From positions 1,645,928 through 1,709,927 of the forward strand of contig NC_013407.1 in the NCBI RefSeq assembly GCF_000024625.1: a stretch of DNA of 64,000 nt. The letters run 5' to 3'. A program made the translations under genes and the position numbers. Below are positions 1 to 64,000 of this stretch, one piece after another (position 1 is the first letter of the stretch; every line of letters starts with the position of its first letter). The stretch is from Methanocaldococcus vulcanius M7 (GTDB taxonomy: Archaea; AGJL01; Methanococci; Methanococcales; Methanocaldococcaceae). Under the pieces are notes generated by a model that did no database searches, was not told the origin of the DNA, and worked only from the letters and a program-made list of their open reading frames with translations.

Positions 1-2
1 AT

Positions 3-545
3 AAAGTTGATAACTTAAACTTGGAAAATATATCTTCATACTCAAACATCGTTGGAATGCATTTTGAGTTTTCAAATAAACATATAGAAAACTGCAAAAT
101 GTTTGATAATACATTTAATCTTGTAATCATTGATTCGATAGGCCAAGATTTTGGTTATATAAAAAATACAACAGTAAATAATAGGTTAGTGTATTATTTG
201 ATTAATAAAAGCAGTTTAATCATTGATAAACACTCAAATGCTGGAACTATATATTTAATAAACTGCAACAACATCACTGTCAAAAATTTAAACCTAACCA
301 ATAATGGGTTTGGTGTCTATTTAATTAATACTTCAAACTCAAAATTTGAAAATTTAAGAATATCTAATAATTGGTGGGGGGTATATCTAACATTATCATA
401 CAATAATACCTTTAAAAATATATCTCTAATTTCAAATATTCATAATATTTCCGGCTCTAAAGGAAATAACTTTATAAATGTAGTTAATGTCCCAATATCA
501 AATGAATCCCGTATTTTAAAAAAGTATTATGAGTTATGGGAATAA
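3..545 (+). CDS. NosD-like parallel beta-helix protein, C-terminal part (cut by window edge)
   Basis: The reading frame is open from the first bases of the window with no convincing start, so the gene begins upstream. The visible ~180 residues hold imperfect ~22-residue repeats rich in N, I and S, such as NCNNITVKNLNLTNNGFGVYL followed by NTSNSKFENLRISNNWWGVYL. This is the pattern of right-handed beta-helix repeats in NosD/CASH-type surface proteins of methanogens. The end, ...RILKKYYELWE, has no membrane anchor. No function beyond a likely extracellular binding or structural role can be inferred. Two exported-protein genes follow on the same strand. Confidence 0.75.
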   Translation, partial: KVDNLNLENISSYSNIVGMHFEFSNKHIENCKMFDNTFNLVIIDSIGQDFGYIKNTTVNNRLVYYLINKSSLIIDKHSNAGTIYLINCNNITVKNLNLTNNGFGVYLINTSNSKFENLRISNNWWGVYLTLSYNNTFKNISLISNIHNISGSKGNNFINVVNVPISNESRILKKYYELWE

Positions 546-860
546 GACATGAAAAGATTTGATTATTATTTAAAGAAATCTAAGAAAATTGATAAGATTT
601 AGATGTTTATTTTTTCATATTTTATATCCATATTTTTAATACTTTCGATTTATAAAGTGTCATAATAATTATGATGAACGATAAAAATTATCAAAAAACA
701 TAATTTTTATGTTTAGATAAGAATCAAATTTAAATATAATGAGATGGAATATAGCGAGAATGTTTGGATTGTATTTCGGAGAGATAAAGGAAAATTTTTT
801 TTATAAAAAGTATTAAACTGACGGTTTAATGTTAGTTCCGACATAATGTGGGGTGGAATA
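546..860. other. Intergenic region, mostly AT-rich; contains a 25-codon open stretch
   Basis: No full-size gene is visible. A short reading frame at 739-816 (plus) encodes a protein-like 25-residue peptide, beginning MRWNIARMFGLYF. It has no clear ribosome binding site and could be a gene remnant or chance. The 3' part carries the probable promoter of the next gene. Confidence 0.4.
800..808 (+). promoter_or_regulatory. TATA box of the exported-protein pair
   Basis: TTTATAAAA lies about 55 bases before the ATG at 861. This would place transcription start near 828-832 and leave a short leader containing the GGTGG ribosome binding site. Confidence 0.4.
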
Positions 861-2507
861 ATGAAAAAAGTTATCCTCTTTTTAATTTTAATATTTATAT
901 ATTTATTTCATCCATTATTTGCAGATGAAAATATCTCAATTGAAGGCATGGCTACAAATGGAACGGATGTAATGATCAGTGTTTATGATAAAATCAACTC
1001 AAAGATGTATGAAATATTATATAATGGAAAAAATTTTGAAGTTATTTTAAAATTTCCAATAAATGAATCTGAATTATTCAACAACTCAAAGATAAACTTT
1101 GAGCCAAAGGATTGGAATTTTTATAATTATTTTAAACATCCTATTGTGGTTGGTTATTTTAAAGGAAAATGGATATTTTATAGCCCAGAAATGTTGGGAT
1201 TTTTTGATGGGAGGGCTTTTACAACCACAATAAGCGGACTTTATTCTGGATGTTCAACTGCAAGCATCTCAAAGTTTAAAAGTAGCGATGATGTAGCGTT
1301 TATTGTTTGGAGTGGCTCAACAACATCGTGTAGTGGAGAGTGGTTATGTGCTTACTACAATCTCCCAGGAAAAAATATCTTCCCATATCGTCAAGGATAC
1401 TACGGCATAGCTTATAATTCAAAAAATGATTTTTGGTATATATATTATTTTAACAATTTCACAAATAACTCCATTTATATTTGGAAGAATGAAAAAATAA
1501 TAAGATCATTTAATCTACCTAATGACAAAATTGAAGTATTTCATTTATACCACCTTAATTACCAACCTATGGAATGCGATAACAATGGAAATTTATTAAT
1601 CCCATTAACTTCCCCTCCAAAATACTCTAAAGGACTTTATCTATACAATGGAAAAAACCTAACAAAAATATCGAACATAACTCCATATGTTATGTGCAGA
1701 GGAGATAAAGGAGTTTTAATGGCTACAAATGATGGGCTTTATATGTATAAGGATGGAACAATAACAGATCTCTCTGATTTTGGATTTAAAAGAGTTGATT
1801 ATATCATTTATGTTAATAAAAAGGGCTATTGGTTAATAGCTGGAATGGACAAAAATAATACTACAAAATTGATTAAATTCAATGAAAACAGCAGTATAGA
1901 AGATTTAACTCAACAATTGGCAAATACAACAAACTACAACAAGAAAATTGAAGAAATAGATAAAGAGATTGACGAAATTACCAGTAAATTAAAGGAATTA
2001 GAGAGTGAAAATCCAAATGATGAAAGGATTAAAATATATAAACAGAAATTAGAACAATTAATAGAAAAACGACATGAATTAAAATCTAAAAACCCAAAAT
2101 ACAATGAAACTTTAAATTATATTCAAAGTGAAGAGTATTGGAAAATGCAGGAAGAGATTTGGGAGTATAACAATAGGATTATGAAATGGTTTATTGCTAT
2201 CTCCATATTAATTTTGGGAATGATTCTATCTACTCTATATATCCTTAGAAAAGATAAGTTTTTGTTATTCTTAGCAGTATTTGGCTTGATAGTTCCATTT
2301 TTACAATTTGAGATTCCAAATTGGCTATTTAATATCTTGGCATTGCCTTTATTTGTCTATGTTAAATTCTTCATTCCCAAATATGCGGGAGGAAGCTTTT
2401 ATTATAGTCCTTTAATAATCATTCCAATCTCAATGTATGGGTGGATATTAATTGGATTAGCAGTTAAATTTGTGATAAAAAAGCTAAAAAAGTTTAAGGA
2501 GGAATAA
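861..2507 (+). CDS. Exported protein with beta-propeller-like ectodomain, coiled coil and C-terminal membrane segments
   Basis: Start chosen at 861, not the in-frame ATG at 846, because GGGTGG at 850-855 is a well-placed ribosome binding site for it and the product then begins with a clean signal peptide (MKKVILFLILIFIYLF...FA). Residues ~25-345 have repeated short beta-strand blocks (YNGKNF, LYNGKNL, MYKDGTI) resembling a propeller fold. Residues ~355-430 are a charged coiled coil with repeated E, K and L. Residues ~435-540 hold about four hydrophobic segments. The ectodomain is probably outside the cell. The family is not recognised. It is followed directly by a second exported protein of similar style, and the two probably form an operon. 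Confidence 0.8.
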   Translation: MKKVILFLILIFIYLFHPLFADENISIEGMATNGTDVMISVYDKINSKMYEILYNGKNFEVILKFPINESELFNNSKINFEPKDWNFYNYFKHPIVVGYFKGKWIFYSPEMLGFFDGRAFTTTISGLYSGCSTASISKFKSSDDVAFIVWSGSTTSCSGEWLCAYYNLPGKNIFPYRQGYYGIAYNSKNDFWYIYYFNNFTNNSIYIWKNEKIIRSFNLPNDKIEVFHLYHLNYQPMECDNNGNLLIPLTSPPKYSKGLYLYNGKNLTKISNITPYVMCRGDKGVLMATNDGLYMYKDGTITDLSDFGFKRVDYIIYVNKKGYWLIAGMDKNNTTKLIKFNENSSIEDLTQQLANTTNYNKKIEEIDKEIDEITSKLKELESENPNDERIKIYKQKLEQLIEKRHELKSKNPKYNETLNYIQSEEYWKMQEEIWEYNNRIMKWFIAISILILGMILSTLYILRKDKFLLFLAVFGLIVPFLQFEIPNWLFNILALPLFVYVKFFIPKYAGGSFYYSPLIIIPISMYGWILIGLAVKFVIKKLKKFKEE

Positions 2508-3923
2508 ATGATGAAGAATACTTCATTTATAATTATTTTAAGTTTTCTTATATTCATATTAACCTTAATTAGTCCAACAAACGCATTAGGTAGTGAATGG
2601 ATTTCTATCCAGCCAACATCAAAAGATTGGATTGTAGTCAATAACAATAACATTTACCTATATAATGGAACTCTCAAAAATATAACTCCAAAATATATTC
2701 TCTATCTGAACAAAACATACACCAATGATGAGATTAATAAGCGTTATGGATACTTTTATTATGTAGATGGTTTTTGCTTAGGAAATGAAACTTATGTTGT
2801 GTGTAATGCCTGGGATGGATGTCATATAGGCAAATTGGACATTAATGACAAAATCTTATATTTATACAGCAAGAGTTTTGGACAATACTACAACTTAAAA
2901 AGCAATAACAAAGAGATTTTAGCATGTTTTGATAATAAAGAGGGGATGGGAGCAGAGCCGATATTTGTTGAGTTAAAATATAATAGATCCTCTAATGAAC
3001 TAATATGGGTTGGGAATGATTTTTATGGGTTAAATAAACGTTTAGAAATGTTTTTAATTGATTATCTAAATAACTATACAAATTATAGGATTGATGATTT
3101 CTTCTTTGCTCCGTTCAGTTTTGACTACGACTCAGCAGATAAATATTGGCTTATATACGTTAAGGGAGTTTATTTTATATCAAACGGAAATAAATCAGAA
3201 GGGTATAAAAATATTTCTGGATTTGTAAAATATAATGGCACTTTTCACGATTTTAAGAGATTTGAGCTAAATAACTCGAAGTTGTATTGTCTATATATCC
3301 CATTTATTAATAGAATATCTTATGATAAATATATCAATCAATGGATTGTTTTAAATGGGATAGGAAATCGTGAGTTGTTATTTTTAAATAGCGATTTAAA
3401 GTTAGTTAAATCAATAAAAACAGACAAGTATATTTTTAAAGTTTATCCAATCAATAGGGATGAAATATACCTCATTACTATTAAAAAAATTGTATGTATT
3501 GGTAAAAATGGAGAGGTTGAAAAGATAAACGTCTATAACGACTCAATCAACAAAATTTATAAGAAGATAACGTATGGAAATTATACCAATATATTTAAAA
3601 TTTTATCCATACAAAAAATAAACATAAACAACAATTCTATTTCAGAAATAAAATTAAACAATATAAATCCAATTAAAATAGGTTATAATGGGAGAGAAAT
3701 GCTTATAATTGGAATTAATTTTTCAAATAATTGTTCAAAGGTCTTATATCGTTTTGATGGAAAGGGTGTTAAAAAGATCGCTGATCTTAGTCAGTTAACT
3801 TCTAAAAAGGAAAATCCATCTAATATACAAAATTGGAATCTGAATTTGAGTAAATCTACGTCCATAATTTTATTTATCATAGTAATCTTTATTTGTTATT
3901 TCTTATATCGTCGCTATTTTTAA
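2508..3923 (+). CDS. Exported protein with single C-terminal membrane anchor
   Basis: The ATG follows the previous stop directly, with AAGGAGG upstream inside the preceding gene; the ATG at 2511 is an equally possible start. A signal peptide (MMKNTSFIIILSFLIFILTL, cleavage probably near NALGS) leads a ~420-residue ectodomain rich in Asn, Ile and Tyr. Short repeated beta blocks such as NIYLYNGTL recall the upstream neighbour. The end is one hydrophobic helix (SIILFIIVIFICYFL) and a short basic tail, so the protein is anchored facing outward. Function unknown. It may be a distant paralogue or partner of the upstream gene. Confidence 0.8.
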   Translation: MMKNTSFIIILSFLIFILTLISPTNALGSEWISIQPTSKDWIVVNNNNIYLYNGTLKNITPKYILYLNKTYTNDEINKRYGYFYYVDGFCLGNETYVVCNAWDGCHIGKLDINDKILYLYSKSFGQYYNLKSNNKEILACFDNKEGMGAEPIFVELKYNRSSNELIWVGNDFYGLNKRLEMFLIDYLNNYTNYRIDDFFFAPFSFDYDSADKYWLIYVKGVYFISNGNKSEGYKNISGFVKYNGTFHDFKRFELNNSKLYCLYIPFINRISYDKYINQWIVLNGIGNRELLFLNSDLKLVKSIKTDKYIFKVYPINRDEIYLITIKKIVCIGKNGEVEKINVYNDSINKIYKKITYGNYTNIFKILSIQKININNNSISEIKLNNINPIKIGYNGREMLIIGINFSNNCSKVLYRFDGKGVKKIADLSQLTSKKENPSNIQNWNLNLSKSTSIILFIIVIFICYFLYRRYF

Positions 3924-4000
3924 GCATATTTTATTTTTAAATATTTTAGTCAAAAATAAAACTGAAAATAAAATAAAACAAAGAATATTACATATTAATA

Positions 4001-4693
4001 TTAGTCCAATATAGTTAATCCGTCCAAGATTGCCTTTTTGTGTATATTTAATGCTTTTTGCTTTTTACAATCTCCTCTAAAAATTTTTATCTTTCCAGCA
4101 ACGCAGGGGTATCTTTGAATTAACATAGCAGAGTTTCTTGCAAATTCTTCTAAATCGTTAACTTTCATACCTCTCATTAATTTAGCCATAAAAAGCGTTG
4201 ATCCGCAGATAGACGTTCTTAAAACGTCCACATCTTTAACTTCTCCATTTTTAACATATACCCTAACTTTTGGAGTTCCAAACTCTTCTAAAAACTCTTT
4301 TAATTTTGGATATTTATCAATTATCCCTCTAACTTCTTCTTCATCTAATAAACACATCTCTTCCGGGCATATTGCATCAAATTTAGATAGTTCTTTTTTT
4401 GCACCCTCTCCGCTCCACGTTGCCACAATGATGGCAATATCTTTATTCAACCTTCTTGCTTCGTAGCAGAGGTAGTAAGTGTTATCTGGGTGTTGCGTAT
4501 ACAGCAACAAAATATCTGCTTCTTTTATTTTTTCAAGCAACTCTTCAGGAAATTCTATATTATCAACGAGCAAATCATCTGGTCTATCAATTTTGTAGAT
4601 GCCAAGAAATTTATTTTTCTTTCCAAATGAATTTACCGTCCCTTGAACTCTATACCCATATGCTCCATCACTAACCACTAAAATCTTTGCCAT
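4001..4693 (-). CDS. DUF166 family protein
   Basis: The 230-residue product starts with a Rossmann-like strand ([20 protein letters not shown]). It has the cysteine pattern I associate with archaeal DUF166 proteins: CPEEMC near residue 108, SICGST near 163, and [16 protein letters not shown] near 195-210. Some databases loosely call this family thymidylate synthase, but nothing here supports that activity. The conserved cysteines suggest metal or thiol chemistry. An AAAGGGA ribosome binding site precedes the ATG. It lies 11 bases after the radical SAM gene on the same strand, so the two are probably cotranscribed. Confidence 0.8.
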
Positions 4694-4704
4694 TTTATCC
4701 CTTT

Positions 4705-6120
4705 TTATTTATTTTCTATATTATCTAATTTTTTAGTTAAGATACAACCGGGATCTTCTCTTAAATAATCCTTGTAGTATGAATAAGCTCTTGCTCTACA
4801 ACCTCCGCAAATGTATCTATATTTGCATTTTCCACATATTTTTAATTTTTCCCTATCTCTGAGTTCATTCAATATCTTATTATTTTTCCAAAAATTTAAA
4901 AAATCCTCTTCATCTTTAAAGTTTCTAATGTTTTCAAGCTTTAAAGGAAAGAAGACACAGGGTTGAATATCTCCGTTAGCTCTTAAACTTAAATAAAATC
5001 TTCCACACCCACATCCTCCAATAAAGTTAGCCAAATTTTTTAATCTCTCATTTTCATCTAAATCAACGTTTGCAAAGTGTGTAGCAAGGTAGTATCTGTT
5101 ATGTTCTATTGCAGTTCTTGAATAATATGGAGCCGTGGATAGAAATGCAGTTTTGCATTTTTTTCCTGTTTCTGTATTTAATTTTTCCCAGAGTAGATTT
5201 AATAGCTCCTCTCTTTCTTCTGGAGAGAGATCTATTTCATAATCTCCAACTCCCACAGGAATATAGTTGTAAAGCATAAAATAATCAACATTGAGCTCTT
5301 CTGCCAAGTCAATAACTTTTAAAACATCTTTATAGTTTAATTTAGTGGCGGTCATTGCAATTGCACAGCATATATTTTCTTCTACAACATTTTTAATTCC
5401 AGAAATCGTCTTTTCATATATTCCTTTTATTCCTCTGAATTTTTCGTGCGTTTCTTTTGTTCCATCCAAGCTTATCTGTATAAAATCAACCTTGTGCTCT
5501 TTTAGTTTTTTAACATTTTCTTTTGTTAATAGCGTTCCATTTGTAGCTATAGAAACCTGCATATCCTTCTCTTTAACCTTATCAATGAGTTTAAAAATAT
5601 CTTTTCTCATAAGTGGTTCTCCACCTGAAAATGCGATTGCCACAACCCCAGCGTCTCCTAATATATCTATGACTTTTTCAGCTTCTTCTGTTGTTAATTC
5701 ATCTTCTAACGGCCTACCTGCGTTTGCGTAGCAGTGTTTGCATCTTAAATTGCATCGATAGGTTATGTCCCAAACCACTAAAAATGGAGCCCCAGCAACA
5801 AATGGCTTTTTAACTCCGAAGTAATATAACCCCCTAACAACATTTATAAGTCCTTTTTTGAAATAAGGATCTTTTAAGTAGTTTTTAAAGTCCTCTTTGT
5901 ATTTTTCTCCTGCAAATGTTTTTAAGCCCCCGTCTATAATTTCTTTTAATATTTTGTATTTTAGAGAGGGTAGTTTCTTTCCTTCTACGTATGCATCAAT
6001 ATAATTCTCTATAATTAATTTATTATTTTCGTCTTTTTTAAAAAGGGAGCTCATCTGGCTTTTTACGATTGGATTTAAGATCAGTTTTGAGAAGACAATT
6101 GCCATGTCATCAGTTTTCAT
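4705..6120 (-). CDS. Radical SAM protein with SPASM-type C-terminal cluster domain
   Basis: Start placed at 6120 because GGTGG at 6128-6132 is its ribosome binding site. Residues ~1-110 are a helical N-terminal region. The radical SAM core follows, with CNLRCKHC near residue 125 binding the SAM-linked 4Fe-4S cluster and FSGGEPL a little later. The C-terminus has the auxiliary-cluster cysteines [15 protein letters not shown] and [13 protein letters not shown]...PGC. The layout matches the AhbC/NirJ/PqqE-like group that modifies peptides or tetrapyrroles; the substrate cannot be read from sequence. The gene stands in a row with DUF166, an OsmC-like protein and a ferredoxin that could supply electrons. 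Confidence 0.9.
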
Positions 6121-6337
6121 AATATCCACCAAAATAAAATAATTTGGGGAGGGGATTAATAATTGGGTTTTGAAAATTTTTATTTGCCATTAAATAGTTT
6201 TGGATCTTCAGTAATATAAATTTAAAATGTTCAATAAATTTAAAACTTTAAAATTTAGAATTTCAAAATTAAATAAGTTATATTTATGAAAAATTAAAAT
6301 TAATTAAGAAAAATACATTTAAAATAATTCCACATAC

Positions 6338-6913
6338 TTATTTTTCTTGAATTATAACGTTCTTCTCTATTTCACAGTTTAAAGTATTACTTATTAAACA
6401 TTTTTTAGATCCTTCTAATATCATTTCTTTTAGTTTGTCCTCTTCATAATCTCCTGAAACTTCCACAAAAATATTTAAAATAACTTTTTTTATTTTTCCT
6501 TCTTCAAACGATTTTTCAACTTTTCCATCAACTTTTATCTCCGCCTCTATGGCGTTATCTTTTAATGTATTTCCGACCGCTATACAGATACACCCACAAA
6601 GTCCCCCTAAAAACAAGTCCATTGGCGATATTTTTTCTTTTGTTGAACCTTTTCCTCCTCGTGAGTGAATTTTTAATCCTTTAACGTCCACCAATGTTTC
6701 AAACATATCTAAATATTCAGCGTATATCTCTTTTTTCTCATCTTTGCTTACTATTATATCAACAAGTTTAGCAATAAATTCCTTCCTCTCTTTTTCTGGG
6801 ATATATTGTAAAAACTTCTCCAATGCTAAGGGCATCATCTTTGGCATCATTTTAGGAGCCATCTCCTTAGCAATATCAGAATCCATCATCTCCATTATCA
6901 TTTCTGGGTTCAT
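6338..6913 (-). CDS. OsmC/Ohr-like protein with Met-rich N-terminal extension
   Basis: Residues ~65-190 fit the OsmC fold. A first cysteine sits in GGLCGCICIAVGN (near residue 110) and a second in KKCLISNTL (near 173), the usual redox pair of the family that reduces organic peroxides or handles reactive sulfur species. The first ~27 residues are unusual, with ten methionines (MNPEMIMEMM, PKMMPKMMP), followed by a helical segment (YIPEKERKEFIAKLVDI). GAGGGT precedes the ATG. The neighbours, a radical SAM gene and a ferredoxin, suggest redox metabolism. The exact substrate is not evident. Confidence 0.85.
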   Translation of the reverse strand: MNPEMIMEMMDSDIAKEMAPKMMPKMMPLALEKFLQYIPEKERKEFIAKLVDIIVSKDEKKEIYAEYLDMFETLVDVKGLKIHSRGGKGSTKEKISPMDLFLGGLCGCICIAVGNTLKDNAIEAEIKVDGKVEKSFEEGKIKKVILNIFVEVSGDYEEDKLKEMILEGSKKCLISNTLNCEIEKNVIIQEK

Positions 6914-6959
6914 AACTCTCTACCCTCTTTTTTAAGTTAATTTAAGCTAATATGGTTGT

Positions 6960-7334
6960 TTAGATTAAATCATGCTTTTTTAAGATCTCCTTAGCTTTTA
7001 CCAAAATTTTATGTTCTTTTATTATCTTTTCCATGTATTCTTTATCTGGAAATTCTAATGCATCTACTGGGCATAGCATCTTACAAGTTGTGCATGCAAC
7101 GACACAGTTGTAAGGTCTTGCAACTACTGGTTTCTTCTTTTCTTTATCCCAATCAAAAACAACCCTGTTGGCACAAGTTATATAACAAACTCCACATCCA
7201 ATACATTTATCATAGTTAACTTTTGGATACCACTCGATCTTTTTTCTATCAATACCCCACCATGGTTTTACACTCCAATCTCTAATAATTCTTCCCAAAG
7301 GATCTTTTCCAATTATTGGAAGTTCTTCACTCAT
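6960..7334 (-). CDS. 2[4Fe-4S] ferredoxin-type protein
   Basis: The 124-residue product has CIGCGVCYITC near residues 43-53. A second motif, CVVACTTCKMLCP (near 77-89), has an extra residue between the first cysteines. Together they can bind two 4Fe-4S clusters. A ~40-residue N-terminal extension (with WSVKPWWGID) and a helical C-terminus distinguish it from minimal ferredoxins, so it may dock to a specific partner. GGTG precedes the start. It is the first gene of a minus-strand row that includes the OsmC-like and radical SAM genes. Confidence 0.9.
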   Translation of the reverse strand: MSEELPIIGKDPLGRIIRDWSVKPWWGIDRKKIEWYPKVNYDKCIGCGVCYITCANRVVFDWDKEKKKPVVARPYNCVVACTTCKMLCPVDALEFPDKEYMEKIIKEHKILVKAKEILKKHDLI

Positions 7335-7587
7335 CTTTTCACCTTTTTAAATTATTGCTTTATTATTTTTTAATTTTTTAATTAATTTTTTAATTTGGAG
7401 CACGTTAATTATTGGGTAGGTTAATGCCCAAATTAAGAATATTATTGAAGTTATATTTATAATTTTCGATTAATCGATTCATTTTAATACTTTTTAAAAT
7501 AATTTAATTATATTAATTTACATGTATGTGGAAGGTATAAAAAGCGATAAGGATTAGAGTAATTATATCAACCTATATGGTGATTAA

Positions 7588-8700
7588 ATGCTATCTGACC
7601 ACGAAGAGTTATTGAGAATAAAAAAGGCAAGAGAGATCATATTGAAGATTCTAAAAGAAAAAGGCAGAGATAGTTTATATGACCTAAGTGGCCTCTCTGG
7701 TGGTTTTTTAATAAAAGAAGAAGATAAAGACCTATTAAATACATATATTGGATCATCCTACTTTGCAGAAAAAGTTAATGAGTGGGGTTTAAAGCATTTA
7801 GGTGGAGAAAGATGTGTAGGTTTTAATAGAACATCATCTGCTATCTTAGCAACGATCTTGGCTTTAAAACCTGAGAGGGTTGTTCACTATTTACCAGAGC
7901 TTCCAGGACATCCATCCATTGAGAGAAGTTGCAAATTAATAAATGTCGATTATTTTGAATCTGATAATATAAATGAGGTTTTAAAGAGAATTGATGAAAA
8001 AACTCTTGTGATTATAACAGGATCTACTATGGATCTAAAAGTAATAGATATTGAGAACTTTAAAAAAGTTATTGATACATCTAAAAAAAGGAAGGCAATA
8101 ACATTTGTCGATGATGCCTCTGGAGCAAGAGTCAGATTGTTGTTTGGACAACCTCCTGCCTTGGAATTAGGAGCTGATTTAGTTGCCACGAGCACAGATA
8201 AACTTATGGAAGGGCCAAGGGGTGGATTACTTGCTGGAAAAAGAGAATTGGTAGAAAAAATATATTTAGAAGGAACGAAGTTTGGTTTAGAAGCACAACC
8301 TCCAATATTAGCAGGAATGTATAGGGCTTTGGAGTGTTTTAATTTAGAAAGAATAAAAGATGCATTTGAAAGGGCTAAAAGATTTGATCTGTCTAAAATA
8401 ACGTTATTAAATAGCGAACTTAAAAAGTTAGATGGGAAGATAGATATAGTGTGTGAAAAAACACCGACAGGATTTGTTATAAAGAGAGTTCATAAAGATG
8501 ATCATATAAACATTAAAAAACTTGTAGAAATTGGATTTAATCTTCTAAAAGATTATGGAATAATTACAATAACCGTTGCAGGAATGCCGGGGGCAAGTAA
8601 AAGTTTGCGGATCGATCTAACATCAAGAGATGCTGAGCGATTGAGTGATGAAGATATAGTTAACGCGGTTGTAAACTCGATAATATCTGCTTTTTCCTAA
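7588..8700 (+). CDS. PLP-dependent SelA-like protein of the MJ0158 family
   Basis: The 370-residue product looks like a fold-type I aminotransferase resembling bacterial selenocysteine synthase SelA. The likely PLP lysine is in [12 protein letters not shown] (near residue 211), matching the SGDKLLGGPQ-type site of SelA, and the cofactor aspartate region is [10 protein letters not shown]. In methanococci selenocysteine is made by PSTK and SepSecS, and the MJ0158 family is regarded as a SelA homologue without proven SelA activity, so the reaction is unknown. It starts with GGTGATTAA before the ATG and is divergent from the ferredoxin gene. In M. jannaschii it likewise neighbours nrpR. Confidence 0.85.
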
Positions 8701-8709
8701 AATATGTTT

Positions 8710-10329
8710 TTATAAATCTTTATAAGATATTAGATCAGAAAACTTCACTACTTCATGCATTGCTCTCAGATTTACTGGAATTTCATTCTCTTTTAACAAA
8801 ACTAACGGGTTTATTCCACCCATTGTCACCAATCCACACATGTCTTTATTTACATTTATTCCATAAAGTTCATTGTTCGGTTCTCCTATCGCTTTAACCC
8901 CTCTCCAATTTAGCTTTTTCAAAACATTTTCTAAGTCCTCTCTTGCTACTCTATGTATCTCCCTAAAACCTGCTAAGAATGTCTTCTCACAATCAACAAA
9001 GTTGAAAAACACCTCATGAGGATCCAATGATGAACCTTCATAGCCAATTATATCTATAAACCTTTCTTTATCTTCCGTGATCTCTAAAATCCCTCCATAT
9101 CTTGGAATCACAGGAATTGAATTCCTTAAAAATATACCATCCAAGGTTACGGCACATATTGTCTGAATCTTTATTTTATCCTGTTCTTCAACAATACCAA
9201 ATCTATCTGAAATACCCAAATACTGTTTATATGCTTCTTTCAATAACTCTACTGCCTCGTCATAATATTGTTTTTCAATATAGGCAGTGTTTACAATAAC
9301 ATTCCCATCACTCTCATCTATATCATATGACACCTTTGCCATTGCGTTAAACATTTTCGATAAAGCAGTTTTTATCCTTATATTTGCTTTTTTCGTTATT
9401 ATCTCTCTTGGATTTTTCTTAACCTTGTGTAGTGATTCTAACCTAACAGTGGATGTCATAGGAGAGATCTCTACAAAGCAGTCGTTTTCTACAAATGGGG
9501 CTATTGGTGTTAATCCTCCAATTAATGCAACCCCAACTTTATCTTCCCCTATATCTAATCCTAAAACGTTTTCAGTTCCATAGCTAATAATGCATTTTAA
9601 TTCATCTTTCTCTAAAACCCCTTTGAATTTTTCTAAAAATTCAACTCCAAAGTATCTAAAATTAGCTGGAAGAAAACCCTCCCCATTCTCTATAATCCCT
9701 ATTACATCTGTTTCTTTTTTCTCGATAAAAGCCCTTAGAGGATCTATTGATGTGGACTTATAATCAATGATCTCTTTGAATTCAACTGGTTTTCCATCTT
9801 CGTATTTTACAATTCCTGCACAAACTTGAAGTGGGAATATTCCATTTTGTAATAAGACGTTGTCAAAATTTAGCGAGCAGAGAGTATTTATCTCAACAAA
9901 CTTTTCTCTGTCTATGATTCCAACTCGATCTCCTACTGCAAGTCCGTTTTCATAAACTCCCTTTATTGTCTTCAGGACCTCGTTGAAATCGGCATAAACA
10001 TGACATCTATTAATAACCACATATCCAAATCTGTAATTTGCAGATATTGTCTTTTCTAAGATATTTGAGTATATACTTCCCAATCTATAAGAAATATTTG
10101 CCTTCTCTAACTCCTCCAACCCTCTCTCCGTTATAACTCTCCCTGCATATCCTAATTTTTTTGTTAATTTCATTCCATCCAACAGTTTCAGATGGTATCT
10201 AACTGCTCGTTCTCCTATCTTATATCCTCGTCTATTAAGTTCTCTTGCTATAATTTTAGCCCCTACGGGCTCTTTTGATTTTGACAGTATATCTAAGATC
10301 TCTATTAATTTCCTATCTAAGTCAGCCAT
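8710..10329 (-). CDS. nrpR: Nitrogen regulatory protein NrpR
   Basis: Start set at 10329 because GGTGG lies just upstream and the product begins at MADLDRKLIEIL. Residues ~1-65 form a winged helix that binds DNA. Two tandem NrpR domains follow, shown by the paired segments VGDRVGIIDREKFVEINTLC and ISDRFGIVEEQDKIKIQTIC, and NVLLQNGIFPLQ and GIFLRNSIPVIP. In methanococci NrpR represses nitrogen-assimilation genes at GGAA-N6-TTCC operators and is released by 2-oxoglutarate. This is the two-domain form fused to the helix-turn-helix. It ends 9 bases from the convergent PLP gene. Confidence 0.93.
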   Translation of the reverse strand: MADLDRKLIEILDILSKSKEPVGAKIIARELNRRGYKIGERAVRYHLKLLDGMKLTKKLGYAGRVITERGLEELEKANISYRLGSIYSNILEKTISANYRFGYVVINRCHVYADFNEVLKTIKGVYENGLAVGDRVGIIDREKFVEINTLCSLNFDNVLLQNGIFPLQVCAGIVKYEDGKPVEFKEIIDYKSTSIDPLRAFIEKKETDVIGIIENGEGFLPANFRYFGVEFLEKFKGVLEKDELKCIISYGTENVLGLDIGEDKVGVALIGGLTPIAPFVENDCFVEISPMTSTVRLESLHKVKKNPREIITKKANIRIKTALSKMFNAMAKVSYDIDESDGNVIVNTAYIEKQYYDEAVELLKEAYKQYLGISDRFGIVEEQDKIKIQTICAVTLDGIFLRNSIPVIPRYGGILEITEDKERFIDIIGYEGSSLDPHEVFFNFVDCEKTFLAGFREIHRVAREDLENVLKKLNWRGVKAIGEPNNELYGINVNKDMCGLVTMGGINPLVLLKENEIPVNLRAMHEVVKFSDLISYKDL

Positions 10330-10565
10330 ATATTCCACCTTGGCTCTTAAAAAGTGCATTATTAAATATTTTTATTATTATAATCAAAATTTAATCTATT
10401 TTTCTATCATTTATCATCGTTAAATTTTATGGAAATTAAAAATTAAAAAGTCAATCTGAACTCTAATTATTTATTTTTATTCGATGATTTATTATATAAG
10501 AATTTATTATGAATCAAATTTGTTATACGGTTTATTTTTGTTATTTAAATAATTCGTTTAATGAT

Positions 10566-11975
10566 TTACTTATCGAGTTTCTCCTTTAACAATTCAACAA
10601 CTCGTTTAGGATCTGCTCTTCCTCTTGTTAGTCGCATAACTTGCCCCATTAAAAAGTTCAACGCCTCTTTTTTACCATTTAAATAATCCTCAACTGCCTT
10701 TTGGTTGTTTTTTATCGCTTCTTCAACTGCTTTTATCAATTCACTCTCATCTTTAATGACCGTCAACCCAAGTTCTTCAACGATCTCTTTTGGTTTTTTC
10801 TTTCCTCTGTTTATTACCAATAGATCAATAACCTCTTTTGCAATTTTTTGTGAAATAGTTCCATTTTTAATTAATTTTATTAATTCAACTATATGTTCGG
10901 GCTTTATACCGCTTTCATATAGATCAACTTTGTGATACTGCAAAGACCTCTTTAACTCGTTCCTTATCCACACAACGGCTAAGTCGATATTTTCTTTACT
11001 TTTTCCAAGTGATTTAACAACGTTTTCAAACATCTCAGCCATATCTAAATCAGTAACAAGAACTTTTGCATCTTCTTCACTTATTTTGTATTCTTCAACA
11101 AATCTCTTCTTCTTAGCAAGAGGTGTTTCAGGCATTTTTTCCTCTATCTCCTTAACCCACTTTTCGGAAATAACTATCGGCTGAATATCAGGATCTGGGA
11201 TGTATCTATAATCTTCTGCTGTTTCTTTGCTTCTCATTGCCTTTGTTATCATTTGACTTTCTAAAAATGCCCTTGTTTCTCTTTTAACTTCTCCTCCTCT
11301 TTTTATAATATTCTTTTGCCTAATTAACTCATATTTTAAAACCTTATAAACCCCTCTTATCGAGTTAACATTTTTAACTTCAACCCTATTTCCTTGAACA
11401 CCCATATAATTTATGGAAATATTAACATCTGCTCTCATCGTTCCCTCTCCCCTCAAACATCCGAGGTATCTAAATAGGGTCATCAATTGTTTTAAAAATT
11501 CTCTTGCCTCTTCTGGACTTTTTATGTCTGGTTCAGTAACGATCTCTATCAGAGGAGTTCCACTTCTATTATAATCAACGATTCCAAAACTTGGATTGTA
11601 TTGTCCAGGATCTTCCTCTAAGTGGACTTCGTGAATTCCTATTCCTAAAAACTCCCCATTAACTCCTATTGGCGTTGATGTTCTCTGATAACCACTTGGT
11701 AAATCGGGATAATCATAATGCTTTCTTTGGAAGTATATATCCTTATCAACAACAATCTCACATCCAAGCATTTTCGCAACCATTATCGCGACTTCTACTG
11801 CCTTTTTATTTGGTGGAAATGGCTTAGCCCCCGGCAAACCTAAACAGACAGGACATACGTTAGTGTTTGGTTCAGCATCCAAATAGTTAGTTGAACAGTT
11901 GCAGAATAATTTTGATTTAGTATCTATCTGAACGTGTATTTCTAACCCACATTTCATTTTAACATCTTCACTCAT
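10566..11975 (-). CDS. gatB: Aspartyl/glutamyl-tRNA amidotransferase subunit B
   Basis: The 469-residue protein has the GatB signature: GLEIHVQ at the N-terminus, CPVCLGLPGAKP, and HLEEDPGQ for ammonia transfer and ATP-dependent activation. A C-terminal YqeY-like tail ends in LMGQVMRLTRGRADPKRV. With GatA (found at 60295-61599) and GatC it converts Glu-tRNA(Gln) or Asp-tRNA(Asn) to the amide forms. Cysteines CNCSTNYL and CPVC near the N-terminus probably bind zinc. GGTGG precedes the ATG. The gene stands alone, far from gatA. Confidence 0.95.
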   Translation of the reverse strand: MSEDVKMKCGLEIHVQIDTKSKLFCNCSTNYLDAEPNTNVCPVCLGLPGAKPFPPNKKAVEVAIMVAKMLGCEIVVDKDIYFQRKHYDYPDLPSGYQRTSTPIGVNGEFLGIGIHEVHLEEDPGQYNPSFGIVDYNRSGTPLIEIVTEPDIKSPEEAREFLKQLMTLFRYLGCLRGEGTMRADVNISINYMGVQGNRVEVKNVNSIRGVYKVLKYELIRQKNIIKRGGEVKRETRAFLESQMITKAMRSKETAEDYRYIPDPDIQPIVISEKWVKEIEEKMPETPLAKKKRFVEEYKISEEDAKVLVTDLDMAEMFENVVKSLGKSKENIDLAVVWIRNELKRSLQYHKVDLYESGIKPEHIVELIKLIKNGTISQKIAKEVIDLLVINRGKKKPKEIVEELGLTVIKDESELIKAVEEAIKNNQKAVEDYLNGKKEALNFLMGQVMRLTRGRADPKRVVELLKEKLDK

Positions 11976-12171
11976 CTTTCCACCTATTAACTTTTTCAGT
12001 TTAAATCCAACGTTCCAAAATATCCAATAAATCTATTAAAGTCAATACTGATTTATTTAATTTAATTTTTTGATAGTTAATATTGCTTTGATATTAATTT
12101 GCGCTTTAATTAAAATTATAATAAAAACTATTCAAACAAAACTACTTTGCAATGTGGTTATTGTAAATTGT

Positions 12172-12678
12172 TCATTTATTTGGTTTTAAGATCTTTGGCC
12201 CCCTTGCTAATGCAGTTATTCCAGTTCTTGCCATTTCTTTTATACCGAGGGGTTTAACTAACTCAATAAACGCATTTATCTTATCTTCTCCTCCTGTTAT
12301 CTCCACGATTAAAGATTCGGGACTTAGATCTACAACATTTCCTCTGAATATACTTGTATATTGTATAATTTGGGATTTTGCACTTTCCGTTGGGGCATAA
12401 ACTTTTATTAAACATAGTTCTCTCTGAACTGACTTTTTTTCTTCCAGTTCGCTAACTTTTATAACATCTATTAACTTATTTAATTGTTTAATTACTTGTT
12501 CTAAGATTCTATCGTCTCCGTTAACCTCTATCGTCACTCTTGAAACTTGAGGATTCTCTGTAGTTCCAACAGTAATACTTGAAATATTAAATCCTCTCCT
12601 TGTAAATAATCCAGAAATTCTTTGTAATACACCTGGCTTGTTTAAAACCAGTGCAGATATAACATGTCTATGCTCCAT
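12172..12678 (-). CDS. ilvN: Acetolactate synthase small (regulatory) subunit
   Basis: The start at 12678 is preferred because GGTGAA just upstream fits as a ribosome binding site; an in-frame GTG exists at 12690. The N-terminal ACT domain ([21 protein letters not shown]) is followed by the C-terminal IlvN domain with [10 protein letters not shown] and GITALARG. It binds valine and tunes the catalytic subunit IlvB in branched-chain amino acid synthesis. The catalytic subunit is not in the window. Confidence 0.94.
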
Positions 12679-13334
12679 TCTATTCACCAACTATGTGTGT
12701 TTATCTTTTTTTATTGTTTTTGTCTTTTTTATTTTTATAGTAAGATTTAAAAATGATAAAATAGATCAGTTATTGAGTCCCTTGGTATAATTAAACTCTT
12801 TCTATAATAAGGTTTTTAAGTATTTTAATGTTTTTAAGTAATTTTTAGTGAAAAAATTTAATCGTAAGTTTAATATCAAACACACTACTGATTCACATAC
12901 GTTGATATAACTTAATAATTAATAACTTACTGATAAGTCATTTATTCAAATTATTGGTAAATTAATTTTTGATCAATTTTAATATGTTAACGTTTTATAA
13001 TTCATTTAATTTATTCAACTCTCTATTTATCGAATTTAGATATAGAAGATTTTAAAAAGATGTTAAATAATACTTAGATGTTGAAGATCCAATGTTGATT
13101 TTTTAGTAATAATTTGTTGTATTATAGTTCTATTTCCATTTTGATCCCTAATTTCAAATTCTACTTCTGATTTTGATGTTTTGATTTTTATATCTGTAAT
13201 TATTGATAAACGATTTGTTGAAATTACCAATTTAACAATTAAGATTACGCTTGATTTGAAATTTGCGATTTTGAATTTGGATGAATAGGCATTATTTAAA
13301 CGAGTGTATATAAATTTTTTGGAGAGTGGATAAA
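12679..13334. other. Long AT-rich intergenic region between divergent genes; possible gene remnant
   Basis: About 650 bases separate ilvN from the beta-CASP gene. From 12690 to 13050 I see no coding signal. On the minus strand, 13063 to about 13330 holds an open frame whose latter half reads like real protein (ITDIKIKTSKSEVEFEIRD and onward). It has no good start or ribosome binding site and runs into the 5' end of the next gene, so it is left as a possible decayed fragment. Confidence 0.4.
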
Positions 13335-14600
13335 ATGGTTTTATTGAAATTTCATGGAGGATGTCAGCAAATAGGAATGAGTTGCGTAGAAGTTGAATCG
13401 CAGAAAGGGAAGATATTGTTAGATTGTGGATTATCTCCAGATACCGGGGAGATTCCAAAGGTTGATGATAAAAGTATAGATGCAGTTATTATTTCTCATG
13501 CTCACTTAGATCACTGTGGGGCTCTACCATTTTACAAATTTAAAAAGATATACTGCACTCATCCAACAGCAGATCTGATGTTTATCACATGGAGAGATAC
13601 GCTAAACTTAAAAAAGGCATTTGGAGAAGAGGACATTCAAAATGCTATGAGTAGTGTTGAATGTTTAAACTACTATGAGGAAAGAAGCATAAATGACAAT
13701 ATTAAATTCAAATTTTATAATGCAGGGCATATCTTAGGAAGTGCATCCATATACTTAGAAGTGGACGGTAAAAAAATACTCTACACCGGAGATATAAATG
13801 AAAATGTTTCAAGAACTCTACTTTCAGCTGACACTGACTTTGATGAAATAGATGTTTTGATAGTGGAGTCAACCTATGGATCACCCTTGGATGTAAAGCC
13901 CGCAAGAAAAACCTTAGAAAGACAGCTAATAGAGGAGATCGCCGAAACCATAGAAAATGGAGGAAAAGTTATAATTCCTGTCTTTGCAATAGGCAGAGCT
14001 CAGGAAATTTTATTAATATTAAATAACTACATGAGGAGTGGTAATTTAACAGAAGTGCCTATTTATACGGATGGATCTCTGATTCACGCTACTGCTGTTT
14101 ATATGAGTTATACTAACTGGCTGAATCCAAAAATAAAGAATATGATAGAAAATGGGATAAATCCATTTGGAGAAATAAAAAAAGCGGATGATAATTTAGT
14201 TTTTAATAAAGAACCATGTATTATCGTTTCTACATCAGGAATGGTTCAGGGTGGACCTATTTTAAAGTATTTAAAACTACTAAAAGATCCTAAGAACAAG
14301 CTTATATTAACGGGTTATCAGGCAGAAGGAACTATTGGTAGAGAGTTAGAAGAAGGAGCAGAAGAAATCCAGCCATTTAAAAATAAAATACCAATAAACG
14401 GTAAAGTTGTTAAAATTGAGTTTTCTGCACATGGGGATTATAATTCATTGGTTCGATATATAAAAAAGATTCCAAAACCAGAAAAAGCGATTGTTATGCA
14501 TGGGGAGAGGTATCAAGCGCTCTCTTTCGCTATGACAATTTGGAAAACATTAAAGATTCCAACTTTTGTTCCTGTTAAGGGAACTGTATTGCCCATTTAA
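13335..14600 (+). CDS. Beta-CASP metallo-beta-lactamase ribonuclease (MJ0162 type)
   Basis: ATG at 13335 is preferred to the GTG at 13326, since GGAGAGTGG serves as its ribosome binding site. The 421-residue protein has the metal-binding motif SHAHLDHCG (near 57-65), later histidine NAGHILGS, and DINEN. The beta-CASP part has ESTYGSP, PVFAIGRAQEILL, and the C-terminal FSAHGDY and MHGE motifs. It lacks the N-terminal KH domains of aCPSF1, so it belongs to the shorter archaeal aCPSF2/RNase J-like group that processes or degrades RNA in the cytoplasm. The product name is secure at family level; the exact substrate is not. Confidence 0.9.
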   Translation: MVLLKFHGGCQQIGMSCVEVESQKGKILLDCGLSPDTGEIPKVDDKSIDAVIISHAHLDHCGALPFYKFKKIYCTHPTADLMFITWRDTLNLKKAFGEEDIQNAMSSVECLNYYEERSINDNIKFKFYNAGHILGSASIYLEVDGKKILYTGDINENVSRTLLSADTDFDEIDVLIVESTYGSPLDVKPARKTLERQLIEEIAETIENGGKVIIPVFAIGRAQEILLILNNYMRSGNLTEVPIYTDGSLIHATAVYMSYTNWLNPKIKNMIENGINPFGEIKKADDNLVFNKEPCIIVSTSGMVQGGPILKYLKLLKDPKNKLILTGYQAEGTIGRELEEGAEEIQPFKNKIPINGKVVKIEFSAHGDYNSLVRYIKKIPKPEKAIVMHGERYQALSFAMTIWKTLKIPTFVPVKGTVLPI

Positions 14601-14657
14601 ATTAAAATATTTTTTTATTTTTATTTTTTTAATATATTTTTTATTAATTTAATTCAA
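14601..14657. terminator. Oligo-T stretches between convergent genes
   Basis: The 57 bases between the two stops are A+T only apart from scattered bases. They contain ATTTTTTTATTTTTATTTTT on the plus strand and complementary runs for the minus strand. Oligo-T is the usual archaeal termination signal, so this probably terminates both transcripts. Confidence 0.4.
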
Positions 14658-15221
14658 TTACACTGCTAAAATTCCTTCCTCTGGAATTTCTTGCTCTATT
14701 GTCTTAATAGCAGAGAAATACTTCTTAAGAACTCCTGTTATCTTTTTCATTATTTCTTTCTCTTCAATTACATCAAGTGAGATTTTTGACTCAATTATCA
14801 CATATAAGTTTTCTCCATACAAGTTTAAAGGATATATGTATAGATAACTGTCATCTTTATATATCACAACTTTTTTAACGTTTCCACACATCTTTTTTAT
14901 GTATTCAAAGATCCCTGAGGCAGTTGCTCCTACTTCCTCAGCATCTTTTAATGTCGTAGCAATAACCAGCCCCTCATCGTTAACAACAATAATATCCTCA
15001 ATATCATAAGATAATGCGATTTCAACCAAGTCAAATTCTTTTGTATATTCTTTATCTTCATCAGGGGCAACATATGGCTTTAATTCCTTTAAGTTTTCTA
15101 TAATTTCCATTTCTATCAATTTATAGGTTTTTTTCTGTTCTCTCTCTTTATAGTAGTAAGCTCCAACTCCAATTCCTACTCCCACTATAAAAAGGATTAG
15201 AAAGGCAATTATCGCATTCAT
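14658..15221 (-). CDS. Membrane-anchored protein with Roadblock/LC7-like domain
   Basis: One N-terminal transmembrane helix (IIAFLILFIVGVGIGVGAYYY) leads a cytoplasmic domain of ~150 residues. The segment IIVVNDEGLVIATTL, with the following GATASGIFEYIKK and YLYIYPL, resembles the Roadblock/LC7 (MglB-like) fold that regulates small GTPases in other organisms. This is inferred from pattern only. The neighbour upstream on the same strand is a repeat-containing regulatory-looking protein, and the two are syntenic in the MJ0158-MJ0180 block. Function unknown. Confidence 0.75.
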   Translation of the reverse strand: MNAIIAFLILFIVGVGIGVGAYYYKEREQKKTYKLIEMEIIENLKELKPYVAPDEDKEYTKEFDLVEIALSYDIEDIIVVNDEGLVIATTLKDAEEVGATASGIFEYIKKMCGNVKKVVIYKDDSYLYIYPLNLYGENLYVIIESKISLDVIEEKEIMKKITGVLKKYFSAIKTIEQEIPEEGILAV

Positions 15222-15395
15222 AGTTAAACCTCTTCACACGTTTTTCCTTACTCAACGTATTATCGTTATTTTTAATTTTTATTAAAGGTTTTTAATTTAA
15301 TAATTTTCATAATTTGATTTTATATAATTTTTTATTTAACTTTTTTGTGAGGTTTAAAATGAATCAATAACAATTAGATTCCACTTAATAATAAT

Positions 15396-16535
15396 TTAAT
15401 CTACATTTATTGAAATTCTCGATGTGTATTTTGAGAGATGCTTTCTAATTATCTTATCTATTTCAAACTTAACCACAGATGGATCAACATCTTTTTTAAT
15501 TATTCCCAATATTCTTTTCCTCTTCACATGAATATCTCCAAACAAATAGTATCTTCCATTTTCCCATTTTATTTTTAACTCTGGCTTTACATCTTCAATT
15601 CCATCCATCATCTTAATTCTCTCTACGATCTCTTTACAGAGTTTCTCTTTTAATTCTTCTAACTCTTCCTCAGAGGGACTAAACACTTCTTCAAGTATTG
15701 TTTCTACCCAATCTTCATCCGGCTCTTTTATTCCAAGTTTTTTTAGTAGTTCCTCTCTTGAAACCTCATTTATTGGCATTTGTTCTTCTTGAAGTTCTTT
15801 ATTTTCTTCTTTCTCTTTCTCATCTTCACTAACCAATCTCATCTCTGGGTATAACTCTAAAATAATATTTGCCTTTCTTTCATTGTATTCATAAACATCA
15901 ATGATAGAATCCTCATCAGAGAGTAGTTGTTCCAATTTTTTTAAAGCGGTCTCTCCAAGTAAAACTCCCAAATTGCACTCGTAAGCGGCACCTATTGGTT
16001 CCCTTCCTTTAAATATTATATATCCATTTTCATAGCCATTAGAAGATTTTTTATAGACGTTTATAACAATATACTTCCCATCTTCCAAATATTTCTCAAA
16101 ATCTCGCACGTTTGTGGCTATTAATTTATCAAGAGGGATGTCTAATTTAATATTAAGATAATTTTCTTTACTATCTGGCTTTTCTTCTTTTTCTGTTTCC
16201 GTTTCTTCTTGGATTTTTACTGTAAAGATCTCAGGATACAACCACTTCATCAGATTTATCTTATCTCTATTGTATTTGTAAATTTCAATTGACTTATCTT
16301 CTTCATTCAACAGTTCTACTATTCCCTCAAGGTTTCCATACTCTTCAACCATATCATTATCGGTGTAATAAACCCCAATAACCTTTCCATTCTCAACAAA
16401 AATGTATCCTTCCCATAATTTCCCATCTTTTTTCGCTAAAACAAGTATATAACCAATATCAATTTTGTTTATAAGATCATCTAACTGTCCTTCATTTAAT
16501 TTTTCAACTAACTCTCCTTCAACTACCTTTATCAT
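15396..16535 (-). CDS. Archaeal protein with internally duplicated domain (possibly DUF2226)
   Basis: Start placed at 16535, with GAGGGA seven bases upstream. The 379-residue protein has two copies of a ~105-residue domain, shown by [15 protein letters not shown] and [16 protein letters not shown], then [19 protein letters not shown] and [20 protein letters not shown] highly acidic linker (rich in E and K, ~115-130 and ~240-260) and a distinct C-terminal domain follow, ending [16 protein letters not shown]. It has no signal peptide. I associate it with DUF2226 but am not sure. It lies 174 bases upstream of the Roadblock-like gene on the same strand. Confidence 0.75.
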
Positions 16536-16679
16536 AACCATTCCCTCATCTAATATTATTCAAAATTGTTTAATCCGTATATTCTCACGTCGCAATGTTA
16601 GAATATACGACTTGATAGCTTTCTATTATTCACCTATCGTTATGGGTTATTATATTTTAGTTAATTTAATTATTTAATA

Positions 16680-17465
16680 TTATTTGACACCGTGAGATCT
16701 ATAACATCTTCTCACGATCAAGCCAGCAAAAACGCCTGCTCCAAATCCGTTATCTATGTTAACAACTGCAATCCCAGGGGAGCAGGAGTGCAACATTGTC
16801 AAAAGGGGGGTGATCTTTATTCCATAAGATGTTGATGTCGGCACACCAATAACTGGCACATCAATCATAGAAGCTACAACCGAGGGGAGGGTTCCTTCCA
16901 TTCCTGCAACAACTATCACACAGGAAACATCCTTCTCTATCATAGTTTTTAAAGCAGGAAAAAGTCGATGTATCCCTGCCACTCCAACATCATAAGATGT
17001 TATTGTCTCAACTCCCATCACTTCCAAAGTATCTTTTGCCTCTTCTGCTACTGCAATATCGGAAGTTCCCGCAGTTAATATTCCCACTTTACCTATTTTT
17101 TTTATTTTATAGTTTTTATTTTTTATTATTAATGTTTTCGCCCTTTTATTAATCTTTACCTCATAGTTTTTTAGATCCATCTTCCTAATTTCGTCGCAAA
17201 GTTTTTCGATATTTTCTATCTTTGTGGCAAGAGCAACTCCATTATTCTCTGCAAGTTTCAACGTTGAGTTAATTATCTCATCTATACTTTTTCCTCTGCC
17301 ATAAACAACTTCTGGAACGCCCGTTCTAAACTCTCTATTTATATCAAGTTTTAATTCAGTCCCAATCTCCTCAAAATAGTTTAGTTTTATTAATTTTTCA
17401 ATTTCATTAATATCAAGTTCTCCATTTTTAAATGCTAAAAGTAGTTCTCTCAAATCTTTTCCCAT
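16680..17465 (-). CDS. larB: LarB-type nickel-pincer cofactor biosynthesis protein (PurE-like)
   Basis: The 261-residue protein has a PurE-like C-terminal half (KVGILTAGTSDIAVAEEA, CVIVVAGMEGTLPSVVA, PTSTSYG) and the helical LarB N-terminus. In lactobacilli LarB carboxylates and cleaves nicotinic acid adenine dinucleotide in making the nickel-pincer nucleotide of lactate racemase. Methanogens carry homologues whose client enzymes are less clear. Its ATG overlaps the end of dtdA by 16 bases, showing translational coupling in the moaB-dtdA-larB operon. Confidence 0.88.
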   Translation of the reverse strand: MGKDLRELLLAFKNGELDINEIEKLIKLNYFEEIGTELKLDINREFRTGVPEVVYGRGKSIDEIINSTLKLAENNGVALATKIENIEKLCDEIRKMDLKNYEVKINKRAKTLIIKNKNYKIKKIGKVGILTAGTSDIAVAEEAKDTLEVMGVETITSYDVGVAGIHRLFPALKTMIEKDVSCVIVVAGMEGTLPSVVASMIDVPVIGVPTSTSYGIKITPLLTMLHSCSPGIAVVNIDNGFGAGVFAGLIVRRCYRSHGVK

Positions 17466-18223
17466 TTAATTCCCTCCTTTTCAAAAAATTTTACATATCT
17501 TTTCTTATCCTCTCCTTTACAACCTTTCCAATCAATAAGAGCAATATCCACATCTGTTTTTTCGAAAAGTTGAGTTAGAACATCTTCATCAACTGAGCAG
17601 TATTTTGGAATAAGATAACTAAAATAGTAATCTCCGCTTAATGCAAGTTTTGTGAATTTTGGAGCATAATGTCCTCCTCCAAACCCTACCGCTTTAATTT
17701 TTTTATCGTAATTTTTTGATTTAATCATCTCTATGGTATCCAAAACAGATTTTGCAATTACCTCTCCCGCTTCTTTTAAACGCCACTCTTTTTCTGTGCT
17801 TCCAATCTCAACAAAGACAGTTGGGGCTTTTAAATCTGTTGGAGAGTGATGAACAACCTCAAAAGACACGTCAAAGTTTCCTATTTTTCCGAGTTTGTGG
17901 AATTCCACGTATGTATTGTAGATGTTTTTTAATAGAAGGGTGTTTAAAATAGCATCACTCGGACATACTTCTTTTGGATTTCCTCCGAATTCGTTATTTT
18001 CTGTTAAATTTCCTGGAGTGTGAACGGTTAAGGAAGGTTTTCCTGCTTTACTTCTGTGTTTTGACAAAAATATGTAATAATGTGCAGTTTCTAAATCATC
18101 TGACGTTATAGATAAAAGTTCCTTCTCAACTTCAAATACATCCACTCCAAATTCCTCTCTTATGCATTTAGCAATGTTTTTACTTGCAGGATCTCTATTT
18201 GATGCTATTAGTAAAAATTTCAT
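17450..18223 (-). CDS. dtdA: D-aminoacyl-tRNA deacylase, archaeal DTD2 type
   Basis: The 257-residue product carries the archaeal/plant DTD2 signature SKHRSKAGKPSLTVHTPGN (near residues 54-72), then FEVVHHSPTD and GFGGGHYAPKF with likely catalytic or metal-binding histidines. It removes D-amino acids wrongly attached to tRNA. GGGGAG precedes the ATG. It lies 3 bases after moaB and overlaps larB, so the three genes are one operon without an obvious common pathway. Confidence 0.93.
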   Translation of the reverse strand: MKFLLIASNRDPASKNIAKCIREEFGVDVFEVEKELLSITSDDLETAHYYIFLSKHRSKAGKPSLTVHTPGNLTENNEFGGNPKEVCPSDAILNTLLLKNIYNTYVEFHKLGKIGNFDVSFEVVHHSPTDLKAPTVFVEIGSTEKEWRLKEAGEVIAKSVLDTIEMIKSKNYDKKIKAVGFGGGHYAPKFTKLALSGDYYFSYLIPKYCSVDEDVLTQLFEKTDVDIALIDWKGCKGEDKKRYVKFFEKEGIKWEKI

Positions 18224-18226
18224 AGT

Positions 18227-18733
18227 TTATCTCCCCAAATGTCCCAATATATGCCCAGTTTCTTTTTTAATTATTTTTAAAGCTGTCTTACATGCATTTA
18301 CAGAGCCAGGAATTGAGTATATTACTTTATCCTTATAAATTCCAGCCATAGCTCTTGATAGTATTGCAGAGAACCCAACTTCCTCATAACTCATATGTTG
18401 AAAGATAATTTTAAAACCATCCAGTTCTTTCTCTATCAGATCTTTAAGTGCCTCAACAGTGTTATCTCTTTTTGAGATACCAGTTCCTCCTGTTAAGACA
18501 ATACAATCAACATCAAAGTGATCTGCTATATGCTCAACCACACCTTTTATCATCTCTTTATTATCAGGAACTATGGTATAAACCTTGGCATCTAACTCTT
18601 TCGTTAGAAGTGTTCCTGACTCATCGTTTATATTTTTTAGGTCTTTTCTGTCCTCTATATTAATTAGCATATTATATCTACTATCGCTTACTGTTATTAC
18701 TGCATATTTTATATCCTTTACTACTTTATGCAT
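18227..18733 (-). CDS. moaB: Molybdenum cofactor biosynthesis protein MoaB/MogA family
   Basis: Start set at 18733, preceded by GGTGGAA. The 168-residue protein shows the MoCF domain: YAVITVSDSRY, DCIVLTGGTGISKRDNT, the later SRAMAGIY and YSIPGSVNACKTAL. It adenylylates molybdopterin before metal insertion; in this hyperthermophile the cofactor may carry tungsten. A TATA-like AATATATATTAAAA on the minus strand (18755-18768) lies about 25-35 bases upstream. Confidence 0.92.
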   Translation of the reverse strand: MHKVVKDIKYAVITVSDSRYNMLINIEDRKDLKNINDESGTLLTKELDAKVYTIVPDNKEMIKGVVEHIADHFDVDCIVLTGGTGISKRDNTVEALKDLIEKELDGFKIIFQHMSYEEVGFSAILSRAMAGIYKDKVIYSIPGSVNACKTALKIIKKETGHILGHLGR

Positions 18734-19135
18734 TGATTCCACCGCAAATAAAATTTTAATATATATTTTAATAGATTTTAATAAATTTTGTTCATTTTAA
18801 TTTTATTATTTTATTTTTTATTTCATTTCGATTTTTATTTTTGTTGTTATTTGCATCTCTCCCATTATAGGTTCCAACAGTGTAAACAACTAATTGATAT
18901 ATTAGGTTATGATTATGTGCATATACATAAGATAAATGTTATTCTCAAAATCCTATTAAATCAATAAAAAATTAGACCTAATAACAAAACAATATAACAA
19001 AACAATAAAATCTAATAAAATCAAATAATAAATCTCTCAAAAAATAAAATAGGGTTATAAAATAACTGCAACATTCTAAATTAAACAGTCGTTTTTTGTT
19101 TGTCTTTTAACTGTTTTGTGTTATTTTCAATTATC
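18734..19135. other. AT-rich intergenic region between moaB and the histone gene
   Basis: No gene seen. Just right of moaB lies its TATA-like element. An inverted repeat TTATGT-N6-ACATAA sits at 18913-18930. The last ~60 bases before the histone stop are rich in T and may hold the histone terminator (minus strand reading). Confidence 0.4.
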
Positions 19136-19339
19136 TTACTTTTTTAAAGCTAATTTTATGTCTTCGACTTTTACTGTTTTTCTTTTTGCGTGCTTAGCTA
19201 ATTCAACTGCTTCTTTTGCAATCTCTAATGCGATTTCTTCAACTGCCTCTGCTAAGTATTCAGCAGCAGCTCTACTAACTCTCTCTGCTCCTGCCTTTTT
19301 CAAGATTCTTTCAAATGGTGCAACTGGAAGCTCAGCCAT
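19136..19339 (-). CDS. Archaeal histone
   Basis: This is a complete 67-residue histone-fold protein: [18 protein letters not shown], a central helix, then [15 protein letters not shown]. It lacks tails, as in HMf-type histones. It dimerises and wraps DNA in tetrameric or longer hypernucleosomes. AGGTGATAT precedes the ATG. It has its own strong promoter. Confidence 0.97.
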
Positions 19340-19739
19340 AATATCACCTCACAAAAGATTTTCAATAAATGTTCTTAGAAAATACAGTATTTAAAATTTT
19401 CGGTTATATTTCAGTTATTGCTGTAAAAAGATCTCAGCGGAGATAATAATCGTTAAAAAGAATAACCCTCATAAAGTTATATGATACGATCGCTCCACTT
19501 TCTATATATTACATATTGGAGTTGATTAGTAATATTAATTCAAAAACCCAAATATTTTTAAATTGTTTTTGATATAAAGTAATAGAGTAATTAAAATTTG
19601 AGAATAATTATATGATACCTAAAGGATTAAGGATTAAAAGTTAATTAAATATTAAATTTTTAATAACAGGATAAAATAATTAAATCAAAAATGTCAATTA
19701 ATAACATAAATGAGCTTAAAAAGGACTAATTGGGATATT
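19340..19739. other. Divergent promoter region between histone and minD
   Basis: The region is AT-rich with the histone promoter at its left end. Toward the right, repeated TTTAAATT and GATATAAAG elements near 19555-19580 may serve minD. No gene or strong RNA structure seen. Confidence 0.4.
19388..19396 (-). promoter_or_regulatory. Histone gene promoter (TATA box with upstream BRE)
   Basis: Reading the minus strand, CGAAAAT (BRE-like) is followed by TTTTAAATA. Transcription start is expected near 19367, giving a ~28-base leader to the ATG at 19339. BRE plus TATA of this form is the usual strong methanococcal promoter. Confidence 0.5.
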
Positions 19740-20528
19740 ATGATTATAACCATTGCATCAGGAAAAGGAGGAGTTGGAAAAACCACTACATCTGCCTCTT
19801 TGGCAGTATCTCTCGCAAAATTAGGAAAAAAGGTTTTAACAATAGATGGAGATATATCAATGGCAAATTTAGGGGTCTTATTTAACTTAGAAAGAAAAAA
19901 GCCCTCATTACACGAAGTATTAAGTGGAGAGGCAGATGTCAGAGAAGCGATCTATAAACACAAAACAGGAGTTTATGTTCTTCCCACAAGTTTATCTCTC
20001 GAAGGGTATAAAAAATCAGATATTGATTTACTTCCAGATGTTGTAAATGAAGTAGTGGATGATTTCGACTATATAGTGATCGATGCCCCTGCGGGATTAA
20101 ATAGAGAGATGGCAACACACCTGGCAATTGCAGATAAACTACTTCTTGTTGTTACTCCTGAGATGTTTTCAATCATTGACGCTGTTAGGTTAAAAGAGAG
20201 TGCAGAAATGGCAGGAACCCCTCTTCTTGGCATTGTGTTGAATAGAGTTGGAAGGGATTTTGGGGAGATGAGAAGGGATGAGATAGAGATGATCATAAAG
20301 GGAAAGGTGTTAGTTGAAGTTCCGGAAGATGAGAGTGTTAGGGCAGCAGCACTAAAAAAAATGTGTGTTATTGAATACAAAAAAAATTCTCCTGCTTCTT
20401 TGGCATATATGAAATTGGCTTCAATAATATCAGGGGTTCCTATTTACATTGAAGAAGATGTTGGAACTAAACATCATAACTTAACCATAATTGACAAAAT
20501 TAAGAGATATTTAAAATTAAAACTTTAA
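19740..20528 (+). CDS. minD: MinD/ParA family ATPase
   Basis: Start chosen at 19740 (MIITIASGKGG), the usual first residues of archaeal MinD; an ATG at 19710 would add ten residues. The deviant Walker A is GKGGVGKTTTSASLA, with switch motif DGDISMANLG, VIDAPAGLNREM and VLNRVGR. The protein ends with an amphipathic basic helix (IDKIKRYLKLKL) fitting a membrane targeting tail. In archaea MinD homologues position surface structures or membrane complexes; no MinE is present. Confidence 0.92.
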   Translation: MIITIASGKGGVGKTTTSASLAVSLAKLGKKVLTIDGDISMANLGVLFNLERKKPSLHEVLSGEADVREAIYKHKTGVYVLPTSLSLEGYKKSDIDLLPDVVNEVVDDFDYIVIDAPAGLNREMATHLAIADKLLLVVTPEMFSIIDAVRLKESAEMAGTPLLGIVLNRVGRDFGEMRRDEIEMIIKGKVLVEVPEDESVRAAALKKMCVIEYKKNSPASLAYMKLASIISGVPIYIEEDVGTKHHNLTIIDKIKRYLKLKL

Positions 20529-20556
20529 AAAATAAAAAATAGGAAATTTCATTGCT

Positions 20557-21603
20557 TTAATTGTCCCTATTCAAATAAACCGTATATGTTGGAAACGCCA
20601 TTTCTATTCCTTCCTTCTCAAATTCCTTTTTTATTTTTAAATTTATCTCATCAATTGCATTTAAATAGTAATCAAACCCTACATTTCTTACAAAATACTC
20701 AACTCTCAAATTTAGAGACCAGTCCCCGTACTCTTTGAAATGAACCCTATATGGAGGAAGAGTAGCAGGATGTTCTTCCAGTATTGCTTTCACAATTTCT
20801 TTTGCTTTTTCTATTTTTTCTACTGGTGTGTCGTATGTTAAGCCAATAGTCGTTAAAACTCTTCTTCTATCCCTAACTGTTAAATTTTCAATTGCTGAAT
20901 CTAAAAGTTCAGAGTTTGGAATTGTTATTAGGGTATGATCAAACGTTCTTATTCTTGTGCTTCTAATACCAATCTCTTCCACTATCCCTTCTGCTCCTTT
21001 AACCTTTACCCAGTGCCCTAAACTAAACGGCTTATCTATTAATATTAAAATGCCCGCAATAAAATTTTTTATTGTATCTTGCATTGCCAGAGCAACTGCT
21101 AAACCACCAACACCCAAACCTGCCAATAAAGCGGTAATGTCATAACCAACTGAGCTTAAAGCAGTTAACAACCCGAGAATAATTGTTAAGATCTTTACAA
21201 CTTTTTTGAGTGGTTTTATTATATGTTCATCTAACTCTGTTTCTGTTCTCTCTGTCAAGGGGATGAGGTAGTGCTCAAATACCCCATCTAAAAATTTAAC
21301 TGCAAAATATGTTGCACATAGAATAACCACTACTTTAACTGATTCGTTTATTATTTTAAATAGATAATCTGGCAACGTTAAAAATCTTAAACCAAAATAA
21401 AAAAATATCGTAACAACCAATACAATTATTGGCAGATCAATAGCATCTAACAATATATCGTCAAATTTTGTTTTAGTTTTGTTTATTATGCGTTTTAAGT
21501 AGTTTCTTATAATCCTATCAACGATTTTTCCAACCAATACACCAAACACCGCTATTAGTATAAAAATTATTATGTTGTATAGATCGTTTCCAAAGACCTC
21601 CAT
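20557..21603 (-). CDS. Small-conductance mechanosensitive channel (MscS family)
   Basis: The 348-residue protein has about five N-terminal transmembrane helices. A glycine/alanine-rich pore helix follows (LLAGLGVGGLAVALAMQDTIKNF begins near residue 160), then the MscS beta domain (GHWVKVKGAEGIVEEIGIRSTRIRT) and a C-terminal cytosolic cage. It releases solutes on hypo-osmotic shock. It corresponds to MscMJ (MJ0170) by position and sequence. GGGGAGAGG precedes the ATG. Confidence 0.94.
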   Translation of the reverse strand: MEVFGNDLYNIIIFILIAVFGVLVGKIVDRIIRNYLKRIINKTKTKFDDILLDAIDLPIIVLVVTIFFYFGLRFLTLPDYLFKIINESVKVVVILCATYFAVKFLDGVFEHYLIPLTERTETELDEHIIKPLKKVVKILTIILGLLTALSSVGYDITALLAGLGVGGLAVALAMQDTIKNFIAGILILIDKPFSLGHWVKVKGAEGIVEEIGIRSTRIRTFDHTLITIPNSELLDSAIENLTVRDRRRVLTTIGLTYDTPVEKIEKAKEIVKAILEEHPATLPPYRVHFKEYGDWSLNLRVEYFVRNVGFDYYLNAIDEINLKIKKEFEKEGIEMAFPTYTVYLNRDN

Positions 21604-21626
21604 TTCCTCTCCCCCCTAAAAATATC

Positions 21627-23348
21627 TCACTTTCTACCTCTCTGTATCTCATAAATTCTTTCCACATCTTTTACAGTGTTTATATCATCCTTTCCCTTAT
21701 CAAATCTAAATCTTACAACCCTTGGAAACCTTAGGGCATAACCACATGGATACTTATCTGATTTCTGAATTTCTTCATAAGCAACTTCAATAACAATTTT
21801 TGGTTCAACTTCAACCTCCTCTCCGAGATCTCTTTTTATTATTTTGTCAATTTCCTCTTTTAACATTTCCAAATCCGCTTCACTTAATCCAGTTCCAACA
21901 TAACCTATCGGATATAAATTCCCTTCTTCATCTTTAACGCATATTTCAAACGATCCATACCAATCTTTCCTCTTTCCCATTCCTCTCTTTGCCTTTGTTA
22001 TAACAACATCCAAACTTTCAAGAGTTGGTTTAAATTTATACATTGTTCTAACTCTACTACCTGGAGTGTAAGGGGCTTTTAAGTTTTTTATCATAACTCC
22101 CTCATGTCCGATTGATAAACTCCAATTGTAAAACTCTCTTGCTTCCTTTGGATCATCACTAACTAATTTGTAGGAAATATCCACAATCTTGTCAGATTTT
22201 AACTCTCGTTCTATTCTTTCCCGTTCTGTCCTCCAATCGTTTTCATAACCTACAATATCTTCTAATTCTTTTCTTCTTTTTTCAAATTCCTCATCTATCA
22301 AAGATGTTCCGTTTTTATAGAGAATATCAAATAAATAAACTCTCAAATTTATTTCTTTCATCATCTTTCCAATGTCATATTTCCTTCTAAATCTCCTAAG
22401 AATGTCTTGGAAAGGCCTTGGTTTTCCTGTTTGTTTATCTATTGCAACACACTCCCCTTCTACTATCAATTCCTCAACATTTATCTTTTTGATTGCATCC
22501 ACAATTTCTGGAAGAGCATTTGTAACATCTTCCAATCTTCTACTGTATATCTTAACTTTATCCCCTCCTTTGTGAATTTGAACTCTCGCTCCATCATATT
22601 TCGTCTCAAATTGGGCTTTTCCCATCTCCAATAATGCCTCCTCAATTGAAGGGGCTAATTGTGCCAGCATTGGTTTTATCGGCCTAAATAGTTTTAACTT
22701 CAAGTCCTCACTTTCTAACTCATTTTTAATTAATTTTTCAGCCAATAGTCCAATGTCATTCGTTATAGCATATATCTTCTCCAACTTTTCCTTTGGAACG
22801 TTGAAGTAAACGGATAGGGCATCAAGTATCGTAGGAACATTCATACCGAGTCGCATATCTTCTAAAATCAATCTCGCTAAGTATCTACACTCTATTGGAG
22901 AGGCCCTCATAAACAAACTACTTATTAATCTTAATTTCTTCTTTTGAGAGCCCTCTCCTTCAATTTCTCCAACTCTTTTTAAGGTTTCATAAACGTCATC
23001 CACAGTTAAAGGAGATAGAAGCAAAGATAACTGTTTTGTTTTTGATTTTAACTGTTCTACTGCAAACCCAATATCTCCTGTCTCTTTAATTTTTTCTAAT
23101 AATTCCTCTTTTTTAATTCCCATCGAAGTTATTGCATTTATTAGTAGTTTTTCTCCAATGCCAAGTTCCCTTTCGTCATATTCAGGATATACTCTTCCAA
23201 TGGCCATATAACATATTTTCTTTAAATCTTCTGGTTTTCCTTTTTCTTTAACAAGATCTATTAATTTAATGAAATAATCTCTTTTCTCTAACCGTTTTGT
23301 TGTATTTTCTATTTTATCAAATATCTCACAAACATCTTTCCAAAGCAT
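21627..23348 (-). CDS. lig: ATP-dependent DNA ligase
   Basis: The 573-residue size fits archaeal LigI. The adenylylated lysine is Lys250 in TKYDGARVQIHK. Other nucleotidyl-transferase motifs are YSRRLEDVT, LIVEGECVA, EGVMIKN and TMYKFKP. The helical DNA-binding domain comes first (res 1-220) and the OB-fold last (from ~440). It seals nicks in replication and repair. GGTGAAATA precedes the start. It sits 23 bases from the MscS gene. Confidence 0.97.
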   Translation of the reverse strand: MLWKDVCEIFDKIENTTKRLEKRDYFIKLIDLVKEKGKPEDLKKICYMAIGRVYPEYDERELGIGEKLLINAITSMGIKKEELLEKIKETGDIGFAVEQLKSKTKQLSLLLSPLTVDDVYETLKRVGEIEGEGSQKKKLRLISSLFMRASPIECRYLARLILEDMRLGMNVPTILDALSVYFNVPKEKLEKIYAITNDIGLLAEKLIKNELESEDLKLKLFRPIKPMLAQLAPSIEEALLEMGKAQFETKYDGARVQIHKGGDKVKIYSRRLEDVTNALPEIVDAIKKINVEELIVEGECVAIDKQTGKPRPFQDILRRFRRKYDIGKMMKEINLRVYLFDILYKNGTSLIDEEFEKRRKELEDIVGYENDWRTERERIERELKSDKIVDISYKLVSDDPKEAREFYNWSLSIGHEGVMIKNLKAPYTPGSRVRTMYKFKPTLESLDVVITKAKRGMGKRKDWYGSFEICVKDEEGNLYPIGYVGTGLSEADLEMLKEEIDKIIKRDLGEEVEVEPKIVIEVAYEEIQKSDKYPCGYALRFPRVVRFRFDKGKDDINTVKDVERIYEIQRGRK

Positions 23349-23388
23349 TATTTCACCAAAAAGGTTGATTTTTTAAGTCAGATCATTA

Positions 23389-24033
23389 TTAAGGAAACCC
23401 TTCTTTACCAATTAAAGGAACAAAAGCCACTTCTCCATAGTCCTTCATAATCAGTTCATCCCCTCTCTTTTCTACTAAAATCAACTTCTGTAAATATTTT
23501 CCAACGGGCATTAACAACTTTCCACCATCTTTCAGTTGCTCTATTAACGCCTTTGGAATCTTTGGACCGGCTGCGGTAACGTAGATCCTGTCGTAAGGGG
23601 CTAACGGTTTATATCCAAGTGTTCCATCCCCTACAACTACAATCACGTTATCGTATCCTAACTTTCTTAAAGTTTTTTCAGCTTTTTCTGCCAACTCGGG
23701 AATTCTCTCAATACTAACAACTAACCCATCTTTTCCAACAATCTCAGCAGTTATCGCTGCGTGATAACCGCAACCTGTTCCAATTTCTAACACTTTCATC
23801 CCTGGTTTCAAGTCCAAAAGTTCACTCATCAATCCAACCATGTGAATTGCTGAGATCGTTTGTCCATGGCCAATATCCAAGGGAGTGTCTACATAGGCAT
23901 ATTTTCTCAGATGTTCTGGAATAAACTCCTCCCTTGGAACCTTCATCAGTGCATCTATAACCCTCTTACTTTTAATATATCCCTCTCTTATAAGTTTTTC
24001 AATAACTCTTCTTTTTTCCTCGTCAAGATCCAT
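23389..24033 (-). CDS. pcm: Protein-L-isoaspartate O-methyltransferase
   Basis: The 214-residue SAM-dependent methyltransferase has the PCMT signature. Substrate loop [14 protein letters not shown] is followed by SAM-binding [13 protein letters not shown] and the post-motif [10 protein letters not shown]. It starts repair of deamidated or isomerised aspartyl residues, which form fast at high temperature. GAGGGGAAG precedes the ATG. It is the first gene of a minus-strand run with lig and the MscS channel. Confidence 0.96.
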
Positions 24034-24327
24034 AATCTTCCCCTCTTTCTAATCTCTTATTTCTATCATTTCCATTTTTTATCTTTTATTATTTTATTGC
24101 TTTATTTTTATTCTTTGTTTTTGATAGGGTTTTTATATCATATAGCATAGCAAAATAATTATAATCAGTATTGATTAACATTAATTCTATAAAATTAACA
24201 AAGGTTCACTTAAACAATCTAAATAATTGACAATTTAAATAATCATTAATTAAGTTTTATTTATATAGATATTTAGTTTGAAACAATAACATAGATAACA
24301 AAACAGACAACAATTTAGGTGTCTATT

Positions 24328-24741
24328 ATGGTAGAAAACTCGTTTTTAACTGAGACACAAATAAAGGTATTAAAATTAAGAAAAAAAGGCCTCACTCAGG
24401 AAGAAATTGCAAAAATACTCGGGACAAGTAGAGCAAACATAAGTATGATAGAAAAAAGAGCGAGAGAAAATGTAAAAAAAGCCAAAAACACTTTAAGAAT
24501 TTATAACAAAATAATGGCCCCGATCTTTCTCGATATTGAAGAGGGAACTGACGTCCTTAAAATACCCGAAGTTGTTTTTAAAGAAGCAGATACTGCGGGA
24601 ATAAAAGTAAAATATAACACCTTAGAACTTTTAGATGTTTTAAAAAATTCTGCCTCAGAATTTATTGAGAAAAGAACAGTTAAGAAGAAATTTAGAATAT
24701 ATGTCCTTGAAAATGGAGATATTGATGTAGGGCAGATTTAA
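24328..24741 (+). CDS. Tfx family DNA-binding protein
   Basis: ATG at 24328 is preferred to the GTG at 24319, with AGGTG upstream. The N-terminal helix-turn-helix (LTETQIKVLKLRKKGLTQEE, then ILGTSRANISMIEKRA) is typical of Tfx, first seen as an activator binding downstream of the fmdE promoter in Methanothermobacter. The C-terminal ~80 residues form the Tfx-specific domain. The target is not known here. It lies 33 bases upstream of pelota. Confidence 0.9.
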   Translation: MVENSFLTETQIKVLKLRKKGLTQEEIAKILGTSRANISMIEKRARENVKKAKNTLRIYNKIMAPIFLDIEEGTDVLKIPEVVFKEADTAGIKVKYNTLELLDVLKNSASEFIEKRTVKKKFRIYVLENGDIDVGQI

Positions 24742-24774
24742 ATTATATTTAAATCCAGATAAGGAGGTGTGTAA

Positions 24775-25818
24775 ATGAAGATAATAAAAGAAATTCCTCA
24801 AAAGCAGACAATAAAACTCATGCCTGAAAATTTAGACGATCTTTGGGTTATCTACAACATAATAGAAGAAGGGGATAAAATATTTGCAATAACTGAAAGG
24901 AGAGTTCAAGATAAAGGGGATATGATAAGAGCAGATAGGGGAGCTAAGAAAAAAATGTTTTTGGGAATTGAGACAAAGAACGTTGAATTCGATGAAAACA
25001 CAAAACGAGTTAGAATTCTTGGAACTATAATTAGCGGACCTGAGGATGTTCCTCTTGGAAGTCATCACACAATAGAGGTTAAGCCCTACGATGAAATCTC
25101 AATACAAAAGGAATGGAAAAAATGGCAAATAGAAAGAATAAAAGATGCAATTAATTCCTCAAAAAGACCAAAAGTTTTGGTTGTAATAATGGATGATGAA
25201 GAGGCAGAAATATTCGAAATCAGGGATTACAATATAAAAGAGATCTGCTCAATAAAATCCCACTCATCAAAAAAACTTGACTACAAGATAAATGAAGAGT
25301 TAAAAAAAGAGTATTATCATGAGATAGCGAAGGTTTTATCGGAGTATGATGTTGACAACATCCTTGTAGCAGGCCCTGGATTTGCAAAAAATAGTTTTTA
25401 CAACTTTATTTCCTCTCAATACCCTGAGTTAAAAAGAAAAATAGTAGTTGAAAGTATTTCAACAACATCAAGAGCAGGAATGAATGAAGTTATTAAAAGG
25501 GGAATAATAAACAGAATCTATAAAGAATCAAGGGTTGCAAAAGAAACACAACTGATAGAAAAACTATTAGAAGAGATAGCAAAAAAAGGATTAGCTGTTT
25601 ACGGAATTGATGAAGTAAAAAAAGCGTTAGAGTATTCTGCAATAGATACCTTACTGGTTTCGGATAGTTTTGTTCGGAATAGAGAAATTGAAGAAATAAT
25701 AAGTCGTGTAGAGGAGATGGGTGGAAAAGTTGTAATCGTCTCATCAGAACACGATTCTGGAAAGCAATTAAAGGCATTAGGGGGAATAGCAGGGTTATTG
25801 AGATTTCCTATTGAATAA
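24775..25818 (+). CDS. pelA: Pelota (Dom34) mRNA surveillance factor
   Basis: The 347-residue protein has the three eRF1-like domains of pelota: the Sm-like N domain (MKIIKEIPQKQTIKLMPEN), a central domain with VVIMDDEEAEIF and VAGPGFAKNSF, and a C domain ending GGIAGLLRFPIE. It recognises stalled ribosomes with aEF1A or aABCE1 and triggers no-go decay and recycling. AAGGAGGTGTG is a strong ribosome binding site. Confidence 0.96.
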   Translation: MKIIKEIPQKQTIKLMPENLDDLWVIYNIIEEGDKIFAITERRVQDKGDMIRADRGAKKKMFLGIETKNVEFDENTKRVRILGTIISGPEDVPLGSHHTIEVKPYDEISIQKEWKKWQIERIKDAINSSKRPKVLVVIMDDEEAEIFEIRDYNIKEICSIKSHSSKKLDYKINEELKKEYYHEIAKVLSEYDVDNILVAGPGFAKNSFYNFISSQYPELKRKIVVESISTTSRAGMNEVIKRGIINRIYKESRVAKETQLIEKLLEEIAKKGLAVYGIDEVKKALEYSAIDTLLVSDSFVRNREIEEIISRVEEMGGKVVIVSSEHDSGKQLKALGGIAGLLRFPIE

Positions 25819-25852
25819 AACTTTAAGAAAGTTTCATCAAAATAAATATGAA

Positions 25853-26458
25853 TTAAGGATTTTGCACTCTCTTTAACTCCTCTCTAAGTTTGAGATTTTG
25901 AATAAAATTAACAATATCTCCATGAGTTCTCTCTAAGATTCCCCTACAAATATCCTGTTTTCTCCTCAAATTATCAACTACGTGGTAATAATCAAAATTC
26001 ATTAAAAACTCATAAATATCTTCCATAAATCTAAAAAATCTATCCACATTTTCTAAGTTATCATCTTTCATTGCTTCCAAAACCTCCCTCCTCAACTCTC
26101 CAACTACATCTGCTAAGCCCAATATGTAATTTTCCTTTCTAACAAATTCAACATCTTTGTATCTTGGAATTTTATTGTTAAATTTTATCTCATAAAGAGA
26201 TAGTGCCTCTACAAACTCCTGCTGAGGTGTAGATAGATAATTGACAAATTCTGGGAAAGTTGCTAACGAATTCAAGTTTTTAATCTTTTCAGCGATTTTA
26301 TTTAACTCTTCTTCAAACTCTCTGCCATCATTCTCCTTATGGATTCTCCTTATCAGCATTGCACAATCTCTCGTTATCTCCCTCGATAACTTTAACACCT
26401 CCTCTCTAACCTCATCTTTATTTGCAAGATAATCCACAAGATAACCTACATCTTCCAC
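25853..26458 (-). CDS. Translin-like protein
   Basis: The GTG at 26458 (reading VEDVGYLVDYL) is taken as the start because GGTGATC lies just upstream; the frame is open further to 26509. A TATA box at 26474-26482 would put transcription start very near this codon, so the message may be nearly leaderless. The ~200-residue product is all helical. Its C-terminal VDNLRRKQDICRGILERTHG matches the translin/TRAX consensus. Archaeal translins form octamers that bind or cleave RNA. Start position is uncertain. Confidence 0.8.
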   Translation of the reverse strand: MEDVGYLVDYLANKDEVREEVLKLSREITRDCAMLIRRIHKENDGREFEEELNKIAEKIKNLNSLATFPEFVNYLSTPQQEFVEALSLYEIKFNNKIPRYKDVEFVRKENYILGLADVVGELRREVLEAMKDDNLENVDRFFRFMEDIYEFLMNFDYYHVVDNLRRKQDICRGILERTHGDIVNFIQNLKLREELKRVQNP

Positions 26459-26473
26459 ACTGATCACCAAAAA

Positions 26474-26482
26474 TTTTATATA
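26474..26482 (-). promoter_or_regulatory. TATA box of the translin-like gene
   Basis: TATATAAAA reads on the minus strand about 16-24 bases before the chosen GTG start, implying a very short or absent leader. Confidence 0.45.
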
Positions 26483-26544
26483 CCTATTGTGTTGTATTTG
26501 ATTATACACTCCTCCTTTTCTTTTTGATCATATTTAATTTTAAG

Positions 26545-26553
26545 TTTATATAA
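26545..26553 (+). promoter_or_regulatory. Probable TATA box of the L3 ribosomal operon
   Basis: TTTATATAA is followed at once by the GC-rich element at 26555-26609. A start 22-26 bases downstream falls at about 26573-26578, inside that element, leaving a leader of ~155 bases before the L3 start. Confidence 0.45.
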
Positions 26554-26554
26554 T

Positions 26555-26609
26555 GCAAACCTGAAAAGCCCACATGGGCAATGACAGGTTTGCGGAATCG
26601 AGCAAACCC
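26555..26609 (+). promoter_or_regulatory. GC-rich element with three copies of one heptamer; operator or structured RNA leader
   Basis: GCAAACCTG (26555-26563) and CAGGTTTGC (26585-26593) form a perfect 9-base inverted repeat. Inside it GCCC (26568-26571) and GGGC (26576-26579) can form a nested hairpin with loop ACAT. A third copy, GCAAACC at 26602-26608, can pair with the same GGTTTGC, giving two mutually exclusive hairpins. The segment is about half G+C in a very AT-rich intergenic region. It could be an operator over the start site, an RNA switch, or a small RNA. Confidence 0.55.
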
Positions 26610-26730
26610 TATAATAATGCTAAATAATATCTAATATCTTATACCATAAATATCTTAATCAGTAAAAAACTAAAAAATCGAAAACACTTGAATTTTAAAG
26701 AACATCAAAATGTATTCGGGAGGTTAGATT

Positions 26731-27738
26731 ATGGGATTGAGTATTAATAGACCAAGAAGAGGATCGTTAGCATTTAGTCCGAGAAAAAGAGCAAAAAGAC
26801 CAGTTCCAAGAATTAGAAGCTGGCCAGATGAAGAGGCAGTAAGATTACAGGCATTTCCAGTTTATAAAGCAGGAATGAGCCATGCATTCATAAAAGAAGA
26901 TAATCAAAAAAGTCCAAAAGCAGGGCAAGAAGTGTTTACTCCAATCACAATATTAGAAGCACCACCAATCAACGTATGTGCAATAAGGGTCTACGGAAGA
27001 AATGAAAGAAACTATTTAACAACATTAACAGAGGTCTGGGCAGACAACTTAGACAAGGAATTGGAAAGAAAAATAAATCTTCCAAAAAAAGAAGAAAGAA
27101 AGACAGTTGATGATTTAGAGGCAATAAAAGATAAAATAGAGGACGTTAGAGTTCTCGTCCATACAAATCCAAAACTAACTTGCTTGCCAAAGAAAAAACC
27201 AGAGATCTTGGAGATTAGAATTGGAGGAAAAGACATTGAGGAGAGATTAAACTACGCTAAAGAGATTTTAGGTAAGCAGTTAAACATTACAGATGTATTC
27301 CAAGAAGGAGAATTAGCAGACACAATTGGAATTACAAAAGGTAAGGGCTTCCAAGGGCAAGTTAAAAGATGGGGAGTTAAAATACAATTTGGAAAGCATG
27401 CAAGAAAAGGAGTAGGAAGACACGTTGGTTCTATTGGGCCATGGCAACCAAAGATGATCATGTGGACAGTTCCAATGCCAGGACAAATGGGTTATCATCA
27501 AAGAACAGAATACAACAAAAGAATATTAAAAATTGGGAACAATGGAGAAGAGATAACTCCAAAAGGTGGATTCCTACACTACGGAGTTATAAAAAACAAC
27601 TATGTTGTATTAAAAGGTTCAGTTCAAGGGCCTGCAAAAAGATTAATTGTATTAAGAAGGGCTATAAGACCAGAAGAGCCATTGATAAAAGTTCCAGAAA
27701 TAACATACATAAGCACAACATCAAAACAAGGAAAATAA
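26731..27738 (+). CDS. rpl3: 50S ribosomal protein L3
   Basis: The 335-residue archaeal L3 (uL3) begins [20 protein letters not shown]. The peptidyl-transferase-proximal loop is in [20 protein letters not shown], and [11 protein letters not shown] follows. GGGAGGTTAG is the ribosome binding site. It is the first gene of a five-gene ribosomal cluster and probably carries the regulatory leader for it. Confidence 0.98.
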
Positions 27739-27893
27739 GTAAGAAACCATGAAAAATAATAAATGATTAAAACACTTAAAATTAAAAGTAAAAAATAATG
27801 TAAAATAAGTAAAATAAAAATTAATAAAAATTAAAATCAGAAAAAACAGATGATTTAACGATATTCAATAATGGAGAGAGAAGGTGGATAGTA
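27739..27893. other. Spacer between L3 and L4
   Basis: These 155 bases of A/T-rich sequence contain no gene. GAGAGAAGGTGGA near 27872-27885 provides the L4 ribosome binding site. Such gaps are unusually long for a ribosomal protein operon. Confidence 0.4.
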
Positions 27894-28652
27894 ATGAAGG
27901 CAGTTGTTTATAACCTCAACGGAGAAGAAATAAAAGAAATCGACCTACCCTCAATATTTGAAGAAGAATACAGACCTGATTTAATAAAAAGAGCATTTTT
28001 ATCTGCATTCACGGCAAGATTACAGCCAAAAGGATCTGACGTGTTAGCAGGTTTAAGGACAAGTGCCAAAAACATTGGTAAAGGGCATGGTAGAGCAAGA
28101 GTAGATAGAGTTCCACAAGGATGGGCTGCAAGAGTTCCTCAGGCAGTTGGTGGAAGAAGAGCTCACCCTCCAAAAGTTGAAAAGAAATTATGGGAAAGAG
28201 TAAATAAAAAAGAAAGAATTAAAGCAATAAAAAGTGCTATTGCAGCAACAGCGAATCCTGAATTAGTTAAAGAAAGAGGACATGTGTTTGAATCTGAAAA
28301 TTTACCTATCGTTGTAGAGGACTCATTTGAAAATCTACAAAAAACAAAAGATGTATTTGCTGTCTTTGAAAAGTTGGGAATTGATAAAGATGTTATAAGG
28401 GCAAAGAATGGAATTAAAATTAGAGCTGGAAAAGGTAAAATGAGAGGAAGAAGATACAGAAAACCAAGAAGTGTTTTAGTTGTTGTTGGAGATAAATGCG
28501 AAGCAATTTTAGCTTCAAGAAACCTACCAGGAGTTGATGTTATAACCGCAAAGGACTTGGGAATAATACACTTAGCACCTGGAGGAGTTGCTGGACGATT
28601 AACTGTTTGGACAGAAAAAGCACTTGAAAAACTAAAAGAGAGATTTGAATAA
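27894..28652 (+). CDS. rpl4: 50S ribosomal protein L4
   Basis: The 252-residue archaeal L4 (uL4) has the extended loop [19 protein letters not shown] and GGRRAHPPK that lines the exit tunnel, and C-terminal [22 protein letters not shown] lies ahead of the ATG. Confidence 0.98.
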
Positions 28653-28766
28653 TTTCAATTTTCTAATCTTTGGTAAATCGAAAAATCGTAAAGATGGTAA
28701 ACATCAATAAAAAAATAACCACTATAACACAACAATAAAAGAAAATATCGAAACAAGGGGATGAAA

Positions 28767-29027
28767 ATGGACGCCTTTGATGTAATAAAAATGCCAGTGG
28801 TAACTGAAAAAACAGTTAAAATGATTGAAGAGGAAAATAAATTAGTATTCTATGTAGATAAAAAAGCCACAAAAGAGGATATAAAAAAAGCAATGAAAGA
28901 GTTGTTTGATGTGGAAGTTGAAAAAGTAAACACACTAATAACTCCAAAAGGAGAGAAGAAAGCATATGTTAAATTAAAACCAAAATACGATGCAACCAAA
29001 ATTGCAGCAAGCTTAGGAATCTACTAA
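28767..29027 (+). CDS. rpl23: 50S ribosomal protein L23
   Basis: The start at 28767 ([10 protein letters not shown]) is preferred to the ATG two codons earlier, because AAGGGGATG serves as its ribosome binding site and L23 of relatives starts here. The 86-residue protein shows [18 protein letters not shown] and ends AASLGIY. It sits at the tunnel exit and contacts signal recognition particle. Confidence 0.97.
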
Positions 29028-29182
29028 AATAGATAAACAGTGAAAATAGTCGAGAAAATATTAACTAAATATCAGGAGTTGTAAAAATTGAAATAAAACT
29101 AAAAATTGCAAATTTAACATTAATTAAATATAATAACTAAAAACACTCAACACATAAAAATTTACCTCAAGTGGTGGTGAAA

Positions 29183-29911
29183 ATGGGAAAAAGATTGATC
29201 TCTCAAAGAAGAGGTAGAGGATCTTCAGTGTATGCTTGTCCTTCACACAAAAGAAGAGGGGAAGCAAGATACAGAAAATTTGACGAGTTAGAAAAAGGAG
29301 GAAAAGTTATTGGAAAAATCGTTGATATACTCCACGATCCTGGAAGAAGTGCTCCTGTTGCAAAAGTTGAGTATGAAACAGGAGAAGAAGGATTATTGGT
29401 TGTGCCAGAAGGAGTAAAAGTTGGAGATATTATTGAATGTGGTGTCTCTGCAGAGATAAAACCCGGAAACATTCTACCATTAGGATCAATTCCAGAGGGG
29501 ATCCCTGTCTTTAACATAGAATCAATTCCAGGAGATGGAGGAAAATTAGTAAGAGCAGGGGGATGCTACGCTCATATCTTAACCCACGATGGAGAAAGAA
29601 CCTACGTTAAACTACCTTCAGGACATATTAAAGCACTCCACTCCATGTGTAGAGCAACAATAGGTGTTGTCGCAGGAGGAGGTAGAAAGGAGAAACCATT
29701 AGTTAAGGCAGGAAAGAAATACTATGCAATGAAAGCAAAAGCAGTTAAATGGCCAAGAGTTAGAGGAGTTGCAATGAACGCTGTCGATCACCCATTCGGT
29801 GGAGGAAGACATCAACACACTGGAAAACCAACAACCGTTTCAAGGAAAAAAGTTCCACCAGGAAGAAAAGTTGGACATATATCTGCAAGAAGAACAGGAG
29901 TTAGAAAATAA
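29183..29911 (+). CDS. rpl2: 50S ribosomal protein L2
   Basis: Start set at 29183 (MGKRLISQRRGRGS), with GGTGGTG as ribosome binding site. The 242-residue uL2 has the conserved GVAMNAVDHPFGGGRHQHTG segment near the peptidyl-transferase centre. It is separated from L23 by 155 AT-rich bases. Confidence 0.98.
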   Translation: MGKRLISQRRGRGSSVYACPSHKRRGEARYRKFDELEKGGKVIGKIVDILHDPGRSAPVAKVEYETGEEGLLVVPEGVKVGDIIECGVSAEIKPGNILPLGSIPEGIPVFNIESIPGDGGKLVRAGGCYAHILTHDGERTYVKLPSGHIKALHSMCRATIGVVAGGGRKEKPLVKAGKKYYAMKAKAVKWPRVRGVAMNAVDHPFGGGRHQHTGKPTTVSRKKVPPGRKVGHISARRTGVRK

Positions 29912-29973
29912 TTTAAATTTTATTTTTTTAAGGAAATAATAAATAAAAAAGAAACTTACTAAGGTGGATAATA

Positions 29974-30432
29974 ATGGCATCTGTAAAAAGAAGAAGAATC
30001 AAAAAGAAAAAACAAGTAATTTCAAGAAAGATTGAATTTAAGTATAGAGGATACACGTTAGAGGAGTTGCAACAAATGCCTTTAAGAGAGTTTGCAAAGT
30101 TGTTGCCTGCAAGACAGAGAAGAACATTATTAAGAGGATTAACTCCACAACAGAAAAAATTGGCAATGAAAATCAAAAAAGCGAGAAGATTATTAAATAA
30201 AGGTAAAGAACCAAGAACCATAAGGACACATTGTAGGGACTTTGTTATAACTCCGGATATGGTTGGAATAACCTTTGGAATTTACAACGGAAAAGAGTTT
30301 GTAGAAGTGAAGATCTCTCCTGAGATGATTGGGCATTATTTAGGAGAGTTTGCGTTAACAAGAAAACCAGTTCAGCATGGAAGCCCAGGTATGGGAGCTA
30401 CAAGAAGTTCAATGTTCGTTCCAATCAAATAA
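29974..30432 (+). CDS. rps19: 30S ribosomal protein S19
   Basis: The 152-residue archaeal S19 (uS19) has [20 protein letters not shown] and ends [21 protein letters not shown] precedes the ATG. In most archaea L22 and S3 follow; here the cluster ends and a transporter gene follows after 286 bases, so the S10-type operon is split, as in M. jannaschii. Confidence 0.98.
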
Positions 30433-30718
30433 TCCCGCAATTGTTTCTTTTTTATTTTTATTTTTTTATTTAATTGTCTATTGATATATGCGGATGAACT
30501 GTTGACTATTAAATTCGTCAATCCATTAAAATTTATTTAGATATTTTTTAAAAATATTGAAATACATTTGTTAATCAAAAACTATAAATATAAGTGTAAA
30601 TATTTAATGCGTTAAAGCAGATAACCAAACTACAAAAACAAATTTGGAAGCAGAATTAAATAATTAAAAATAAAACTACATTATAAAAAATAAAAAACAG
30701 AGATTTTAGGTGAAAATA

Positions 30719-31759
30719 ATGTTCGAAGCATGCGAATCCAAATTAGATATAATAAAAAATTTTATTCCCTCATGGTTTGCAGCAGTAATGGGAACAGGAA
30801 TCTTAGCAATAGACAGCTTACTTTATTCAACCTATTTCCCAATATTGAAGAGTTTGGCATATTTACTATTTTATTTTAATATAGGAATGTTTTTTATATT
30901 TATAATTCCATGGACATTAAGATGGATAATGTTTCCAAAAAATGCATTTGCTGATTTAAAACATCCAATATTAAGTTCTTTCTATCCGACAGTTGCAGTT
31001 GCATGCCTTGTATTGGCCTCCGACTTTATAATGATTGGAAATAACATGTTTATCGGAGAGATCTTCTGGTGGTTAGGAGTTGTTGGAATGCTCATATTCA
31101 GCACAATAGTAACGTTTTACATGTTTAAATCTGAACACATAAAATTAGATCACGTAAATCCTGGGTGGTATATTCCTCCAGTAGGTTTACTCGTTATGGC
31201 AATCGCTGGCAGTTTATTAATGCCACACTCCTCAGGACTTCTCTACGAGTTAATCACTCTTGTAAACTACTATGGATTAGGATCTGGGTTGTTTGCATAT
31301 TTAGCACTACTGGCGATAGTCATGTATAGGTTTATATTACACAACCCCCTTCCCTCTGCATTAGCCCCTACAATATGGATAAATCTCGGTCCAATAGGGG
31401 CAGGGATCATTGCAATAATAAATTTGGTTAACAACTCTCCGCTTGTCTCAGTTAAAAATCCCTTCTATATATTTTCATTTTTATTCTGGGGTTTTGGACT
31501 TTGGTGGACTATAATGGCAATTATAATGACAATCTACTATATAAAAAACCTAAAACTACCCTACGGAATGCCATGGTGGGCTTTTATCTTCCCTCTCGGA
31601 GCGTATGTTGCTTCATCTCATTTAATATTTAACTTATTTAAACTGAATATTGTAGATTATATTGGCTTTGCACTCTACTGGCTACTACTCTTCCTGTGGA
31701 CGATAACTTTAATAAAAACAATAAACAAAGTTTATACGGGAGAGTTATTCAAAGGTTAA
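30719..31759 (+). CDS. TDT/SLAC1-like membrane transporter
   Basis: ATG at 30719 follows AGGTGAAA. The 346-residue protein begins FIPSWFAAVMGTGILAI and has about ten hydrophobic helices, fitting the tellurite-resistance/dicarboxylate transporter (TehA, SLAC1) family. It probably acts as an anion or small dicarboxylate channel in the cell membrane; tellurite is unlikely to be the natural substrate. The UspA gene starts 12 bases after it, so the stress protein may gate or sense its cargo. Confidence 0.88.
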   Translation: MFEACESKLDIIKNFIPSWFAAVMGTGILAIDSLLYSTYFPILKSLAYLLFYFNIGMFFIFIIPWTLRWIMFPKNAFADLKHPILSSFYPTVAVACLVLASDFIMIGNNMFIGEIFWWLGVVGMLIFSTIVTFYMFKSEHIKLDHVNPGWYIPPVGLLVMAIAGSLLMPHSSGLLYELITLVNYYGLGSGLFAYLALLAIVMYRFILHNPLPSALAPTIWINLGPIGAGIIAIINLVNNSPLVSVKNPFYIFSFLFWGFGLWWTIMAIIMTIYYIKNLKLPYGMPWWAFIFPLGAYVASSHLIFNLFKLNIVDYIGFALYWLLLFLWTITLIKTINKVYTGELFKG

Positions 31760-31771
31760 CTGGTGATGAAA

Positions 31772-32263
31772 ATGTGCAGAAAATATGAAAAGATCCTCTA
31801 TCCAACAGATTTCTCTGAGACCGCTGAACTTGCCCTAAATCATGTAAAAGCATTTAAAAAACTTAAATCAGAAGAAGTTGTAATACTACACGTTATAGAT
31901 GAAAGAGAAATAAAAAAGAAAGATATATTATCTTTACTTTTAGGTGTAGCTGGGCTAAATAAATCAGTTGAGGAATTTGAAAAGGAATTAAAAGATAAAC
32001 TAATGAAAGAGGCAGAAAGTAAAATAGAACCAATTAAAAAAGAACTTGAAGAATTAGGTTTTAAAGTTAAAGATCTTATAGTTGTTGGCGTTCCACACAA
32101 AGAGATCGTAAAAGTGGCAGAAGAAGAGCAGGTAGATATTATAATAATGGGATCCCACGGTAAAACCAATCTAAAAGAAATACTCCTCGGCTCCGTTACA
32201 GAAAACGTGATTAAAAAATCAAAAAAACCTGTTTTAATAGTTAAAAGGAAAAAAGTTGAATAA
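31772..32263 (+). CDS. UspA-family ATP-binding protein (MJ0577 type)
   Basis: Start at 31772, with GGTGATG upstream. The 163-residue protein begins YEKILYPTDFSETAELAL and has the ATP loop GSHGKTNLKEILLGSVTENV (G-x2-G-x9-GS). It closely resembles MJ0577, whose crystal structure contained ATP. It is proposed to act as a nucleotide-dependent switch. It is paired with the TDT transporter. Confidence 0.95.
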   Translation: MCRKYEKILYPTDFSETAELALNHVKAFKKLKSEEVVILHVIDEREIKKKDILSLLLGVAGLNKSVEEFEKELKDKLMKEAESKIEPIKKELEELGFKVKDLIVVGVPHKEIVKVAEEEQVDIIIMGSHGKTNLKEILLGSVTENVIKKSKKPVLIVKRKKVE

Positions 32264-32320
32264 AATAAAATTAGCCAATATTAGACCTAAATAATTATTT
32301 TTTAAGAAAAGGTGGGAGTT

Positions 32321-33049
32321 ATGGACATCAACCTAATGAAAAAAACACCATTATACAGTGGAAAGGCAAAGTCAATTTACGAAATTGACGATGAAAAGGT
32401 ATTAATAGAGTTTAGAGACGACATAACTGCTGGAAATGGAGCTAAGCATGATGTTAAAGAAGGAAAGGGGTATTTAAACGCTTTAATCTCCTCAAAATTA
32501 TTCGAGGTTTTAGAAAACAACGGAATTAAAACCCATTACATAAAATACATAGAACCAAGATACATGATTGCTAAAAAAGTTGAGATAATCCCAATAGAAG
32601 TGATCGTGAGAAATATCGCAGCAGGAAGCTTATGCAAAAAATATCCCTTTAAAGAAGGGGAAGAACTACCCTTTCCAATTGTTCAATTTGATTATAAAAA
32701 CGATGAATACGGAGATCCAATGTTAAATGATGATATTGCATTGGCTTTAAACTTAGCAACAAAAGAAGAATTAGAAGAAATCAAAAAAATTGCATTAAAG
32801 GTTAATGAAGCATTAAAAAAATACTTTGATGAAAAAGGGATTTTATTGGTGGATTTCAAAATTGAAATAGGAAGAGATAAAGATGGAAATCTCTTAGTGG
32901 CTGATGAAATAAGTCCCGACACTATGAGATTGTGGGATAAAGAAACAAGAGATGTATTGGATAAAGATGTATTTAGAAAGGATTTAGGGGATGTTATAGC
33001 AAAATATAAGGTAGTTGCTGAGAGATTGGGCTTATTAAATAGAGGGTAA
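32321..33049 (+). CDS. purC: SAICAR synthetase (PurC)
   Basis: Start at 32321, following GGTGGGAG. The 242-residue enzyme has YSGKAKSIYE at the N-terminus, PIEVIVRNIAAGS and LVADEISPDTMRLWD. It joins aspartate to CAIR with ATP in purine synthesis. purS follows after 39 bases. Confidence 0.97.
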   Translation: MDINLMKKTPLYSGKAKSIYEIDDEKVLIEFRDDITAGNGAKHDVKEGKGYLNALISSKLFEVLENNGIKTHYIKYIEPRYMIAKKVEIIPIEVIVRNIAAGSLCKKYPFKEGEELPFPIVQFDYKNDEYGDPMLNDDIALALNLATKEELEEIKKIALKVNEALKKYFDEKGILLVDFKIEIGRDKDGNLLVADEISPDTMRLWDKETRDVLDKDVFRKDLGDVIAKYKVVAERLGLLNRG

Positions 33050-33088
33050 AATATATAGCGTCTTATTAAAAAGAATTGGTGAGTTTTC

Positions 33089-33340
33089 ATGTATAAGGCA
33101 ACAGTTATAATAAAACTAAAAAAAGGTGTCTTAAATCCAGAAGGAAGAACAATAAACAGGGCATTAAACTTTTTAGGATTCAATAACGTTAAAGATGTCC
33201 AAACATACAAGATGATCGATATGATTATAGAAGGAGATAGCAAAGAAGAGATCGAGAAAGAAGTTGAAGAGATGTGCAAAAAGTTATTAGCAAACCCGGT
33301 TATTCACGATTATGAGATAAAAATTGAGAAGATTGAATAA
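33089..33340 (+). CDS. purS: Phosphoribosylformylglycinamidine synthase subunit PurS
   Basis: This 83-residue protein (YKATVIIKLKKGVLNPEGRT, then ALNFLGFNNVKDVQTYK) is the small subunit that links PurL and PurQ and passes ammonia in step four of purine synthesis. It is coupled to purC by position. Confidence 0.96.
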   Translation: MYKATVIIKLKKGVLNPEGRTINRALNFLGFNNVKDVQTYKMIDMIIEGDSKEEIEKEVEEMCKKLLANPVIHDYEIKIEKIE

Positions 33341-33535
33341 CTCTTTTTTAATTTTTTGTGAAATTCATGCCAAATAAACAAAATAGAAGATTAACAAGTT
33401 GTTATCTTAAATCATAAGTAGGTGTCCTTCATTTATATTATTATATTTATTAAAAAAATTTATACTATATCAAATTCGAATGACGTTGATAATCTTCAAT
33501 CTATTGTCCAAAAATTGATATTTAAGGTTGAGATT

Positions 33536-33760
33536 ATGAGAGTTATTGATGAAAACGATTTATTAAATAACTTTATATATTTTGTAATAAATGGAAATCA
33601 TAAGGAACAGATTATTATTTTAAAGACCAGAGGATACAACAGAGAAGATAAAATTATCTATTTTTCTAAGAGTCCATTTAAAAGTTTAAAGATGTTCAAA
33701 ACAAACAAAAACATGAATTTTATAAATCCAGACATAAACATTAACTCTAAAATCATATAA
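33536..33760 (+). CDS. Small hypothetical protein
   Basis: The product begins MRVIDENDLLNNFIYFVING and has 74 residues from the ATG at 33536, with AAGGTTGAG as a possible ribosome binding site. The frame is open further upstream to a GTG at 33422 that lacks a clear binding site. No domain is recognised. The composition, rich in N, I and K, is unlike the enzymes around it, and it could be a lineage-specific gene. Confidence 0.45.
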   Translation: MRVIDENDLLNNFIYFVINGNHKEQIIILKTRGYNREDKIIYFSKSPFKSLKMFKTNKNMNFINPDININSKII

Positions 33761-33864
33761 GTTAAAAGAAAAACATTAATTGAAAATGCAGAATTAATAA
33801 TTTAAAAACTCACTTGAATCTAAATTTATAATAGGTAATTAAAGAATTGGAGAGCGGTGATTAA

Positions 33865-34509
33865 ATGGAAAAAAAGAAACTTATTTTATTTGATTTCGAT
33901 AGCACGTTGGTTAATAATGAAACAATAGATGAGATCGCAAAAGAAGCAGGAGTTGAAGAAGAGGTTAAAAAAATCACAAAAGAAGCGATGGAAGGAAAAT
34001 TAAACTTTGAGCAGTCGTTAAAAAAGAGAGTAAACTTACTAAAAGATCTCCCAGTCGAAAAAGTAGAAAATGCTATGAAGAGGATAACGTTAACAGAAGG
34101 AGCCGAAGAGACCATTAAAGAGTTAAAAAATAGAGGATATATTGTTGCTGTTGTTAGCGGTGGATTTGATATTGCAGTTAATAGGATTAAAGAAAAATTG
34201 GGATTGGATTATGCTTTTGCAAATCGGCTAATAGTTAAAGATGGCAAACTAACAGGAGAAGTTGAAGGAGAGGTTTTAAAAGAAGATGCAAAAGGGGAGA
34301 TATTGCAAAAAATAGCCGAAATTGAAGGAATAAAATTAGAAGATACTGTGGTTGTGGGAGATGGGGCTAATGATATAAGTATGTTTAAAAAAGCAGGTTT
34401 TAAAATAGCTTTTTGTGCTAAACCAGTATTAAAAGAAAAAGCAGATGTTTGTGTAGAAAAAAGGGATTTAAGGGAGATTTTAAAATATTTAAAAAGAGAG
34501 GAGGGATAA
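33865..34509 (+). CDS. serB: Phosphoserine phosphatase (HAD family)
   Basis: The 214-residue HAD enzyme has the catalytic [14 protein letters not shown], then [12 protein letters not shown] and [12 protein letters not shown]. It makes serine from phosphoserine and matches the structurally studied M. jannaschii SerB. The stop at 34509 is one base before trpD, so the two are translationally coupled although their pathways differ (serine is a substrate in the last step of tryptophan synthesis). Confidence 0.96.
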
Positions 34510-34510
34510 C

Positions 34511-35521
34511 ATGATTGAAAATGCCATAAAAAAAATAGTAGAGTTTAAAGATTTAGATAAAAAAGAAGCAGAAGAAGTTATGGAAGAAATCATGGGCGGG
34601 TATGCAAAACCCACACAAATTGCCTCACTATTAACTGCTTTAAGAATGAAAGGGGAAACAATAGACGAAATAACTGCTTTTGCCGAAGTTATGAGGAAAC
34701 ATTCAATAAAAATACATCCAAATGTTCCTAAGCTTTTAGATACCTGCGGAACCGGGGGAGATAACTTAAACACATTCAATATAAGCACTGCCACTGCCTT
34801 CGTCGTTTCAACCTACGTTCCAGTAGCAAAACATGGAAATAAAGCAGTTAGTAGTAAAAGTGGTAGTGCAGACGTTTTAGAAGCTCTGGGCGTTAACTTA
34901 AATGTATCTATTGAAAAAATAAAAAGATCCATTGAAGAATTAGGAATTGGATTTTTATTTGCCCCCCAATTTCATCCAGCAATGAAGTATGCAACACCCG
35001 TTAGGAGAGATTTAGGAATTAGAACTGTTTTTAATGTTTTAGGTCCTTTAACTAATCCCGCCAATGCCAATTATCAACTAATGGGCGTTTATGATGAAAA
35101 ATTAACTGAAAAATTAGCAAATGTATTAAAAAATCTCGGATTAAAAGGAGCACTTGTAGTTCATGGGAGTGGAATGGACGAAATAACAACAATTGGAAAA
35201 ACAAAAATCTCAGAAATGAAAAACGGAGAAATAAAAACATACTATATTGATCCAGAAGATTTCGGGATTAAAAAAGCTAAATTGGATGAAATTAAAGGAG
35301 GAAACTCCGAAGAAAACGCAAAGATAATTAGAGGAATATTCGAAGGAGAAGAAGTGGGTGCTAAGAGAGATATTGTCGTTTTAAATTCTGCCTTTGCCCT
35401 ATATATTGCAGATGAAACCAAAAATGTAGAAGAAGGAATTAAATTAGCCGAAAAATCTATTGATAGCGGAAAAGCATTGAAAAAATTAGAAGATCTAATT
35501 GACTTTTATAGAGAGGGTTAA
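34511..35521 (+). CDS. trpD: Anthranilate phosphoribosyltransferase
   Basis: The 336-residue protein shows [37 protein letters not shown] and [14 protein letters not shown], the PRPP and anthranilate sites. It catalyses the second step of tryptophan synthesis. GAGGAGGGATAAC precedes the start. The downstream order trpD, small protein, thiDN, argS, trpG is the MJ0234-MJ0238 order. Confidence 0.97.
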
Positions 35522-35523
35522 CT

Positions 35524-35772
35524 ATGGAAAAAGTAATCATAAATTCAATGAAAAAAGTATTTTCAGATGAGATAAGAGATATTGAAATAGAAATAAACAA
35601 TATTCTCGAAAAATATGGAGTTAAAACAAAAAAAGAATTAAAAGAAAAAATTTCTAATGGAGAAATTGACAGAAAAGAAGCAGAAGAAGATTTAGAAAAA
35701 ATAGAGCTCTTAGAAAAAAACCTTAATAGAATTATGGAATGTTTAAGAGAAATAAATGTAAAATCATTATAA
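35524..35772 (+). CDS. Small coiled-coil protein
   Basis: The 82-residue acidic and basic helical protein (DEIRDIEIEINNILEKYGVK, then EAEEDLEKIELLEKNLN) starts 2 bases after the trpD stop, with GAGGGTTAA ahead of it. It is predicted to be two long helices. The function is unknown; tight coupling to trpD suggests it is a real gene. Confidence 0.75.
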   Translation: MEKVIINSMKKVFSDEIRDIEIEINNILEKYGVKTKKELKEKISNGEIDRKEAEEDLEKIELLEKNLNRIMECLREINVKSL

Positions 35773-35813
35773 ATACTTCAATCATACCAGATTAAAACCT
35801 AACTGGTGATTTC

Positions 35814-37067
35814 ATGGTTATTTTAGCAATAGGAGGTTATGATCCCACAGGTGGAGCTGGTATCTCTGCAGATATGAAAACAGCCCATACGTTAAATGTT
35901 TACTGCCCAACAATAACAACCTCAATAATTCCACAAAATAATAAAATGGTTTATGAAAAGTTCGATTTATCAGAAAATAATATCAAAAATCAGTTTAAAG
36001 CGGTCTTTGAGGAGTTTGATATTGAATATGTTAAAACGGGTGTTTTAACAACAACTGCCATCAACGTTTTATTAAAATACATTGACAAATATGAATTAAA
36101 AGTTATCTGCGATCCAGTTTTAGCATCAACAACAAAATTTCCATTCGCTAATAAAGAACTACTTGCAGAGTATATTAAGCTCTTTAACAAAAGCTTTTTG
36201 ATAACCCCAAATCGACAGGAATATAATGAAATAATCAACTTTACCAAAAATAACAAATTAAAAATAAAAGACGATTTAAATATTCTAATTACAGGCATTA
36301 ATGACATCTTATTAAAAAACTCAAAAATCATAAAAACATTTAAAGGATTCAGAATTAACAGAGAAGTTCATGGAACTGGATGCGTTTATTCAACAGCCAT
36401 AACCGCGTTTCTTTCCAAAGGTAGAAATTTGGAAGAAGCCATTAAAGAAGCAAAAAAATTTACACTATCCTCAATCATCTACTCAAAAAAATCAAAACTT
36501 GGATATAACAGCAACCCCACATATATCAGTAAAGAAACAGTTATTAAAAATCTCAACTATGCATTATATCTTCTAAAACATATGAATTTCAACTTAATCC
36601 CAGAAGTAGGTAGTAATATTGCTGAATCTCTTCCAATTCCAAAAGATTTTAGAGATGTTGCGGGATTAACTGGAAGAATAATAAAAAATAAACTTGGAGG
36701 TTTTTATATCGTTGGAGATGTAGAGTTTGGAGCTTCTGAGCATATTGCAAAGATAATTTTATCTGCAAGTAAATTTAACCCAGAAATAAGATCTTGTATG
36801 AACATAAAATATGATGAGGAGTTAATAAAAATATTACAAGATAAATTTACCGTATCTTCATTTGACCGAAAAGATGAACCGCCAGATGTTTCAACTATGG
36901 AATGGGGAACAACACTTGCCTGTGAAAAGTTTGGAGGAGTTCCAGACCTTATTTATGATAAAGGAGGAGAAGGAAAAGAGCCGATGATTAGAGTTTTAGG
37001 TAGAGATGCAGTTGAAGTTATTAAAAAAGTTGAAGTTATTCAAAAGATCTATAATTCTTTAAGATAA
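35814..37067 (+). CDS. thiDN: HMP-P kinase / thiamine phosphate synthase fusion (ThiD-ThiN)
   Basis: Residues 1-~255 are ThiD: AIGGYDPTGGAGISADMKTA at the start and the anion-hole HGTGCVYSTAI. Residues ~260-417 are ThiN, with VGSNIAESLPIPKDFRDVAG and a closing VLGRDAVEVIKKV. It phosphorylates hydroxymethylpyrimidine phosphate and joins it to the thiazole, replacing bacterial ThiE. It corresponds to MJ0236. GGTGATTTC precedes the ATG. Confidence 0.94.
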   Translation: MVILAIGGYDPTGGAGISADMKTAHTLNVYCPTITTSIIPQNNKMVYEKFDLSENNIKNQFKAVFEEFDIEYVKTGVLTTTAINVLLKYIDKYELKVICDPVLASTTKFPFANKELLAEYIKLFNKSFLITPNRQEYNEIINFTKNNKLKIKDDLNILITGINDILLKNSKIIKTFKGFRINREVHGTGCVYSTAITAFLSKGRNLEEAIKEAKKFTLSSIIYSKKSKLGYNSNPTYISKETVIKNLNYALYLLKHMNFNLIPEVGSNIAESLPIPKDFRDVAGLTGRIIKNKLGGFYIVGDVEFGASEHIAKIILSASKFNPEIRSCMNIKYDEELIKILQDKFTVSSFDRKDEPPDVSTMEWGTTLACEKFGGVPDLIYDKGGEGKEPMIRVLGRDAVEVIKKVEVIQKIYNSLR

Positions 37068-37173
37068 CACTTAAAAAACGTTAATTAAAAAATTTATGGG
37101 TTAATTGATTTAAACGTGCTGATTTTAACATTATAACTTATCATAGTCATTATTCAAAATTACAAAAATAAAA

Positions 37174-37250
37174 TGGTGGACTGGGCGGGATTTGAACCCG
37201 CGGCCTCCGCACAGCCAATGCGGCGCTCTCCCATGCTGAGCTACCAGCCC
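37174..37250 (-). tRNA. tRNA-Ala (anticodon GGC), CCA encoded
   Basis: The minus strand folds as a full cloverleaf. Acceptor GGGCTGG pairs with CCAGTCC and includes the G3-U70 pair that marks alanine tRNA. The anticodon stem is CCGCA/TGCGG with loop TTGGCTG, giving anticodon GGC for GCC/GCU codons. The T arm is GCGGG-TTCGAAT-CCCGC. Discriminator A and CCA are in the DNA. It lies antisense to the flanking genes. Confidence 0.97.
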
Positions 37251-37280
37251 ATAAAAATCACAGTTGTTAATATTAATCCC

Positions 37281-37290
37281 TAATATATAA
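37281..37290 (-). promoter_or_regulatory. tRNA-Ala promoter (TATA box)
   Basis: TTATATATTA reads on the minus strand ~35 bases before the tRNA 5' end, so a start near 37260 gives a ~10-base precursor leader. Confidence 0.55.
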
Positions 37291-37442
37291 AATTTTCTAT
37301 TTTCAGAGACATATTTAAATTTGTAGATTAAGATGAAGGTATTTAAAGAAATCCTGCAATTTTTAAAATTAAAGTAAACAACATAAAAATAAAATAAAAA
37401 TAAAAAGTAAAAAATTAAAAGAATAAAACAGAAGGGGAAAAA

Positions 37443-39143
37443 ATGGACGTTAAAGAGAAGATAATCAAAGCATTGAAAGATACAATTAAAGGAGATATTG
37501 GAGAAGAGATAAGTATAAAATTAGAAAAACCTCCAAATACAGAGTTAGGAGATTACTCGGTAAATATTTGCTTCAAATTAGCAAAACTGCTGAAAAAAAG
37601 CCCGAAGATGATCGCAGAGGATATTGTTAAGAAACTAAAAGAAAAAAATATAGAAGGAATTAAAGAAATTAAAGCGATTAATGGTTATATAAACTTTTAT
37701 ATAGACAACAATGCTTTTGCTAAATACCTAACTGAAAAAATTTGCGAAGAAAAAAGCAACTATGGAAGAGGGCATAAAAAAAGCGTGAAAATCATATTAG
37801 AGCATACATCAGCAAATCCTAACGGTCCTTTACATATTGGTCATTTGAGAAATGCGATTATTGGAGATTGCTTAAAAAGAATTTTAGAATTTTACGGTTA
37901 TGATGTTGAAACCCACTACTACGTAAATGATATGGGAAGACAGATGGCATTAGTTGTTTATGGAATTGAATTATTCGGCTTAGACAGAAACAAAAAGAAA
38001 GATCATGCGATAGCTGAAACATATATTAAAGTAAACAAATACTTAGAAGAAAACCCAGAAGAGGAAGAAAAGATTTTAGAATTAATGAGAAAATATGAAG
38101 ATGCATTAGAAAAAAACAAAGACACTGAAATAACTAAAAAATTTGAGTTTGCTGTTAATTACGCCTTAGATGGGATAAAAGAAACATTAAATAATCTAAA
38201 CATTAAGCATGATACCTTTGTTTGGGAAAGTTCCTATGTAAGAAACGGATTAGTTAAAGAAGTTATAAAAAAATTAATGGAGACAGGAAAGATAATCAAA
38301 GAAGAAACCTATATGCTTGATCTCTCTGATTTTGGCATTGAAAAGAAGATGGTTTTAGCGAGAGCCAATGGAACAAGCTTGTATTCAACAAGAGATATTG
38401 CCTACCATTTAGATAAATTATCAAAATGCGATATAGGAATAGATGTCTTAGGAGCAGATCATAAATTAACAGCAGAAATGGTTAAAGCTGCCTTAAAATT
38501 GCTCGGAAGTAAAGTGCCAGAAATAATATTTTATGAATTTATCTCTCTTCCAGAGGGCTCAATGAGCACAAGAAGAGGAAGATTCATAAGTGCTGATGAG
38601 TTGTTGGAGGAAGCGATAAAAAGAGCCAAAGAAGAATGCAATAAAAGAGATGTTGAAGAAAATATTGCCTACGATATTGGTTTAGGAGCTGTGAGATACA
38701 ATATAGCAAGAATTTCACCAGAAAAACCAATGGTATTTAAATGGGAAGAGGCATTGGATTTTGAAAAAGTTGGATGTCCGTTTATACAGTATGCTCATGC
38801 AAGATGTTGCAGTATCTTAAAAGAGGCAGAAAATAAAGGAATTGAAGATGAAGCGATATTCAATTATGAATTAACAAAGGAAGAAAAAGAGTTAATTAAA
38901 AAATTAGATGAATTTAAAGACATAATTAAGGAGAGTGCTGAAAATAGGAAAGTGCATATATTAGCCAACTACCTATTAGAGCTTGCTAAGATATTTAATA
39001 GATTCTACGCAAACTGTCCGATTCTATTGGAAAAAGTTAATGATGATGTTAAAAAATCAAGATTAAAGTTAGTCAAAAGCACTAAAATAGTTTTAGAGAT
39101 TGGCTTGGGCTTGTTGGGAATAAATTGTCCAGGAAGGATGTGA
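37443..39143 (+). CDS. argS: Arginyl-tRNA synthetase
   Basis: The 566-residue class I synthetase has HTSANPNGPLHIGHLRNAI (HIGH motif near residue 130), YVNDMGRQ and GADHKL. The degenerate KMSKS region is SMSTRRGRF. A C-terminal DALR anticodon-binding domain completes it. GAAGGGGAAA precedes the start. In M. jannaschii (MJ0237) trpG follows directly; here two extra genes intervene. Confidence 0.97.
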   Translation: MDVKEKIIKALKDTIKGDIGEEISIKLEKPPNTELGDYSVNICFKLAKLLKKSPKMIAEDIVKKLKEKNIEGIKEIKAINGYINFYIDNNAFAKYLTEKICEEKSNYGRGHKKSVKIILEHTSANPNGPLHIGHLRNAIIGDCLKRILEFYGYDVETHYYVNDMGRQMALVVYGIELFGLDRNKKKDHAIAETYIKVNKYLEENPEEEEKILELMRKYEDALEKNKDTEITKKFEFAVNYALDGIKETLNNLNIKHDTFVWESSYVRNGLVKEVIKKLMETGKIIKEETYMLDLSDFGIEKKMVLARANGTSLYSTRDIAYHLDKLSKCDIGIDVLGADHKLTAEMVKAALKLLGSKVPEIIFYEFISLPEGSMSTRRGRFISADELLEEAIKRAKEECNKRDVEENIAYDIGLGAVRYNIARISPEKPMVFKWEEALDFEKVGCPFIQYAHARCCSILKEAENKGIEDEAIFNYELTKEEKELIKKLDEFKDIIKESAENRKVHILANYLLELAKIFNRFYANCPILLEKVNDDVKKSRLKLVKSTKIVLEIGLGLLGINCPGRM

Positions 39144-39182
39144 ATTATTAATTTTAAAATTAATTTTTATTTGGTGATTATT

Positions 39183-40679
39183 ATGAAAAATGAAAATTAT
39201 GAATTATTAACCATCAAAGTTAAGGATTTTGGCGTAATTAAAGAAGGAGAGGTTAAATTAAAACCTCTAACCATATTTTTTGGAAAGAATAACACTGGAA
39301 AGACATATATGGGATATTTGATTTGGGGGATTTTTGAAAATTTCGCATACCCCAGTTTCCTTAAATTTAAAATAATTGATAACAGCAATAATTTGAATCA
39401 TGTTATATCAAAATTAAAATCAATAATAGCTAATCAAACGTCTGGAGAAATTCATTTTGATAAAATTAAATTATGTATGGAAAAAAATTACATTAAAAGG
39501 GTCTTTAATTATGGGGAAATAGATTTTAGAGAATTGGAGATTACTTTAAATAAAAAATTTAAGTATGAGATTATAACAAAATATTTTGGAATTATAGATG
39601 AAAAATATATTGATAAAATATTAATTGATTTCCTAAAAGAAGAGGATGTAAATGATAAAAAAACAAATAAATTATGTGTTGGTATTTTTGAAAATCCACC
39701 ATGGACTGCATCTTTTAGACCCGTAGAGGGAAATATAGTAGTAGGTATAAAAAATAATATAATAAAAAGACAAAGAGAATTAGGGAAAATATTAAAAGAT
39801 ATGATAATGCTAGATGTATTTGAAATCTTATTAGAAAATACTGTTAAAAATGTTATATATCTTCCAGCATCAAAAAGTGGTCTTATTTTGTCTTCAGGTT
39901 TGTTTATAGACAAAGTCTTTGATAGTTCCACCATATTCAGAATATATGGCGAATCAGAAGCTTCAGAAGAAGAAAAATTAGAATTTCCAGAACCAGTAAA
40001 AGATTTTATGAGAATTTATCTCAAACCAAGCATTTACAATCTAGATATTAATCAAGAATATCAAGATATTGCATTATTATTTGAAAATAACATTATAAAA
40101 GGAAAATTGATTTATGATAAAGATGCAAATAAGCTTAGCTATATCACAAAAAATGGAAAACCAATTCCATTTCATTGTGCATCTTCATCAGTAGTTGAGA
40201 CGATTCCTTTATTAAAGTTATTAAAATATTCAAAACTTATTAAAAAAGGCACACTCCTAATCATTGAAGAGCCAGAAGCTCATCTCCATCCAGATGCACA
40301 GAGAATTTTTGCAAGGGCAATAGTTAAACTAATTAACAAAGGAGTTTATGTTTTATTAATAACACACAGTCCAGACATATTACAACAGATAAACAATAAC
40401 ATAAAACTCTACTATTTAGAAAAAATGGGCAAAAATAAAGAATTAGAAACGTTCTTAAAAAAGTATAATTATGGAGAGAATGAGATTTTAAATCCAGAAA
40501 AAGTAGCACCGTATTTATTTGTTGATGAGGGGGACGGGGTTAAGATAAAGGAGCTGGAAATAATTGAAGGAGAAGGGATATCTTATGAAGCATTCTACCA
40601 AACATTATATGAGTTGCATACTGAAACAGAGGAGTTGAGAGACTTAATTGAGGGGGAAGATGGAGATATTGAAGAATGA
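39183..40679 (+). CDS. ABC/SMC-like AAA ATPase (AAA_15/21, OLD-like without Toprim)
   Basis: The start at 39183 has TTGGTGA upstream. The 498-residue protein has an intact Walker A, FFGKNNTGKTYMGY (residues ~32-45). A long helical insert holds the middle. Walker B is LLIIEEPEAHLHPDAQR (near 357-373) and the switch histidine is LLITHSPDI (near 391). The last ~85 residues are acidic and show no Toprim nuclease. Such overcoming-lysogenization-defect-like ATPases occur in phage-defence systems with a separate effector (Septu, Gabija relatives). It begins 39 bases after argS and overlaps the next gene by 20 bases, so it is coexpressed. Confidence 0.9.
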   Translation: MKNENYELLTIKVKDFGVIKEGEVKLKPLTIFFGKNNTGKTYMGYLIWGIFENFAYPSFLKFKIIDNSNNLNHVISKLKSIIANQTSGEIHFDKIKLCMEKNYIKRVFNYGEIDFRELEITLNKKFKYEIITKYFGIIDEKYIDKILIDFLKEEDVNDKKTNKLCVGIFENPPWTASFRPVEGNIVVGIKNNIIKRQRELGKILKDMIMLDVFEILLENTVKNVIYLPASKSGLILSSGLFIDKVFDSSTIFRIYGESEASEEEKLEFPEPVKDFMRIYLKPSIYNLDINQEYQDIALLFENNIIKGKLIYDKDANKLSYITKNGKPIPFHCASSSVVETIPLLKLLKYSKLIKKGTLLIIEEPEAHLHPDAQRIFARAIVKLINKGVYVLLITHSPDILQQINNNIKLYYLEKMGKNKELETFLKKYNYGENEILNPEKVAPYLFVDEGDGVKIKELEIIEGEGISYEAFYQTLYELHTETEELRDLIEGEDGDIEE

Positions 40680-41286
40680 AATAGTGAAAATATTTAGAGA
40701 CGATTTAATATATAAACCTCAAAGAGCAGAAATCGAAATAAATGATAGTTATATAATAGCTAAAATTAAAGAAAATGACCATAATGCATATTTTAAAGAA
40801 TTAAAAATTATATTTTCAAGGAATATTGAAATTTTGCCCTTAATAATCGACAAAGATAAATATTACACTGTCTTTAAAATAAATGGAAATAAAAAATGCG
40901 AATGTGCAATTTTGGTAAAAGAAGATGATGACTATTTTTTACTTCTTGTGGAAATGAAATCTACCCTTAGAAATCTTAGGGCTAAAAATTTAAAAAAGAT
41001 TAAGGAAAAATTTAAATGTTCTCTTTATGTATCTTTAATTATACTAAAAATATTTAACATAATTCCAAAGGAATTTTATGGATTAGTCCCATATCCTAAA
41101 AAAGAAACAATATCTCCACAAACCTTTAGAATGGCAAATATGGGTGATAAGGAGAGTAGAGAATTTTTAAAAGAATGGGAGTCTTCAAAATTAGAATTTG
41201 AATGGATATATAACAGTAAAATAATTGTATATAAAAAAGAATTTGATAAGGATACTGTAGCTTGGGAAGAAATAAAACTGGTGTGA
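40660..41286 (+). CDS. Putative PD-(D/E)xK nuclease-like partner of the ATPase
   Basis: ATG at 40660 follows GAGGGGGA and overlaps the ATPase gene by 20 bases, a sign of obligate partnership. The 208-residue product has FLLLVEMKST (Glu98-x-Lys100) at the end of a predicted strand. The preceding strand ECAILV holds Glu81, a possible replacement of the usual aspartate. This is the skeleton of a PD-(D/E)xK nuclease core, but it is a motif-level guess. A helix with basic residues (NLRAKNLKKIKEKF) follows directly. No other known domain. It ends 4 bases before trpG, whose ribosome binding site lies within its last codons. Confidence 0.75.
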   Translation: MEILKNEIVKIFRDDLIYKPQRAEIEINDSYIIAKIKENDHNAYFKELKIIFSRNIEILPLIIDKDKYYTVFKINGNKKCECAILVKEDDDYFLLLVEMKSTLRNLRAKNLKKIKEKFKCSLYVSLIILKIFNIIPKEFYGLVPYPKKETISPQTFRMANMGDKESREFLKEWESSKLEFEWIYNSKIIVYKKEFDKDTVAWEEIKLV

Positions 41287-41290
41287 AACC

Positions 41291-41875
41291 ATGAAGGTTT
41301 TAGTTATCGATAATATCGACTCCTTTGTTTGGAATTTAGTCCAATATGTAGGAACTTTGGGGTATAAAGTTAAGTTAGTAGATAATAAGATCACATTGGA
41401 AGAGGTTAAAAAAATAGATCCTGATAGAATAATTATAAGTCCCGGGCCAAAAACCCCAAAAGAGGCAGGAAATTGCATAAAGATTATTCAGGAGATAGAT
41501 ATTCCTATATTGGGTGTTTGTTTAGGTCATCAGTGTATTGTCGAGGCATTTGGCGGAGAGGTTGGAAGAGCAGAGAGGGTTATGCATGGAAAAGCAAGTT
41601 TAATTGAACATGATGGTAAGGGGATCTTTAAGGATCTTCCAAATCAATTTTATGGTGGGAGGTATCATTCTTTAATAGCTAAAGAAGTTCCAAAAGAACT
41701 TAAAATAACTGCTAAGAGTTTAGACGATAATTATATTATGGGGGTTAGACATAAAAAACTACCAATTGAAGGAGTGCAATTCCATCCGGAGAGTATCTTA
41801 ACGGAATCAAATAACTTAAAATTTCCACATTTGGGCTTAAAACTAATTAAAAATTTCGTTGAGAATGAGTATTAA
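41291..41875 (+). CDS. trpG: Anthranilate synthase glutamine amidotransferase subunit
   Basis: The 194-residue class I glutaminase has oxyanion strand IIISPGPKTPKEAG, nucleophile GVCLGHQ (Cys near 77), and EGVQFHPES with the catalytic His-Glu. It supplies ammonia to TrpE. TrpE is not in the window. GGTGTGAAACC serves as its binding site. Confidence 0.95.
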   Translation: MKVLVIDNIDSFVWNLVQYVGTLGYKVKLVDNKITLEEVKKIDPDRIIISPGPKTPKEAGNCIKIIQEIDIPILGVCLGHQCIVEAFGGEVGRAERVMHGKASLIEHDGKGIFKDLPNQFYGGRYHSLIAKEVPKELKITAKSLDDNYIMGVRHKKLPIEGVQFHPESILTESNNLKFPHLGLKLIKNFVENEY

Positions 41876-41887
41876 AAAGTGAAAAAT

Positions 41888-42367
41888 ATGGACGTTTATG
41901 AAACTCTGTATCAATTTTGTTTAGAATATGAAGTATTGTTAGATGATAAGAAAGTCCCATTATGGAAATTAAAAAAAGAAGATTTAGATAGTGTTGATTT
42001 AGATCTACCCTGGAATTCGATCAGAGATTTAGCAATCTATTTATATGAACTGAAAAAGAAGCAACAAAATTCCAAAGAACTTGTTAAGTGCGACATAGTC
42101 GAGATTTTGGTTGGAATTGCTTTGTTAAAGGCAGAAGAGGACTACATGAGACATGTTCATGAAGATACATGCCTAAGATATTTAAGCGAATTAATAACTG
42201 CAAGAATTAACTGTATCGCAAAATATTATTACATGATGAAAAAGCCCCACAATACTGATATATTTGACGAGATAATTCTAAAATTTCCACAAAAAAAGGA
42301 TTTAAGAGCATCAAACATAAATGACCTAAGGTTGCTTATTGATAGGATCAGAGGTTATTTTGAATAA
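41888..42367 (+). CDS. Uncharacterised conserved archaeal protein (MJ0239-type position)
   Basis: ATG at 41888 or GTG at 41879 could be the start; the weak AAAGTGA favours the ATG. The ~159-residue helical product (YETLYQFCLEYEVLL... to LRLLIDRIRGYFE) has no recognised catalytic motif. A histidine/cysteine cluster, RHVHEDTCLRY, sits near residue 92. It directly follows trpG and is presumably cotranscribed. Function unknown. Confidence 0.75.
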   Translation: MDVYETLYQFCLEYEVLLDDKKVPLWKLKKEDLDSVDLDLPWNSIRDLAIYLYELKKKQQNSKELVKCDIVEILVGIALLKAEEDYMRHVHEDTCLRYLSELITARINCIAKYYYMMKKPHNTDIFDEIILKFPQKKDLRASNINDLRLLIDRIRGYFE

Positions 42368-42467
42368 CTTTTTTTACCTCTAAAATTATCTAAAAAATTA
42401 TAAACTATTAAAATAAATTATTAAAAATATTTTGTATTTTTGTATTAAAAATAAGATTAGGGGTAAA

Positions 42468-42662
42468 ATGAAAAAAATCAGCATATTAAAAAATTGCGTT
42501 GGCTGTGGAACGTGTGTGGTATTTTGTCCTAAAAAAGCAATAAAAACATATGGAGTTGCAATAATAAATAAAGAAAAGTGTGTGAATTGTGGAATTTGCG
42601 TAAAATATTGTCCAATTGACGCAATAAAAGTCGATACTACATTAACCAATGATCAATATTAA
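42468..42662 (+). CDS. 2[4Fe-4S] ferredoxin, small
   Basis: The 64-residue protein from the ATG at 42468 (GGGGT upstream) has CVGCGTCVVFCPKKAI and CVNCGICVKYCPIDAI, two perfect Cys-x2-Cys-x2-Cys-x3-Cys-Pro motifs. It is a low-potential soluble electron carrier. An in-frame TTG at 42432 is unlikely to be used. It stands alone, 61 bases ahead of the purO ribosome binding site region. Confidence 0.95.
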   Translation: MKKISILKNCVGCGTCVVFCPKKAIKTYGVAIINKEKCVNCGICVKYCPIDAIKVDTTLTNDQY

Positions 42663-42732
42663 TTCAATTTCAATATTTAAATGATCAATATTTAACAAGT
42701 GAAGTAAATAAAATAAAAAAGAGGTGAATTTA

Positions 42733-43344
42733 ATGTATATTGGAAGATTTTTAGTCGTTGGAAAAACAAAGGAAGGAAAAGTTTTTGGAGCATATCGGGT
42801 CTCAAGCAGAAGTTTTCCAAATCGAGAAGCAAGAAAATTAAATGAAAACACAATTGCAATACTCCCAAAGGACTTAAATGAAATGTTTAAAAACCCATAT
42901 ATTACCTACAACTGCATAAAAGTCGTAAATAAGACAGTTGTTGTCTCTAATGGAATACATACTGATTTTATCGCTGAAAAACTACATTTTGGGAAAAGAG
43001 ATGCTCTAACTTATGTATTGGCAGTTATGGATTATGAAAAAGATGAGTATAATACTCCAAGAATCGGAGCAGTTTTAGATAAAGAGGAATGTTATTTAGG
43101 ATACGTCTCTTGTGAAGATATTCGAGTAAAAAAAGTAAATTTAAAAAACGGAAAGGGATATTATTTAGGAGTTTATAACGCATGCAGTATAGATGAAAGC
43201 CAGGAAATTGAAATTGAAGGAGAAACTGCTGAAGAGATAGCAGATTACATACTAAATTATAAAGAATTTGAGTATCCAGTAGCATGTGCAGTTGCAATTA
43301 TTGAAGATGAAGACATCTCTTTGGCTATAAAAAATAAGAATTAG
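42733..43344 (+). CDS. purO: Archaeal IMP cyclohydrolase PurO
   Basis: The start at 42733 has GAGGTG upstream. The 203-residue NTN-hydrolase-fold enzyme begins YIGRFLVVGKTKEGKVFGAY, with RVSSRSFPNRE and DFIAEKLHFGKRDALTY. It closes the purine ring in the last step from FAICAR to IMP, replacing the PurH domain. Other purine genes in the window are purC and purS. Confidence 0.94.
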   Translation: MYIGRFLVVGKTKEGKVFGAYRVSSRSFPNREARKLNENTIAILPKDLNEMFKNPYITYNCIKVVNKTVVVSNGIHTDFIAEKLHFGKRDALTYVLAVMDYEKDEYNTPRIGAVLDKEECYLGYVSCEDIRVKKVNLKNGKGYYLGVYNACSIDESQEIEIEGETAEEIADYILNYKEFEYPVACAVAIIEDEDISLAIKNKN

Positions 43345-43391
43345 AAAGTGATAATTAAAAAATAATAAAATAATATCTTCTATGGATAAAT

Positions 43392-44156
43392 CTATCTAAA
43401 AACATCCTCTTCCTTTGGTCTAATTAAATCTTTTCCATTTCCTTGTCCAAAAGGAACTCTCGAACCTCTAATTATCACAACTGGGATTCCTTCATCTGCC
43501 TCTCCCATTACAACATTTGCCATACTCGCCAGTTCATCTGCTATTGCAACCTCTGTTGTTTTTAAGTCCCTGCCAAATAGGTCTTTCTCCCCCTTTCTAT
43601 CCCATAAAGCAATGATTCCGCTAACACCTATTGCGATTCCAACAGCTCCCTTTCTAAATGGTCTACCTACACTATCTGATATTATCACTCCAATTTTCTT
43701 TCCGGTTAGTTTTTCAATTTCTTTTCTAATTTTTTCAGCACTTTTATCTGGGTCTCTTGGTAGAACTTTTATACCCCCATACACGTTGCTCTCATCTACA
43801 CCACTGTTAGCACATACAAAGCCATGTTTTGTTTCAGTTATAATAAAGTTTTTTCCAACTTTAACTATCTCCTTTGCTTCATCTAAAATAACCTGCACAA
43901 CTTTAGGATCTTTTCCCGTCTTTTTAGCCAATTCAATGGCCTTCTGCGATGGAATAATCTTATCCCTATCTACAACCCCTCCCTCTAATTTTGAGACCAA
44001 TGTCTCTGCAATAACAATCACATCTCCGTCTTTAATTGGATACTGGGCAATTAACTCAGATAAGTTTATCTTTTCATTACCTTTAAAGATTGGGAGTTCT
44101 AATCCAATAACTTCAACCTTTTTCTTTTCTTTTATGCCGATTGATGACAATTTCAT
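43392..44156 (-). CDS. cofE: F420-0:gamma-glutamyl ligase CofE
   Basis: The start at 44156 has AGGTG upstream. The 254-residue enzyme shows VIVIAETLVSKLEGG, CANSGVDESN, GVIISDSVGRPFRKG and SMANVVMGEADEGIPV. It adds glutamates to coenzyme F420 with GTP and a metal ion. It is convergent with purO. Confidence 0.96.
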   Translation of the reverse strand: MKLSSIGIKEKKKVEVIGLELPIFKGNEKINLSELIAQYPIKDGDVIVIAETLVSKLEGGVVDRDKIIPSQKAIELAKKTGKDPKVVQVILDEAKEIVKVGKNFIITETKHGFVCANSGVDESNVYGGIKVLPRDPDKSAEKIRKEIEKLTGKKIGVIISDSVGRPFRKGAVGIAIGVSGIIALWDRKGEKDLFGRDLKTTEVAIADELASMANVVMGEADEGIPVVIIRGSRVPFGQGNGKDLIRPKEEDVFR

Positions 44157-44436
44157 CACCTAAAAACTTTTTTTACTTTTAATATTTTTTAGATAATCTT
44201 ACATTTATTTTTATTTTTTAATTTTATAGTGTTTCTAATTATTAACAATACTTCCAAAAATATATATTTATAGATATAAAACGTCTCGAAAAAATTAGAA
44301 AAATTTATTTATTATGTTGAAGAAAGTAAACTTTTAAAATCCAGAAAATTTTAATAATCTGTAAAAATTGTGTAATAATGATGATTAAATTGTTCTTAAT
44401 AATTTGATATTTTTGTTATTTTAGATCGGTGGGACT

Positions 44437-44844
44437 ATGGTTAATGTTGAAAGAATAAGCATATCTTTTCCAAAATTTTTATTAAAAGAGATCGATGAAG
44501 TCGTTAATAAAAAAGGATATTCAAGTAGAAGTGAGCTCATTAGAGATGCAGTTAGGAAACATATCCTCGAAAACAACCCATTAAATAAGAACGAAAAAGT
44601 TAGTGGAATTATAATTGTAGTTTATGATCCAACAAAAGAGGCCTTAGAAAAAATGAGTAAACTTTATTTTGAATACAACCATATTGTAAAATCCCTAAAT
44701 CAGGCCTACGTAACAACATCGTGCGGAAAAAACGCAAAAGTTGAGATTTTTGTAGTAGAAGGACACTCTTCAGATATTTCAAATTTTTACGAAGAGATAG
44801 AAAAAATAAATGGGAAAATATACGATAAAGTTATTATCTTTTAA
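44437..44844 (+). CDS. NikR-like ribbon-helix-helix regulator with ACT-like domain
   Basis: The N-terminal ribbon-helix-helix (VERISISFPKFLLKEIDEVV, then GYSSRSELIRDAVRKHI) and C-terminal ACT-like domain match nickel regulator NikR. The usual nickel ligands are not conserved: in E. coli NikR the set is H76, H87, H89 and C95. Here only a histidine in FEYNHIVKS aligns with the first, and the later region reads QAYVTTSCGKN. The ligand may differ. GGTGGGACT precedes the ATG. Downstream lie a ferredoxin and hcp. Confidence 0.85.
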   Translation: MVNVERISISFPKFLLKEIDEVVNKKGYSSRSELIRDAVRKHILENNPLNKNEKVSGIIIVVYDPTKEALEKMSKLYFEYNHIVKSLNQAYVTTSCGKNAKVEIFVVEGHSSDISNFYEEIEKINGKIYDKVIIF

Positions 44845-44952
44845 ACTTTTAAAAATTTTAAAAAATTTTAAATACAAGTTTATAAATAAAATTATTTTAA
44901 ATAAATAAAATAAATAAAATAAATAGAAGCGTTGTATAGTTAAGGGGATAAA

Positions 44953-45216
44953 ATGCTCTCAAAACTTCTAAAAATTATTAAAGGGGAGAAAGATAAGCCA
45001 TTGGGTAAAAATGTCGAAGATACTTGGGGACCTACAATAGATTATGACCGATGCAAAAACTGTGCAAGTTGCTATAATTTTTGTAAATATGGTGTTTATG
45101 CAATAGAAAACGGAAGGGTTGTTGTAAAAAACAAATCAAACTGTATCGAAGGATGTTCTCTATGCTTAGATGTGTGTAGATACGGTGCATTATCATTTCC
45201 GGATCATAAAACATAA
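44953..45216 (+). CDS. Ferredoxin-type iron-sulfur protein
   Basis: The 87-residue protein has CKNCASCYNFCKYGVY and CIEGCSLCLDVCRYGAL, the second with an extra residue as in the 6960-7334 ferredoxin. Two 4Fe-4S clusters are expected. The N-terminal ~30 residues are basic (LLKIIKGEKDKPLGKN). It lies ahead of hcp and could be its electron donor. GGGGATAAA precedes the start. Confidence 0.92.
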   Translation: MLSKLLKIIKGEKDKPLGKNVEDTWGPTIDYDRCKNCASCYNFCKYGVYAIENGRVVVKNKSNCIEGCSLCLDVCRYGALSFPDHKT

Positions 45217-45431
45217 TATAAAGCAACCAAATATATAAATATAATAACAAAATAGAAACTAAATATTACTCATAATAAATTTTTCATAAAAATTATATCA
45301 ACAACATACAAATGTGGGGGCAAATTTTGATCGCATCCAAAATCCAGAGATCTCAAAAACCTATATATACTTCAAAAAATAAATCAAGTAAATGTTAAAA
45401 ATGTCAAAATAAAAAAATCAAGGGTGAAATA

Positions 45432-47078
45432 ATGAAATTTGAACCAAGACCTACAAAAATGTTCTGCTTCCAATGTCAAGAGGCAGCAAGAAACGAAGGT
45501 TGTACTGTAAAAGGTGTCTGTGGAAAAGATGATATTGTAGCAAACCTCCAAGATCTATTAATTTATACTATAAAAGGTTTATGCTACGTCTGTGATAAAG
45601 GCAATTACTTAGATGATGAAGTTATGGACTACATTCCAAAGGCATTATTTGTAACAATAACTAACGTCAATTTTGATGATAAAGATGTAATCGACTGGAT
45701 AAAGAAAGGAGTCGCTTTAAGAGAGAAAATTATAGAAAAAACTAATTTAAATAAAGAAGAACTTCCTCACTGTGCTACTTGGACTTACGAAACCGACGAA
45801 GATTTAATAAATTTAGCTAATACAAAGGAAGTTAGCGTCTTAGCAGAGGATAATGAGGACATAAGATCTTTAAAAGAACTTATAACCTATGGAATTAAGG
45901 GAATAGGAGCTTATCTAAGCCATGCCATGCATCTCGGCTACAACAATGAAGAAATCCATAAATTTATAGTTAAAGCATTCACTAAAATCGTTGATAGCAA
46001 AGATGCTGATGAATTATTTAATTTAGCAATGGAGACAGGAAAACATGCTGTTGAGACATTGGCATTATTAGATAAGGCAAACACTGAAACCTATGGACAT
46101 CCAGAGATAACAGAGGTTAATTTGGGAGTTAGAGATAGGCCAGGAATTTTAATAAGTGGGCATGATTTAAAGGACTTGGAGGAGTTGTTAGAGCAAAGTA
46201 AAGATGCAGGAGTTGATATTTACACCCATTGTGAGATGTTGCCAGCCCACTACTATCCATTCTTTAAAAAGTATGATCACTTTGTAGGAAACTATGGTGG
46301 CTCATGGCCATTCCAAAGAGAGGAGTTTGAGAAATTCAACGGCCCAATAGTGATGACAACAAACTGTTTAGTCCCACCAAAGGACTCATACAAGGATAGG
46401 GTTTATGTAACCAACGAAGTTGGCTATCCTGGCTTAAAGAGAATCCCTGTAAAAGAGGATGGAACTAAGGACTTTTCAGAGGTTATAGAGCACGCTAAAA
46501 AATGCAAGCCACCAACACCACTCGAAAATGGAAAGATCGTTGGAGGATTCGCTCACAACCAAGTTTTAGCACTGGCGGATAAAGTAATTGAGGCAGTTAA
46601 AAGTGGAAAAATAAGAAAATTCGTTGTAATGGCTGGATGTGATGGAAGGCATAAAACAAGAGAGTACTATACTGAATTTGCCAAGAAACTTCCTAAAGAT
46701 ACAGTTATATTAACATGTGGATGTGCAAAATATAGATTTATCAAATTAGGGCTTGGAGACATTGATGGAATTCCAAGAGTGTTAGATGCTGGGCAGTGTA
46801 ATGATAGTTATTCATTAGTTAAAATTGCATTGGCTTTAAAAGATGCATTTGGCTTAAATGATGTAAATGAGCTTCCAATCGCTTATAATATCTCCTGGTA
46901 TGAGCAAAAAGCAGTTACCGTATTATTGGCCTTGCTTTACTTAGGAGTTAAGGATATTGTATTAGGTCCAACATTACCAGCATTCTTATCTCCAAATGTA
47001 GCAAAGGTCTTGGTTGAGAAGTTTGGAATCTCAACGATCTCAACAGTTGATGAAGATATTAAGAGATTAGTTGGGTAA
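45432..47078 (+). CDS. hcp: Hybrid cluster protein (hydroxylamine/NO reductase)
   Basis: The 548-residue protein has N-terminal cluster ligands Cys12, Cys15, Cys24, Cys30 ([21 protein letters not shown]). Hybrid-cluster residues lie in [34 protein letters not shown] and GQCNDSYS. It reduces hydroxylamine in vitro; in bacteria it acts as a nitric oxide reductase in defence against nitrosative stress. AGGGTGAAAT precedes the ATG. A cupin gene and a small gene follow. Confidence 0.96.
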
Positions 47079-47241
47079 ATATAATATAAAATCAAAGATA
47101 ACCTTTAATTTTTAAATTTTTAATTTTATCTTTTATATTTTGGATTTTTTTATTTTTTATAAGATTATAAATCAGCAAAATTAATTAATTGGATTAGTAA
47201 ATTAAGTTAAAATTCAATTGCACTTGTATATAGGTGATTAG

Positions 47242-47592
47242 ATGATAGAAAAGGTTTATGAGTTTAAAAAAGATGCTAAAACAAAGGTTGTTGAAAAAAT
47301 TGTCAATACTGAACATGTTCAGATCAATCATATTGTCTTACCAAAAGGAGAGCAGATGCCAAAGCATTACTCAAACTCCTACGTTCATTTAATAATAATT
47401 AAAGGAGAAATGACTCTAACCTTAGAAGATCAAGAACCACACAACTACAAAGAAGGAAATATTGTTTATGTTCCATTTAATGTAAAGATGTTGATCCAAA
47501 ACTTAAATTCAGATGTTTTAGAATTTTTTGTTATAAAAGCCCCTCATCCAAGAAAGTTAAATGCTCCAGAAGAGGCAATTAAATGTGAATAG
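47242..47592 (+). CDS. Small cupin-domain protein
   Basis: The 116-residue single-domain cupin has HYSNSYVHLIIIKGEMTLT and the second motif YKEGNIVYVPFNVKMLIQN. Only some of the metal-binding histidines of the classical motif are present (H at MPKHYS and YVHL). It lies 163 bases after hcp and 8 bases before the next gene. It could bind a small ligand or metal; function unknown. Confidence 0.85.
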   Translation: MIEKVYEFKKDAKTKVVEKIVNTEHVQINHIVLPKGEQMPKHYSNSYVHLIIIKGEMTLTLEDQEPHNYKEGNIVYVPFNVKMLIQNLNSDVLEFFVIKAPHPRKLNAPEEAIKCE

Positions 47593-47600
47593 GTGAAATT

Positions 47601-47978
47601 ATGAAGGAAGCAAAGAAAGATGTTGATATAAAAGAGAATCTAACTAAAATATTGGAGAACAAGATAAAAATAATGATACTTTCTAAATTTAGGTCTATTG
47701 ATGAGTATAATAAAGAGATCTTTAAAGATCTATCGGATGAGGAGATGAAAAACTTAGAAATCTTGTATGAGAAATATCTTATCCACTTTAATGAGAAACC
47801 AAACATAAAGACAGAAGTTAATATAGATGAAGATATTCTCAAACTACTAAAAGAAACCATAGATATGGAGAGATCATTGGCTAAGAAATTGGGACCCAAT
47901 TTTGGTATTAGACAAGCGGTTATTCATGCGTTATCTGATGATGAGAGATTATACTACTATTTAAACAAAGAAAAATAA
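47601..47978 (+). CDS. Hypothetical acidic helical protein
   Basis: The 125-residue protein (DIKENLTKILENKIKIMILS..., later RSLAKKLGPNFGIRQAVIHA) is predicted mostly helical. GGTGAAATT precedes its ATG, 8 bases after the cupin stop, so the two form an operon. No family is recognised. Confidence 0.75.
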   Translation: MKEAKKDVDIKENLTKILENKIKIMILSKFRSIDEYNKEIFKDLSDEEMKNLEILYEKYLIHFNEKPNIKTEVNIDEDILKLLKETIDMERSLAKKLGPNFGIRQAVIHALSDDERLYYYLNKEK

Positions 47979-48184
47979 AAATTATAAAAGCATTGAAATG
48001 TAAAGGATAATGAATATTAAAAAACTTTTTTAAGTAATTTTCAATTATAACTTTTATCGATTAACCAAAATAATAATTTAAACCAAAACAATTTAAACCA
48101 TACATGGAAATATCAAATATTAAAAATTAAAAACTAAACATACAAAAATATAAAAATGAAGATATTTAAGCGATAGGGGAAAGT

Positions 48185-48940
48185 ATGATAGATGCTCACA
48201 CTCACTTGGATGTTAGGAGCTTTGAAGATTTGGAGAAGATGGCTTTGAGTGGCATTGAGACGATTATAACCTGCGCTCACGATCCATACAAGATGAGTGT
48301 TCCAGAGGTGTATTTAGATCACTGGGATCGGTTGATTAATTTAGAGGTTAAAAGAGGAAAAATGGCTAATGTTGAAGTTAAAGTGGCAGTTGGAGTTCAT
48401 CCTATGGGTTATCCAAAGAATTGGAATGTTTTAATAAAAAAACTGCCTGAATTTTTGGAAAATGAGAATGTTGTAGCTATCGGAGAGACGGGATTGCATT
48501 ATCTAAATGAAGATGAAAAAAATCTTTTAAAAGAGCAGTTATACTTAGCAAAAGATCTCAATATGCCTATTATAGTTCATACTCCTGAGAAGAACAAAAA
48601 AGAGGCATTAATTGAAATTTTAAAAATTTTAGATGAAGTTAAAATAAAGGATGAGTTGGTTATGATCGATCACATAAATAAAGAGACAGTTGATTTAATC
48701 GATAGGGATGTTTATATCGGCTTAACTGTTCAACCATCAATGAAATTAACTCATGAAGAGGCAGGAGAAATAATTAAAAATTATGACAAAAAATTTATTT
48801 TAAGCAGTGATTTAGGAAGTTTGAAGGCGGATATATATGCTTTACCAAGAACTAAGTTGTATATGAAAAAGATCGGCGTTGATGAAGATAAAATTATTGC
48901 CTCAACATATAAAAATGCAAAAATGTTTTATAAACTCTAA
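48185..48940 (+). CDS. TatD-like metal-dependent hydrolase
   Basis: The 251-residue amidohydrolase-fold protein has the metal motif DAHTHLD at the N-terminus, AIGETGLH, PIIVHTPE, MIDHIN and SSDLGS. This archaeal subgroup (MJ0761-like) is shorter than DNase TatD and its substrate is unknown. AGGGGAAAGT precedes the ATG. Its stop overlaps that of the convergent rio2 gene by 4 bases. Confidence 0.88.
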   Translation: MIDAHTHLDVRSFEDLEKMALSGIETIITCAHDPYKMSVPEVYLDHWDRLINLEVKRGKMANVEVKVAVGVHPMGYPKNWNVLIKKLPEFLENENVVAIGETGLHYLNEDEKNLLKEQLYLAKDLNMPIIVHTPEKNKKEALIEILKILDEVKIKDELVMIDHINKETVDLIDRDVYIGLTVQPSMKLTHEEAGEIIKNYDKKFILSSDLGSLKADIYALPRTKLYMKKIGVDEDKIIASTYKNAKMFYKL

Positions 48941-49845
48941 CTCTTTCCAGTAATGTAGTTGAATATTTTGTCAGTATCTATATTTTCATCATCTCTGTCT
49001 ATCTTGTATTTTTTAAAGTATCGAATTACATTTTCAATATCTCTTTTTAAGTAAAATTCTGCCTCAGGATGGAATTTAGAAACCGCCTGTGGCCAATCTA
49101 TTATCACAAAGTCCTCTCCATCAAAGAGTATATTAAATTCACTTAAATCTCCATGGATATACCCTAATTCATAAGCTTTTTTAACTTCATCTATTATCTT
49201 CCAAAATAGTTCTTTTATTTCATCTCTACTCATGAATTTAGATAAGTCGATTCGCTTTAACTCCTCTCCCACGACTTTTCCCATAATTATCGCATGTCTA
49301 TTCCAGTGTATTGGCTCTGGAACTTTAACTATTGGAAAAAGTTCATTCAAAATTTCAAACTCTCTTTCGGCACTTAACCGCGAAACATAGAGCCAACTTA
49401 TATGATGTTTATCCGCTATGTACTCCCTATATCTCTTTCCTCTTGTAAAACACGTCCTTCCATGCTTATGGAATTTTAACACTGCTTCTCTTCCATCTTC
49501 TAACAATACACTATATACATCTCCTTCTTTTCCAACCCCTAATTTATTCCCTACTGCTTTTAAAATTCCTTTTTTAACAAATGCATTTATTGCAAGGGCA
49601 TCATAACCCCCCATTGAAACGGCATAACCATACGTACTCCTAACTACAAATTCAAATTTATTTAATCGCTTTAATCTATATAAAACATCTTTTTCTGGCA
49701 TTTTTGCCTTTCTAACAATCTCCTCCAGAGGAACCCATTCATAATGCCTCATGGATATTTCTATTATTTTCAATATCTTAAAATCATCATCCTGAGCTTC
49801 TTTTAATCTCTCAATTAGTTTTTTAATTATGGTAATCCCCTCCAT
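48937..49845 (-). CDS. rio2: RIO2 serine/threonine kinase
   Basis: The 302-residue protein has the RIO2-specific N-terminal winged helix (res 1-~85). The kinase domain follows with GVGKEGDVYSVLLEDG (nucleotide loop), AVLKFHKHGR (catalytic Lys), IHGDLSEFNILF (catalytic Asp) and VIIDWPQAV (metal Asp). It acts in maturation of the small ribosomal subunit. It is the distal gene, convergent with the TatD-like gene. Confidence 0.95.
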   Translation of the reverse strand: MEGITIIKKLIERLKEAQDDDFKILKIIEISMRHYEWVPLEEIVRKAKMPEKDVLYRLKRLNKFEFVVRSTYGYAVSMGGYDALAINAFVKKGILKAVGNKLGVGKEGDVYSVLLEDGREAVLKFHKHGRTCFTRGKRYREYIADKHHISWLYVSRLSAEREFEILNELFPIVKVPEPIHWNRHAIIMGKVVGEELKRIDLSKFMSRDEIKELFWKIIDEVKKAYELGYIHGDLSEFNILFDGEDFVIIDWPQAVSKFHPEAEFYLKRDIENVIRYFKKYKIDRDDENIDTDKIFNYITGKS

Positions 49846-50204
49846 CTTTAAACTATTTGTATATTTTATTTTTTATGTTTATATTATAAAGGTTGTTTGT
49901 TATAAATGGATTTATTGTTTTTATATTTTGTTTTTATATTATTTTTTATACCTTACAATCTGTTGGGCTATTTTTTAGTGTTAGTTATTGCTCTTATGCG
50001 TATTATTTTTTATTTTTTTATTTTTGTTTATTTTGTCCAAGTTTTTACTAAATTTTAAGATCATTCAAAATCATGAAAAACCTCACTATTCTCATTAATA
50101 ATTAGAATATCCTTAATAGAAATAATAAGAAATCTATAAAAATTAGGGAAATAATAAGAAATCTATAAAAATTAGGGAAATAAAATGATATGAGGTTGCA
50201 TAGA
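49846..50204. other. AT-rich divergent intergenic region upstream of rio2 and sua5
   Basis: No gene seen. T-rich tracts at 49870-50045 belong to the rio2 side. The sua5 side contains the 29-base tandem duplication at 50121-50178. Confidence 0.4.
50121..50178. repeat. Perfect 29-base tandem duplication
   Basis: Two identical adjacent copies, 50121-50149 and 50150-50178, each begin AATAATAAGAAATC and end AATTAGGGA. The second ends 26 bases before the sua5 start codon, so the duplication lengthens the 5' leader or moves the promoter away from the gene. Confidence 0.95.
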
Positions 50205-50840
50205 ATGCCTCCAAAAATCATAAAAATATACGATCTTGATAAAGAAAAACGAAAAAAGGTGTTAAACTTTTTAAAAAAAGAAATCTTAGATGGAAAAATA
50301 ATAATTTGTGGAACTGATACTCTATATGGTATCTCGGCAAATGCTTTAAATGAAAATGCAGTTAAAAAAATATATCAAATAAAAAAAAGGGACTATAACA
50401 AACCATTATCAATATGTTTAAAAGATATTAATGAAATTAAAAAATATGCATATGTTAATGAATTGGCAGAGAAAATTATTAAACATTTTCTTCCTGGACC
50501 AATAACGATAATATTGAAAAAGAAATCAAATATTCCTAATCTTGTTTCTAAAGAATATATTGGGATTAGAATTCCAGATGAGGAGATTATTAGAGAGTTA
50601 GCAATAGTTCCATTAACAACCACTTCTGCAAATATTTCAGGAGGAAAAGACCCTACCTGTGTGGAAGAGATCGATGGAGAAATAATAAAAAATGTTGATT
50701 ATGTTATAGACATTGGAAAATGTAAGTATTCAAAACCATCTACAATAATTAAGATAAAAGACAGTTCTATAACCCTCATAAGAGAAGGGGCAGTTCCATT
50801 TTCAGAGATCTTGGCTTCGATCGAAAATAAAAAAATATAA
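50205..50840 (+). CDS. sua5: Threonylcarbamoyl-AMP synthase (Sua5/YrdC/YciO family)
   Basis: ATG at 50205 is preferred to 50190, since GAGGTT falls 8 bases upstream. The ~211-residue protein has the YrdC core: IICGTDTLYGISANAL, KRDYNKPLSIC, PGPITIILKK and TTTSANISGG. It activates threonine and carbonate for the t6A modification of ANN-decoding tRNAs. It lacks the Sua5 C-terminal domain, so it is the short YrdC form. Confidence 0.92.
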   Translation: MPPKIIKIYDLDKEKRKKVLNFLKKEILDGKIIICGTDTLYGISANALNENAVKKIYQIKKRDYNKPLSICLKDINEIKKYAYVNELAEKIIKHFLPGPITIILKKKSNIPNLVSKEYIGIRIPDEEIIRELAIVPLTTTSANISGGKDPTCVEEIDGEIIKNVDYVIDIGKCKYSKPSTIIKIKDSSITLIREGAVPFSEILASIENKKI

Positions 50841-50923
50841 AAAAATGAAATAAAAAAATAGATAATAATTTTGGAATCATAACAACACCAAAAAGCAAAC
50901 ACATCAAATTGTGGGGGAGGGGT

Positions 50924-51478
50924 ATGAAAGACAAAAGTGGAAATTGGATAAACAATATAATAGACGATTTAAACAATCGTAAATTATTGGAAACTGAGTT
51001 GATATTAAACGAAGTTGTAAATAAAATCAACGATCTTGTATTGGAAATAAATAATTACGTTTCAGAGATTCACTATGGATTAAAACTAACTAACGAAAAA
51101 ATAAACCTCTCAATTTCTGAATTAAACGAACTTGAAAATAAATTAAGAGAATATCTTCTGTTTGTGGAAGAGATGAGGAGATCTATGGATCACACCAATG
51201 AAGAACTTAACAATGTAAAAAATGAGATGATGGAATTAAAACATTCGTTAGAAGAGTCGACATTTAGAATAAACAACAGATACAACATATTAGAACATGC
51301 ATTAAATCAAAATAACAAGAAGATTGAAGGAATTATATCAAATATTCGATCTCTGTCTAAAACTCACGAAGAGGTTATAAACTCAATAAACTCAACAAAA
51401 CGTCTTTTGTATATTGCAATTGCAATCTCTCTACTAAATATTATCATATTTTCTGTAAAAAGTTCTGGCTTTCTTTAA
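50924..51478 (+). CDS. Tail-anchored coiled-coil protein
   Basis: Start at 50924 preceded by GGGGGAGGGG. The 184-residue product is a nearly continuous coiled coil (residues ~25-155, with heptad L, I, N and E). One C-terminal membrane helix (LLYIAIAISLLNIIIF) and a short outside tail follow. It faces the cytoplasm as a rod, like a SNARE or chemotaxis-arm mimic. Function unknown. Its stop overlaps the stop of the convergent DUF2117 gene by 4 bases. Confidence 0.75.
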   Translation: MKDKSGNWINNIIDDLNNRKLLETELILNEVVNKINDLVLEINNYVSEIHYGLKLTNEKINLSISELNELENKLREYLLFVEEMRRSMDHTNEELNNVKNEMMELKHSLEESTFRINNRYNILEHALNQNNKKIEGIISNIRSLSKTHEEVINSINSTKRLLYIAIAISLLNIIIFSVKSSGFL

Positions 51479-52557
51479 ATTTCTGTAAAACTAACTCCTT
51501 TTTCTAAAAATATCTTTTTAATTTCATCTAAAAGTTCATCATAACTGTATACTTTATCTAAATTTAGATTTTCTTCAAGTAATTTTCCTGCATCATCATC
51601 TCTCATATTTTCTATTTGAAAAATCACAGATCCATCCAAAATCATAGGATTTTTGAGTATTTCATCCTCATCTCCATCTACAATACCCACCACTCTTATT
51701 CCAAACCTTGCTAAAATATCTCCGCAGATCGTTGTAGTGTCATCTCCGATAGTTATTACTGCAACAATATCCTTATCTTTTATTTTCTCAATAACGTCCT
51801 CTCCTGCATGATTTATTAAAATTACATTTCCATTTTCAACTTTTCTATTTTTAAATTTGGGTTTTGTTGGATGTCTTCTTAAAATTCCTGTCTTTATAAC
51901 TGCCTTTTTTAGATCCACATTTTCCAGTTTTTCAACACCGCCCTCTTTTAACTTTCCTCCCAAAATATCAACTAATTTTCCGTTTTCAGCTACTAAAATA
52001 ACATCTTTACTTTCTGATTTCCCAACAACTACTCCGTTAACCAATATTGCCTCTCCAACATCAACCCCATGAACTTTTCTAAAAATCTTTCCATTTTCTT
52101 CCCAAACATCCAATCCATTACTTATGCATCTCTCAATTTTTAAATTCAATTTTTCAGAGAGAAATTTAGCAATCTTTTCAACATTTTTCGAACTTTTATT
52201 CCAAATTATAATTGTTCCATCTTTATCTCCAGGTCTTTCAATCTGTATTATTGGTCTGTCTATCTCCGCTCGTTCAACCACTATTCTTCCAAACGTATGT
52301 CCTGTAATTTTTGATTTTCCATAATTAGCCAGCACTAAAACATCACAGTTCGAAAGTTTTTTTAATGATTGGGAAGGCATTAACTTCTCGGATATATCAA
52401 TAACATCTTGCAAATCATTATCTATAACCGCAACTCTTCCCATGGTGCCTCCCAACTTAGCCCTAACTTCTCCAAAATTTTTTAGCAAATTTATAATTTT
52501 TATAGCGTATCCACTATCTACAATCTCAGGGCCGTGAATAACAACGCCAATTTTCAT
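51475..52557 (-). CDS. DUF2117-type methanogen protein
   Basis: The 360-residue protein begins KIGVVIHGPEIVDSGYAIKI and later has GKSKITGHTFGRIVVERAEI, IIQIERPGDKDGTIIIW and ITIGDDTTTICGDILARFGI. I recall this as DUF2117, found in methanogens near energy-converting hydrogenase genes. The latter segment looks like a nucleotide- or substrate-binding loop. It lies 66 bases downstream of ehbL on the same strand, so it may be part of the Ehb transcript. Role unknown. Confidence 0.8.
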   Translation of the reverse strand: MKIGVVIHGPEIVDSGYAIKIINLLKNFGEVRAKLGGTMGRVAVIDNDLQDVIDISEKLMPSQSLKKLSNCDVLVLANYGKSKITGHTFGRIVVERAEIDRPIIQIERPGDKDGTIIIWNKSSKNVEKIAKFLSEKLNLKIERCISNGLDVWEENGKIFRKVHGVDVGEAILVNGVVVGKSESKDVILVAENGKLVDILGGKLKEGGVEKLENVDLKKAVIKTGILRRHPTKPKFKNRKVENGNVILINHAGEDVIEKIKDKDIVAVITIGDDTTTICGDILARFGIRVVGIVDGDEDEILKNPMILDGSVIFQIENMRDDDAGKLLEENLNLDKVYSYDELLDEIKKIFLEKGVSFTEI

Positions 52558-52623
52558 AATATCCCACTAACACTTTGTATTCAAAAATGTGGACTGAATC
52601 GTCATTTCTCATTTAGTATTTTA

Positions 52624-53118
52624 TTATTTATCCCCTAAGATCTTTTTTAAGTTAATTGAAAGGAGAGAACAGATTTTATTTATCTGTTCTTCTGATATTT
52701 CAATCTTTTTCTGTAAAAGTTTAGAGACATCTATCTCCACATATTCTCCTACATCTCTTGGGTGGATGGGAGACACTTCGTTGAATACAGAAAATACTGG
52801 ACAAAAATCATGACAATATAAGCAATAAACGCATTTCTCTGCATTGATTTTTGGAATTTTATCTTTTACATAGTTTTCAGTTATTTTAATTGGCTCTATT
52901 GGGATCATCTCTATCGCTTTGGTTGGGCAAACATTAGCACATCCTTCACATCCAATACATAACTCTTCAATAACTGTTTTTGGTAATTTAATAGTTCCGC
53001 TCAGTATTGCGTTTCTTAACTCTATATCCGTGTATCTTCCACTCCCAAATATTATTCTTTCTAAGTTCTCATATATTCCAGTTAAAAATATCTTAGCAAA
53101 ACTTCTTAGTTCTTCCAA
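52624..53118 (-). CDS. ehbL: Ehb hydrogenase ferredoxin subunit EhbL
   Basis: The start is a TTG at 53118 with GGGGGATC upstream; it overlaps the end of ehbK by 13 bases, so translation is coupled. The 164-residue protein has [16 protein letters not shown] and [16 protein letters not shown], two 4Fe-4S sites, like the ferredoxin-like subunits of membrane hydrogenases. It follows the polyferredoxin in the Ehb order. Confidence 0.88.
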
Positions 53119-54539
53119 TGTGATCCCCCTTCGTCAGTTTTCCAAACTCTATGGATGTATATTGCCTTAGTCGGGCATATATTATAACAAGCCGAGCAAA
53201 ATTCACACTTCTCAACATCTATAACTCCAAAATCTATACAACTGTTTGGACATACCTTATTACACAAACCACACTTTATACAGAAGTCCATATCTGTCCT
53301 AATAAATGAATTTTCCCTATCCACAACTTTTTTATATCCGGTTGTATTTGGAATAACATCTCTTGGGCAGTGGATTGCACAGTTTTCACACGCTATACAC
53401 TCATCAGTAAATATAATCTCTTTATTACTCCTATCAATAATTATTGCATCTTTTGGACATACGTTTGAGCAAGTTCCACATAAAATACAGTCCTCATCTT
53501 TTATTTTTTCAAATCTAACGTTAATTATTTCAATTGCATTTTTTGGACATGAAGATATGCAGATCTCACATAAAGAGCAACCACCTACAATTTGGTCTTT
53601 GTTGTTTTTTCTATCTTTATCTTTTCTTCTAACATCATTTGGACATATTTTAACACACTCCATACAACTCCAACATACATCTGGACTGAAATATAATTTT
53701 CCATTTTCAAATCTTAACGCACCGCTTGGGCATACTAAGGCACATAAACCACAATTTATACAGTAGTTTTTTGGTTTAACAGATTTGTCTTCTTTAATTT
53801 TTTTAATTTTGAAATTTTCAACTTTTAACGCATCATTTGGGCAAACCTCAACACATTTCAAACATAATACGCATTGATCAGATATAATGTTTCCGTTTTC
53901 AATGGCATTTTTTGGACATGCTTCTCCACATAAATTACAAGATGTGCATGCTTCAACATTATTAGGAAGTATAGTATCTCTTGGACATAGGTAGGCGCAT
54001 CTTAAACATCCAACACATTTATCCTTGTCAATTTTTATAGAGGTTCTCTCAACTACTTCAACAACGTTTTTACTTTTTTCCTCTTTAAAAACTTTGATTT
54101 TCATTAGATTTTCTAAAACTTTTAAATATCTATCTGCTAATCCTTCTCTTTTCGTGTTTAATAGCTCATAGGAACTAACTCTTGCTCCGTAAGGGCAAAC
54201 TTCAACACAGACACCACACATTGAACAAATTCCCATTGGAAATTTTTTTCCATCCCTTTCAACTATTCTTATAATATTTATCGGGCATACGTTTGCACAG
54301 ATACCACAACCATTACATCTTCTCCTGTCTACGTAATAACCTCCAAATTTATTTTTTTTGATTGCTTTATTTGGACAGTTTCTTGCACATTCTCCACAAG
54401 TGAGACAAGAAAAGCTTTTATTATTTAGAAGAAATATTGCATCAGTTGGACATGCCTCCATACATTTAGATGTTTGAGAAAACGGGCATGTTTGACATTT
54501 TTCTTCAACTCTACACTTGTCCAATATGGTTATAATCAT
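53106..54539 (-). CDS. ehbK: Polyferredoxin EhbK
   Basis: The 477-residue protein consists of tandem ferredoxin repeats. I count thirteen regular Cys-x2-Cys-x2-Cys-x3-Cys motifs (from [11 protein letters not shown] to [11 protein letters not shown]) plus one irregular set at the N-terminus ([12 protein letters not shown]...KCMEAC), i.e. room for fourteen 4Fe-4S clusters. It acts as an electron wire for Ehb, which uses the ion gradient to reduce ferredoxin for biosynthetic carbon fixation. AGAGGGGAAA precedes the ATG. Confidence 0.93.
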
Positions 54540-54650
54540 TTTTTCCCCTCTTTAACGTTAATTTAAACATTTAACATTTTTAGTTTAAGAAGGCATTTTA
54601 TTTTAAATATAACTTCTTAATAACCCCAATCATTCATACATCAAGCTCTC

Positions 54651-54893
54651 TTACCCACAAATCTTTTTTCCAAATAATCTATTTCCTATTATAATACCAA
54701 CTACTGCTGATACATAGGAGAATGAGATCGGCAGATTGTAATAAGGAAATGCTTTTAAAAAGTATGCAATAATAAGTGCTAAAACTAAATATGAAAGAAG
54801 ATGTGTTATTTTGCCCCTAAATTTAGAACCCATCAAAATTCCAAAGAGGAGAGCAAGAATAGCAGGGTAGTAAGAAACAATTACCTCCATCAT
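54651..54893 (-). CDS. ehbI: Small membrane subunit EhbI
   Basis: The 80-residue protein has two or three hydrophobic helices (YYPAILALLFGILMGSKF, LLSYLVLALIIAYFL, VSAVVGIIIGNRLF) and no cofactor motif. Its place between EhbH and EhbK in the gene order identifies it as EhbI by inference. Confidence 0.8.
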   Translation of the reverse strand: MMEVIVSYYPAILALLFGILMGSKFRGKITHLLSYLVLALIIAYFLKAFPYYNLPISFSYVSAVVGIIIGNRLFGKKICG

Positions 54894-54992
54894 AGCCCGA
54901 TCACCATAAAAACTATTTACAAATTTTAAAGTTAAAGATAAATTATAATCTTAAAACTTTTAAAAAACTTTAATTATAAATTATAAGTGTAA

Positions 54993-55781
54993 TTATTCTA
55001 ACTTCTCTTCTGATTTGCTAATCTTTTCTATAATAACCTTTTCACATGACAGAAGGAATGCAGCAGTTGATAAACCAGCTAAAACTTTTAACCCAACCAC
55101 AATATTTAAATAAGGGATAATTCCAGCTGTAATAATATCCTTCGGAGCTGGAAATACTGGAATCCCATTTATTTGAGTAAAGTTAAAGAGATAATAACCT
55201 CCCATAAACATACCAGCAACACCGAGAAGCAAATAACCAAGAGCTCCTAATGCCTCCATTCTCTCTAAAAATTTGTGATCAAACCAGAGAGGGCTCTTAG
55301 ATCCAAAGGCAATAATTGAAAGTATAAATCCTGAGGCAATTAATGCTCCTCCCTGAAATCCTCCTCCAGGAGTTATATGCCCTCCTAAAACTGTAAGAAT
55401 CCCTAAAGCAACCATTAAAATACTCATAGGGTATGCTAAAAACTTGATAATTGGGGTATAATCCCCCCATCTCTGTAAGGTTATATAATCATCTGACTCA
55501 GGAGCGTGAAAGACCTCTTTTAGATAACTGTTATCATATAACGATTTTCCAAACACAATCCACGAAACCATAACCGCTACCACTAACACTAAACACTCTC
55601 CTAAGGTATCATATGCCCTCCAATCAAATATTATTGCACAAACATAATTCGGGACTATATAATGATTTAAATAAACAATATTAACTCCAGGATTAACGTG
55701 CATATTTGCCAAACTGTATAAAATGCTTGCTCCAAATATAAAGAATGAGATTGCCACTACTAAATCTCTCTTAGAACTCAT
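54993..55781 (-). CDS. ehbH: Membrane subunit EhbH (MnhB/MbhF-like)
   Basis: The 262-residue protein has about seven hydrophobic helices. The MnhB-type segment GGHITPGGGFQGGALIASGF is characteristic of antiporter-related subunits of Mrp and membrane hydrogenases. It probably forms part of the ion-translocating module. It begins one base after ehbG. Confidence 0.9.
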   Translation of the reverse strand: MSSKRDLVVAISFFIFGASILYSLANMHVNPGVNIVYLNHYIVPNYVCAIIFDWRAYDTLGECLVLVVAVMVSWIVFGKSLYDNSYLKEVFHAPESDDYITLQRWGDYTPIIKFLAYPMSILMVALGILTVLGGHITPGGGFQGGALIASGFILSIIAFGSKSPLWFDHKFLERMEALGALGYLLLGVAGMFMGGYYLFNFTQINGIPVFPAPKDIITAGIIPYLNIVVGLKVLAGLSTAAFLLSCEKVIIEKISKSEEKLE

Positions 55782-55782
55782 A

Positions 55783-56097
55783 CTACCACCTTGCTGTTAG
55801 ATAAACGCAGAATGCAATTGCACCTAAAAACACAGATAGCCAGAAGAGTTGGTAATTTATCGCATTTGAATTTTCTTTCTTAAATTGGAATATTATTGGA
55901 AAAGTCGATAAAGAGAAAGCTAATGCAGATAATCCGAACAATGTCATTAACGTTTTTCCATAAACCCTTCCAATAATTAACGCTCCAAATATAAAGAGAA
56001 GATAAAGAGTAAATTCTCCTGTAAAAAATGCTCCAACAGTGATTCCATCCCCATGACCTTCTTTTTCTAAATCCTTCTGAAATTTGTTGTAATCCAT
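55783..56097 (-). CDS. ehbG: Membrane subunit EhbG
   Basis: Start at 56097 with GGTGG upstream. The 104-residue protein has a polar N-terminus (DYNKFQKDLEKEGHGDG), then three hydrophobic helices. The assignment rests on position between EhbF and EhbH; there is no cofactor motif. Confidence 0.8.
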   Translation of the reverse strand: MDYNKFQKDLEKEGHGDGITVGAFFTGEFTLYLLFIFGALIIGRVYGKTLMTLFGLSALAFSLSTFPIIFQFKKENSNAINYQLFWLSVFLGAIAFCVYLTARW

Positions 56098-56222
56098 AAT
56101 TACCACCAGCATTTAAAGTTTAAGTAAAGTTTAATTTAATCTAACAATTGATTACAATTTAATTACGATTTATGTATAGATGAGATTTATTGCTTTGTTT
56201 ATTGTCTCTAATTATCATTCAT

Positions 56223-57668
56223 CTACTTTAAGCAGTAGTTAACTCCAATCTCTCTCGCATAATCCCAAAGATAATTAGTTATTAAACTTGGATCAAGACC
56301 AATTATAATACAGAGAGCAGTTAGCACAAACAAACTGAAAACGGCTAATTTTGGAACTTCTTTTCCTTGATATTCTTTTAAAGTTTCCTCATCCACCGGT
56401 TTCAAGTATATAAGGTAGAATGCCTTCATCATAGATACAAACGTTCCAATACTAACAATAATCATTATTATTGCAATTTCTGGCATGTTAACTTGCATAG
56501 CTGCCTCAGCTAACATCCATTTGCTTTGAAATCCGTTAAATGGAGGAACCCCACTTATAGCGAGTTTTGCACACAATACCATAAATGCAACATAAGGCAT
56601 TAGTGGCAATAGCCCCCCCAATTTATGGAGATTACTTCCTCTTTTACAACTAACTATATACGCTCCTAAAAACAGAGCAGATTTATAAATAACGTGATTT
56701 ATAGCGTGAAAGATACCTGCAACAATTCCCAAAGGAGTTCCGAGTGCTAAACCAGTGGCTACATATCCACCTTGGCTTATTGCGTGATATGCTAAAAGTT
56801 TCTTATAATCACTCTGCAACAATGCCATCACAACACCAAATACCATCGCTAAAACTCCCAGTGCAATTAAAACTGCATGTGCACTTGAAAAGTAGCTAAG
56901 CCCGTTAAATAATTTTAATATTATTAACATCAACCCAACTAAAACGAATTTTGAATACGTTTGGAGCATTGCTGAAATAAAACCCTTAGATCTTGCATAG
57001 AGATCGGCTTTAATATTGTGAAACGGTGGAAGACCAGAACCGTATGCCAATCCAACTATTAGAAGTAATAATCCTCCGTATACCATTGGATTGTCAGTTA
57101 ATAAATGATGTTTCATATCTGAAATATTTAAAGTCCCTGTTGATGCCAACAAAAATGTTATTCCTAAAAGCATCAATGCCGCTGCTACACTACCAATTAT
57201 CATATACCTCAAACCGGCCTTATATGCCTCCTCTGTTCCGGATAAAAATACTAACCCTGCTTGAACGATTGAAATAATCTCAAAAAAAACGTAAAGGTTG
57301 AATATATCATCCGCCAATACAATTGCTGAAATACTCGCAAAACCCATTAAAGAGAGAGTAACAAACATGTTATTCTTTAATTTCTCCCCCATTCCAGTGA
57401 TCAATACGAGAGAGGCAATAAGAGATAGTGTAATTATAACTGCCTGTTTTGCAGGGTTGTATAGGTAGGCAATTCCAGAGATCCATCCATCAACAACACC
57501 ATGCCCGCTAAAATAATAATAACCATACTCTCCTATAAAGGGTAGAGCAATTAAAATAATGGCTGTTGCAAAAGTTAAATATTTAACCGCCTTCTCTTTT
57601 CCATGAAGTAGGTTCATAATTATTGCCATGATCAGAGGAAACACTATTATCATCGGTAGAAAATTCAT
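56223..57668 (-). CDS. ehbF: Ion-translocating membrane subunit EhbF (NuoN/MrpD-like)
   Basis: The 481-residue protein has about fourteen transmembrane helices. Hallmarks of proton-translocating antiporter-type subunits are present: FFEIISIVQAGLVFL (TM5 glutamate), KFVLVGLMLI (TM7 lysine) and SQGGYVATGLAL with HAINHVIYKSALF. It couples ion flow to ferredoxin reduction. GGTGGGACA precedes the ATG. It corresponds to MJ1309. Confidence 0.95.
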   Translation of the reverse strand: MNFLPMIIVFPLIMAIIMNLLHGKEKAVKYLTFATAIILIALPFIGEYGYYYFSGHGVVDGWISGIAYLYNPAKQAVIITLSLIASLVLITGMGEKLKNNMFVTLSLMGFASISAIVLADDIFNLYVFFEIISIVQAGLVFLSGTEEAYKAGLRYMIIGSVAAALMLLGITFLLASTGTLNISDMKHHLLTDNPMVYGGLLLLIVGLAYGSGLPPFHNIKADLYARSKGFISAMLQTYSKFVLVGLMLIILKLFNGLSYFSSAHAVLIALGVLAMVFGVVMALLQSDYKKLLAYHAISQGGYVATGLALGTPLGIVAGIFHAINHVIYKSALFLGAYIVSCKRGSNLHKLGGLLPLMPYVAFMVLCAKLAISGVPPFNGFQSKWMLAEAAMQVNMPEIAIIMIIVSIGTFVSMMKAFYLIYLKPVDEETLKEYQGKEVPKLAVFSLFVLTALCIIIGLDPSLITNYLWDYAREIGVNYCLK

Positions 57669-57727
57669 TGTCCCACCTAAATTACTTGATTAACAGGAAT
57701 TGATATAGCAAGAAAAAATGTGTTTTT

Positions 57728-58084
57728 TTAGTCCTCTTTCAATATGACAGACCCTTTAAGTGTTTTATATTTTTTATACAGTATTATAGAGACACCAAGC
57801 ATTACAGCAAGCATAGACGCTTCTATAACGATATTTGTTAAGACGAGTGCATGTGTTAGAGGATAAGCCGACTCCTTAGCAAAAACATTTAAAGGAACAT
57901 TAGGAAGTTTTATTGGAATTGTTCCTCCATTGTATCCAATTGCTATTAAAGCTAAATTTACACCACTACCTAAGATCTCCAATGCAATGATTTTTTTTAA
58001 AACATTATCAACAAAAAATACCCCATATAATCCAATCACAACTAAAAGTCCAGAAGTTATGAAAGAGGCCATTTGAAAATCCAT
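57728..58084 (-). CDS. ehbE: Membrane subunit EhbE (NuoK/MnhC-like)
   Basis: Start at 58084, with GGTGAG upstream. The 118-residue protein has three helices with the NuoK/MnhC pattern (VVIGLYGVFFVDNVLKKIIA, then LEILGSGVNLALIAIGYNGG and ALVLTNIVIEASMLAVMLG). It is the first ehb gene in this window; EhbA-D and hydrogenase subunits EhbM/N are not seen. Confidence 0.92.
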   Translation of the reverse strand: MDFQMASFITSGLLVVIGLYGVFFVDNVLKKIIALEILGSGVNLALIAIGYNGGTIPIKLPNVPLNVFAKESAYPLTHALVLTNIVIEASMLAVMLGVSIILYKKYKTLKGSVILKED

Positions 58085-58109
58085 CCAACTCACCGATAAT
58101 CTATCATTA

Positions 58110-58119
58110 TCATTAATGA
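58110..58119. promoter_or_regulatory. Palindrome at predicted ehb transcription start
   Basis: The perfect palindrome TCATTAATGA overlaps the position where transcription from the TATA box at 58136-58145 should begin. A repressor bound here could control ehb; this is inferred from position only. Confidence 0.3.
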
Positions 58120-58135
58120 CAAATTAGGATTAAAA

Positions 58136-58145
58136 GTATATAAAC
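58136..58145 (-). promoter_or_regulatory. TATA box of the ehb operon
   Basis: GTTTATATAC reads on the minus strand about 55 bases before the EhbE start; transcription should begin around 58112-58118. Confidence 0.5.
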
Positions 58146-58417
58146 ATTGCGTTGAAGAATACAAAACAATAATCAAACAAAAATCAGTGAAAAATGATCC
58201 ACTTGCATACATAAACTATAACTACTTAAAAACAATAAAAATCTAAAAATAATAAAATTGATATTTATCCCTAAATTAATAATTTTAATCTAAATAACAA
58301 TTAAAAGTTAAAAGTAATAATTTAAATTAAAATATTAAATTAAAATAAACAAAATCACAAAATTGAAGAATTAAAAAATAAAAAAAGAGAAGATTAAAAA
58401 AGATAAGTGGTGTGAAA

Positions 58418-59251
58418 ATGAAGTTCGGAGTTTCATCGTTAGTTTTTTTACCAGAAAGCTTATCATCCTCATTAGAAAAAATAGCAGAACATAACTTTGA
58501 TGTATGGGAAATCGTCTGTGAGGGAACCCACTACCTATCTCCTAAAAATATAAAGTATCTTTTAGAGGTAAAAGACAAGTACGATGTTGACGTTGTAGTT
58601 CATGCTCCATTTTCTGACTTAAATCCTGCATCTATGAACGAAAAAGTTAGAAAACTTACAATAGAGTGTATAAGAGATGCTATAGAAGGAGCTTTTGAAC
58701 TCGATGCTGAAATTGTTGTAGTTCATCCCGGCTATATCCCAGAACTTTGGAGCAACTACAAAAGCGAAATATTGGACAACAACTTCTCAACTCTATCGGA
58801 AATAGTAGAGATAGCTGAGGATTATGGAATAAAAATTGGTTTAGAAAATATGCCAAATTTCAGAGGAGTTTTAGGGACAACTCCTGAATCACTACTTGAC
58901 ATTATAAAAGATATTGACTCCAAAAACTTAGGGATAACATTTGATATAGGACATGCAAACACAGTTGCCAATCCGTCTGAATTCGTCGAAAAACTCCACA
59001 AAATTGGAATTGGAATTATACACGTCCATATTCATGACAACAACGGCTATGAAGACGAACATTTAAGAATAGGAGAGGGGAATATAAACTTTATATCCGT
59101 TCTTGAAAAGCTAAAAGAAATTGACTATAAAGGAGTTTTAAGTATTGAAAATAAAAACATCAGAGATGCTGTAAAGAGCAAGGAGATTTTAAAGGAATAT
59201 TTAGAAATTGTTAATGAAAAAGTGGCTGAGAAAAAGAAAATAGAGGGATAA
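58418..59251 (+). CDS. TIM-barrel sugar isomerase/AP-endonuclease-like protein (MJ1311 type)
   Basis: Start at 58418 with GGTGTG upstream. The 277-residue protein has the xylose-isomerase-like barrel: VVVHAPFSDLNPASMNE, VVVHPGYIP, IGLENMPN, TFDIGHANT and HVHIHDNNG, where H, E and D residues bind metals. It is either an epimerase/isomerase or an endonuclease IV relative. No pathway is evident from neighbours; it is divergent from ehb in this group. Confidence 0.88.
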   Translation: MKFGVSSLVFLPESLSSSLEKIAEHNFDVWEIVCEGTHYLSPKNIKYLLEVKDKYDVDVVVHAPFSDLNPASMNEKVRKLTIECIRDAIEGAFELDAEIVVVHPGYIPELWSNYKSEILDNNFSTLSEIVEIAEDYGIKIGLENMPNFRGVLGTTPESLLDIIKDIDSKNLGITFDIGHANTVANPSEFVEKLHKIGIGIIHVHIHDNNGYEDEHLRIGEGNINFISVLEKLKEIDYKGVLSIENKNIRDAVKSKEILKEYLEIVNEKVAEKKKIEG

Positions 59252-59311
59252 CATTTATAATAACCAATTTTATTAATTTTTATTTTTTATTCATTTATTT
59301 TTGGTGGTTTT

Positions 59312-60274
59312 ATGACCATAGCTTTTGGGCCAGTTCCATCAAGAAGATTAGGAAAGAGTTTAGGTATAAATAACATTCCATGCAAGTTTTGCAGTTATGA
59401 TTGCATATACTGCCAAGTTGGGAAAACAATAAATAAAACGACTGAAAGACGCAATTTTTATAATCCATATGATATATTCTCCTCTGTAAAGGAGAAAATA
59501 AACAAAATAATAAGTGAAAATGGGAAAAACAGTTTTGATTATCTTACATTTGTTGCTGATGGAGAACCCACCTTAGATATAAATATTACAAAAGAAGTAG
59601 AACTACTAAGAGAATTCGATATTCCAATAGCGATAATATCAAATTCCTCACTAATATGGAGAGAAGATGTAAAAAACGACTTATTAAATTTTGATTTAGT
59701 TTCTTTAAAAATCGACTCTACAGATTGTTCATTGTGGAAAAGAATAAACCGCCCTCATGAAAAACTATCATTGGAAACCATACTAAACGGAATACTTGAA
59801 TTTAGAGATGATTATAGAGGAAAATTAATAACTGAAACCATGATCGTAGATATACAATATCCAGAAGAAGCGATAGAAAAAACAGCAGAATTTTTAAAAG
59901 AAGTTAACCCAGACAAATGTTATATAAATACTCCAATAAGGCCACCATCAGAAAAGATAACACCTCCAAAAAAAGAAATTCTATTAAAAATTATAGATGT
60001 ATTTTCTAAAATAATTGGAAAAGAGAAAGTAATTCCACTAAGAGCATTTGAAGGAAGCGAATTTATACTATCAACAACCAATATAGAAGAAGAAATATTG
60101 GCAATAACATCAGTTCATCCAATAAGAGAAAAAGTTATTAAAGAACTTCTAACTAAAAAAAATATAACATATGAAACTATCGAAAAAATGGTAAAAGAAG
60201 GAAAGTTGATAAAACTAAACCACTGTGGAGAAACATTCTATATGAAAAATATTAAAAGTAGAAAACAATTCTAA
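59312..60274 (+). CDS. Radical SAM protein, MJ1312/UPF0026 type
   Basis: The ~320-residue enzyme begins AFGPVPSRRLGKSLGINNIP, with cluster motif CSYDCIYC (near residues 29-36) and FVADGEPTLDINITKE in place of the usual GGEP. A small winged-helix-like tail closes it (KELLTKKNITYETIEKMV). It has a SAM-bound 4Fe-4S cluster; the substrate is unknown in archaea. GGTGGTTTT precedes the ATG. gatA follows after 20 bases. Confidence 0.88.
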   Translation: MTIAFGPVPSRRLGKSLGINNIPCKFCSYDCIYCQVGKTINKTTERRNFYNPYDIFSSVKEKINKIISENGKNSFDYLTFVADGEPTLDINITKEVELLREFDIPIAIISNSSLIWREDVKNDLLNFDLVSLKIDSTDCSLWKRINRPHEKLSLETILNGILEFRDDYRGKLITETMIVDIQYPEEAIEKTAEFLKEVNPDKCYINTPIRPPSEKITPPKKEILLKIIDVFSKIIGKEKVIPLRAFEGSEFILSTTNIEEEILAITSVHPIREKVIKELLTKKNITYETIEKMVKEGKLIKLNHCGETFYMKNIKSRKQF

Positions 60275-60294
60275 AAACTTCTCTGGTGGACAAT

Positions 60295-61599
60295 ATGATT
60301 GTTGAAAAAGCAGAACACTACTTAGAACGAATAGAAAAAATTAATAAAAAAATAAATGCCCTTATAGAAGTAAACGCTGAAAGAGTATTAGAGGAAGCAA
60401 AAAAATTGGAAAAAGACGAAAAAGCTAAGAAAAAACCTCTATACGGAAAAGTTGTTGTAGTGAAAGCAAATATAAACGTTGATGGATACACAATCTCCTG
60501 CGCTTCAAAAACATTGGAAAACTATATCGCTCCTTACGATGCCACAGTTGTGCAGAAAATTAAAGAAAACGGAGGATTAATAATAGGAATTGCAAACATG
60601 GACGAATTTGCCTGTGGAAGTAGTGGAGAAACCTCCTACTATGGTGCTACAAAAAATCCAAAAGCAGAAGATAGGATCCCAGGAGGTAGTTCATCAGGAA
60701 GTGCAGCAGCCGTCTCCGCAGATCTATGCGACCTTGCATTAGGAAGCGACACAGGAGGAAGTATAAGAAACCCTGCCTCACACTGCGGAGTTGTTGGATT
60801 CAAGCCAAGCTATGGAGTTGTAAGTAGATACGGACTCTGCGATTTAGCAATGAGTTTTGATCAAATTGGGCCATTAACAAAAACAGCCGAAGATGCTTTA
60901 CTATTAACAAATATCATCAAAGGAAAAGACCTAAAAGATACAACAACAGTAGAAACAAAGCCATTTGAAAAAAAAGACATTAAAGGATTTAAAGTAGGAG
61001 TTATCAAAGAATTTATGGACGTTGTGGATAAAAAAATAAGAGACAAGATTGAAACATCTATTGAGGTTTTTAAAGACATAGGTTGCGAGATCGTTGAATT
61101 AAACTACAAATACGTTGATTTAGCACTACCAACCTACTATCTAATCAACTACGTTGAGTTCTTCTCATCTACAAGAAGATACGATGGAAGAAGATATGGT
61201 TATAAAATAGAAGACGTTTGCGGAGAAGAAGTTTTAAGAAGAATAATGATCGGATCAATGATCAGTCAAAAAGAATACAGCGGAAAATATTACAAAAATG
61301 CTCTAAGAGCAAGAAATCTAATGAGAAACGAAATGATAAAAATTATGAAAGACGTTGACATTATTGTAGGAGCCACAGTTCCCAAACTACCGCACAAGTT
61401 AGGAGAGAAATTAACACCAATGGAAATGTATAGTTATGACGTTTTAACAGTTCCAGCAAACATTTGCGGTTTATGTGCAGGAGTTGTTCCTTGTGGAGAG
61501 ATAAATGGAATCCCTATCGGACTACAAATCCAAGGAAAGCCATTTGACGATGAAAAAGTTCTAAATGCAATGATTGCATTCGAAAAAGCAGTAGAGTAA
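60295..61599 (+). CDS. gatA: Glutamyl-tRNA(Gln) amidotransferase subunit A
   Basis: Start at 60295, since GGTGG lies just upstream. The 434-residue amidase-signature protein has the Ser-Ser-Lys triad: Lys in VVVKANINVDG, serines in GGSSSGSAAAV and SDTGGSIRNPAS. It produces ammonia from glutamine or asparagine for GatB. Later in the window GatB is separate (10566-11975); GatC is not in the window. Confidence 0.96.
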   Translation: MIVEKAEHYLERIEKINKKINALIEVNAERVLEEAKKLEKDEKAKKKPLYGKVVVVKANINVDGYTISCASKTLENYIAPYDATVVQKIKENGGLIIGIANMDEFACGSSGETSYYGATKNPKAEDRIPGGSSSGSAAAVSADLCDLALGSDTGGSIRNPASHCGVVGFKPSYGVVSRYGLCDLAMSFDQIGPLTKTAEDALLLTNIIKGKDLKDTTTVETKPFEKKDIKGFKVGVIKEFMDVVDKKIRDKIETSIEVFKDIGCEIVELNYKYVDLALPTYYLINYVEFFSSTRRYDGRRYGYKIEDVCGEEVLRRIMIGSMISQKEYSGKYYKNALRARNLMRNEMIKIMKDVDIIVGATVPKLPHKLGEKLTPMEMYSYDVLTVPANICGLCAGVVPCGEINGIPIGLQIQGKPFDDEKVLNAMIAFEKAVE

Positions 61600-61746
61600 T
61601 ATTTATTAACACTAGTTACTTTGATGAATTTTTATTATTTTAATATTTTTAAGTATTAAGTTTTTAATCAGAATGAAAACATTTTTAAATTAGTAGTTAA
61701 TTAAATAATTTATTATTTTCTATCCCAAAATAAAATAGGTGGGAAT

Positions 61747-62250
61747 ATGAGATATAATATACTTAGGATTAATAAAAAGATAATATACTTAGGATTAATT
61801 CTATTAGCAATGTTTTTATGTCAGAACGTTTTTGCAGAGGATAATAATGCTATAGAAATAACTGTAAAGAATATTAGTAGTGGGGAGATACTTTATCAAA
61901 AAATATTCCCAAAAGATGAAGCTTTTAGTGACTATCAAGTTATAAATGGATTTACAGTAAGCATACATTACAATCCAGATTATCCAGGCATGATATATAA
62001 TGTACATCAAGGTAATAACTATTTTATTTTTAATGTATCTGGTGAGTTAAATTGGGGTTCTTATCAACAAAGTGGTGATATTGCATGTATTGTTGATGTA
62101 ATACACTATGATTTCCCGCCACCATCAAATATAACCTCAAATACAACTACAACATCAACAACTTCAACAAAAGCCCCAATACCTTTAAATGTTTATTTAA
62201 TCATAACTGCTTTCTTTACTTATATTTTATATAAAAAGTCAAAAACTTAA
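61747..62250 (+). CDS. Small secreted or surface-anchored protein
   Basis: The 167-residue product has a signal peptide ([19 protein letters not shown]), a ~95-residue ectodomain, a Ser/Thr/Asn linker ([16 protein letters not shown]) and a C-terminal hydrophobic helix before KKSKT. This is the layout of methanogen surface proteins, with probable glycosylation in the linker. GGTGGGAAT precedes the ATG. The 5' end carries a 20-base duplication. Family unknown. Confidence 0.75.
61754..61799. repeat. 20-base direct repeat, period 26
   Basis: ATAATATACTTAGGATTAAT occurs at 61754-61773 and again, perfectly, at 61780-61799, within the signal-peptide region of the surface protein. The period is not a multiple of three, so the copies are read in different frames, suggesting a recent slippage event. 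Confidence 0.95.
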
Positions 62251-62536
62251 TTTTTTATTTTAAAATCCAATTTAAAATCTTCTAAAATAACCATATCCTT
62301 TGTTGTAGTATAAAATAGAGTTATATTACTAATAAAATAAACCTATTCTAACAAATTCAATATTTCCATAAATTGATATATCACAGATGCATTAAGTTAT
62401 GCAATTAATATCCAAGATCTGATTTTAATAAGTATAAAATTTAATATTTAAAAATTATAACTTTTTTCCTGATTCTATCACAAAACGTAGGTTATTTTAC
62501 CTCTGAAACAGAAGTTGAGTTTATACCAGTAAAATT
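62251..62536. other. AT-rich region between the surface protein and the CRISPR array
   Basis: No gene seen. The first ~40 bases are T-rich and may terminate the surface-protein transcript. The minus-strand CRISPR transcript would end here. Confidence 0.3.
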
Positions 62537-63521
62537 CTTTCCATCACAACCTGTGCTGATTTTAATTTATTCGAACCCCAACCAAATGGATCGTTTATTT
62601 TAAGTTTCCATCACGATCCGTGCTGATTTTAATGCTGTTGTCTCCAACGACTTTGACGGGGAACCCTTGTTTCCATCACGATCCGTGCTGATTTTAATCT
62701 TCCTTTTTAAATCACTTATTTTAATCTGTTCTATGTGTTTCCATCACGATCCGTGCTGATTTTAATCATTGTGGTATTACTCCCTGGACCATAGCAGTGG
62801 CATGGTTCCGTTTCCATCACGACCCGTGCTGATTTTAATTTATTAATGTGTTCCAAGAATTTACATACTACAAACGTTTCCATCACGACCCGTGCTGATT
62901 TTAATTATTTGGAACTACATTAAAGGAGCAAATGTAATCTTGTTTCCATCACGATCCGTGCTGATTTTAATTAGAACTTTTACAAGATATAAAACCATAT
63001 AAGCATCAGTTTCCATCACGATCCGTGCTGATTTTAATTAATAGGGAAGTACCGTGAGGGAACGGGTGGGGCTGGTTTCCATCACGATCCGTGCTGATTT
63101 TAATATAAAACAATCGAATACAACAAATTGATAAGAGAAATAGGTTTCCATCACGATCCGTGCTGATTTTAATTGAAAACTGTGTAGCAAAAGAAAAAAG
63201 CTTTAATGAATTTGATAAGTTTCCATCACGATCCGTGCTGATTTTAATTTGGAAATTTAACGCCACATAGTATAAATATTTTGGTGTTTCCATCACGATC
63301 CGTGCTGATTTTAATTGTGGAGATTAAACACACTTGTGAATATTATCATGAGTGTTTCCATCACGATCCGTGCTGATTTTAATTTTTAATAATAAATTCC
63401 TCTGTATAAATAATCTTTTTCTAACGTTTCCATCACGATCCGTGCTGATTTTAATTAAAATAAAAAAAATAAAAAGGTGGTAGAATGAATAGTTTCCATC
63501 ACGATCCGTGCTGATTTTAAT
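62537..63521 (-). CRISPR. CRISPR array, 15 repeats of 30 bases, 14 spacers
   Basis: On the plus strand the repeat begins GTTTCCATCACG and ends GTGCTGATTTTAAT; on the minus strand it begins ATTAAAATC and ends GGAAAC, the usual 3' end of a crRNA-forming repeat, so the array is probably transcribed leftward. Repeat starts are 62537, 62604, 62669, 62737, 62810, 62876, 62942, 63009, 63075, 63144, 63219, 63286, 63354, 63426 and 63492. Spacers are 35-45 bases. The leftmost repeat has four changes and those at 62810 and 62876 have one, as expected for the leader-distal end. No cas gene is in the window. Confidence 0.99.
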
Positions 63522-63889
63522 AGGATAATTTTTCTTATTTTGTTATAATATTTTTACTAATATTTATATTTTTCTACACTATAAGATTTCTACCCATAGA
63601 TAACCTCTTTTCTTTATAAACCCTATAACAAAACAATCCAAACTTTTATTTAAAAAACAACAACTAAAAACAAATAAAAACAAAAAACACACTTAATCAA
63701 CCATGGATTTCTAAAAACAACTTCAATAAATTAAAAACTCTAAAAAAACTCCATAATCAAATACATCCAAATATGCAAAATAATTAAACAAACCACCCCT
63801 TAGAAACCAACAAAAACCAAATAAAAAACAAAAATCTAAACTAAAAACTCAAAACACAAAAAAATAAAAACAAACAACAAGATAAATAA
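63522..63889 (-). promoter_or_regulatory. CRISPR leader (long AT-rich segment)
   Basis: About 370 bases with almost no G on the plus strand from 63620 on (AAACAAATAAAAACAAAAA-like tracts), i.e. T/G-rich in the direction of transcription. It corresponds in place and size to the long 'LR' segment next to the short repeats of M. jannaschii. No gene is present. Confidence 0.75.
63561..63568 (-). promoter_or_regulatory. Probable TATA box of the CRISPR transcript
   Basis: TATAAATA reads on the minus strand about 40 bases before the first repeat; transcription would start near 63538-63542, ~20 bases ahead of the array. Confidence 0.45.
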
Positions 63890-64000
63890 CTAATAAACGT
63901 CAAACAACTCTCCTAATGTTATTTTTTTATTGGTTCTTATTAATTCTGGAATTTTTCCTTTTATTCCAACCTTATCTTTTACAACAATAAAGATTCCATC
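63890..64000 (-). CDS. C-terminal end of an unidentified protein (cut by window edge)
   Basis: The minus frame is open from the window edge to TAG at 63890-63892 and encodes 36 residues. They begin DGIFIVVKDKVGIKGK and end TLGELFDVY, with a strand-turn-strand then helix look. The coding pattern is convincing, but too little is visible to name it. It ends at the outer boundary of the CRISPR leader. Confidence 0.65.
   Translation of the reverse strand, partial: DGIFIVVKDKVGIKGKIPELIRTNKKITLGELFDVY

Follow-up and report, generated by a model that had tools for sequence, protein, structure and literature searches.

The window analyzed is a 64,000-nt stretch of the Methanocaldococcus vulcanius M7 genome (1,761,737 bp in three contigs), and all positions given here are counted from its first nucleotide. 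On the + strand it carries a ribosomal protein operon that begins with rpl3 (uL3; 26731-27738; Pfam PF00297, E 4e-93) and continues with rpl4 (uL4; 27894-28652; PF00573, E 9e-42), rpl23 (uL23; 28761-29027; PF00276, E 5e-17), rpl2 (uL2; 29183-29911; PF03947, E 3e-46) and rps19 (uS19; 29974-30432; PF00203, E 3e-31). The upstream neighbour of the operon is a divergent gene of the Translin family. Upstream of rpl3, three heptamers occur in series, GCAAACC (26555-26561), GGTTTGC (26587-26593) and GCAAACC (26602-26608), as first noticed from the sequence. The left pair form the closing arms of a 39-nt hairpin, GCAAACCTG-AAAA-GCCC-ACAT-GGGC-AATGA-CAGGTTTGC (26555-26593, + strand), with the architecture originally proposed for it, namely a perfect 9-bp stem, an AAAA/AATGA internal loop and a GCCC/GGGC inner stem. 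Its predicted folding energy is -21.4 kcal/mol, versus -7.8 +/- 2.5 kcal/mol for shuffled sequences (z -5.5), and it is retained in the predicted folds of the entire putative leader at both 37 and 80 degrees. The hairpin is 51% G+C, in agreement with the earlier estimate of about half in AT-rich DNA, the window being 31% and the surrounding intergenic region 29% G+C. Series in which a 7-mer is followed by its complement and then by a second copy of itself, all within 67 nt, number 11 in the window, and only the triplet in the hairpin region has at least four G/C residues.

The preliminary description placed the element beside a TATA box. A TATA-like string is indeed present at 26545, but it is missing in most relatives and, as a promoter, would be expected to initiate transcription within the hairpin. 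A BRE/TATA sequence, CACCAAAAATTTTATATACC (26465-26484, + strand), lies ~80 bp further upstream and is the more plausible promoter for the rpl3 operon. Members of the genus retain it, slightly altered in G003 and G009, two genomes in which the sequence further upstream differs, and its conservation is therefore not explained by the divergent gene. With the TATA-to-start spacing usual in Archaea, transcription would begin near 26504, and the whole hairpin would then lie inside the transcript, ~50 nt into the RNA. Most Methanococcaceae have a TATA box 41-47 nt before CCTGAAAA, so that little else would be transcribed ahead of the hairpin. Between promoter and hairpin, three Methanocaldococcus genomes (G007, G002 and G001; L024, L026 and L027) have an inverted-repeat insertion, TGTAGGACTTTCGCAG ... 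CTGCGAAAGTCCTACA, which is apparently tolerated directly upstream of the hairpin. In the Methanococcaceae (L035, L036 and L042-L050), the stretch from the TATA box to the hairpin has a conserved sequence, AATAAGGCA in several genera and AGGCAACTAT in Methanococcus, and the functional element in this family may consequently be larger.

When the intergenic region was used in a family search, several species returned the hairpin alone (query positions 70-114), the flanking sequences having diverged. When rpl3 leaders from 31 Methanococcales genomes were read directly, the hairpin was seen in representatives of each of the order's five genera, and CCTGAAAA and A..RA.AGG hardly varied. The inner stems (GCCC/GGGC, GCCT/AGGC, GGC/GCC, AGC/GCT and GGCAT/ATGCT) and the loop lengths differ. 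A covariance model of the hairpin, designated R1, identified 27 strong matches in 36 genomes, each in single copy and all 27 directly upstream of rpl3. Three Methanococcales genomes also have second-best R1 matches, all of them away from the genes for uL3, uL4, uL23 and uL2. Of the 33 genomes in which rpl3 could be found, six lack the hairpin, G013 and a group comprising G021, G024, G025, G028 and G032. Judged by rpl3 similarity rather than a tree, these look like two separate losses, and the hairpin is evidently dispensable in some lineages. Outside the order, R1 gave only weak matches in a search of 297 genomes, none near the uL3, uL4, uL23 or uL2 genes, and no hairpin was found, by eye or by text search, in 39 regions upstream of rpl3 in other Archaea. 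A pattern scan of the genomes of all species returned 53 stretches, of which the seven adjoining rpl3 are all from Methanococcales. Within the genomes scanned, sequence comparison thus indicates that the hairpin is specific to Methanococcales and never adjoins rpl3 elsewhere.

A covariation analysis upstream of rpl3 in the Methanococcales, named as a check in the preliminary description, found that the pairing is conserved. In 22 distinct sequences, 89% of the cells are paired, versus 29-46% when the partner strand is slid. Both stems covary, with both-sided changes at six pairs (19 cells) and one inner pair that is C-G in 11 sequences and G-C in the other 11. Although kinship raises counts of this kind, the changes are distributed over five genera. 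The core pairs include 10 G-U and only one A-C, which argues that the structure is preferred as an RNA of the + strand, the strand of rpl3. The consensus CCUG-AAAA/ANNRA-YAGG is near-invariant across the order. In the internal loop, the AAAA of the 5′-strand (26564-26567) is present in all 22 distinct sequences, as are the first and last A of the 3′-strand (AATGA at 26580-26584; ANNRA order-wide), making both strands a candidate protein-binding site. On this comparative evidence, the hairpin is a conserved cis-acting RNA element in the predicted leader of the rpl3 operon.

In 11 of 12 leaders from Methanococcaceae, the 20 nt that follow the hairpin include a run of at least five T residues, versus 5.9% of windows in the remainder of the leaders. 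No such run follows the hairpin in any of 12 leaders from Methanocaldococcaceae, and in Methanocaldococcus 60-200 nt separate the hairpin from the start codon and no output element is apparent. According to the title of a 2021 report (eLife 10.7554/eLife.70464, cited in PMC10450193), U-tracts direct termination in Methanococcus. The combination of hairpin and U-tract in Methanococcaceae suggests an attenuator, and a different output in Methanocaldococcus. In the predicted fold of the M. vulcanius leader, CTCCTCC near the predicted transcript start (26508-26515) can pair with the rpl3 RBS, GGGAGG (26718-26725), and some relatives have a similar potential for CTCC/GGAG pairing. Such pairing could provide the output step in Methanocaldococcus. 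Extending the attenuator suggestion to one that is run by a ribosomal protein, in which uL4 or uL3 would trigger termination at the U-tract in Methanococcaceae and the same sensor would be coupled to another output in Methanocaldococcus, is a tentative proposal that we consider rather doubtful.

In bacteria, uL4 is the established ligand of leaders of L3/L4-type operons. The leader of the S10 operon in Escherichia coli is read by L4, with control exerted through transcription termination at a U-rich site. That operon also contains the L3 and L4 genes, and U-rich termination is what is suggested here for the Methanococcaceae, but the organism, the start of the operon and the structure all differ, and the ligand of the archaeal hairpin is putative. 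An archaeal parallel is provided by the L4-Archaeoglobi leader (RF03135), which precedes rplC, rplD, rplW and rplB and for which uL4 is the predicted ligand (PMC7247131). Both are structured leaders before the same archaeal operon, but RF03135 is an 85-nt three-way junction whereas that of the Methanococcales is a lone hairpin with a 4 x 5 internal loop, and no match to RF03135 was obtained, either in the window with the threshold relaxed to E 10 or in the Methanococcales genomes. The hairpin is perhaps a different class that does the same job. RF03135 also matches sequences upstream of rpl3 outside the Archaeoglobaceae (L166:525-618 and L172:414-493, both on the - strand, and in Haloferax volcanii), the family being therefore wider than its name. 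A search of the window with all 4227 Rfam families at the gathering score returned one tRNA elsewhere and nothing over the hairpin, where a relaxed threshold added only chance-level matches. Similarly, a literature search returned no description of the hairpin and no mention of the rpl3 locus tags tried. Kink-turns bound by L7Ae are also protein-read structures in archaeal leaders (PMC5539422), and the ANNGA beside a stem in the 3′-strand of the hairpin recalls this motif. A kink-turn, however, has a three-base bulge and then tandem G.A pairs, with a two-base GA on the strand opposite. Read by eye, that strand is AAAA in all 22 hairpin sequences and ATTAA replaces ANNGA in Methanococcus, its G having become A, and the element was therefore rejected as a kink-turn. 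The best reading is that the element is an archaeal ribosomal protein leader of a known kind but of a new class absent from Rfam.

The preliminary description had listed a ribosomal protein autoregulatory leader among its possibilities. The conservation and covariation of a hairpin that lies on the strand of rpl3, immediately ahead of the gene and behind a conserved promoter, support the leader well, whereas the autoregulation is something we infer, as we do transcription itself, the protein that acts as ligand, the sign of the control and the stage at which it is exerted. The reading that we consider probable is of a Methanococcales-specific leader hairpin, the loop of which is read by a ribosomal protein from its own operon. 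Transcription from the BRE/TATA at 26465-26484 would generate an mRNA for uL3, uL4, uL23, uL2 and uS19 with the hairpin in its 5′-leader, and the CCUG-AAAA/ANNRA-YAGG internal loop would be the recognition site. By analogy, the ligand is most likely uL4, as it is the bacterial ligand for such operons and the predicted ligand in Archaeoglobi, although uL3, uL23, uL2 and uS19 are possible too. When in excess over rRNA, this protein would bind the hairpin and so reduce expression of the operon. Binding in Methanococcaceae would probably favour early termination of transcription at the adjacent U-tract and, in Methanocaldococcus, where there is no U-tract, the output may be on translation or mRNA stability. 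Weighing against this reading are the six genomes that have rpl3 but no hairpin, the distance of the hairpin from the start codon in Methanocaldococcus with no evident output, and the negative result for mimicry of 23S rRNA described below.

A smaller but appreciable probability attaches to the hairpin being read by some other RNA-binding protein, chaperone or nuclease, for example as a 5′-stabilizer or processing site, which would set a fixed level of expression rather than one under feedback. The same conservation evidence applies, and structured 5′-UTRs are the reported targets of the M. maripaludis protein TRAM0076 (PMC6705878). Consistent with such a reader, mimicry of 23S rRNA was not found. 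The best match to R1 in the rRNA locus scored 5.9 bits (E 3.6), and local alignments of the hairpins to 23S rRNA were mostly within the range of shuffled sequences, with nothing convincing. The place that recurred as the best, AAAGCTGAAAAGCACCCC at ~position 502 of the 23S rRNA, was no better than shuffles, and the alignment for G003, which nearly beats them (1.7% of shuffles), is at a different place. A single copy, found only at rpl3, with a near-invariant unpaired loop is better suited to a specific ligand than to a general stabilizer. It is improbable that the hairpin and U-tract in Methanococcaceae instead mark the end of an independent small RNA of ~60 nt that acts in trans. The position of the U-tract directly after the hairpin and the fixed distance from the TATA box would fit such an RNA, but Methanocaldococcus has no U-tract, the element is always tied to rpl3 and there is no conserved single-stranded seed beyond the loop. 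In M. vulcanius itself, nothing speaks for the independent RNA that the preliminary description had named as its third possibility. Even less probable is the operator that the preliminary description also suggested, a DNA site overlapping the start of transcription at which a regulator would bind. The CCTG..CAGG inverted repeat and, in M. vulcanius, the TATA-like string just upstream conform to an operator, but the two arms are not a constant distance apart, there is covariation in the inner stem, the wobbles are strand-biased and the adjacent TATA is unconserved. Finally, the three heptamers are very unlikely to act as a switch, with the two mutually exclusive hairpins of the preliminary description, since, although the pairing is possible in M. 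vulcanius and its nearest relative, G008, the third heptamer (26602-26608, + strand) is outside the conserved element and absent from 23 of 25 leaders inspected, and the right-hand hairpin (-13.5 kcal/mol, z -1.5) is ~8 kcal/mol weaker than the left.

The favoured reading, of feedback by a ribosomal protein through the leader hairpin, is amenable to experiment. The hairpin is compact and single-copy with a near-invariant candidate binding loop, and it occurs in Methanococcus, which is open to genetic and transcriptomic work (PMC10450193, PMC6705878). Whether there is feedback on the rpl3 operon in Archaea, and whether or not it acts via early transcription termination, is thus directly testable.

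A separate, conserved and unrelated RNA-like element, CCAGACG ... CGUCACGG, was observed upstream of rpl3 in the archaeal families f34, f49, f93 and f131 (L168:682-775, L173:144-227 on the - strand, L176:740-823, L184:674-764, L185:682-772 and L187:717-813). The two sequences close a branched leader, its outer pairs covary, and it has no match in Rfam even at E 1. A model of this element also matches G077, G173 and G241, and identified further copies upstream of rpl3 in three genomes outside the training set, G207, G097 and G224.
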